Of a stretch of DNA of 36,231 nucleotides, positions 1 to 36,231 are shown piece by piece. The DNA lies in assembly GCA_946415045.1 (NCBI GenBank), contig CAMKRB010000003.1, positions 1-36,231 of the forward strand, written 5' to 3'. Below the pieces are notes generated by a model, which ran no database searches, was not told where the DNA came from, and was given only the letters and a program-made list of their open reading frames with translations. The stretch is from an uncultured Myxococcales bacterium (GTDB taxonomy: Bacteria; Myxococcota_A; Bradymonadia; UBA4248). Every line of letters starts with the position of its first letter. Position 1 is the first letter of the stretch. The position numbers and the translations under genes are program-made.

Positions 1-35
1 TGGCGGTTGCGCCACGTTGTGGCGCGCCAGATTTT

Positions 36-98
36 ATTCACTATTCACTATTCACACTTCACGCTTCGCTCTTCGCGCTTCGCTCTTCACTCTTCGCT
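36..98. repeat. Heptanucleotide tandem repeat upstream of hemW
   Basis: Nine consecutive 7-bp units of the form [A/C]TTC[A/G]C[T/A/G] (ATTCACT, CTTCACG, CTTCGCT and similar) run without interruption and end 15 bp before the hemW start codon. A short hairpin (GCGCCAC at 9-15, GTGGCGC at 19-25) precedes it. Function is unknown. A second, longer heptamer array with a different unit lies at 14941-15133. Confidence 0.8.
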
Positions 99-113
99 CC
101 GGACGTAACAACC

Positions 114-1340
114 ATGAAGATCCCCAACCTGCCTGGCCAGACACTGGAATCCGCGTTTGATCGCAGCGATTTCGGCATCTATATCCACGTGCCATTCTGC
201 ATGCGGCGATGCCGGTATTGTGCATTTGTTTCGTCGACCCCCCGGAGTATCCCCGAACAGGCGTATGCGCAAGCAGTGATGAATGAATTCGATCTGCGCT
301 ATCCAAACTATGCGGACCTGAATCTGAAAACGCTGTATTTTGGTGGCGGCACGCCGACCATGCTGTCAGATGCGGCCATAGGCAAAATCGTCGAAACCAT
401 TGCCAACCGATGCGATACCCCTGATGAAATCACGCTCGAAGCCAACCCCGAGCATATCACACAACAACGGTGCGAAAACTGGCGTTCCATTGGATTTACC
501 CGCATTTCGCTGGGTATTCAGTCGTTCGACACGCAGATGCTGCAGTTTCTGGGTCGCCGTCACGACCGGGCACAGGCGCTGGCTGCAATCGATCACCTGC
601 ATACCGCAGGATTTGAAGAAATCAGCATCGATCTGATTTATGGCGGATTGATACCGGACGACAGGTCTGATGCGCAGGCCCTCGCGAGCTGGCGGCACGA
701 TCTCGAAACAGCCGGATCTTGCGCAGCAGCGCACGTGTCGTGTTATGAACTCACGCTGGAACCTCATACGCCGCTGTGGACCAGGCAAAAGCGCGGCCAA
801 AAGGTTTTGTGCGACGAATCGACGATCGCCGAAATGATGACGATGATCCCACAGATTCTGTGCATGACGCGTTACGAAATCTCAAACTACAGCCGCGATG
901 ATTATTATTCTGCACACAATCTGTCCTGCTGGGCCGGTCTTTCCTATCTCGGGCTGGGTGCTGCAGCACACTCGCTGTTTGCGTCCCAAAAGCGATTTAT
1001 GCGAAAAGCGAACACCGCGAATATCAAAGATTATGTATCATCGCTCAACGCCGCGCATCCCACGCTTCCGGATCCCGAGTTTACCGAAGATCTGTCGCCC
1101 CAGACGCATCTGGCCGAGCGCCTGATGTGCGCAGCCAGAACGCGGATTCCATTCAATCCATGCGCGATTGCGTCACAAATCGGGGCCGATATTTCGCCCT
1201 ATCTCGACGGTCTCGAAAAAGCCATGGCGAGCGGGCTCATCGAGCGGCAGCGCAACGGCGCGATGCGCACCACCGAACGCGGGATTCTGCTGAACAACAG
1301 GCTGGACGCGCTGATATTTGAGGGCTGCCCAGACAACTGA
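114..1340 (+). CDS. hemW: HemW-like radical SAM protein (heme chaperone)
   Basis: This 408-residue protein belongs to the HemN/HemW family of radical SAM enzymes. The cluster motif CMRRCRYC (C29, C33, C36) binds the 4Fe-4S cluster, and it is followed by A-F rather than the extra cysteine of true coproporphyrinogen III dehydrogenase HemN. That points to HemW, which binds heme and is thought to deliver it to target proteins. Further family signatures are FGGGTPTML, the EANPE motif and SLGIQSFDTQMLQFLGRRHD, with a HemN-type C-terminal domain. The ATG at 114 puts the first conserved motif at the usual distance from the N-terminus; the ribosome site in front is weak. The gene stands alone, with mglA about 210 bp downstream. 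A coproporphyrinogen dehydrogenase role is less likely. Confidence 0.9.
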   Translation: MKIPNLPGQTLESAFDRSDFGIYIHVPFCMRRCRYCAFVSSTPRSIPEQAYAQAVMNEFDLRYPNYADLNLKTLYFGGGTPTMLSDAAIGKIVETIANRCDTPDEITLEANPEHITQQRCENWRSIGFTRISLGIQSFDTQMLQFLGRRHDRAQALAAIDHLHTAGFEEISIDLIYGGLIPDDRSDAQALASWRHDLETAGSCAAAHVSCYELTLEPHTPLWTRQKRGQKVLCDESTIAEMMTMIPQILCMTRYEISNYSRDDYYSAHNLSCWAGLSYLGLGAAAHSLFASQKRFMRKANTANIKDYVSSLNAAHPTLPDPEFTEDLSPQTHLAERLMCAARTRIPFNPCAIASQIGADISPYLDGLEKAMASGLIERQRNGAMRTTERGILLNNRLDALIFEGCPDN

Positions 1341-1450
1341 ATCACCGGTGCGCCGCAGATACATCATGCACAGGCGATCGCCAAAGTCGGCCTAAAACCT
1401 ACACCAAAGCCCCCCCATCCGATCAAATTGATCAAAAAAAGATACGATAT

Positions 1451-1479
1451 TTGACAATTCACGGCCTTTGGGGTTATTT
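1451..1479 (+). promoter_or_regulatory. Candidate sigma70-type promoter for mglA
   Basis: A perfect TTGACA (1451-1456) is followed after 17 bp by TTATTT (1474-1479), a weak -10. It lies about 70 bp before the mglA ATG. The same TTG could be read as an upstream start for the open frame, but the protein would then carry 33 extra residues foreign to the MglA family. Confidence 0.5.
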
Positions 1480-1549
1480 CTTAAGACGGCATATTGAACG
1501 GACGGAACATATCCGTTTTGGCACTTTTTCCGATTCACAGGGTAGATTC

Positions 1550-2146
1550 ATGTCATTCTTTAATTATACGACAAAGGAAATCGTTCTTAAGATTGTGTAT
1601 TACGGACCGGGACTTTGCGGCAAGACGACCAACGTCAAGCATATCTTTTCGGCGACGAACGACGAAACGCGCGGCAAGCTCATCAGCCTCGAAACGCAGC
1701 AGGAACGAACGCTCTATTTCGACTTTTTGCCGATTGAACTGCCCGAAATCCGCGGATTCAAGACACGTCTGCATTTGTACACCGTCCCTGGTCAGCTGTT
1801 CTATTCCAACAGCCGCCGCCTCATCATGAAAGGTGCCGACGGTGTCGTATTTGTGGCCGACAGCCAGGCCGATCGTCTGGAAGCCAACCTGATTTCGATG
1901 GACGATCTCCTCGACAATCTCGAGGCCTACGGCTATGACGTCGAAAAAATCCCGTTTGTCATCCAGTACAACAAACGCGATCTTCCCAGTGCCCTGCCAG
2001 TCGATACGCTGCGCAGCGAGCTCAACCGCTGGTACCCGAAAGTGCCGGATTTCGAGGCAGTTGCTTCAAATGGCACAGGCGTATTCGAATGCCTCAAGAC
2101 GGTCACCAAGATGATCCTCATCGACCTCAAAAAAACCGGAAAATAA
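1550..2146 (+). CDS. mglA: MglA-family small GTPase (cell polarity)
   Basis: This 198-residue Ras-like GTPase matches Myxococcus xanthus MglA closely in length and sequence. The P-loop is GPGLCGKT (residues 19-26), the switch II motif TVPGQ is at 78-82, and the base-recognition motif NKRD is at 141-144. The residues that in MglA complete the catalytic site on MglB binding, R53 (in ERTLYFDF) and Q82, are both present, so it should be an active GTPase. In Myxococcus MglA marks the leading pole and drives type IV pili and gliding motors. The ATG at 1550 gives the family's usual N-terminus (MSFFNY). The roadblock GAP partner MglB normally sits directly upstream but is absent here; hemW lies there instead. 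A strong terminator follows, so the gene is probably monocistronic. Confidence 0.93.
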   Translation: MSFFNYTTKEIVLKIVYYGPGLCGKTTNVKHIFSATNDETRGKLISLETQQERTLYFDFLPIELPEIRGFKTRLHLYTVPGQLFYSNSRRLIMKGADGVVFVADSQADRLEANLISMDDLLDNLEAYGYDVEKIPFVIQYNKRDLPSALPVDTLRSELNRWYPKVPDFEAVASNGTGVFECLKTVTKMILIDLKKTGK

Positions 2147-2166
2147 CGGATATCAAGTATTTAACG

Positions 2167-2201
2167 AAGCCTGCGGCCAATGGCATGCAGGCTTTTTTTT
2201 T
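2167..2201 (+). terminator. Rho-independent terminator after mglA
   Basis: AAGCCTGC (2167-2174) pairs with GCAGGCTT (2187-2194), with a smaller GCC/GGC pairing inside the loop, and runs into nine T residues. It begins about 20 bp after the mglA stop codon. Confidence 0.9.
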
Positions 2202-2211
2202 AAGTGCGCGT

Positions 2212-2260
2212 GCTATCGGGCAAGCCCGATACGCACGACGCGCCGCGCTATTGCATACGC
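2212..2260. repeat. Two copies of the GCGTAT...ATAGC palindrome
   Basis: Read on the minus strand, 2212-2234 is GCGTAT-CGGG-loop-CCCG-ATAGC, and 2247-2260 is GCGTAT-GCA-ATAGC. Both belong to the palindrome family found in at least five other spacers of this window. Their position between the mglA terminator and 2279 argues that this stretch is non-coding and that the next gene starts at 2279. Confidence 0.75.
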
Positions 2261-2278
2261 GCGGCCACATCTGCCGAT

Positions 2279-3073
2279 ATGAAAACACACCAACAACCCC
2301 GAATCTGGAACATCACCCAGTCGGATATTTTATGGGAAGACGACTATCTGGTCGCCGTGAACAAACCTGCGGGCATCCCAAGCCAGCCCACGCCCGATCG
2401 CTCGCGGGACAACTGCTACGATGCAGTCATCCGCTATTTGCAGCAGCAAAGGGGAAATAATGCTTACGCAGGCCTGCATCACCGCCTGGACGTGCTCACG
2501 TCGGGCGTCATCGTGCTGACCAAATCTCCCGAAGCCAATCGCGGCATGGCCGCGCAGTTCCAGTCGCACACGATTCAAAAAGTCTATTGCGCCATCTGTA
2601 TTTCCGCGCTGCAGCCAGTGTTGCAGGATAACATCGCACCCGCCGATCCATTTTCGGGTGAGCCATTCGAAATCCGCGCCCCCATTGGTGAAGTGCCCGA
2701 TCAGAAAATCCAGAAATTCTGCATCGGCGGCAAGCACCGAAAACCCGCAGATACAGAATTTGTTTGCGAGGATCACATGAGACTGAGGGACGGGCATTTG
2801 TCGGTGTTCAGTTGCAAGCCGCACACGGGCCGAACGCATCAAATCCGCGTGCATCTGTCGTCTATTGGTCTGCCCATTGCGGGCGATCCGCTGTACGGCA
2901 TGCCGCTGCTTCGCAGCCTGCGCAGCATCGATCCCCAGCGCATGTGCCTGCATGCCGAATCGATCGCGTTTGAGCACCCCATCTCGCACGAAATGCTGAC
3001 GATAACCGCGCCGCAGCCAAAGGGATTTCGCGAGTTTGTCGAAAAAGCCCGCCGATTGTCCCAAACTTTGTAA
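2279..3073 (+). CDS. RluA-family pseudouridine synthase
   Basis: This 264-residue enzyme isomerises uridine to pseudouridine in rRNA or tRNA. The catalytic motif HHRLDVLTSG (residues 67-76) contains the RluA-type HRLD with catalytic Asp71, and the late motif GRTHQIRVHL is present. The N-terminus resembles the RluA/RluC core (DDYLVAVNKPAGI) and carries no S4 domain, so the protein is short for an RluC/RluD type. The target cannot be read from sequence. A GTG at 2204 would extend the frame by 25 residues, but that extension overlaps the mglA terminator tract and two intergenic palindromes; ATG 2279 is therefore preferred. The stop codon lies inside a direct repeat that continues into the spacer. 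Confidence 0.88.
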   Translation: MKTHQQPRIWNITQSDILWEDDYLVAVNKPAGIPSQPTPDRSRDNCYDAVIRYLQQQRGNNAYAGLHHRLDVLTSGVIVLTKSPEANRGMAAQFQSHTIQKVYCAICISALQPVLQDNIAPADPFSGEPFEIRAPIGEVPDQKIQKFCIGGKHRKPADTEFVCEDHMRLRDGHLSVFSCKPHTGRTHQIRVHLSSIGLPIAGDPLYGMPLLRSLRSIDPQRMCLHAESIAFEHPISHEMLTITAPQPKGFREFVEKARRLSQTL

Positions 3074-3119
3074 AGACGTTCCATGACAATCTTTGTAAAG
3101 ACGTTCCATGGAACGTCTC
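3064..3119. repeat. Direct repeat ending in an AGACGTT palindrome
   Basis: A 20-bp sequence, CTTTGTAAAGACGTTCCATG, occurs twice, starting around 3066 and 3091. The second copy continues into AACGTCT to form the palindrome AGACGTTCC-ATGG-AACGTCT. The first copy spans the stop codon of the pseudouridine synthase gene. A related palindrome, AGACGTTTTAAACGTCT, follows the stop codon at 18220. It could act as a terminator stem, though no T-tract follows. Confidence 0.7.
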
Positions 3120-3147
3120 TCCGAGTCACCGGAGATCATCCAATGCG

Positions 3148-3205
3148 GCGTATTGGCGCAGCCAATAGCCGCAGGGGGCAGCGGCGTATTGGCGCAGCCA
3201 ATAGC
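3148..3205. repeat. Two tandem copies of the GCGTAT...ATAGC palindrome
   Basis: 3148-3169 and 3184-3205 are identical 22-bp elements: GCGTATTGG, a CGCAG loop, then CCAATAGC. They are flanked by further GCGG/CCGC pairing and separated by a short G-rich spacer. They lie in the spacer between the pseudouridine synthase gene and yajC. Confidence 0.85.
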
Positions 3206-3251
3206 CGCGCAGGGGGCGGTGCCCCCTGAATGCAACAAACCCGATTTACGG

Positions 3252-3280
3252 TTGACCTGTTCACCTATATCTGATAATAG
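3252..3280 (+). promoter_or_regulatory. Candidate promoter of the yajC-secDF operon
   Basis: TTGACC (3252-3257) is followed by TAATAG at 17 bp (3275-3280), or GATAAT at 15 bp (3273-3278). A hairpin, TGCGAC/GTCGCA (about 3283-3301), lies just downstream and would be near the 5' end of the transcript. Confidence 0.45.
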
Positions 3281-3370
3281 CGTGCGACGTTTTTTGTCGC
3301 AAAACGGCCAAATATGAGAATGATTGCCGTTATTTGCTTTTAACCACAGTATTTGAGTGAGTTTCCCGAT

Positions 3371-3676
3371 ATGGACGCATTGGGTGGATTTCTTCCACTG
3401 ATTATTATCATTGTCGTGTTTTATTTCCTGATGATTTTGCCCCAGCAGAAGCAGGCAAAGAAGCGCAAAGAAATGCTCGATGCGCTGGTGCCGGGGAACA
3501 AAATCGAGACGGTCAGCCGCGTGTTTGGCACCATCACAAATGTTGAAGGTGAAATGCTGACGATTCAAATCGGCGTAAACGACGCGACAAAGATCAAGAT
3601 TCATCGCGAGGGTGTAGCGCGCGTCGTGACCGAAGCCGAGCTTTCGGGTGCCGCAAACAAGGAAATTGCCAAATAA
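3371..3676 (+). CDS. yajC: YajC, Sec translocase accessory subunit
   Basis: This 101-residue protein has one N-terminal membrane helix (GGFLPLIIIIVVFYFLMILP) followed by PQQKQAKKRKEML, which is the YajC signature, and a small beta-rich cytoplasmic domain (LVPGNKIETVSRVFGTITNV). YajC associates with SecD and SecF in the inner membrane and stabilises the holotranslocon. ATG 3371 gives the usual N-terminus; a TTG at 3353 in the same frame would add six residues and cannot be excluded. It lies about 80 bp before secD, with which it probably forms an operon. Confidence 0.92.
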   Translation: MDALGGFLPLIIIIVVFYFLMILPQQKQAKKRKEMLDALVPGNKIETVSRVFGTITNVEGEMLTIQIGVNDATKIKIHREGVARVVTEAELSGAANKEIAK

Positions 3677-3754
3677 TTGTCCGTTGGAAACCAGAGATTT
3701 ACCAGAATTAACCAATAACCGCACCAGATGTGGTGTAGAAAAAGAGGTGTCGCG

Positions 3755-5635
3755 ATGTCGCGAAGTTGGTGGTTACGAACTGCCCTTTTATTCTTTTTGA
3801 TACTGGCATCCTGCTATATTTTGATGCCAACAGTCGTAGAAATGATGCTGTATCCGGAGGTCACGGACGAGATGGCCGACGATTTGAACGACGAAGAAGC
3901 CGTTCGAAATCCGCCGCTTCCCGATTGGTATAATGCGATTCCCAAATCGCTGAAACCAAACACGCTGTCGCTTGGTCTCGACCTGCAGGGCGGATTGATG
4001 ATGCGTTATCGCGTCGATATCGACACAGCCATCGACGACAAGCTGGCCTCGAATGCGGCGAACATGCGAAGCGCACTGGCCGAGAACGGCAAAGTGGTCG
4101 ATTACAAAGTCGATCGTCCGCAGAATCAGATTTATCTGACATTTGCCGATGCTGCCGATACAAGTGTGCTGACCGAAGAATTCATGCGCGATTATCCGAT
4201 TCTTACGGTTGCCAAAACAGACGGTGCCCAGGTCACCCTGGCGCTGCGCGAGAACTACTTTAACGAGCAGGAAGAATCGGCGGTGCAGCAGGCGGTTGAA
4301 ATCGTCCGCGAACGTATCGATGGTCTTGGCGTTGCCCAGCCGACGGTGCGCATTGAAAACGGCCGCAATATTGCAGTTGAACTGCCAGGTTTGTCGCGCA
4401 AGGGCGTCGAACGCGCCGAAAAGCTGATTTCGACAACCGCCGTATTGTCATTCAAGCTCGTGGCCGACAAAAACGAGGCGCTGACTACATTCAGACAGCT
4501 CGCGCAGGGGCTCACCAAAGAGAACCAGATTTATATCTCGGGCAACTCGCTGCGTGCAGACGATGTGATGAAAGGCAAACGCATTGAAACGAGCGGCAAA
4601 GATATTTTGAAAGCCTACGTGCAGCTGCATGAGAACGAGATTCCAAGCGGTCGCGAAGTCGTTTTTGAAAAAGTGGATTTGCGCGAGCGCAAGATGGAAG
4701 TCGCCGAAGACGTCGATCCTGCAACGCTTCCGACGAGCTGGCGTATGCGTTTGGTGCACACCAACATCATGGAAGGCTCGAATCAGACGCTCGGCGGTGA
4801 AAACGTGGAAACCGCCTATCCTGCAAGCAATCCCGACACCGGAATGCCTTATGTTGCATTAAAGCTCGACCGCACCGGCGGCGATTTGTTCTATGAAGTC
4901 ACCAAAAAGCATGTCGGTGATCAGCTGGCCATTCTGATGGACGATCAGCTGGTAAGCGATCCTGTGATCCGCAGCGAAATCCCCGGCGGAAACGTCTCCA
5001 TCGAAATGGGCCGCGGCAATCGTCAGGAAACCATGAACGAAGTCAACAATCTGGTTGTCTCGCTGCGTTCGGGTTCGCTGCCTGCCCCAATCCGCCAGGA
5101 GTTCAAAACCCTGGTCGGCCCGTCACTGGGTATGGACTCGATTGTTAAAGGTATGGAAGCACTCGCATGGGGCTTTGCGCTCGTATTCTTCGGCATGATT
5201 CTGTACTACAAACAGTCCGGTTTGATTGCATCGTTCGCTCTGTTGATAAACATTCTGTTCATCATGGCTGGTATGGCTTCGATGGGCGCTTCGCTCACCA
5301 TGCCTGGTATTGCCGGTATCGTGCTCACCGTCGGTATGTCGGTCGATGCCAACGTCATCGTATTTGAGCGTATCCGCGAAGAGCTGCGGTCGAACGAAAC
5401 GCCGCGCAAAGCCATCATCATTGGTTACGAAAAGGCATTGTGGACGATTCTGGATTCGAACATCACAACGGCCATTGCCGCAGTTGTGCTCATGAATTTT
5501 GGTTCCGGCCCTGTGAAGGGATTCGCAGTTACCCTGCTGCTCGGTATTATCAGCACGGTCTATGCTGCTTTCTTTGTCACGAAAACGATCTTTGAACTCA
5601 AGGTTCGTCTGAACAGCGAAAAGCTGTCGATATAG
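3755..5635 (+). CDS. secD: SecD, protein-export membrane protein
   Basis: SecD (626 residues) works with SecF as a proton-driven motor that pulls translocating proteins from the periplasmic face of SecYEG. It has an N-terminal membrane helix (about residues 8-28), the LGLDLQGG motif of the first periplasmic domain, a large periplasmic head, and a C-terminal group of five helices. The conserved DANVIVFERIREEL motif is near residue 530. ATG 3755 is preferred because AGAGGTG lies just upstream; the open frame extends to 3728 but that adds a non-family leader. The secF start follows after 15 bp. The length is typical for a separate SecD. Confidence 0.96.
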   Translation: MSRSWWLRTALLFFLILASCYILMPTVVEMMLYPEVTDEMADDLNDEEAVRNPPLPDWYNAIPKSLKPNTLSLGLDLQGGLMMRYRVDIDTAIDDKLASNAANMRSALAENGKVVDYKVDRPQNQIYLTFADAADTSVLTEEFMRDYPILTVAKTDGAQVTLALRENYFNEQEESAVQQAVEIVRERIDGLGVAQPTVRIENGRNIAVELPGLSRKGVERAEKLISTTAVLSFKLVADKNEALTTFRQLAQGLTKENQIYISGNSLRADDVMKGKRIETSGKDILKAYVQLHENEIPSGREVVFEKVDLRERKMEVAEDVDPATLPTSWRMRLVHTNIMEGSNQTLGGENVETAYPASNPDTGMPYVALKLDRTGGDLFYEVTKKHVGDQLAILMDDQLVSDPVIRSEIPGGNVSIEMGRGNRQETMNEVNNLVVSLRSGSLPAPIRQEFKTLVGPSLGMDSIVKGMEALAWGFALVFFGMILYYKQSGLIASFALLINILFIMAGMASMGASLTMPGIAGIVLTVGMSVDANVIVFERIREELRSNETPRKAIIIGYEKALWTILDSNITTAIAAVVLMNFGSGPVKGFAVTLLLGIISTVYAAFFVTKTIFELKVRLNSEKLSI

Positions 5636-5650
5636 GCGGGGGGCTTCATT

Positions 5651-6913
5651 ATGGCTATTTTTTCAATCATCAAACCCAATACCAACATCCCGTTTATTCC
5701 GGCCCACAAGCCCATTCTGACGACGCTTGTATTTCTTGCGATTGCCAGTGTTTTAATGATTCTGCTGCCGGTTGAGGGCACCAATCCGAACTGGGGCACG
5801 AGTTTCCAGGGGGGAACATCGATTACAGTGCATTTCGATCAGCCCGTAGCCACCGAAGAAGTGCGAGCCGCATTCGTCGAAGATGCGCGATTTGAGAGCG
5901 TCTCGGTGCAGAGTGTCGGTTCCGAAGAAAGCTCAAGCTATGTGGTGCGCACGCGCACGACAACGACTTTGGGATGCACCAAGTTAGCCGATGTGCGCAT
6001 TGCGATGGATAAAGCCATCGAAGCCCAGACGGGCGGCAATCTGGTCATTGGCCAGTGGCCATCGTGTGACAGCAGCACAGATGAAGGAATCCGTGGTGAT
6101 TTCTTCGTTTCGCTCATTGCCCCGGAAGGCAAAACCGCTCCCGAAACGCCCATTGCTGCCGAAACAATCAGCAACATGCTGAAATCTGCCGATCTCGAAT
6201 CGGTCGTTTCTTACGACGAGAAATCCCAGCGTTATCTGGTCAATCCTACCGGCGTACAAAAAGACGTCCAGGATCTGCTTTCCCGCGTCTTTGGCGAGAA
6301 ATTTAACGCCCATACCGGTATCGACAGCATCACCATGGTAGGCGCCGATGTTGGCGAGAAGTTCCGAACCGATGCCATTGTCAGTATTTTTCTGGCCCTG
6401 GGCCTGATGCTGCTCTATATCGGCATTCGTTTCGATACGCGTTATGCACCTTCAGCTGTTATTTCGCTGACAGTCACCACGCTGATTACGTTTGGATTTG
6501 TGGTGATCACCCAGATTGAGATCACGCTTGAGGTTGTCGCGGCATTCCTGAGTCTGGTCGGTTACGGTATCAACGATACGATCGTGACCTTCGACCGCGT
6601 GAGAGAAAACGTGGCACTTGCCGAGCCCGACAAGAAATTCCCGGGCATCGTGAACAAAGCCATCAACGAATGTTTAACGCGAACCATCATCACGAGTATC
6701 ACGACATTGATGGCCATCATCCCGATGGCAATCATCGCGACCGGAACGACACGCGATTTCGCCATTATCATGACATTCGGCATCTGCCTGGCAACATTCA
6801 ATTCGATGTTTGTTTCATGCCCGTTTTTGATTTACTTTGACGGCTGGTTTAAAAACATGCAGAAGCGCAATGAAGCGCGCAAAGCGGTCGAAGACATTCC
6901 GGCAGAAATCTAG
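5651..6913 (+). CDS. secF: SecF, protein-export membrane protein
   Basis: SecF (420 residues) is the partner of SecD in the inner membrane. It has an N-terminal helix (about residues 23-40), the periplasmic FQGGTSITV motif, and a C-terminal five-helix bundle that contains GYGINDTIVTFDRVREN (about residues 303-319), the SecF signature. It is longer than many SecF proteins (usually 310-380) because the periplasmic part carries extra sequence, including two cysteines in GCTKL and WPSCDS. A strong ribosome site (GGCGGGGG) precedes the ATG, directly after secD. A terminator hairpin follows. Confidence 0.95.
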   Translation: MAIFSIIKPNTNIPFIPAHKPILTTLVFLAIASVLMILLPVEGTNPNWGTSFQGGTSITVHFDQPVATEEVRAAFVEDARFESVSVQSVGSEESSSYVVRTRTTTTLGCTKLADVRIAMDKAIEAQTGGNLVIGQWPSCDSSTDEGIRGDFFVSLIAPEGKTAPETPIAAETISNMLKSADLESVVSYDEKSQRYLVNPTGVQKDVQDLLSRVFGEKFNAHTGIDSITMVGADVGEKFRTDAIVSIFLALGLMLLYIGIRFDTRYAPSAVISLTVTTLITFGFVVITQIEITLEVVAAFLSLVGYGINDTIVTFDRVRENVALAEPDKKFPGIVNKAINECLTRTIITSITTLMAIIPMAIIATGTTRDFAIIMTFGICLATFNSMFVSCPFLIYFDGWFKNMQKRNEARKAVEDIPAEI

Positions 6914-6934
6914 TGAACTGATTATTTGTTCTAT

Positions 6935-6973
6935 TTGCGCCCGAACCGCTGTATAACGGTATCGGGCGCAATT
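6935..6973 (+). terminator. Terminator after secF
   Basis: TTGCGCCCGA-ACCG pairs with CGGT-ATCGGGCGCAA (6935-6971) to give a long stem, followed by TTTGTTT. It lies between secF and recJ and should end most secF transcripts. Confidence 0.75.
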
Positions 6974-7020
6974 TGTTTGTACCCATATATTCCACCCCCA
7001 TCCAATCCGGCAGAAATTAC

Positions 7021-8769
7021 ATGAGTGATGGCGTTTCAAATAACAAATCCGATATCAAGTATTGGAATTTAAAGGAACTGGACAACGAGATTGTCGATTC
7101 GCTGGCAAGCGATCTGAATGAGACCCAGCTTCTGACGAGCGTGCTGTATAACCGGGGTATTCGCAACCAGGCCCAGGCCGAGCAGTTTCTGCATCCGTCG
7201 CTCGATGACCTTGAAGATTCATGGATTCTTAAGAATATGAAGGCGGTCGTCGACCGCTGTTTAAAAGCATTTACCGAGCAGGAATCGATACTGATATTTG
7301 GTGACAACGACGTGGATGGTGTCACATCGACGACGCTGGTGTACCAGTTTTTTACATATATTGGCGGCAAGGTACGCTATTTTTTGCCGCGCCGCAAAGA
7401 GGACGGCCACGGATTTAACGAGGAAACGCTCACAGCCGCGCTGTCCGGCGGCAAGCCGAATCTCCTCATCACCGTCGATTGCGGCATGAGTGGTTTTAAG
7501 GAAGTCGAGCATCTGAAAGAGATGGGCATTGATGTGATTATTGTGGATCATCATGCGCCCCCCGAACAGATTCCCGATACGCTGATACTCAACCCCAAAC
7601 AACCCGATGAGCCGTTCAGATACAAGGATTTGGCGGCAGTTGGCGTGACGTTTCATCTGGTCGATGCGTTGATACAGGAAGCACAGAAGCGCCATCTGTA
7701 TGCGGATTTGGGATTGCAGCCACCGGAACTGATGGACATGCTCGATTTGGTATGTCTGGGAACCATCGCCGATGTCGTGCCATTGCTCGGTGAGAACCGG
7801 ATGTTTGTATCGGTCGGCCTGGATGTTATTCGCAAGCGCAAGCGCAGTGGAATCGCGGCATTGCTGAGCGACGTGGGTGCGGATGAGCACTACATCACCG
7901 AACGCACGATTTGCTACCGTCTGGCACCGCGCATCAATGCAGCAGGACGCGTCGGAGATCCAAACGAATGCGTCGAGCTGCTCACAGCCTATCGCTATAC
8001 GGCGGCACAAAAAATTGCGCAAAGTCTGGAGAACTACAATCACCTGCGCCAGAATGTCGAAGCGGCCATGATTAATGAAGCCACAGCCATGGCGCAGCAG
8101 CAGGTGCTCGAAGGCCGCAAGATAATCGTGATTGCCAAGGAGAACTGGCAGCAGGGTATTTTGGGCATCATTTCAAGCCGCATTCTGGATAAATTCTACA
8201 AGCCGGCGGTTGTGATCGCCATTGAAGACGGCAAAGGGCGCGGTTCTGCGCGCAGTCCCGAAGGATTCAGTATTCTGGATGCATTTACGAGCTGCAAGGA
8301 TTTGCTCGATGATTTTGGCGGTCATCACAGCGCCGCAGGACTGAACATCAAAGCTGAACACATTCCGGAGCTGCAGACACGTCTGGAGAAGTTTGCGCGC
8401 ATCACGATGTCGAATACTTCAACCCCGAAACGCAGCCTTGATATCGACGCCGAAGCCACGATCGTGCAACTGCTCAAACTGTGGCAGAATCGCTATCTGG
8501 AACAGCTCGGGCCGTTTGGTGCCTATAACAAAGAGCCCACATTTCTTGTGCGAAACGTGCGCATCGTACTCGTCAAGCGTCTCAATCACGTCTATGCCCG
8601 TGTCAAAATGCGCCAGAACAATTCGGCGATGAGCGTACTCGTGCCCACGGCGATGGCAGGCGAAATTCTGCAGGGCAACGACTATGATATCGTGATCACG
8701 CCGAAATATGCGCCGCTCAAGGACATTCCTGAGTTTATTGTTCTCTCGGCCCGTGCGCCGGAGGCTTAG
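7021..8769 (+). CDS. recJ: RecJ single-stranded-DNA exonuclease
   Basis: This 582-residue protein is a DHH-superfamily 5'-3' single-strand exonuclease used in recombination and mismatch repair. Motif I reads GDNDVDGVTST (residues 94-104; the usual form is GDYDVDG, so Asn replaces Tyr). Asp153 lies in VDCG, the DHH motif is at 176-178, and the DHHA1-type GGHHSAAG is near residue 440. A C-terminal OB-like domain completes the RecJ layout. ATG 7021 is chosen over an in-frame TTG at 6973 that falls within the preceding terminator. A small membrane-protein gene begins six bases after its stop, so recJ, that gene and trmB look co-transcribed. Confidence 0.95.
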   Translation: MSDGVSNNKSDIKYWNLKELDNEIVDSLASDLNETQLLTSVLYNRGIRNQAQAEQFLHPSLDDLEDSWILKNMKAVVDRCLKAFTEQESILIFGDNDVDGVTSTTLVYQFFTYIGGKVRYFLPRRKEDGHGFNEETLTAALSGGKPNLLITVDCGMSGFKEVEHLKEMGIDVIIVDHHAPPEQIPDTLILNPKQPDEPFRYKDLAAVGVTFHLVDALIQEAQKRHLYADLGLQPPELMDMLDLVCLGTIADVVPLLGENRMFVSVGLDVIRKRKRSGIAALLSDVGADEHYITERTICYRLAPRINAAGRVGDPNECVELLTAYRYTAAQKIAQSLENYNHLRQNVEAAMINEATAMAQQQVLEGRKIIVIAKENWQQGILGIISSRILDKFYKPAVVIAIEDGKGRGSARSPEGFSILDAFTSCKDLLDDFGGHHSAAGLNIKAEHIPELQTRLEKFARITMSNTSTPKRSLDIDAEATIVQLLKLWQNRYLEQLGPFGAYNKEPTFLVRNVRIVLVKRLNHVYARVKMRQNNSAMSVLVPTAMAGEILQGNDYDIVITPKYAPLKDIPEFIVLSARAPEA

Positions 8770-8774
8770 GTCTT

Positions 8775-9056
8775 ATGAGAAAACGCGCACAATACAAAAA
8801 GCCAAAGCCAGCCAGCAAAATCCCGACATTGATCATTATGATCCTCACGCTGTGTGTGATCATTTTCTTCGGACGGGATATCAGTTCAAAAGTCGCGGCA
8901 TTATTCGAACCCAATGTGCCGGTTTCAGATAGTCCCGAAAATCTGCATCCAGCCGATTTGCCTGCATCACGACAAACAGGAAGTGTCGTCAAACGCGCCT
9001 ACACCGATGCTGCGCAGTCGCTGCTTCCCATCATTTCCAGAGGTACCGCCGAATGA
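8775..9056 (+). CDS. Small single-span membrane protein, unknown function
   Basis: The protein has 93 residues. A very basic N-terminus (MRKRAQYKKPKPASK) precedes one hydrophobic helix (about residues 17-34), and a polar tail follows, so it should sit in the inner membrane with a short cytoplasmic N-terminus. I do not recognise a family. It starts 5 bp after recJ and its stop codon overlaps the trmB start (ATGA), which supports translation and co-expression with trmB. Nothing in the sequence gives a function. Confidence 0.7.
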   Translation: MRKRAQYKKPKPASKIPTLIIMILTLCVIIFFGRDISSKVAALFEPNVPVSDSPENLHPADLPASRQTGSVVKRAYTDAAQSLLPIISRGTAE

Positions 9057-9781
9057 CCCCGATGAACCCCAATTGGACAGAGTTGAAAAAACAACCCTTT
9101 GGCCCTTATGTTCCCGACGAAGTACTGCAATACCGTTCGGATGAAGTCGAAGAAATATTAAAGTGGTCGGCACAGAACCCGATACCGCTTCCAGCCGAAG
9201 TGGAAATCGGCTCAAACCGTGGCTGTTTTTTGCTCGGTCTGGCGCGGGGACGACGCGATGTTTCATTTTTGGGTGTCGAGCTCAAATCGGCTTTATGCCG
9301 CGTTTCGGCCAACAAACTTGCCCGCGAGGGCCTCGACAACGGCCATGTGATCCATGCAGATGCCAAACTGGCCATCCCCATTTTGTTCCAGCCGGGAACG
9401 CTGAGCGCCATCTATGTGCTGTTTCCCGATCCCTGGTGGAAACGCAGGCATGCCAGACGCCGCCTGCTCGATGACGGCTTTTTTGAAATGGCGCATATCT
9501 TCCTGAAACCCGGCGGCTGTTTCGTTCTCAAAACCGACGTGCTCGATTACTTCGAGGCCGTTGATGAGTATCTGCAAGCCAATCCATGTTTTGAACGCAT
9601 CGATATTGCCGATGTCCCCGGTTCTGAGACGTGGACGCATTCCACGCGCGAACGACACTGTCTGGAAGACAATGTGCCCTATAAATCGCTTGCGATTCGC
9701 AATCTGGCAACTGATGCGGCGTCACAGGTCAAAACGACCCTGACCGAGAAAAAGCTCATCAAACACAATTACCGAATGTAG
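9053..9781 (+). CDS. trmB: TrmB, tRNA (guanine-46-N7)-methyltransferase
   Basis: This 242-residue enzyme uses S-adenosylmethionine to make m7G46 in tRNA variable loops. The signature FPDPWWKRRHARRR corresponds to the TrmB motif FPDPWxKKRHxKRR, and EIGSNRGCFLL is the SAM-binding loop (the usual second glycine is Asn here). THSTRERHCLEDN matches the conserved C-terminal substrate region (T-x-[YF]E family position). The start overlaps the preceding stop by four bases. Its end lies against the inverted-repeat element that begins at 9787. Confidence 0.92.
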   Translation: MTPMNPNWTELKKQPFGPYVPDEVLQYRSDEVEEILKWSAQNPIPLPAEVEIGSNRGCFLLGLARGRRDVSFLGVELKSALCRVSANKLAREGLDNGHVIHADAKLAIPILFQPGTLSAIYVLFPDPWWKRRHARRRLLDDGFFEMAHIFLKPGGCFVLKTDVLDYFEAVDEYLQANPCFERIDIADVPGSETWTHSTRERHCLEDNVPYKSLAIRNLATDAASQVKTTLTEKKLIKHNYRM

Positions 9782-9810
9782 TTATTGTATACATTTCCTA
9801 CATTCTTTTT
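9774..9810 (+). terminator. Terminator at the trmB end
   Basis: GAATGTAG (9774-9781, including the stop codon) pairs with CTACATTC (9798-9805), followed by five T residues. The right arm is part of the left inverted repeat of the 9787-10348 element. Confidence 0.6.
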
Positions 9811-10348
9811 CGGACGGCTTGCGCCGTAAGCACATTTTTTCGCGGCTACGCGCCGCAGCGGGCAGGGGGTGTGCCACTGCGCACACCCCCTGCCAACCCC
9901 CGCGCAGCCGGGGGAAGCCCCCGGACCCCCTATTGGGGTTTTGAGTTCTATTCAATCCGGTTCACGCCTGTGAATCGCCATCCAGGCGAGCACAGGCGTG
10001 CGCGCCGACGTCGTGTCGGCGCGTGACAGATATCATGGCTTATCATGATGACCTTTAGTCTTTTGGTTAATGGCATATGTATGCAGGATATCATGATGAG
10101 CTTAAAACTTACCCGCCAACAGGACGTTGGCGGGCGCGTCGATGTAACGCCATGGACGGCGTTTCAGCGGCGCAATAGGAATACATAGAAAATAAGCCGG
10201 GGGGCGGGGGGCAGAGCCCCCAGACGCGCGGGGTTGCAAGGGGCGTTCGCGGAACAACGCCCCTTGCCGCCTGCGGCGCGTAGCCGCATCTATACTTGAG
10301 CTCACGGCCGCAGGCCGTCAAAAAAAACAGAATGTAGGAAATCTATAC
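9787..10348. mobile_element. 562-bp palindromic element with terminal inverted repeats (MITE-like)
   Basis: The first 20 bp (9787-9806) and the reverse complement of the last 20 bp (10329-10348) match at 19 of 20 positions. The match continues after a T-rich stretch into GACGGC[T/C]TGCG and CCGT. No transposase-sized reading frame lies inside. The interior is a chain of perfect stems: 14 bp at 9861-9874/9881-9894, 7 bp at 9908-9924, 9 bp at 10001-10009/10015-10023, 9 bp at 10112-10120/10126-10134, and 12 bp at 10236-10247/10256-10267. No clear target-site duplication is visible. It exactly fills the gap between two convergent genes, and its T-rich ends could serve as terminators for both. Confidence 0.65.
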
Positions 10349-10350
10349 CT

Positions 10351-12531
10351 TTACTGCATCAGTTTATTCCAGACGCTGTCGAGCGATGCCTGACTGTCGA
10401 GTGCCTGCAGATCGAATCCGACGACGGTGATCGAACCGCCTTTCGAAGTCGTCGATCTCATCGCGACCGGCATTGAAGCGAGTTTGAGAACGGTCTTCGC
10501 CCCGTTCCAGCTGTTCACACTCGACGGTCGTGTAGAACCGGAGCCGGCGGCTTTGCGTAGCCTGTAATTCTTATCCAGGTCGCCAAGCCTCCGGTCGCGG
10601 CTGACGGCCGGTTCCCCTAAGCATCCCATCAGCTTACCGGATTCCGGCGCACACGTGCTGTGCTCTTGTGTGAGCGTGTGCGCATCGACGATATTGATAA
10701 TCGTTGGAATCTCGGGAACCGGCTTAAAGTCGGTGATTTTGAGTTCTCCATTGCATACAGTCGCATGGTACAGCATGGCATCGGTCGGCGCATTGTCCTG
10801 CGTTCGAATCGTCTCCACACCCCAATCTGCACCAGCCAGCGCACCCAAAGGTCTTTCGTGCGCAATCAGATGATTGGCCGGACGCATCGCATCATCCGAC
10901 CGACATTGCGCCGCTTCGATAATGGTGAGTTTCTTCTTGCCGGGACGGTACGAATAAATCAGTGACGGCAGACTCTCCATCCCATTTTGTTTTACAGCTG
11001 TAATTCGCAGGTGCGCACCTTCATCGGGCATGACGAGTGCCGTATCTTTGGTTTCGGCAGCGACCTGCCATGTATTGCCATCAAAGCTGCGGTAAACGCG
11101 GTATCCGACGACATCCGCAACGGCATCCCACCGCGCCATCACGCGTCCATCGGTTTCCTGACGAAATGAAGCAAAGCGCGGGGTTTCAGGCATCTGGCTG
11201 CCCATGTGATTGCCAGCAAAGACGCTCAGAATGCGGTCGATCGCCTGCCGCGTCAGTTTTCGGTTGCGCATCCCGTTCACCAGCACCGAAAACGCATACG
11301 TATGGCCATCGTATTTGTTTACCAAAAAACCAGACGACGAAATCGTATCGCGCAGCGTCCCGGTTTTGGCATAGACCCGGCCTTTGCTCGAATCCCCGGC
11401 CATGCGGCCGCCATAAGTGCCGTCATATCCGGAAATCGACAACGAAGCTGCCCACTCGCGTCCATACGGCGACTTGAGCATGTGTGCAACCAGCGACGTA
11501 AAAAATGCAGCACTCATGCGGTTTTCGTGCGACAATCCCGAACCATCGTTCTGCCGAAACCCTTTGATATTCAGGTGATTCTTTTCGAGCCATTCTGAAA
11601 TGGCTTTTGTGCCTGCTGCATACGTGCTTTTTCCGTAGACTTTTGCGCCCATCGCCATTGCAAGCATATCGGCATATTCGTTATGGCTCGCCCGATTCAG
11701 CGGTACAATGGCTTCCGAAAGCATTGGCGAAAGCCAGGTCGCTACCGGTGTGCCGCTGCGTTTGGCAGTCTGTGATACTTCAAATTTACCATGCTGAACA
11801 TGCTGCTGCGAAAGCAGCGTCTCGAAATTCTTTGCCACTCGCCGTAAATGCGCCGCTGAATCAAGCGTATTCGTCGGCTGCCCGCCAAATACGACGTATC
11901 CGGAAACGATGACTTTGCCGTTAATTTTGTTGATTCCGGCCGCCTTGAGCTGCTGAATGAGCCCGCGCATCGGCACATCGCCCGCTTCATAAAACCGCAC
12001 AGACCAGGTAAAATCGTGGTCGATATACAGCTGAAGATTCCCGTTCAGAACGCCTTTATCGATCTTGCCCTGCGCCAGCAGTTCCGTCTTGAACTGGTAA
12101 TCGGGCCCCAGAATGCCCATCGCAGCAGCAGTCGTAACGAGCTTGGTATTCGACGCCGGTTTGAGCAGCTTGTCTTCGTCATGCGCATAAATCACCGAGC
12201 CGCTGTCCAGATCGACGATTTGCACCCCCACCGTCGAATTTCGAATGGCATTAAGCTTGTAAAGCGAAGCCACGCGATTGGCCAGTTCCTTGCGCGTCGA
12301 TTTGGAAATGTAGGCCGGAGCAGGCAGCTGAATATCCGAAACCGGCAGCTTCTGATCTGCTTTTACCGATTCCTTTGCAGTTTCGGGCGCAGCTTTTGGC
12401 ACAGCCGCATCGACAGCCGCATTCGCCTGCCGGCCATCAATGGTGCGCAGTTTCGGTGCATCCTGTGCCCAGGCCGGGTAACACCCCATGCCAAATAACA
12501 TCCCAATTGTAAACCAAAGCTTCCCTGCCAT
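10351..12531 (-). CDS. dacB: PBP4-type D-alanyl-D-alanine carboxypeptidase with fibronectin-like extension
   Basis: This 726-residue periplasmic enzyme trims or cleaves peptidoglycan peptides (peptidase family S13). A signal peptide (MAGKLWFTIGMLFGMGCYPAWAQ) fixes the start at 12531 rather than the longer frame. The three active-site motifs are present: S127-N-T-K130, S282-H-N284 and K389-T-G391, in an S13-type layout with NDGSGLSHENR between the last two. Residues from about 448 to 540 look like a fibronectin type III domain (MARWDAVADVVGYRVYRS). The last 190 residues, with several cysteines, are not recognised. E. coli PBP4 has about 477 residues, so the C-terminal 280 are an addition. It is convergent with trmB across the inverted-repeat element. 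Confidence 0.88.
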   Translation of the reverse strand: MAGKLWFTIGMLFGMGCYPAWAQDAPKLRTIDGRQANAAVDAAVPKAAPETAKESVKADQKLPVSDIQLPAPAYISKSTRKELANRVASLYKLNAIRNSTVGVQIVDLDSGSVIYAHDEDKLLKPASNTKLVTTAAAMGILGPDYQFKTELLAQGKIDKGVLNGNLQLYIDHDFTWSVRFYEAGDVPMRGLIQQLKAAGINKINGKVIVSGYVVFGGQPTNTLDSAAHLRRVAKNFETLLSQQHVQHGKFEVSQTAKRSGTPVATWLSPMLSEAIVPLNRASHNEYADMLAMAMGAKVYGKSTYAAGTKAISEWLEKNHLNIKGFRQNDGSGLSHENRMSAAFFTSLVAHMLKSPYGREWAASLSISGYDGTYGGRMAGDSSKGRVYAKTGTLRDTISSSGFLVNKYDGHTYAFSVLVNGMRNRKLTRQAIDRILSVFAGNHMGSQMPETPRFASFRQETDGRVMARWDAVADVVGYRVYRSFDGNTWQVAAETKDTALVMPDEGAHLRITAVKQNGMESLPSLIYSYRPGKKKLTIIEAAQCRSDDAMRPANHLIAHERPLGALAGADWGVETIRTQDNAPTDAMLYHATVCNGELKITDFKPVPEIPTIINIVDAHTLTQEHSTCAPESGKLMGCLGEPAVSRDRRLGDLDKNYRLRKAAGSGSTRPSSVNSWNGAKTVLKLASMPVAMRSTTSKGGSITVVGFDLQALDSQASLDSVWNKLMQ

Positions 12532-12628
12532 ATCCAATGTCCTGTGGTTGTGATGCGGATTCGTCCATCGATCATCCGCAAACATACTTAATACGATTTC
12601 ACCGGATAGCAATTATTTGACCTGATGG

Positions 12629-12676
12629 AGGGGGCCAAGCCCCCTACGCGTCTATTGGGGCTGCGCCCCAATACGC
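12629..12676. repeat. G/C hairpin plus a GCGTAT...ATAG palindrome
   Basis: AGGGGGC-CAA-GCCCCCT (12629-12645) is followed by 12648-12676, which on the minus strand reads GCGTATTGGGG, a CGCAG loop, then CCCCAATAGACGC. The second is a member of the dispersed palindrome family. Both lie in the spacer between the divergent dacB and metG. Confidence 0.75.
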
Positions 12677-12712
12677 CGCTACCCCCGCAGTCTGCAGAGG
12701 AACGCCGGTTGT

Positions 12713-12766
12713 TTGACAATGATAAAATACCTCCATAAACCTACATGGTATTCCAATTTGTATAAT
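12713..12766 (+). promoter_or_regulatory. AT-rich promoter segment before metG
   Basis: TTGACA (12713-12718) and TATAAT (12761-12766) are both perfect boxes but are 42 bp apart, so they cannot form one promoter. Each may belong to its own start with a weak partner. Confidence 0.3.
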
Positions 12767-12834
12767 TCCTGTGGTATATAGATAAATTGGCGATTTTTGC
12801 GCCGATATAAAAGCAATTGTTCATGGAGAAATCG

Positions 12835-14907
12835 ATGGAAAAAAGGCGTCTGTTGATAACGAGTGGTCTTCCGTATGCAAATGGTCCCATTCATCTCGGC
12901 CACATGGTCGAGACGATTCAAACCGATATTTTTGCGCGAGCAATGCGCATGATGGGTCACGAAGCCCTGTATATGTGCGGTGATGATACGCATGGAACGC
13001 CGATCGAAATCAGCGCAACGAAACGCGGAATCGCCCCCGAAGACCTCATCAAAGAGACGTATGCAAGCCATACAGCTGATTTTAAGGGCTTCGACATTGC
13101 CTTTACGAATTACTACACCACGCACAGCGCAGAAAACAAAGCCCTGGCTTATGATATCTTTGAAAAGATGCAGGCTGCAGGACTTGTGCGCGTAGAAAAA
13201 ATCAAACAGCTCTACAGCGAATCGCTGAACCGTTTCCTGCCCGATCGCTATGTAAAAGGCAAATGCCCCAAGTGCGGCGCAGAAGATCAGTACGGCGATG
13301 TCTGCGAAGTCTGCAAAGACCGATACGATGCCATCGATCTGGTCGAGCCCAAATGCGTGTTGGATGGCTCAACACCAGTCATCCGCGAGTCCCAGCATCT
13401 GTTCATTTCGCTGAGTGAACTCGCCGACTTTTTGCGCGATTTCGCGAAATCCGATGCGCTGTCATCCGAAGTCGAAAACTTCGTGATGACCTGGATCGAA
13501 GAAGGCCTCAAGGACTGGAACATTTCGCGGGATAAACCCTATTTTGGCTTTGAGATTCCTGGTTATCCCGACAAATATTTCTATGTCTGGATGGATGCAC
13601 CGATTGGCTATATGGCTTCAACCATGGCCTGGTGCAAAGCCAATAACAAATCATTCGATGATTACTGGAAAAACGACAAAACCGAGATCTGGCATTTCAT
13701 TGGCAAGGATATCATCTATTTCCACACGCTGTTCTGGCCTGCGATGCTCAAAGTCGCTGGCTATGCGCTGCCCAAACGCGTGCATGCGCACGGCTTCCTC
13801 ACCGTCAACGGCACCAAGATGAGCAAGTCGCGAGGAACGTTTATTCTGGCGTCCAAATATCTCAAAACGCTGCCTGCGGCTTATTTGCGGTTTTATTTTG
13901 CAGCCAAGCTCTCAACCGGTGTCGACGATATCGATCTGAACATCGAAGATTTCTATTTCCGCGTGCGATCCGGTCTCATCGACAACCTCGCCAATCTGCA
14001 CAACCGCTCGTTCTCATTTGCCGAAACCAAATTGGACGGCAAATTGTCGGCTGCGCGTTTTGACGATGACTGCCGCAAGCTGATTGGCGATACCAAAGCA
14101 CGTCTGGCCGAAATCTGCAAAGCCTACGAAAATGTCGATCTCGCAGCTGCCATCAAAGCCATTTGCGAAATTGGCAATGCAGCCAATCTGTTCTATCAGA
14201 ATCAGGCCCCGTGGAGCTATCTGAAAGGCGAAAACGCCGATATCGAAAAAGCACGTGCCATTGTAACGGCATGCGCCGAAGTCGTTCGCCTGATTGCCAT
14301 CGCCATCAAACCGGTGGTGCCCGATTTTGCCGAAAAGATCTTTGCACAGCTCAATCTGCCCGACCAGAATCTTGCCGATATCGACAACTGCCTGGGCGAC
14401 GGCAATGTGATTTCACATGTCGAAAAGACCTATATCCGCCCCGAACGCGAAACATTTGATGCGCTCACAGTTCCAGACGAAACCGAAGCTGCAGCAGCTG
14501 CAGCGGCAGCCAAAGTGCTGCCTGGCGAGGAAAAAGTAGAAGAACACAAAGTCGCCGAAATCGTGCGCGAACCGCTCAAGCCGCTCATCGATTTTGAGGA
14601 TTTTGAAAAACTCGATATCCGCGTTGGCAAAGTGCTGGCCTGCGAACGCGTGAAGAAATCGAACAAACTGCTGTGCAGCCAAATCGAGATCGGACATCCG
14701 GACGGCCCGGTTCAAATCGTATCGGGCATTTCGAAGTATTATGAGCCCGAATCGATGGTCGGACGCACTGTGCTCGTCGTCACCAACCTCAAGCCCCGCG
14801 AGATGTTCGGTCTGAAATCGTGCGGTATGGTGCTGGCAGCAAGCGATGATGCAGGTCTGGAGCTTCCGGGAACGATTCTGCGTGCCCCGGGTGCCAAGGT
14901 GAAATAG
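12835..14907 (+). CDS. metG: Methionyl-tRNA synthetase
   Basis: This 690-residue class I synthetase charges tRNA-Met. The HIGH box reads HLGH (residues 20-23) and KMSKS is at 328-332. The connective peptide carries a complete four-cysteine zinc knuckle (CPKC...CEVC, about residues 143-161). After the anticodon domain there is a run of alanines (about 551-558) and a charged linker, then a C-terminal EMAP/Trbp111-like tRNA-binding domain (about 590-690, FEKLDIRVGKVL) that usually supports dimerisation and tRNA binding. ATG 12835 has GGAG at the right distance; an upstream in-frame ATG at 12817 would add six residues. Confidence 0.96.
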   Translation: MEKRRLLITSGLPYANGPIHLGHMVETIQTDIFARAMRMMGHEALYMCGDDTHGTPIEISATKRGIAPEDLIKETYASHTADFKGFDIAFTNYYTTHSAENKALAYDIFEKMQAAGLVRVEKIKQLYSESLNRFLPDRYVKGKCPKCGAEDQYGDVCEVCKDRYDAIDLVEPKCVLDGSTPVIRESQHLFISLSELADFLRDFAKSDALSSEVENFVMTWIEEGLKDWNISRDKPYFGFEIPGYPDKYFYVWMDAPIGYMASTMAWCKANNKSFDDYWKNDKTEIWHFIGKDIIYFHTLFWPAMLKVAGYALPKRVHAHGFLTVNGTKMSKSRGTFILASKYLKTLPAAYLRFYFAAKLSTGVDDIDLNIEDFYFRVRSGLIDNLANLHNRSFSFAETKLDGKLSAARFDDDCRKLIGDTKARLAEICKAYENVDLAAAIKAICEIGNAANLFYQNQAPWSYLKGENADIEKARAIVTACAEVVRLIAIAIKPVVPDFAEKIFAQLNLPDQNLADIDNCLGDGNVISHVEKTYIRPERETFDALTVPDETEAAAAAAAAKVLPGEEKVEEHKVAEIVREPLKPLIDFEDFEKLDIRVGKVLACERVKKSNKLLCSQIEIGHPDGPVQIVSGISKYYEPESMVGRTVLVVTNLKPREMFGLKSCGMVLAASDDAGLELPGTILRAPGAKVK

Positions 14908-14940
14908 TTCTTGGGGCTCTGCCCCAGACTGTGGCTATGG

Positions 14941-15133
14941 ATGCCTTATGGCTTATGCCTTATGGCTTAGGGCTTAGGGCTTGTGGCTTATGGCTTATGG
15001 CTTATGGCTTGTAGCTTATGGCTTATGGCTTATGGCTTATGGCTTGTAGCTTAGGGCTTATGGCTTATGGCTTATGGCTTGTAGCTTAGGGCTGAGGGCT
15101 TGTGGCTTATGGCTTAGGGCTCATAGCTTGTGG
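14941..15133. repeat. Heptanucleotide tandem array, about 27 units
   Basis: A 7-bp unit GGCTTAT with variants GGCTTAG, GGCTTGT and AGCTTAT repeats for about 193 bp in the spacer after metG. A small hairpin, TGGGGC-TCT-GCCCCA (about 14911-14926), separates it from the metG stop. There is no open gene here and no spacer sequence as in CRISPR. Mixed variants indicate gradual decay or selective exchange of units. Confidence 0.9.
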
Positions 15134-15146
15134 CATCAATTCTCCC

Positions 15147-15326
15147 AAAGTCCGTAGGACTTTCATATGAATAGCCCCCGGCAACGCCGGGGGGTAAAGG
15201 ATATCCCAAACACCCCGAACCCCGTAGGGGTTCAATATGACAAAGCGCATGATTGGTGGAACCCCTACGGGGTTCGTCCTTAATCATTCGCCCATCCCCC
15301 GGTAGTCGCTATGCTCCAACCGGGGG
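15147..15326. repeat. Cluster of REP-like hairpins
   Basis: Five stems follow in 180 bp: AAAGTCC-GTA-GGACTTT (15147-15163), CCCCCGGC-AAC-GCCGGGGG (15175-15194), GAACCCC-GTA-GGGGTTC (15217-15233), GAACCCC-TAC-GGGGTTC (15259-15275), and CCCCCGGT/ACCGGGGG around a 15-base loop (15296-15326). The two GAACCCC hairpins are near-copies. No gene is seen between 14908 and 15387. Confidence 0.75.
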
Positions 15327-15387
15327 CTGCTGATATGGAACGCCACACGGGGCATATCGAATTCTTTCCTTAATATGCTGTAACCTC

Positions 15388-15942
15388 ATGCCATACCGAG
15401 TCACGCTCAAAAATCCATCCTTCGAGGATTATGCGCATTTTTATGATCTTCGGTTTAAACCCAACGTCGTGTATTGGGCCGATGATTATCCACGCCAGAT
15501 GTCGCTGGATGAGTATGCAATGGATCGCCTGCTGGCCCAGCAAAATGGCCAGATCCTTGAGCGCATCATCGTGGTGAACGGTGAGCCGGTCGGGACGATT
15601 ACGGCGAGGGATTTTATCGAGCAGACCTGCCAGTGTACGCTGGGGATCGTGATCGCGGATGAGCATTACTGGGGCCGTGGCATCGGTTCCCAGGCTTTGA
15701 AATTATTTTTGCGTCTGCTGTCTGTCGAAGGCTTCGGACTTGTCGTCCTTGAAACTTATGCCAACAACAAACGGGCACAGCGCTGTTTTATAAAAATGGG
15801 ATTCCAGAAACGCAGGGTCTTTTTTGCACCGCAGGCGGGACGATTCGTCGTCCAGATGCTGCGACGCTTAACGCCAAACGAAACGATTGGCAAAACTATT
15901 GCTTATGGCGATCCGCGCTGGAAAGCCCCCAAAAACAAATAA
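15388..15942 (+). CDS. GNAT-family N-acetyltransferase
   Basis: This 184-residue protein has the GNAT fold: a beta-strand containing LGIVIADEHYWGRGIGSQALKLF carries the acetyl-CoA pyrophosphate loop (RGIGSQA), and a later strand reads VVLETYANNKRAQRCFIKMGF. This arrangement resembles RimJ/RimL-like and spermidine-type acetyltransferases, which acetylate protein N-termini or small amines. The substrate cannot be deduced. Its stop lies 13 bp before the lipoprotein start that follows, with a good ribosome site between, so the two are probably co-transcribed. Hairpin repeats lie directly upstream. Confidence 0.88.
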   Translation: MPYRVTLKNPSFEDYAHFYDLRFKPNVVYWADDYPRQMSLDEYAMDRLLAQQNGQILERIIVVNGEPVGTITARDFIEQTCQCTLGIVIADEHYWGRGIGSQALKLFLRLLSVEGFGLVVLETYANNKRAQRCFIKMGFQKRRVFFAPQAGRFVVQMLRRLTPNETIGKTIAYGDPRWKAPKNK

Positions 15943-15955
15943 ATCAGGAGAAACA

Positions 15956-18220
15956 ATGAGATCAGGAAAAATTGTCATTGCAGCAGTTCTGCTTGCATTA
16001 GGTTTGAATGGATGTGATTTGGTGAGTGGATTAATGGGTAAGGATAAAGAAAACATTGATAATCAGGCAATTGCAAACGAAGCTGTGATGTCGCGATTTC
16101 TTGCGGATGTTGTCGCATCGGCTGCCAATGTTCAAAAACCGGATTTGTCACAGCTCAACCGCAACGACTTTAATCTTGCAGCAGTCAGACTGAATTTGCC
16201 CATTTTCTGGACATTCGAAGAAACCCCAAGCAAAGAAGTCACCCCAGCCAATCTGGTTTCGTTGAATTTTTATCCGACCTCCGATTCGTTCGTCTGGAAA
16301 GACGAAAAGGGTGAATTTACAAAAGATTTTTACCTGGCCTACAACCAGATGGTTGCAGTGATGAAGGATTCTGCGTTTTCTGCAGTTTCAAACAAGGATA
16401 GTCTGTTGTATTTGCAGTGGTGCGGCCAGAATCTGGACAGCGTGATTGAAGGTCTGAAAGATCCCCAATCGAGCATTGATGACAAAGCCGACTGGGAAGC
16501 TATGAAGCAAAAAATCGCCGAGCATATATCGGCCGAGATCAAAAAAGCCCAGGTGGATGATGCTGAGAAACAGCGGCTTTCGAAAGTCGCGGAAGAGCTC
16601 GACCAGGGTGCCGTCACACTGGTTGCATCAGACTTTAGCAAAAGCGACGAAAAGGAACGTGCATTTGTCGAAGCGATGCTCAAAGTGGGCGCTTTGATTG
16701 ATAACCTGTATGCGCGTCAGGTGGGTATCGACAAGATTCTGGACAAGGTGCCGGCATCGGATGTGTTATCGCGCAGCATGATACGCCGCAACTGGGGCGT
16801 GGATCCGCAGAGTCCCAAAATGAAGGACGACAGCGCAGCCCGTGCCATCGCCGGTTCCGACAGAGTGCCCGTTGGCGTCTATCCCGCAGAATTGCAGACG
16901 AACCCCAACTTCTGTGCAGAACTCGATGCGCGCAAGGATGCGGCCACACTGCTCGACCATTTCTCGGTCGTGGTCAAGGACGGCGACGATCTCAAGCCCG
17001 TGCCCTATAACGAATTCTTTAAAGATGAGATGACAGCCGTGAGCGACGCGCTCAAGGAGGCAGCAGCAGCACTGGATGGCAATGAAAAGGAAGCCGCACT
17101 GAAGAAATATCTCGAAGCTGCATCCAATTCGTTTTTGACGAACGACTGGGAACCCGCCAACGAAGCGTGGGCCGCAATGAATTCGACGAATTCCGCATGG
17201 TATGTGCGTGTCGCCCCCGATGAAACCTATTGGGAACCCTGTTCACATCACGCCGGATTCCACCTCACTTTTGCCCGCATCAATCCCGATGCATTGGAAT
17301 GGCAGAACAAACTGAATCCGCTGCAGCAGGACATGGAAAAGCAAATCGCAGGCATCGCAGGGAAACCCTATAAGGCCCGCAAGGTCAGCTTCCATCTGCC
17401 CGACTTTATCGATATCGTCACGAACAGCGGTGATGACCGCGATCCCTTTGGTGCCACCATCGGTCAGTCGCTGCCCAATTGGGGTCCTGTGGCGAACGAA
17501 GGCCGCGGACGTACGGTCGCCATGAGCAACCTCTATACCGATCCCGACAGCCTGCGCAACCGCAAAACCCTCGCCTCGTCCCTGTTTACCGAGAAAGATC
17601 TGGCTCTGCTCGGCGACGGCGTCGTTCCCGGTCTGCTTTCGACCATCCTTCACGAAGCCGCCCACAACCTTGGCCCCGCACACGAATACACCGTCAAGGG
17701 CAAGAAAGACAAAGAGATCTACGGCGGTGCGCTCGCTTCAATGGCTGAAGAGCTCAAGGCGCAGACTGCGGCACTCTGGTTCATCCCCTATCTGCTCAAA
17801 AAAGGCGTCATCGATCAGGCATTGGCCGATAAAACCTACGCCGATTCGATTTATTGGACATTTGGCCACATCTCGCGCGGCATGACCACCGGTGACGGCG
17901 TTATCCAGCCCTATTCGCAGCTGTCGGCCATACAACTGGGCATGATGCTCGAAGATGGCGCAGTCACTTTCGATGCCGATGCAACCGCAGCAAACGGCAC
18001 CGATAAAGGCGCTTTTGTACTCCACCTCGAAAAAATGCCCAAAACAGCCGAACGCATGATGAAAGCCATCGCGCAGAGCAAAGCCAAAGGCGACAAACAG
18101 GCACTGGTCGATCTGCAGAAAAAATACGTCGAAGGCACCATCGTTCCGTTCGATATCATTCGTGAACGCATGCTGCGTCTGCCCAAAACCAGCTTTGTGT
18201 ATAGCGTGAAAACCAAGTAA
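15956..18220 (+). CDS. Lipoprotein with HExxH zinc-peptidase domain (M49/DPP III-like)
   Basis: The protein has 754 residues. It begins with a lipoprotein signal (MRSGKIVIAAVLLALGLNGC, lipobox LNGC), so it should be anchored to a membrane facing the periplasm or outside. The zincin motif is H566-E-A-A-H570, and EELKAQ near residues 598-603 is placed to offer the third glutamate ligand. The C-terminal part (GVIDQALADKTYADSIYWTFGHISRG, MTTGDGVIQPYSQLSAIQLGMMLEDGAV, LEKMPKTAERMMK) follows the pattern I recall for bacterial dipeptidyl-peptidase III-like (M49) proteins, although true M49 enzymes have HExxGH. The start is set by CAGGAG nine bases upstream. Family placement is moderate; the metallopeptidase character is better supported. 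Confidence 0.7.
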   Translation: MRSGKIVIAAVLLALGLNGCDLVSGLMGKDKENIDNQAIANEAVMSRFLADVVASAANVQKPDLSQLNRNDFNLAAVRLNLPIFWTFEETPSKEVTPANLVSLNFYPTSDSFVWKDEKGEFTKDFYLAYNQMVAVMKDSAFSAVSNKDSLLYLQWCGQNLDSVIEGLKDPQSSIDDKADWEAMKQKIAEHISAEIKKAQVDDAEKQRLSKVAEELDQGAVTLVASDFSKSDEKERAFVEAMLKVGALIDNLYARQVGIDKILDKVPASDVLSRSMIRRNWGVDPQSPKMKDDSAARAIAGSDRVPVGVYPAELQTNPNFCAELDARKDAATLLDHFSVVVKDGDDLKPVPYNEFFKDEMTAVSDALKEAAAALDGNEKEAALKKYLEAASNSFLTNDWEPANEAWAAMNSTNSAWYVRVAPDETYWEPCSHHAGFHLTFARINPDALEWQNKLNPLQQDMEKQIAGIAGKPYKARKVSFHLPDFIDIVTNSGDDRDPFGATIGQSLPNWGPVANEGRGRTVAMSNLYTDPDSLRNRKTLASSLFTEKDLALLGDGVVPGLLSTILHEAAHNLGPAHEYTVKGKKDKEIYGGALASMAEELKAQTAALWFIPYLLKKGVIDQALADKTYADSIYWTFGHISRGMTTGDGVIQPYSQLSAIQLGMMLEDGAVTFDADATAANGTDKGAFVLHLEKMPKTAERMMKAIAQSKAKGDKQALVDLQKKYVEGTIVPFDIIRERMLRLPKTSFVYSVKTK

Positions 18221-18321
18221 AGACGTTTTAAACGTCTCCGCCACTGCAGGGTGATCCCTGCCGTGGCGTATCGGCGCCATGCGACGATAGCCACGGCGGC
18301 GGCCGTGCAAGGCAGGCCGCC
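18218..18321. repeat. Palindrome cluster after the zincin gene
   Basis: At the stop codon lies AGACGTTTTAAACGTCT (about 18221-18237), akin to the palindrome at 3100. CAGGG-TGAT-CCCTG (18247-18260) follows. The family palindrome CCGTGGCGTATCG/CGATAGCCACGG is at 18261-18296, and GGCGGCC/GGCCGCC at 18298-18321. The rest of the 18221-18618 gap is AT-rich, with a small TTTTGAAC/GTTCAAAA hairpin (18443-18465) and a promoter; no gene is seen there. Confidence 0.75.
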
Positions 18322-18500
18322 CACCATACAAAAAGCCCCCCTCTGTCAGCACCGCAAACCGTTTGTTTTATTCGCGATAAATAAGGTTTCATGCGGCCAA
18401 AAGACGCATGAATTTATTTCAAAATTGGTGCTGAATTTTAAATTTTGAACACTAAGAGTTCAAAAAAGTGAGTTCTTTTTGCATAAAATTACATAACTGC

Positions 18501-18529
18501 TTGACAAACAGCTTTAGCGACCATATAAG
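18501..18529 (+). promoter_or_regulatory. Sigma70-type promoter of the beta-barrel gene
   Basis: A perfect TTGACA (18501-18506), a 17-bp spacer and TATAAG (18524-18529) precede the gene at 18619. This is the best-matching promoter of the window and implies a 5' leader of roughly 80 bases; AAGGA precedes the start codon. Confidence 0.8.
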
Positions 18530-18618
18530 ACGACATTGGCCTACATTGCAACAGGTGGATGCGATGGGACATGAGATAACGATCAACATAACGTTGCACT
18601 TGATAAGGATATTCCACT

Positions 18619-19731
18619 ATGAACAGCCGTCTAATATTGATATGGATGATGTTGGCAGTTTTGCTGATCCCGGCTGCGGCCGCAGCGCAAGACGATGGAA
18701 CTTACAGGCCCCGAGAGGTGTCCGGAGCAGGATCATCTGATTCTGCAGGCGGTGCGGAGGTTGCGACTAACGACGCCAAAAGTGATGCAGCATCGGCCGA
18801 TGCCGATAAAAAAGATGCCGACAAGAAAGATGACAAGAGCTGGGGCGTTTTTGGAAAAGCCACGTTTGACATTGGCCTGGGCGCATTTACCAAGCATAAA
18901 TATGCGCGCAAGGTGCGTTCGCGCTTTGCCTTTGAGTTTGGCGCCAACTACACGATTCCGGTAATCGATGTCGATATTCATGCCGACTCGGGTTTCAGCG
19001 TATGGATGAGTAAGGCGGGCGGCACGAACGGCGTGCATGAATTCCGCTGGGCCGACACGAATGTCGGTTTGACGCGCGAAATCTGGTCTTACGACGACAA
19101 AAAAGACTTCGCCATTTCATTTACCGGCGACGTGTCGTTTACCATTCCGACCTCGAAAGCTTCGTGGACAACCAACCTTTACACCACCATCACGCCATCG
19201 ATCGCGATGAAGATCAAATTCTCGAAGATCCGCATTGGCTATGAGATTGCGTACTCGCACAGCTTCCACAAATACACGTCGGCGACCGTCGATCCCAGCG
19301 AGGTCGATGTGATTTCACGCTATGCCGGCGTCGAAAGCCTGAGCAGCGACGAAATCGCCATCGACGGCATCCTTGGCGAAATCGATCTGGCGAACGCATT
19401 TTCGTTTGGTTACCGCTTCTTCGACAATTTTGGCCTCACGGTTGGCCTTGGATTCGCCGACAGCTGGAGCTACAAAACCGACTCCAACAAGGAAAGAGAC
19501 GCCTTCACCAACCCATACGCCAAATCCGGCCGCGGCCATGCACAGGTCAGCGCCGGCTCCATCGCCCTCGACTACTCGCCCATCAAATACCTCACCCTCA
19601 CCCTGGGCATGTTCAGCAAGCAGCCTTGGAAAACAGCCGACAACAAAACCCTGCGCCTGCCGTGGTTCGATACGGTCAGCCCCTCCAAGAACTACACGAA
19701 ATTCTTCTTCTCCATCTCGGGCCAGTATTAA
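18619..19731 (+). CDS. Outer-membrane beta-barrel protein, unknown role
   Basis: The protein has 370 residues. A signal peptide (about 1-23, ending AAAAAQ) is followed by a low-complexity Ala/Asp/Lys stretch (about 45-75). After that come alternating polar and aromatic strands typical of a transmembrane barrel (FAFEFGANYTIPVIDVDIHAD, ISFTGDVSFTIPT, LANAFSFGYRFFDNFGLTVGLGF). It ends in FFFSISGQY, an aromatic C-terminus as recognised by the BAM machinery. I cannot name the family. A strong promoter in front and a strong terminator behind make it an independent, probably abundant product. Confidence 0.75.
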   Translation: MNSRLILIWMMLAVLLIPAAAAAQDDGTYRPREVSGAGSSDSAGGAEVATNDAKSDAASADADKKDADKKDDKSWGVFGKATFDIGLGAFTKHKYARKVRSRFAFEFGANYTIPVIDVDIHADSGFSVWMSKAGGTNGVHEFRWADTNVGLTREIWSYDDKKDFAISFTGDVSFTIPTSKASWTTNLYTTITPSIAMKIKFSKIRIGYEIAYSHSFHKYTSATVDPSEVDVISRYAGVESLSSDEIAIDGILGEIDLANAFSFGYRFFDNFGLTVGLGFADSWSYKTDSNKERDAFTNPYAKSGRGHAQVSAGSIALDYSPIKYLTLTLGMFSKQPWKTADNKTLRLPWFDTVSPSKNYTKFFFSISGQY

Positions 19732-19755
19732 TCGCGAATCCGCTTAAATCCTCAT

Positions 19756-19788
19756 GGCATGTCGATTTCCGGCATGCCTTTTTTTTTT
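19756..19788 (+). terminator. Terminator after the beta-barrel gene
   Basis: GGCATG (19756-19761) pairs with CATGCC (19773-19778) and is followed by ten T residues. Confidence 0.88.
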
Positions 19789-19796
19789 GGCGCGCA

Positions 19797-19864
19797 GCTA
19801 TTGTGCCGCCAAACGGCACAATACGCCGCGCTGCGCGTCTATCGGGTCTTGCGCCCCGATACGC
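19797..19864. repeat. Two GCGTAT...ATAGC palindromes before miaA
   Basis: On the minus strand 19797-19826 reads GCGTATTGTGCCG, a TTTGG loop, then CGGCACAATAGC, with a 10-bp perfect inner stem. 19835-19864 reads GCGTATCGGG, an 8-base loop, then CCCGATAGACGC. They fill the space between the terminator and the miaA ribosome site. Confidence 0.85.
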
Positions 19865-19886
19865 CGCGCCTCAAGGAATCCCACCC

Positions 19887-20825
19887 ATGACAGAACAGCC
19901 CAAACCCAAGATCATTCAAATCGTCGGTCCGACGGCGAGTGGCAAAACAGGATTTTCGGTGCGTCTGGCCGAGGCGCTTGGTGCCGAAATGATCAATGTC
20001 GATTCGATGCAGGTATATTGCGAACTGGCAATAGGCACCGACAAACCGACGCCGGCGCAGTGCGCACGCGTTCCCATTCACGGCATCAATTTGATTCATC
20101 TGGGGCCGCCGATGGATGCCGCAGAATTTGGCAGCTATGTGCGCACCAAAATCGCCGAAATCGAATCGCGGGGTCATCATGCCGTAATTTCGGGCGGCAC
20201 CGGACTGTACCATCGCGCCATCGTTCACGGATTAATCGAAGCCCCGTCCCGCAACGACGAGGTGCGGGCCCGCCTGCGTGCCGAACGCGACGAAATCGGG
20301 ATTGCGCAGATGTATGAACGATTGCAGCGCATCGATCCCGAGGGCGCAGCCAAAATCTACGCTACCGACTGGGTACGCATCGAACGCGCACTCGAAGTTT
20401 TTGAAACCACAGGAAAAACGCTGAGTTCGGAGCAATCACGTCATGGATTCAAATCGTCGTTTGTCGAGCGGCTGGCTTTTGGCTGCACCATGCCTCGCGA
20501 AATGCTCTATCAAAAAATCGAAAAGCGCCTGGATGAAATGTGGCATGAAGGCATCATCGAAGAGACAAAGATGATGATCGAAGCCGGGCTTCCGTCTGAG
20601 CAGCTTCCGCTGAAAGCCCTTGGATACAAGCAAGCCGCCATGTATCTGAATGGTGAATGTTCTCTGGAGGAAGCACTTGTCCTCGCCAAACGCGATACGC
20701 GGCGGTTTGCAAAACGTCAGCTCACCTGGTTCCGGTCCGACAAAGCGATCGAATGGATAGACATGCCGGTTGAAGGCGCGCGTTTCGATGCAATCGTCGG
20801 TCGATGCAAAGCATTTTTAGGGTGA
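19887..20825 (+). CDS. miaA: MiaA, tRNA dimethylallyltransferase
   Basis: This 312-residue enzyme transfers a dimethylallyl group to A37 of tRNAs that read codons beginning with U. The P-loop GPTASGKT (residues 14-21), NVDSMQVY, ISGGTGLYHRAI and the C-terminal RRFAKRQLTWFR are all MiaA signatures. ATG 19887 gives the family N-terminus with AAGGAA upstream; the open frame continues further upstream through the terminator and palindromes, which rules out an earlier start. The last nine bases overlap the end of the convergent serine-hydrolase-like gene. Confidence 0.95.
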   Translation: MTEQPKPKIIQIVGPTASGKTGFSVRLAEALGAEMINVDSMQVYCELAIGTDKPTPAQCARVPIHGINLIHLGPPMDAAEFGSYVRTKIAEIESRGHHAVISGGTGLYHRAIVHGLIEAPSRNDEVRARLRAERDEIGIAQMYERLQRIDPEGAAKIYATDWVRIERALEVFETTGKTLSSEQSRHGFKSSFVERLAFGCTMPREMLYQKIEKRLDEMWHEGIIEETKMMIEAGLPSEQLPLKALGYKQAAMYLNGECSLEEALVLAKRDTRRFAKRQLTWFRSDKAIEWIDMPVEGARFDAIVGRCKAFLG

Positions 20826-22394
20826 AACGGGTTTGAACAGATAGGTCACAAAGGGCTCGTGAATTTCGAGTGCCGTGACTTTTTTCTTTTCAAAGACGGG
20901 ATTGAGGACGAGCCCAGCGAGCGGCGGATCGATGAGAAGCACGGATTTGACGCCGGAATTGTCGATGCGAACGCCCAGTCTTGAGCGCCATTCACCGGCA
21001 TCCAGGATAATCTCGGAGCCGTTGTCGGAGATCGTGATTTTTCCGAGCAAATCCTCCTGATAGGTGCCGACGAGCGGTTTGTACCATGCGTGATCGGGCT
21101 CAATCTTCCAATAATTTCCGATCATTCGTGCGACGGTCTGGCGTGCAGCCTGGAATTTGTGTGTCGCCTCTTCGAGCAGCCATGCAGCCGAACTCTGATC
21201 GAGTGCGATATCGAGTATTTTAGCGCCGATCAAATCGATATTGAACCTTGCGAAAGTGGCATTTGCAAGGATCACCGCGCCCAGCTTTCGTTCGGGAATC
21301 ATAAAGATCATGGCTGCATAACCGACGTGATCGTTCTGAAACACGAGCACATTCTGTTCGCGCCTGTGATGAATGCGCATGGCTATGCCACGTGCACGAT
21401 TTTCGTCGCGCACAGCGCGCACCTTACGTCGTTCGAGGTTTTCGGGCATCTTGCTGTCGAGCTCGGCCTGAACGAGTTTGAGCATATCGTCGACATTCGA
21501 CCACAAACCATAAGCGGGTTCGAGGGATGAGATTGTGCGATTTGGCGACTGCACGATGCGACGCACGTTTTCATCAAGCGTGACGCCGTGGGGAAATGCG
21601 GTTTCGCGCGGATTCGGCGTATAGGTCGTCGAAGTCATTTTGAGGGGTGTAAGTACGCGTTCCTGAAGCAGCTCGCGGTAAGCCGCTTCGGCCGAACGAT
21701 CGCTGTGCTGCCTGAGAGCAGCAGCATAGCATGCGACCGAAAACAGCGCGTTATTTCGGCTGCGAATCGGCATGTGATGGCGCGATCCGGGCAATGGTAT
21801 GCGGGAGATCTTTCGGATGCGATCGAGAGCATTGAAGTAGCTGTCGTTTTCGTAAATGAAAAAGCTTGCCATCAGGCTTCCGGGCATTCCGGTGCAATCG
21901 CAGAGCGCGTCGCCAATCGTCAGCGTCTGGGTGACTTCGGGAGCATTCGCATCAAACACGGGCAATAGGTCAATCACCGGTGTTTCCCACTTAAAGCCCC
22001 CGTCGTGCACAAGGCTGGCCATCAAATAACCAGACAGTGCCTTGGTCACATGCCCGAGATTGAAAAGCGTATGCGGGGTGACAGGGTCACCGTTGTCGAC
22101 ATCCGTGACGCCAAATCCCTTGCGGTAAACGATTTTACCGTGATCAATCACACCGATGGCAATGCCTGGAATTCCAAACGACTGCTGCACGGATTCGACA
22201 AATCCATCCAGCTGTTCCACGGCCAGCGCATCAAATTTGGAAGCGACAGGTGCATCCGCATTTGGACGATTTTGTTGTGAAATGGCAGTATCCACATGAG
22301 CGGCGGGACTGTTGTCAGCCTGAGGCTGCTTATTCTGACTGCATCCGCAGGATAGAACAGCGATTGATATAGCCAAAGCGATAATAGCACGCAT
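20817..22394 (-). CDS. Serine beta-lactamase/esterase-like lipoprotein lacking the catalytic serine
   Basis: The protein has 525 residues. An N-terminal lipoprotein signal (MRAIIALAISIAVLSCGC) fixes the start at 22394. The middle matches the class C beta-lactamase-related family (IPGIAIGVIDHGKIVYRKGFG, then HTLFNLGHVTKALSGYLMA). The nucleophile motif, normally S-x-x-K, reads H115-V-T-K118, and the second motif, normally Y-S-N, reads S-R-N. A late H-x-G is kept (NDHVGYAAMI). It is therefore probably a non-hydrolytic relative that binds peptidoglycan or another ligand, or it uses different chemistry. The C-terminal 130 residues resemble the lipocalin-like tail seen in some of these proteins. 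It converges on miaA and diverges from proB. Confidence 0.82.
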   Translation of the reverse strand: MRAIIALAISIAVLSCGCSQNKQPQADNSPAAHVDTAISQQNRPNADAPVASKFDALAVEQLDGFVESVQQSFGIPGIAIGVIDHGKIVYRKGFGVTDVDNGDPVTPHTLFNLGHVTKALSGYLMASLVHDGGFKWETPVIDLLPVFDANAPEVTQTLTIGDALCDCTGMPGSLMASFFIYENDSYFNALDRIRKISRIPLPGSRHHMPIRSRNNALFSVACYAAALRQHSDRSAEAAYRELLQERVLTPLKMTSTTYTPNPRETAFPHGVTLDENVRRIVQSPNRTISSLEPAYGLWSNVDDMLKLVQAELDSKMPENLERRKVRAVRDENRARGIAMRIHHRREQNVLVFQNDHVGYAAMIFMIPERKLGAVILANATFARFNIDLIGAKILDIALDQSSAAWLLEEATHKFQAARQTVARMIGNYWKIEPDHAWYKPLVGTYQEDLLGKITISDNGSEIILDAGEWRSRLGVRIDNSGVKSVLLIDPPLAGLVLNPVFEKKKVTALEIHEPFVTYLFKPVSP

Positions 22395-22589
22395 CGAATG
22401 ACCTCCAGACAACCCATAATAACGCATTCAGCGCCATCGTCCACCAATTAGATATACCGAATTGGAGCGAATTGTGCGATAGTAAATGCGACATGTGGCC
22501 GTTAGTCCTTCATGCCCCACACAATATCTATCAAAGAAGAGGTTGGCATTTTGGGGCAATTTTGCATACAGGAAACAGCAAAGGCAGAT

Positions 22590-23738
22590 ATGGAACAGGA
22601 AAACGAAAGCAGGCGTCAATCGCTGTCGAAATCGCGTCTGATAGTATTGAAGATAGGGAGCGCGGTATTGACGCGTTCAAGTGACAAATCGCTGGATCGC
22701 GGCGTATTTTGCCGCATCGTGGAGATGGTTGCGCAGCTTCGGGCGGAGGGCCGTGATGTCGTCATCGTGACGAGCGGCGCGGTGGCACTGGGCCGAGGCG
22801 TGATGGGGTGTGAACGCCCCGATCGCAAGAAATCGCTTCCGACGCTTCAGGCGCTGGCAGCGATTGGCCAATCGCTACTGATGGACGATTACGAGCGAGA
22901 GCTTGGTTATTATAATCTTCGCTGCGCGCAATTGCTTTTGACGCGGGCAGATCTCGAGGATCGCACGCGTTATTCCAATGCGCGCCGAACGCTGGAAACG
23001 CTGATAAAGATGGGGGTTGTGCCCATCATCAACGAAAATGATGCCGTAACATGTGACCAGATACGTTTTGGCGACAACGACACGCTGTCGGCACGGGTTG
23101 CGGTGTTGTGCAAAGCGGATTTGCTCATCATTATGAGTGATATTGACGCGGTGTATACGGGGAATCCCAAGCGCGATCCAACAGCAGTACGCATCGACAC
23201 GATAGATGCCGGTGATGCGCGGCTGGATACGTATGCGCAGGACAGCAGCGGAGATGTAGGCACGGGCGGGATGATCACCAAGGTTGCGGCAGCCCGTATG
23301 GCCGCGAAGATGGGGATAGCCACGCTGTTACTGGAGGGGAAGCGTCCAAAACTGGTGCCGCAGGCGATTGCAGGCCATGAGGTAGGAACGCTGCTGTATT
23401 CAACGGAACATCGCCAAACGACGCACAAAGCGTGGCTGGAATCGCTGAGTTCCAAAGGCCGCATTATATGTGATGCTGGAGCACGGCAAGCGATCACCGG
23501 TCAGGGGAGCAGTCTTTTGCCCAAAGGGATCGTGTCGGTAGAAGGACGATTTGACGAGGGCGAGGCCGTGGAGCTGGCGGATGCGTCGGGCCGTGTATTT
23601 GCGAGGGGACTGGCGCAGTATAACGATGATGATATACGCAGGATATCCGGGCACCATTCGGATGAAATAGAGTCGATTCTGGGGATTCATGTGTCGGATG
23701 TCATCGTGCACCGCAATGATCTGGTGCTGACAGATTGA
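22590..23738 (+). CDS. proB: Glutamate 5-kinase
   Basis: This 382-residue enzyme phosphorylates glutamate in the first step of proline synthesis. The amino-acid-kinase domain shows VLKIGSAVLT, VTSGAVALG, INENDAVTCDQIRFGDNDTLSA, MSDIDAVYTGNPKRDP and GTGGMITKVAAA, and a PUA domain follows from about residue 290. The frame is open to 22512, but ATG 22590 has AAAGG at a suitable distance and leaves a short leader before the kinase core. No proA or obg lies beside it, so the proline genes are dispersed here. Confidence 0.94.
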   Translation: MEQENESRRQSLSKSRLIVLKIGSAVLTRSSDKSLDRGVFCRIVEMVAQLRAEGRDVVIVTSGAVALGRGVMGCERPDRKKSLPTLQALAAIGQSLLMDDYERELGYYNLRCAQLLLTRADLEDRTRYSNARRTLETLIKMGVVPIINENDAVTCDQIRFGDNDTLSARVAVLCKADLLIIMSDIDAVYTGNPKRDPTAVRIDTIDAGDARLDTYAQDSSGDVGTGGMITKVAAARMAAKMGIATLLLEGKRPKLVPQAIAGHEVGTLLYSTEHRQTTHKAWLESLSSKGRIICDAGARQAITGQGSSLLPKGIVSVEGRFDEGEAVELADASGRVFARGLAQYNDDDIRRISGHHSDEIESILGIHVSDVIVHRNDLVLTD

Positions 23739-23752
23739 GTTACATCATGACA

Positions 23753-23811
23753 GCGGCGCGTATTGCCGACAGGCAATAGCGCCGCAGCCGGGCGTATCGC
23801 AGATAGCCCGG
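23753..23811. repeat. Two GCGTAT...ATAGC palindromes after proB
   Basis: GCGGC-GCGTATTGCC, a GACA loop, then GGCAATAGC-GCCGC (23753-23785) is followed by CCGG-GCGTATC, a GCA loop, then GATAGC-CCGG (23788-23811). The two stems differ inside but share the outer frame. Confidence 0.85.
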
Positions 23812-23836
23812 CAACATAACAAAAAAATTGCGGAAC

Positions 23837-23865
23837 TTGTACGCTTTTTGGGGATGTGATAACAT
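23837..23865 (+). promoter_or_regulatory. Candidate promoter of the vWA-FHA gene
   Basis: TTGTAC (23837-23842), a 17-bp spacer and TAACAT (23860-23865) precede the gene at 23909, which also has a strong AAGGAGG ribosome site. Confidence 0.5.
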
Positions 23866-23908
23866 GGCGGCGGGGGGAATACAGACAATCGGACAAGGAG
23901 GGTGAACT

Positions 23909-25423
23909 ATGCAAAGACTGAGCGGTATTATTCGCAAGATTTTGTTTACGTTATTGTTTCTGATTTTACCGACGCTGGCAGTGGCGCAGGATGGTTTGCA
24001 TATCACAGGCATTGACCTTCCCGAAGAGGGTTCAAAAGCCGCCGAAGCACATGTTTCGGTGTATTTTAGTCTACGCAGCAAACAAACGCCTGTCACGGGT
24101 ATTACGAGCGACAATTGCACACTGCAGATCGATGCGAGCCCTGTGGAAATCGTCAAAGCAGAAGTCAAGCAGTTCACAGATGGCGAACGGGGAGTCGGTG
24201 TGTTGTTTGTCATTCCGATTGCCAAGAATTATTCGGAAGAAAGCTTTGGCATTCGTTCAGCACTTGACGGACTGGTTAAGAACCTGAACCGACCAGTAGA
24301 TATGCTGAATGTCGTGACGTACGACACGAATGCGGTCGCTGTAGGCTGGTCGCGGGCAAGCGAATCGGCGTTGTCGCAGGCCATCAATAACATGCAGAAC
24401 AGTGAAGTTCTTGAGCCAAACCTGTTCATGTCATTCCAACCGGCCCTGACCGCACTGCAAAGCTTGCAGAATGTTTCACAGAAATACCTGGTATTCGTCA
24501 GCGATGCCGAAGGTGCCATCGTTGGAGACAGAGACAAGGCCAACAAGCTGATTGGACAATTCACAGATGAGCTGAAGAAGAGCAACATCATGCCAATCGT
24601 GATTGCGTACAGTCCCGATGGCAAAGAGGCCATGATGAACTACACGCTGCTGCAGCGCATGGCTAACAACGTTGGTGGTGCGTTTTATATGGCCGAAGCG
24701 CCGGATCGTTTTCAGCAGGTGATTCAGCGCGATGTGCAGAACTACATCTTCGGTCAGTACATTTATGAAGCCACGCTGAACATGGACGGCAACCACTATC
24801 TTGAGCCGAACAAATACAACGTGGACTTCATCGTGAAGACCTCAAATTCGGAAGACAAGGTGAAGTACAAAATCACATGGCCGGAGCTTTCGAAGAACCG
24901 GATGTGGCTGTGGCTGACGATAATCGGCATTGTGCTGGTAGGCGGCATTGCAGCGGCAGTGATCGTAATCAGCCGGCGCAACAACGAAGAAGAGGACATC
25001 ATCGACGAGGGTCCGCAGGAAGTGTGCTGTTCGACGTGCGGCAAGACGATACCGCAGCAGCTGTATGGATTTAACGGTGAGTTCTGTCTTTCCGGCGGAT
25101 TGCCGGACTGTCCGTATTACAAGATGCCGGATCGCGGAAAGATTCAAATCACGCGAGGGCCGATGGCGGATACGACATTCTTTATCAAGAAGGACATGAC
25201 GACGATTGGATCGTATGCCGAGAATGATATCTATCTGGCCGATAAATCCGTGTCACGCAAGCATGCAGCCATCAAGGCAGACGAAGGCATGCGCTATGAG
25301 ATACGTGATTTTGGTTCATCCAACGGCGTTTACATCAACAACGAGAAGATCGAGCGCAAGTTCCTTCGGGACGGCGATTTGATTCGGTTTGGCACCGTGG
25401 AGACGGTATTCAAACTGAAATAG
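23909..25423 (+). CDS. Membrane-anchored vWA-like / zinc-ribbon / FHA protein
   Basis: The protein has 504 residues. It starts with a signal peptide (to about residue 27, ...TLAVAQ). A von Willebrand A-like domain follows (about 60-290, with LVFVSDAEGA and a DxLNVVTYD strand). Then comes one membrane helix (about 332-353, LWLTIIGIVLVGGIAAAVIVI). A cysteine cluster (CCSTCGK...C...C, about 373-400) looks like a zinc ribbon. A C-terminal FHA domain (about 410-504) has the GS, SRKHA and SSNGVYIN motifs that bind phosphothreonine. The vWA metal site DxSxS is absent: FVIPIAKNYS stands in its place. The predicted topology is periplasmic sensor part, cytoplasmic FHA. It lies just upstream of the injection-system operon but has its own promoter and terminator, so a regulatory link is only suggested by position. 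Confidence 0.8.
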   Translation: MQRLSGIIRKILFTLLFLILPTLAVAQDGLHITGIDLPEEGSKAAEAHVSVYFSLRSKQTPVTGITSDNCTLQIDASPVEIVKAEVKQFTDGERGVGVLFVIPIAKNYSEESFGIRSALDGLVKNLNRPVDMLNVVTYDTNAVAVGWSRASESALSQAINNMQNSEVLEPNLFMSFQPALTALQSLQNVSQKYLVFVSDAEGAIVGDRDKANKLIGQFTDELKKSNIMPIVIAYSPDGKEAMMNYTLLQRMANNVGGAFYMAEAPDRFQQVIQRDVQNYIFGQYIYEATLNMDGNHYLEPNKYNVDFIVKTSNSEDKVKYKITWPELSKNRMWLWLTIIGIVLVGGIAAAVIVISRRNNEEEDIIDEGPQEVCCSTCGKTIPQQLYGFNGEFCLSGGLPDCPYYKMPDRGKIQITRGPMADTTFFIKKDMTTIGSYAENDIYLADKSVSRKHAAIKADEGMRYEIRDFGSSNGVYINNEKIERKFLRDGDLIRFGTVETVFKLK

Positions 25424-25442
25424 CCCAGAGCGCAGAAAAAGA

Positions 25443-25472
25443 CCGGGTTCATCGTGAGCCCGGTTTTTTTTT
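25443..25472 (+). terminator. Terminator after the vWA-FHA gene
   Basis: CCGGGTTCA-TCG-TGAGCCCGG forms a 9-bp stem (one G-T pair), followed by nine T residues. Confidence 0.9.
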
Positions 25473-25589
25473 AACAACAAATGATGTGAATGCGTGACAA
25501 GATTACGCAGACGTTATACAGTATAAGGTATGTATTTGGGCATTGTGCCTGTTTATGAACGCAATCTTCTGCGTGGCGGAAGATTTTCA

Positions 25590-25976
25590 ATGGGAAAAGA
25601 AGCAATGGCATTTCAGACCGAGTTTCAGTTTACACTTCCAAAAGGTTATGTGGACAAGGACGGCAATCTTCATCGCGAAGGCGTGATGCGTCTTGCGACG
25701 GCGAAGGACGAAATAGCCCCTCTGCAGGATTATCGTGTACAGGCCAACCGTGCGTATCTCGTCATCATTTTATTAAGCCGCGTCATCACCAAGCTTGGTA
25801 CGCTTCGCATGATCACACCGAACATCATTGAAGAGCTGTTCAGCTCGGATTTGGCATATCTGCAGGAATTTTACCGCAAGATCAATGAAGAAGGCAGCGC
25901 ATCGATCAAGGTGACATGTCCGGCATGCAAACACGAATTTGAAGTGGATATGGGGACAGGCCTGGGGGGGTATTAA
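25590..25976 (+). CDS. Phage-tail-like assembly chaperone of the injection system
   Basis: This protein of about 128 residues (123 if the ATG at 25605 is used) begins MAFQTEFQFTLPKGYVDKDGNLHREGVMRLATAKDEI, the pattern of the 'phage tail assembly' proteins that open many contractile injection clusters. It ends in a CPACKHEF cysteine pair and GTGLGGY. Such proteins are thought to help assemble the tail around the tape measure and are usually not in the finished particle. GCGGA precedes 25590 and GGAAAAGAAG precedes 25605; the frame is open to 25530 but that leader is not typical. The last codons contain a run of seven G directly before the stop, the proposed frameshift site that would extend it into the DUF6760-like ORF. 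Confidence 0.8.
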   Translation: MGKEAMAFQTEFQFTLPKGYVDKDGNLHREGVMRLATAKDEIAPLQDYRVQANRAYLVIILLSRVITKLGTLRMITPNIIEELFSSDLAYLQEFYRKINEEGSASIKVTCPACKHEFEVDMGTGLGGY

Positions 25977-26010
25977 GCTACCCCCTTGATAAGCTTTATC
26001 AGGAGGTAGC
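25964..26010 (+). promoter_or_regulatory. Candidate programmed -1 ribosomal frameshift signal
   Basis: G GGG GGG (25964-25970) is in the correct X XXY YYZ phase for the upstream gene. A 6-base spacer that contains the stop codon follows. Then comes a stem-loop: GCTACC (25977-25982), CC (25984-25985) and TGATAA (25987-25992) pair with TTATCA (25996-26001), GG (26002-26003) and GGTAGC (26005-26010), with one mismatch, one bulge and a 3-base loop. Heptamer, spacer and stem match known -1 sites. Confidence 0.75.
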
Positions 26011-26137
26011 GTATATCGCTTATCACTTCCATTGGGCGATAGACGACATCCTCAATATGGAGCATAAAGAGCGCCAGGTCTGGATTCGCGAGATTTCCGA
26101 GATCAACAAGGAAATCAACGAAAGCCGGGGTGGCTAA
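25970..26137 (+). CDS. DUF6760-like ORF without start codon, probably a -1 frameshift extension
   Basis: The open frame encodes 55 residues: VLS, then PLDKLYQEVAYIAYHFHW and DDILNMEHKERQVWIREI, ending ESRGG. The order PLDxLYxEVAYIAYHFHW...I..LEHxER..W..EI resembles DUF6760, a short family I associate with injection-system clusters. Between the preceding in-frame stop at 25940-25942 and the conserved segment there is no ATG, GTG or TTG, so it cannot start on its own in the usual way. A -1 shift at 25964-25970 would produce a fusion of about 177 to 182 residues with the upstream chaperone. The alternative is a one-base homopolymer error in the assembly, which would merge or separate the frames. 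The sheath gene follows after 57 bp. Confidence 0.75.
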   Translation, partial: VLSYPLDKLYQEVAYIAYHFHWAIDDILNMEHKERQVWIREISEINKEINESRGG

Positions 26138-26194
26138 CAAAGCGTCAAAGCGGGCGCGGGTTTAGTTCATGCAATAGTCGATGCAGAGGTAAAG

Positions 26195-27943
26195 ATGGCT
26201 AAGATCAGACTGCCGGGTGTATATTTTGAAGACAATCCAAAAGTAGAGCGCGAGATATCACTGGGGGAAACGGGAGTACCCGCGTTTATTGGCGTTGCCA
26301 GCCGTGGCCCGCTCAACGAGCCGGTGGTAATCCAAAGTGTCCAGCAGTTTCGAAGGTTTTTTGGAGAACCAGTAGAAGGCAGCTATCTGTATTCGAGTGT
26401 ATGGGGATTTTTCATGAACGGCGGGACGCGCTGTCATGTCATCCGCATCGCGCACGTATTCCGCAACGGCAAAGCAGAGCTGGCGCGTAAAGCCCGCTAC
26501 GAGCTTCTGGATGCATCGGGCTATCCCACACTGGAAGTCCTCGCCCACAGCGAGGGAAACTGGGGAAATGCAGTCAACATCCAGGTCTCATATCCCGAAG
26601 AATCGCGCGTCCACACGTTCATCACGCTCGATCTAGTGCCCGGATCCCACATGATCACGCTTCAGTCGACCCGCGGCATTGAACGCGGAATGCTGCTCAA
26701 GCTGTCGGACGGCGAGAATCAGAAATTCGTGACCGTAGAAAGGGTACGAGGAAATGAAATCTATTGGCGCGATGAGATCGATTGTGGCTTCCGATCTGTA
26801 TCCCCAACGTATGTCGACAGCGTCGAATTCGATTTACGCGTGAGCGAGGGCAAACGGGTAGAAAGATTCAACGGCGTTTCACTTGGCCGATGGTCGTCGC
26901 GCAACGTTGCGCGAGTTGTTGCACAGGATTCGGAACTCATCCGTGTAAACATTCTTTCGGACGGCAAGTACGAACAATACCCGGAGCAAACCAAACAGAT
27001 TCAGCTGCGCGGCGGTCGTGATGGTCTTGCCGGCATCACCCCCGACGATATCATCGGATACAACAACGGTCCGAGCGCCCGGTATGGCCTTGGCGTACTC
27101 GAATCGAACGAAGAAATCGATCTGGTCTGCGTCCCGGATTTGCAGTACTGCTTGGATCATTGTGAAGCATTCCGCAGCAGCCGCGATATGATCGGTGTAC
27201 AGACAGCGATTTTAAACCACTGCGAACGCATGGGCGACAGATTCGCGATACTCGATATGCCTCGCGATATCAAATACGAGCAAACCTATGACTATCGAAT
27301 GAAATTCGAATCGTCTTATGGAGCGCTGTACTATCCGTGGCTTATCATCAGCGATGACGGCAAAACGAAGTCTGTGCCACCATGCGGATTTTTGGCGGGT
27401 TTGTATGCGAAATGTGACCGTACAGAAGGCGTCTTTCGTGCGCCGGCAAATGTCGAGCTTCAGGGCGTATCATCACTGCACACGAATCTTGACGAAGGCC
27501 AGCTCACCGAACTGAATGAAAAAGGCGTGAACTGTATCCGTCAGTTTATGGCACGTGGCATTCGTCCATGGGGCGCCCGCAGCCTGACCAATGAACGCGA
27601 CTGGCGTTACCTGATGTCACGGCGAGTATTTTGTGCTGTAAAGCGTGCGATATATGAGAACACGCAGTGGGTGGTATTTGAAATCAACAACCAGGAACTT
27701 CGGGATCGGGTGAAAGACATGCTCGTCGATTTTCTTGGGAAATTGTGGGCGGCCGGGTATTTCCCCGGCAAAGTCCAGAAAGACGCATTTTTTGTGACAT
27801 GCGACAAGACGAACAACGACACCGAAGAAGGTGAGCAAGGAAAGATCACAATCGATGTCGGCATCGCCATCAGCCAGCCACTGGAATATCTTGTGATCAG
27901 TTTCGAGCACAAGATAGAGGAAGCGCAAAGCGTCGGCGTATAA
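26195..27943 (+). CDS. Contractile sheath protein of the injection system
   Basis: This 582-residue protein polymerises around the inner tube and contracts to drive it out. The N-terminus (RLPGVYFED, TGVPAFIGVASRGPLNEPVVIQSVQQFRRFFGEP) and the C-terminal domain (IRPWGARSLTNERDWRYLMSRRVFCAVKRAI, LVDFLGKLWAAGYFPG, DVGIAISQPLEYLVISFEHK) are those of T4 gp18/Pvc2-4-type sheaths. The middle (about residues 100-280) is the variable surface domain. AGAGGTAAAG precedes the ATG. Only one sheath gene is present, whereas Photorhabdus-type systems encode three. Confidence 0.93.
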   Translation: MAKIRLPGVYFEDNPKVEREISLGETGVPAFIGVASRGPLNEPVVIQSVQQFRRFFGEPVEGSYLYSSVWGFFMNGGTRCHVIRIAHVFRNGKAELARKARYELLDASGYPTLEVLAHSEGNWGNAVNIQVSYPEESRVHTFITLDLVPGSHMITLQSTRGIERGMLLKLSDGENQKFVTVERVRGNEIYWRDEIDCGFRSVSPTYVDSVEFDLRVSEGKRVERFNGVSLGRWSSRNVARVVAQDSELIRVNILSDGKYEQYPEQTKQIQLRGGRDGLAGITPDDIIGYNNGPSARYGLGVLESNEEIDLVCVPDLQYCLDHCEAFRSSRDMIGVQTAILNHCERMGDRFAILDMPRDIKYEQTYDYRMKFESSYGALYYPWLIISDDGKTKSVPPCGFLAGLYAKCDRTEGVFRAPANVELQGVSSLHTNLDEGQLTELNEKGVNCIRQFMARGIRPWGARSLTNERDWRYLMSRRVFCAVKRAIYENTQWVVFEINNQELRDRVKDMLVDFLGKLWAAGYFPGKVQKDAFFVTCDKTNNDTEEGEQGKITIDVGIAISQPLEYLVISFEHKIEEAQSVGV

Positions 27944-28054
27944 CCCCGGACCGGCGCAGCAAGCGCCGGCAATCAGGGACGTCAGGAAGAGCCGGTTACA
28001 CCATCCGAAGGCATGGAAGCCATGTATATTCAGTGATATAAAGGATGGTGAACC
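27944..28054 (+). promoter_or_regulatory. Structured leader between sheath and tube genes
   Basis: CCGGCGC-AGCAA-GCGCCGG lies just after the sheath stop. Further on, CACCATCC (27999-28006) pairs perfectly with GGATGGTG (28043-28050) around an inner CATGG-AAG-CCATG hairpin (28012-28024). GGATGGTG would be the ribosome site of the small ORF at 28055, so the fold could hide it. Confidence 0.4.
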
Positions 28055-28408
28055 ATGAATTGTTATCAGCCGGATGTGCCAAAGTTGTCACACCCGAAAA
28101 CGGGCTTCAGGAAGGAGTTCGTAATGGGGACAGGATTCCCCAAGAAGCGAAAACGGCGTGCGGGCAGAAACCGCGCGAAACAAGGTATAGCAAAAGGATC
28201 CGATGTGTCACAATTGACACAACACTTGGATTTGAATTTGCATATCGGAGTGGAAGGTATTTTTGGGAAAAGCAATCCCAGTAAACACAATGCTGTAAGA
28301 GCAGTAGCTGCAATCCTCAGGAGGACGGTATGGACAAGGCACCTTTGGGATCATTTGGATTTAGAGTATCGCTTGGCGGTGGAGATTTGTCATTATTCCA
28401 GGAAGTGA
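28055..28408 (+). CDS. Doubtful small basic ORF between sheath and tube
   Basis: The 117-residue frame (94 residues from a second start at 28124) has Shine-Dalgarno-like sequences before both ATGs (AAGGATGG, GGAAGGAG). From 28124 the product begins MGTGFPKKRKRRAGRNRAK, a strongly basic stretch resembling a eukaryotic nuclear-localisation signal. Against it, no family is recognised, the last 79 bases overlap the tube gene in another frame, and a second frame (28045-28284) is also open. It could be a small cargo or accessory protein, or chance. Otherwise the 27944-28329 gap holds only the hairpins noted and the inverted repeat GTGTCA-CAAT-TGACAC (about 28204-28219). Confidence 0.25.
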   Translation: MNCYQPDVPKLSHPKTGFRKEFVMGTGFPKKRKRRAGRNRAKQGIAKGSDVSQLTQHLDLNLHIGVEGIFGKSNPSKHNAVRAVAAILRRTVWTRHLWDHLDLEYRLAVEICHYSRK

Positions 28409-28749
28409 GTGGCCTGGGCGTACAGATCAATGTGAAGGATCAGCCGGAAGGCGGTATGAATTTTAGTTCGCACAAAGTGCTGGACAATGCGACGTTTAAC
28501 GATGTGACGCTGAAGCGTGGTCTGATTGGCCCGGAGATGTTCAGCTGGATCAACGACGTGGTAGCAGGTAACATTCAGCGCCGCGCGGTGAAGATTGAAG
28601 TACTGGACGACAAAGGGAAACCGGCCAAAACGTTTATTTGTATGAATGCCATTCCAGTGAAATGGGATGGTCCGACGCTTAATGTCATGCAGGATGCGAT
28701 TGCCACCGAAACACTCGTAATCGCCATTGAAGGTCTGTCGGTTAGCTAA
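28330..28749 (+). CDS. Inner tube protein of the injection system
   Basis: This 139-residue protein belongs to the T4 gp19/Hcp-like tube family (MDKAPLGSFGFRVSLGGGDLSLFQEVSGLGV, YEGGxN-type EGGMNFSSHK, VTLKRGL, DDKGKPAKTFICMNAIPVKWDGPTLN, ETLVIAIEGL). Its hexamers stack into the tube ejected by sheath contraction. AGGAGG lies directly upstream of the ATG. Only one tube gene is found; other systems often have two, the second being the baseplate-proximal ring. Confidence 0.92.
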   Translation: MDKAPLGSFGFRVSLGGGDLSLFQEVSGLGVQINVKDQPEGGMNFSSHKVLDNATFNDVTLKRGLIGPEMFSWINDVVAGNIQRRAVKIEVLDDKGKPAKTFICMNAIPVKWDGPTLNVMQDAIATETLVIAIEGLSVS

Positions 28750-28858
28750 ATCAAAGAGCGAACCAGCACCGTAGTTAGTCCCGACAGTTGCGGAAGCGAT
28801 CCCGACGGGAAGGGTTATAAACGGCCCCAGAAATGGGCACAGCAAGTGGAGATGAACG

Positions 28859-31800
28859 ATGTCAAACAGCAGGCATCCAGATATAGAAAATGGGACGGTT
28901 GGTCGCATCCTCCGTCGCATGACCCTGGCGACGCTGGGGTTAGATGCGATGGACGGGGTGTCCGAGCAATCGTTCGACGTGATAGACAAGGCAGATTCAT
29001 TTGCTGAACGCCTGATGGGCGGGATGTCAAGTGTATTGCCCAAGATTCATACCGAATACATGGAAAGCCGTGCGACAGGTCTGGTCGATCACATTCTGAC
29101 CGGCATGACGGGGTTAAATGGCCCCAAGAGTGCGACAGATCTTGGAGACTGGCAGTACTGGTTGGATGCAGCGCTTCTGATGCTCTTTGATGAAGAAGAG
29201 GATGAGGATGAAGCTGTGTATGCATCAGCCGGCAAAGTGGCGCACGCAGCAAAGAATACGCAGCAGGTTCGAAGCGCAGCGATGCAGCAGGCATTGCGTG
29301 AACGCGTTGTTGCACTGAAGAATTCAGGGATCAAACCGTCGATGCTTCAGGCATTGTCGAATGATCAGAAACGTGCTGTGATCAGCCAGCTCAATGCAGC
29401 CCGGAAAGCAACCGCAGAGCATACCTCCGAAGCCAGCAAATTCGCCGGACAAAAGGATGCAGATTCGCGCATTGCCGCCGAACTGAGCAACAATATTAAC
29501 GTTAATGGTGCACAGCAGTTTGCAGACAGCATCAAGGCCAGCCTGTTTGGCGACAGCCAGGCAGAAAGCGCGCTGTTTGCGAGCACATTGCTCAACGTGG
29601 TCAAAGAAGCCTCGAATCACCGCAGCATTGATACAGCTGCGAGCAAAATCGAACGCATCTATGGTCAGAATGCACAGAATTCGCACCAGACATTTGTATC
29701 GCACATTGCAGACAAGGCAGCATCCGTATCCGCCAGTCTGAACGATGCAAAGCAAATTGGTGTGCCAGCCGAACACCGTGCCGAAGCAATGCGTCTTGCC
29801 GAAAACTGGACAGAGGCAGTTGCCGGTCTGAATGCGTCTGGAAAAGTCGAAACAGCAAGCGTCCGCCGCATGCTGACGACGATCGATGCGTTGGAGCGCA
29901 TTGGTGCCGTTACCCGTGAACAGGCTCATGAAATCCGCAATGCCGGTCAGAGCTATGCCCGCCACATTCTCGCCGAAGAAGTATCGCGCGACATCACAAC
30001 GATTGCCGGCCGCATTGAACAGATGGTGGGCCGTGTATCGGATGTTGCCGGCACAGAAATGGTATCGCACCGTGCAATCACCTATACGGGCAACACTCCG
30101 AACGTCGAAGCCATCCAGATTCTCAGGAATTCGGTTGCAGCAATCAGCGACAAACTCGGTTCGCTGTCCGAAACCGTTGCATCCAAAGTATTGTCAGACG
30201 GTGAGACAGCCGCGACGATGCGTTGGCAGCGCGCAGCAGAACGCTTCACGCGTATGCAGGGCATTTCTGATGACGTCGATCGCGTGCTTCTGCGCGACAT
30301 CATCGAATCTGCCGAAGCTCTTGGCAGCACCGGTGTTGTATCCGCAGGCATGGTCAAAAGCATTGTCAGCATTCCTGCTCAGATCCAGAGCCAGAATCAG
30401 ACACCTGCAGCGGTGTCCTCCATCGCAGCAGCACAGAGCAGCAATGTCTCTGCATCCCAGAGCCGTTCTGTTCAGACCATTCTCAATGGCCGCGAAGCCG
30501 ACAAATACATCCAAAATTCTGCAATCCAGATGCTCAGCCGTATTTCAAGCCGCGTCGAAGCATCCGTGAATACACTCGCAGACGAAATCACAGCATCCGG
30601 CATCCTGCGTCCGCAGCAGGCCGAATCATTCGTTTCGGATATCCGCCGTATTGCAGCACAGGGTAAAACTGCAGCTGCAACAGATTCGCTTTCGGTTATC
30701 GAGACCTCCTCGATCATCGAATCCCTCAGTGAAAAACTCGATCAGTTTGCACAGTTCACGGCGCGCAACGTCGTTGAACAGGGCTATGATGAGCTCACCG
30801 GTGAAACACCTGCATTCGTATCCACCAGCGAAACAGCCGCACAGTCTGAGAACGTCAGTGCAAGTGCTGCAATGAACGCAGCCGCAGTTTCCTCGGTACG
30901 TGAGCTGCAGGTCGCTTTACAGAAAGCCCAGCAGACAGCCCAGGCTCAGATTCGCTCGTTTGTCGAAACACAGCAGGCATCCGCAAAGCAGGCCGAAAGC
31001 CGCAAATTCTTCGAAGCACTTGCATCCGCAAATACTGTCGAAGCCATGGTGAAAGCCCAGAATGCGCTGTCAGCCCATCTGTCGGCAGAACAGCAGTCGC
31101 AGCTCAAGCAGACAATCGAAGCCGTTCGCAGCAGTGAAGCGCATCTCGAGAACGTCAGCCGTCAAATCCGCATGATCGAAAATGCGGTCAAACTCTCAGG
31201 CGATCTCAAGAATGTACTGAACAGCGGCATCCATACAACAGCGCAGACACTTGCAAACCGTCCGCAGACCGGCAGCGTCATCAGCGCTCCCGTGATGCTC
31301 AGCGATGTCCGCGTCAATGGCGACTATCTTGCATCACTCGGCCAGACACTGGCATCCTATGCAAGAATCCGCAATGAGTTTGCCAAGGTTCAGAGTGGCT
31401 CAACATCGTTGTTAAGCGGCATGGATGTATCCCGTCTCGACAAAATGCTCTCCATCGTCAGCCCGGTTTCTTCCCGGAATGTGGCGCAGGATCAGAAATT
31501 GTCAGGATTTGCAGGCATTCAGGCAGCAGCATCCATGGATACACTGCGCAAGATCCATGGCCGTACAGATCACCAGAATCTGAGCATCTCTGCAGCAGAT
31601 GCGGATTTGGTCAAGCAGTATGCAGCCATCGGAAACTTGGATATGGTCTATCAAATTGCCAATGAAGCCGGCCATTCGGCATCATCGGTATCCGAGAGCA
31701 CCGAACTGACAGGCAACACCGAACTGACGCGTTTGTTCAACACGCTTTCGGCACAGCCGGAACTTGCCAGACGCATTGCTGAAATGGCAGCAACCGGCAA

Positions 31801-33853
31801 GAGCACCCAGGCCGGCGTTCTCCAGAACAACCGCATTGCTGAGTTCCTCGACAGCATTTCGTCGTCCAATCCCGAAACGGTTGTCGGCTATGACGAGATC
31901 ATTCCCGAAACGGCATCGTTCGTATCGCAGCAATCCGCTCGCGGCCTGTATCCTTCGAACGACAACTACAGCGATTTGACTTCTATCCTTGGTTCGCGCA
32001 AAGCCATCGAACTTCACGCCTCCGAAATGGCAACAGGTCGTCCCGGCAGTGCCCAGACGCTCGGTCAAGCCATTGAACGTTGGGCAGCATCCGCTCATGG
32101 CAACGATTCGTTTGTGTCATACGGCATCAGCGAAAACGGCGAGCGCGTCAAAGTAACCCTTGGCCTGACTCAGTCATCCGGCAATGGCGGCTATCAGCTT
32201 CGCCAGAACATGGGTTCATCCTATATGCCGGTATCGTCGCGTCAGACCGTCTCCAGCCCGGTTGCAGCATCCCTGAATATCGACAAGATCAGTTCGTCCC
32301 AGACCATTTCGGGTGCCGAAGAGTTCATGCCGGTGATTGCAGGCGCCAACCAGACCTATTCTGCATCCGATGCCTCCACCGATCGCATTCTGACCTCGCT
32401 GGTCGCTTCTCTGGCCGGAAATCAGAATATTTCACAGACACTCTCTGTCGAAGGTAATACGCTCACAGCCGCACAGCAGGCGATGGTTCAGTCGGCCGTC
32501 CAGGCACAGAATGCACAGAACACGCAGAATGCCTCTTCTTCGGATTCCGCTGCATCCCAGCGCGAAGCCGCAATGCAGAACATTCTCAATCCTCGCACGC
32601 ACCAGTCTCAGGCACAGGCCAATGCTCAGGCCATTGCAGATCGCAACACCATCAGCGGTATCCTGGGTCGTCTGGGTATCCAGATCAACGCCAACCGCAT
32701 GCCCGAAACAAGCGAACGTCTGCAGCTGAACGTTGGTAACGTCGATTTCGATATGACATCGGCCGATTTCGTCAACATGGTTGCCAAACCCGCCATTTCG
32801 TCCACCAGCTTCATGGCCCCGACACTCGTGAATGCCAATAACGTGATGTTCTCAGGCTATGCCTCGCTGATGAACAGCCAGGGCGAACGCCGCAGCCTCA
32901 AATCCCTGCGCAAATCGTATGTCGAAGCCATGGCAAAATCCGGTGCTCGCAGCACGCACGCTGAGATCGGCTTCAATACGCAGTCGTTTGCAAACATCCT
33001 TGGACTGACCTCCGGATCGATCGCAAGCGATAATCGCTATCGCATGGTTAACGGCGGCTATGATGCCGACAGTTCACATGCATTTGTTTCGTCTGCATCG
33101 ATCGATGCATCCGCATCTTCGACGGCATCCGCATCCGCACCCGAAGCCCGCATCGCAGCACAGGGCCAGATGGCAGGCCAGACCGAAGAAACGCTCGCAC
33201 AGTCGATCATCGACGGACATGCACCTGTGGCCAGCACCGAATATGGCAGCAGCGTCGACTTCTCGTGGATTTCGAACCAGCTCATGCCGCAGTTCAATGC
33301 CGGCAGCAATGCTGCATCCGAAAGCCAGACAGTCGAAAAAGAGCGCCAGATCCTTGGCCGCATCGACAACATGCTCGATTATGTCGAGAATATGAGTTCG
33401 CGCAATGTCGGCGTGTTCAGCTCAAATGACACCGTCCGCGTATTGCTCGAATCGATGTCAACCGAAGGTGAACTCGGTAACAAGGGATTGCCCAAGTGGC
33501 GTCAGAAAGACACGAAAGCTGCCCGCGCGGCTCAGGCTCGCGAACTCCGCGAAGCACTCGCCAAAATCGGTGCGAACCCAATCCAGGGTACACAGCGTGT
33601 CAATGATCGCAACTACGTCAGCCCGAATCTGTTCGCAAACCAGAATCAGGCGGCAGCCCCCCTCTTCAGCGGTGGCGGTGAAAATGGCAGTGGTTCCGTT
33701 CCAACTGCGGCTTCGCACGCCAGTGGTAATACTAACAATCGCTTGGACAACAGCACCATCCCAGAGGATGATCTGCAGTTCATAGCCGAAGAAATTTATA
33801 ACAAAATCGTTGACAGTCTTAACGACGAACTCAAGCGTAGGAGGACAGAATAA
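28859..33853 (+). CDS. Giant 1664-residue helical protein, tape-measure candidate
   Basis: The protein has no recognised catalytic domain. It is rich in Ala, Ser and Gln and mostly predicted helix, with long heptad-like runs such as LQVALQKAQQTAQAQIRSFVETQ. Near residue 113 there is an acidic cluster (DEEEDEDE). The extreme C-terminus, DDLQFIAEEIYNKIVDSLNDELKRRR, is set off by a Gly/Ser/Asn-rich linker and looks like a docking helix. There are no clear membrane segments. Its place after the tube and before the LysM-type adaptor and hub is where P2-like phages encode the tape measure. If it is one, 1664 residues at 0.15 nm each predict a tail near 250 nm. Its stop overlaps the next ATG by one base (TAATG), so translation is coupled. 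A structural scaffold or exported cargo are alternatives. Confidence 0.7.
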   Translation: MSNSRHPDIENGTVGRILRRMTLATLGLDAMDGVSEQSFDVIDKADSFAERLMGGMSSVLPKIHTEYMESRATGLVDHILTGMTGLNGPKSATDLGDWQYWLDAALLMLFDEEEDEDEAVYASAGKVAHAAKNTQQVRSAAMQQALRERVVALKNSGIKPSMLQALSNDQKRAVISQLNAARKATAEHTSEASKFAGQKDADSRIAAELSNNINVNGAQQFADSIKASLFGDSQAESALFASTLLNVVKEASNHRSIDTAASKIERIYGQNAQNSHQTFVSHIADKAASVSASLNDAKQIGVPAEHRAEAMRLAENWTEAVAGLNASGKVETASVRRMLTTIDALERIGAVTREQAHEIRNAGQSYARHILAEEVSRDITTIAGRIEQMVGRVSDVAGTEMVSHRAITYTGNTPNVEAIQILRNSVAAISDKLGSLSETVASKVLSDGETAATMRWQRAAERFTRMQGISDDVDRVLLRDIIESAEALGSTGVVSAGMVKSIVSIPAQIQSQNQTPAAVSSIAAAQSSNVSASQSRSVQTILNGREADKYIQNSAIQMLSRISSRVEASVNTLADEITASGILRPQQAESFVSDIRRIAAQGKTAAATDSLSVIETSSIIESLSEKLDQFAQFTARNVVEQGYDELTGETPAFVSTSETAAQSENVSASAAMNAAAVSSVRELQVALQKAQQTAQAQIRSFVETQQASAKQAESRKFFEALASANTVEAMVKAQNALSAHLSAEQQSQLKQTIEAVRSSEAHLENVSRQIRMIENAVKLSGDLKNVLNSGIHTTAQTLANRPQTGSVISAPVMLSDVRVNGDYLASLGQTLASYARIRNEFAKVQSGSTSLLSGMDVSRLDKMLSIVSPVSSRNVAQDQKLSGFAGIQAAASMDTLRKIHGRTDHQNLSISAADADLVKQYAAIGNLDMVYQIANEAGHSASSVSESTELTGNTELTRLFNTLSAQPELARRIAEMAATGKSTQAGVLQNNRIAEFLDSISSSNPETVVGYDEIIPETASFVSQQSARGLYPSNDNYSDLTSILGSRKAIELHASEMATGRPGSAQTLGQAIERWAASAHGNDSFVSYGISENGERVKVTLGLTQSSGNGGYQLRQNMGSSYMPVSSRQTVSSPVAASLNIDKISSSQTISGAEEFMPVIAGANQTYSASDASTDRILTSLVASLAGNQNISQTLSVEGNTLTAAQQAMVQSAVQAQNAQNTQNASSSDSAASQREAAMQNILNPRTHQSQAQANAQAIADRNTISGILGRLGIQINANRMPETSERLQLNVGNVDFDMTSADFVNMVAKPAISSTSFMAPTLVNANNVMFSGYASLMNSQGERRSLKSLRKSYVEAMAKSGARSTHAEIGFNTQSFANILGLTSGSIASDNRYRMVNGGYDADSSHAFVSSASIDASASSTASASAPEARIAAQGQMAGQTEETLAQSIIDGHAPVASTEYGSSVDFSWISNQLMPQFNAGSNAASESQTVEKERQILGRIDNMLDYVENMSSRNVGVFSSNDTVRVLLESMSTEGELGNKGLPKWRQKDTKAARAAQARELREALAKIGANPIQGTQRVNDRNYVSPNLFANQNQAAAPLFSGGGENGSGSVPTAASHASGNTNNRLDNSTIPEDDLQFIAEEIYNKIVDSLNDELKRRRTE

Positions 33854-34506
33854 TGAACTTTAATGAAGCACTCAGCAAACTGTGCAAATTAACCATTGTC
33901 GCCATCGAGAATCCTGGCGGATCCGTTTCGGCATTCTACAATCCAAAGGAGGTCTCATTCTCCAAGTCTGTGAAATGGGCCCCCGATAGCCAGGGTATGG
34001 CTACGGATTATCCCGCGCTGCAGTTCACCAACGGTGATGCCATCTCTTTGTCCGTCGATCTGTACTTCGATCTCTATGAAGTTGGTGGCGATGTGCGTCC
34101 GTTCATCAACACACTCATGGCTTACTGCCTCAAGCACCCGCAGGATGGTGGCGAAGAACGTCCGCCCAAAGTCAAGGTTCTTTGGGGTGGCGAACTCCTC
34201 GCTGGTACGTCGTTCGAAGAGGCTGTTATCGACAACGTTTCAGTCACATACACGATGTTCCACGCATCCGGTGCACCCTGCCGTGCAAAAGCTACCGTCA
34301 AGATGACTCAGGCTCTCGCAGTCGGTGCATCCGTCGATGGCTCCAAACACTACAACGTCACAAGCGCCGCCCAGGGCAGCCAGATTCCTGGATTTAAGGA
34401 ATATTGCGAACAAAACAACATCGATATGACAAACCCCAAATCCTACGAAAACGGCATCAGCTATAGCTCCGCTTCCGGTTCGGATAGTGGTGGTGGTGAT
34501 AAGTAA
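33853..34506 (+). CDS. CIS tube/adaptor protein (Afp7/Pvc7-type)
   Basis: This 217-residue protein matches the N-terminal domain of Pvc7/Afp7-like proteins (KLTIVAIENPGGSVSAFYNPKEVSFSKSVKW, LSVDLYFDLYEVGGDVRPFINTL, PPKVKVLWGGELLAGTSFEEAVIDNVSVTYTMFHASGAPCRAKATVKM). They sit at the base of the inner tube and link it to the hub. The usual C-terminal LysM repeat is replaced by about 45 residues (YNVTSAAQGSQIPGFKEYC...NIDMTNP) that may be a degenerate LysM, then a Ser/Gly tail. Translation is coupled to the giant gene by a TAATG overlap. Confidence 0.82.
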   Translation: MNFNEALSKLCKLTIVAIENPGGSVSAFYNPKEVSFSKSVKWAPDSQGMATDYPALQFTNGDAISLSVDLYFDLYEVGGDVRPFINTLMAYCLKHPQDGGEERPPKVKVLWGGELLAGTSFEEAVIDNVSVTYTMFHASGAPCRAKATVKMTQALAVGASVDGSKHYNVTSAAQGSQIPGFKEYCEQNNIDMTNPKSYENGISYSSASGSDSGGGDK

Positions 34507-34556
34507 CCCGGGTAACAAATCTGCTTATTCGATAATTAAACCATAAGGAGGAAATT

Positions 34557-35636
34557 ATGCCCGGCATCAGAACACCAGGATTCAGAATGACGATTGGTGG
34601 AAGATCCTTTAATGAGGAACCCAAAAAGAATCACGTCGCACAGATTACTGTCGAACAGACCGCCGATGGCGCGAGCTCATTCGAAGTGATTCTCGACGAT
34701 TCTGCCAATATTTATTCTCAACAAGATCCTATCAAAGAAGGTGAGAGCTGCTCAATTTCTCTCGGTTTCGCAGAAAAAGGCGGCCCAAAGCCTGTATTCT
34801 CCGGCACCGTCAGCAGCGTCAAAATTAAACGTAAAGAAAGCGGCCGCAAGCTCATTTATGTGAAAGGTTACGATCCATTGTATGGACTCACGACCGGTAG
34901 AAAACGTCGCTCGTGGGAAGAGATTAAAGACTCCGACCTCGTCAGCGAAATCCTCTCCGATCACGGCATCAAAATCGCCGAAATCGAAGATACTGGTATC
35001 ATTCTGCCGTTCGTCGTCCAGAACAACCTCAACGACCTCAACTTCCTGCAGGAACGTGCCAAACATAATGGCTACGAACTCAAGTACGAAACCAATCCCG
35101 AACGCGATGGCGCTGTATTCGCCAAGCCCAAAAGAAGCGATGGCGGCGCTATCCTCCGCTGGGATGCTGCAAAGGAAGACGGCGCAACCGCTCTCCTGCA
35201 GCGCTGCGATTTCGATACATCCACCATCAACCAGCCAAACGCTGTCGTCGTTCGTTGGTACGATCCAGATGCAGCCGAGCCTATCATCGGTAAAGCTGCG
35301 GATGTCACCGGCGATAAAATGGGCGGCAGTATCAGACAGGGTAACACCTCTCACACCATCCAGATCAGCGATATCCCCGTCTACAGCGCCGAAGAAGCTG
35401 AACGCGTTGCGCAGAGTATTCTCGATCAGCGCGCCGGTGAATACCTCACCGGTGTTGGTCAGTGCATCGGCTGCCCCGATGTGCTCTGCGGACACAAAGT
35501 CAAAATCGAAGACGTCGGCCCCGACTTCACTGGTGATTACTATGTCACCGAATGCAAGCACGTCTTCAAAGTCGGTGGCGGCCGCGGTTTCGGTTACTGG
35601 ACTTCCTTCAAAGTCTCCAGAACCGGCAGCCACTAA
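34557..35636 (+). CDS. Baseplate hub protein (gp27/gpD-like)
   Basis: This 359-residue protein belongs to the phage late control gpD / VgrG N-terminal family. It contains AQITVEQTADGASSFEVILDD, GxxVFSGTVSSVKIKRKESGRKLIYVKGYDPLYGLTTGRKRRSWEEIKDSDLVSEIL, VQNNLNDLNFLQERAKHNGYEL and a final DYYVTECKHVFKVGGG. It should form the trimeric hub between tube and spike. It stops where Pvc8-type proteins continue into a gp5 OB-fold and needle, so the spike must be a separate gene. AAGGAGG precedes the ATG. A strong terminator follows, so this is the last gene of the operon. Confidence 0.9.
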   Translation: MPGIRTPGFRMTIGGRSFNEEPKKNHVAQITVEQTADGASSFEVILDDSANIYSQQDPIKEGESCSISLGFAEKGGPKPVFSGTVSSVKIKRKESGRKLIYVKGYDPLYGLTTGRKRRSWEEIKDSDLVSEILSDHGIKIAEIEDTGIILPFVVQNNLNDLNFLQERAKHNGYELKYETNPERDGAVFAKPKRSDGGAILRWDAAKEDGATALLQRCDFDTSTINQPNAVVVRWYDPDAAEPIIGKAADVTGDKMGGSIRQGNTSHTIQISDIPVYSAEEAERVAQSILDQRAGEYLTGVGQCIGCPDVLCGHKVKIEDVGPDFTGDYYVTECKHVFKVGGGRGFGYWTSFKVSRTGSH

Positions 35637-35659
35637 CCTTTAATCTCAATCACACTTCA

Positions 35660-35685
35660 GCGGCGCGTTACGCGCCGCTTTTTTT
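35660..35685 (+). terminator. Terminator closing the injection-system operon
   Basis: GCGGCGCG-TTA-CGCGCCGC is a perfect 8-bp stem followed by seven T residues, 24 bp after the hub stop codon. Confidence 0.93.
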
Positions 35686-35700
35686 ATGCCCGGAGGTTAT

Positions 35701-36231
35701 ATGAATATCGCCATCATAGGCACAGGACGCATGGGAACCGCACAGGCCAGACTCGCCCGCGTATTCGCCGACACCATTGTTTTTGCCGTCGATTCAAATC
35801 CCAATGCGCTCACTGACTTCTCCGCCGAATTCCAAACCCCTTGTTTTGCCTCAATCGACGCAGTACCACCGGAATTATGGACGCACCTCGACCTGCTGTG
35901 GCTTGTCGTTTGCGACGATCAAATCACATCGGCAGCGTCCGTCCTGACCTCCCGCATTCAGCCCAAAACTGTCGTATTTCACACAAGCGGCGCACTGTCC
36001 TCACAAATCCTTAAACCATCACTGCCAAATAATCCCTGCGCTTCCCTGCATCCGCTCATCGCCTGTCCCCTCAAATCCGTCACCGATGATGATTGCGTCA
36101 AAACCTATCAAAATATCATCCACACATTCGAAGGTGATGATCGCGCCATCGATTTGGCAAAACAAGTCGTTTCGCGCATCCACGGCCTGTTCACCCAAAT
36201 ACAAAGCGACAAAAAACAACTCTACCACGCC
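35701..36231 (+). CDS. Rossmann-like/DUF2520 protein, partial
   Basis: The frame is open to the window edge, giving 177 residues. It begins MNIAIIGTGRMGTAQARLA, a Rossmann nucleotide-binding loop (GxGxxG), and continues with LLWLVVCDDQITSAASVL, VVFHTSGALSS and the ASLHPL motif. This combination is the Rossmann-like/DUF2520 family, related to pyrroline-5-carboxylate reductase and F420-dependent oxidoreductases; its substrate is not known to me. GGAGG precedes the ATG. In many bacteria such genes lie beside pantothenate synthesis genes, but that cannot be checked here. It is unrelated to the injection system. Confidence 0.85.
   Translation, partial: MNIAIIGTGRMGTAQARLARVFADTIVFAVDSNPNALTDFSAEFQTPCFASIDAVPPELWTHLDLLWLVVCDDQITSAASVLTSRIQPKTVVFHTSGALSSQILKPSLPNNPCASLHPLIACPLKSVTDDDCVKTYQNIIHTFEGDDRAIDLAKQVVSRIHGLFTQIQSDKKQLYHA

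Follow-up and report, generated by a model that had tools for sequence, protein, structure and literature searches.

The window, a whole contig of 36,231 bases from the genome of a gut Myxococcota of the UBA4248 group (504 contigs, 87% complete), encodes a 1664-residue protein which we regard, with a probability of about three in four, as a contractile injection system (CIS) tape measure that also carries the spike plug at its C-terminal end. Its gene lies in the slot between Cis5 and Cis7, and the product is called the slot protein below. The tape-measure reading is based on this tube-hub position, on conserved ends that enclose a middle of variable sequence and length, on a recurrent C-terminal anchor helix, on a nearby chaperone gene and on the finding of no second ruler in the CIS clusters examined. 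The preliminary description had proposed either a tape measure or a new structural part, and the former is the best supported.

Gene Content of the Window and Properties of the Slot Protein

The features of the window are listed in Table 1. The slot gene is a single frame with an ATG start and without an internal stop; it is not a chance ORF because its product is conserved with the same neighbours in relatives. The placement between tube and adaptor genes, as first described, was confirmed, with the refinement that the tube-fold protein is nearer to CIS5: the NCBIfam model for CIS5 (tube initiator/adaptor) scored 5e-21 vs. 2.8e-8 for CIS1. The slot gene stop and the adaptor start overlap as TAATG, so that the two genes share one base, the last of the slot gene and the A of the adaptor ATG. 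A TAATG or TGATG overlap is kept in most relatives examined (nearly all of the UBA4248 family, the sister family, and family f7) and is replaced by a few-base spacing in genomes G007 and G009, which bears out the coupling noticed earlier. An FHA protein is encoded upstream at 23909-25423, and an unrelated oxidoreductase-like gene 3' of the hub runs off the contig end.

Table 1. Coordinates of the slot gene, its regions, and neighbouring CIS genes in the window.
Feature	Position	Strand	Basis or remarks
Tail assembly chaperone-like protein	25530..25976	+	HMM match to a Nostoc protein, 5e-53; real start likely near 25605
DUF6760-like ORF, -1 frame	25964..26140	+	After G7 run 25964-25970
Sheath protein, 582 aa	26195..27943	+	PF04984/PF17482
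Tube-fold protein nearest CIS5	28330..28749	+	PF06841
Slot protein, proposed tape measure and spike plug in one	28859..33853	+	1664 aa, conserved ORF
Conserved N-terminal region, residues 1-112	28859..29194	+	Alignment, 41-65% identity
Helix-rich region, residues ~113-791, candidate ruler rod	29195..31231	+	AlphaFold2 model, helical periodicity
Conserved C-terminal block, residues ~1498-1605	33350..33673	+	Alignment
Predicted disordered linker, residues 1573-1632	33575..33754	+	pLDDT below 50
C-terminal putative docking helix, residues 1636-1663	33764..33847	+	pLDDT above 90 mostly; HMM matches; hydrophobic face
Cis7-type tube-initiator adaptor	33853..34506	+	PF19266 CIS_tube, 1.9e-21; start overlaps slot stop
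Hub/spike protein, Cis8-like	34557..35636	+	PF05954 Phage_GPD; weak VgrG-type NCBIfam matches

The Ala/Ser/Gln-rich composition reported initially was reproduced (Ala 14%, Ser 13%, Gln 7%), and no cysteine is present. No TM segments were predicted, and domain searches detected neither DUF4157 nor an enzymatic domain. Inside the gene, DNA repeats are short degenerate copies only. The hydrophobicity period is helical (98 degrees; 1.38 vs. 1.00 ± 0.10 in shuffles). In the AlphaFold2 models, which are of low confidence (mean pLDDT 52 and 47), residues 1-791 are about 77% helix and the whole protein ~59%; residues ~800-1630 are mostly irregular, not a clean rod. The description of the protein as helical is partly correct; the compact C-terminal helix after a disordered linker was recovered as proposed.

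Remote-homology searches of Pfam, PHROGs, NCBIfam, and the sequences of the PDB gave no match to a named tape measure; such similarity is not a defining trait because proteins of this kind diverge fast, but homology is not claimed. Foldseek comparison of the N-terminal model with viral predictions listed many tape measures among the named matches, but TM-scores of about 0.05-0.10 indicate generic helicity only, and this result was set aside.

Conservation in Related Myxococcota

Homologues of the slot protein, 1343-1812 aa long, were found with the same neighbours in all eight related genomes (seven of the same family and one of a sister family) by an alignment-based genome scan; a single-sequence genome scan gave no match. 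These relatives are metagenome bins from rumen, gut, and similar sources, named Myxococcales bacterium UBA4248 or 'Proteobacteria'. The slot protein is the longest and most divergent core protein, with a mean pairwise identity of 0.37. The sheath, tube, hub, J, and wedge proteins have identities of 0.51-0.94, and most are of nearly constant length; the adaptor alone is comparable to the slot protein in both respects (identity 0.40, CV 0.16). The N-terminal ~110 residues (consensus GT.G.LFRR.TLASLGLD...DWQYWLDA.LLMLFDEE) and the last ~165, including the C-terminal block (DYVE..S.RNVGVFS...GLPKWR...EARELR.AL.KIGA.PIQG), are best conserved, and the middle diverges fast.

The CIS genes of the UBA4248 family do not form one cluster but occupy at least three loci (the window, L032, and L078). 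Contig C139 of the same genome (L032) carries a second sheath and tube, which form a better conserved pair. Between genera and in comparison with the sister family, the second sheath (L032, L085, L086, L031) has 92-96% identity and the tube beside it 84-97%, while the window sheath shares about 52-75% with its counterparts; one of the two sheaths is thus conserved to an unusual degree. The window's own genome also has a third, isolated gp19-like tube gene next to mutS (L033, 6995-7477, minus strand). A third contig (C16) carries baseplate J, Tail_P2_I, and a CIS13-like gene; in relatives, gp25 joins them.

The sister family (G008) has a single cluster in the order sheathB, sheathA, slot protein, adaptor, hub, gp25, J, P2_I, and CIS13-like. 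In families f3 and f7, relatives at the level of the class, full clusters comprise p201, sheathB, tubeB, chaperone, DUF6760, sheathA, tubeA, slot protein, adaptor, hub, gp25, J, P2_I, and CIS13-like; their slot ORFs of 1320-2129 aa end in the same amphipathic helix of ~30 residues. The f3 homologues contain 10-12% proline and are thus not simply helical. An apparent slot-adaptor gene fusion in G020 (L116) was rejected as an artefact: open frames overlap in high-GC DNA, and a codon-position-aware call separates the two genes. Large ORFs beside the f7 clusters (L134, L125, L138) share the C-terminal motif SYAYPGGLNLExLRR and are possibly fibres or cargo.

A separate Pvc14-like gene had been named beforehand as a finding that would speak against the tape-measure reading. 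The flanks read beyond CIS13 contained no recognisable long conserved ruler-like (Afp14-like) gene, and the CIS clusters examined no second ruler candidate; at 87% completeness, the genome may hold a separate ruler elsewhere.

C-Terminal Helix in CIS of Other Phyla

Every Myxococcota slot protein of this kind has an [ED]hxxhAxEVhxxhxxxhxxExxRxG-like C-terminal sequence with hydrophobic residues at 3/4 spacing and one invariant Arg. An HMM of this helix, built from Myxococcota ends only, was run over 1905 ORFs from all loci examined. Outside the Myxococcota, it matched slot proteins of Brasilonema (1207-codon frame, 4e-5), Nostoc (524 aa, 3e-4), Paenibacillus (532 aa, 6e-4), and Kovacikia (2316 aa, 0.03), as well as the 61-aa DUF5908 (Cis6) protein of Mycetohabitans (E 0.001). 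Training sequences and truncated Myxococcota copies were the only other matches with E<0.1 among these ORFs. A Rhizobium plasmid slot ORF from a later search scored 1.8e-6. The search for DLQxIAxExY-type helices in equivalent proteins, suggested in the preliminary description, was thus positive both in Myxococcota and in other phyla. Cysteine is nearly absent (0-2 residues) in the helix-carrying slot proteins of about 500-2300 residues.

In eight non-training CIS loci, the slot ORF was top-ranked among about 20-40 ORFs each, with E <= 0.015 at Z=1000 in six; in Paraburkholderia and in the second CIS of G035, it ranked first with a score that was not significant. Where the slot content was of Afp type, absent, or of another kind, the locus mostly gave no helix match. 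Because the helix profile also matched designed helical proteins in the PDB, its signal partly reflects a generic amphipathic helix. The slot of the Treponema CIS is empty, and a Ser/Thr kinase-FHA protein of 1602 aa, encoded directly upstream of the adaptor in the Deinococcus grandis plasmid CIS (L155, 3966-8774), was ruled out as a homologue; the slot is therefore not always occupied by a tape measure. Judged by sequence, the arrangement of a slot protein with a C-terminal helix appears to be common to CIS of several phyla thought to be without a ruler.

Chaperone Gene and Putative Frameshift Site

In the plasmid CIS of Nostoc and Rhodococcus, homologues of the chaperone-like protein carry the annotation 'phage tail assembly protein'. 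The chaperone-like gene ends in CTGGGGGGGTATTAAGC, and the DUF6760-like ORF carries on in the -1 frame; no ATG, GTG, or TTG start was found at the junction. The G7 run is the only one on the plus strand of the window. In nine window genes, GGG makes up only 6.6% of the Gly codons, yet every UBA4248 locus checked has GGG for the two glycines of the site. Other Myxococcota, Nostoc, and Paenibacillus have a G5-G7 run in the corresponding position. From its sequence context, the DUF6760-like ORF is probably a programmed -1 frameshift product of the chaperone gene. A literature search found no report of a programmed -1 frameshift of this kind in CIS. In phages, the gpG/gpGT genes, with their frameshift, accompany tape measures, and the chaperone gene with its conserved, probable -1 frameshift site resembles that arrangement.

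Proposed Role and Alternative Explanations

According to the proposed mechanism, the slot protein would be made just before the Cis7 adaptor, from the overlapping gene. Its C-terminal helices would trimerise in the hub/spike cavity at the Cis5/Cis7/Cis8 junction, in the place of the Cis6 plug, and the trimer would nucleate the baseplate core. Attachment to the adaptor or hub had been suggested previously; the likeliest docking site is the Cis6 spike-plug position at this junction, rather than the adaptor in general. The N-terminal ~1600 residues would stretch along the lumen, largely helical, while tube rings stack around them, and tube growth would end when the conserved N-terminal domain meets the cap.

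The length was estimated at 0.15-0.17 nm per residue, with the whole chain assumed to be stretched in the lumen. The predicted lumen is 250 nm for 1664 residues at 0.15 nm (helix) or 283 nm at the diffocin ratio (138.8 nm/~817 residues), and 200-310 nm in the family; these values are rough because the region 800-1630 is of low confidence and homologues are proline-rich. The predicted 250-280 nm exceeds the 90-nm AlgoCIS tube two- to threefold and is similar to the Streptomyces particles. The protein was at first considered unusually long: its 1664 residues are real, but a slot ORF of 1320-2129 aa is normal in the lineage, and published CIS particles measure 230-300 nm.

The main rival explanation is a luminal cargo or effector of the Tme kind, which would dock on the spike via its C-terminal helix, fill the tube, and be injected, with a ruler role that is secondary or absent. 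Tme of Streptomyces davawensis (2247 aa) is remotely tape-measure-like, is encoded immediately upstream of the baseplate genes, and co-purifies with the spike and the tube initiator (PMC11126660), and a fast-diverging middle would fit an effector too. However, the DUF4157, TM helices, and C-terminal endonuclease of Tme were not detected in the slot protein, which ends in a predicted docking helix, not a nuclease. A slot protein is moreover present in every CIS of the family, and the clusters examined contain no other ruler candidate, so we consider the effector explanation unlikely.

The slot protein could also be a giant Cis6, that is, an enlarged plug and assembly nucleator only, whose extension has another structural role while the length is set by the cap or another ruler. 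Its gene does occupy the Cis6 slot, and a Cis6 of 50-52 aa suffices as a plug in AlgoCIS and Anabaena, but extensions of 500-2300 residues with conserved N- and C-termini are then unexplained, and no Afp14-like gene was seen past Cis13 in clusters with sequenced flanks, which makes this explanation very unlikely. A further objection concerns the spread across phyla: the terminal helix may be a convergent amphipathic one and the slot proteins of different phyla unrelated, which would leave a tape-measure role of the window protein possible. The scores of designed PDB proteins against the helix profile agree with convergence; the first rank of the slot ORF in the non-training loci, the location of the matches at the extreme C-terminus of slot proteins, and the E value of 7e-6 for the Streptomyces profile argue against it, and we find it improbable.

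What is known of CIS length control comes chiefly from Afp/PVC, whose ruler has a late gene of its own, and lineage II CIS are often without recognised plug and ruler genes. If the slot protein is a tape measure, the C-terminal anchor together with the gene slot would provide a simple rule for finding the ruler in such clusters. Gene length would then predict particle length, from about 80 nm (524 aa) to about 350-390 nm (2316 aa), and length control would become testable by in-frame deletions.

Comparison with Known Systems

Cis6/Alg6 forms a trimeric plug in the tube-facing spike cavity of AlgoCIS and Anabaena particles, where it touches Cis7 and Cis8 and is required for assembly (PMC8894135, PMC8894136). 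The slot protein resembles the Cis6 plugs (Afp6/Pvc6/Alg6, DUF5908, PF19265) in its position between Cis5 and Cis7, its terminal amphipathic helix, and its proposed trimer in the hub/spike cavity. The known plugs have about 50-71 aa, whereas here the helix ends a 1664-aa chain whose last 60 aa gave no match to PF19265. No DUF5908 protein above the cut-off was found as a separate plug in 13 genomes. The solved Pvc6, Algo6, and Asl3322 chains (50-59 aa, three copies each) match plasmid Cis6 proteins with 1.8e-7, 0.015, and 0.86, respectively, the match of Asl3322 being weak. The helix HMM matched one of four tested Cis6 proteins, and hhalign gave an E value of 0.0018 but a probability of 15%. 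The link between the slot protein and Cis6 is weak by sequence and is based mainly on gene position.

The diffocin tape measure is a trimer ~1388 Å long with a C-terminal helix anchored on the spike (PMC10996793). The slot protein is similar to the tape measures of phages, R-type particles, and diffocin (CD1366) as a long, predicted helix-rich chain of variable length, encoded in the tail cluster and with a putative C-terminal anchor on the spike/hub; compared with CD1366 (~817 aa), it shows no sequence similarity, has no TM region, and is about twice as long. Since the Cis6 plug and the tape-measure tail occupy equivalent places, the simplest reading of a protein that is encoded in the Cis6 slot, ends like a plug, and has a long extension is that it serves as both. 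With Afp14/Pvc14 of eCIS lineage I, the slot protein shares the presumed ruler role, but the Afp14 gene follows Cis13 and is separate from the plug, whereas here one gene precedes Cis7. Like Tme, the slot protein is encoded by the longest ORF, immediately 5' of the baseplate genes. Sle1 of Streptomyces lividans is likewise a tape-measure-like coiled-coil CIS protein; it differs in that its gene lies 5' of the sheath gene, that a TM hairpin is predicted, and that its C-terminus inhibits growth.

Three Streptomyces-type plasmid CIS encode a proline/alanine-rich, poorly annotated protein of 906-1381 aa between DUF6760 and Cis5, one gene earlier than the slot. It ends in DELARRLxxPVxRLLRTELRRGRxRxGR; the profile of this end matched the other ends with an E value of 7.3e-6 and a probability of 84%, while single-profile HMM scores in the Streptomyces loci were not significant. 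In the Streptomyces clavuligerus plasmid CIS, the 1381-aa ORF (L179, 11795-15940) is absent from the gene table, and it may be the ruler there. The CIS particles of S. coelicolor are uniformly 268 nm long, and a tape-measure gene was stated to be absent (PMC12237407; also PMC10066040); the ruler assignment for this species is a lead drawn from the related plasmid clusters. We tentatively suggest, at somewhat less than even odds, that many CIS beyond the Afp/PVC lineage combine plug and ruler in a single protein, that Afp/PVC split the two into Cis6 and Cis14, and that the missing Streptomyces ruler is the protein between DUF6760 and Cis5 of the plasmid clusters.
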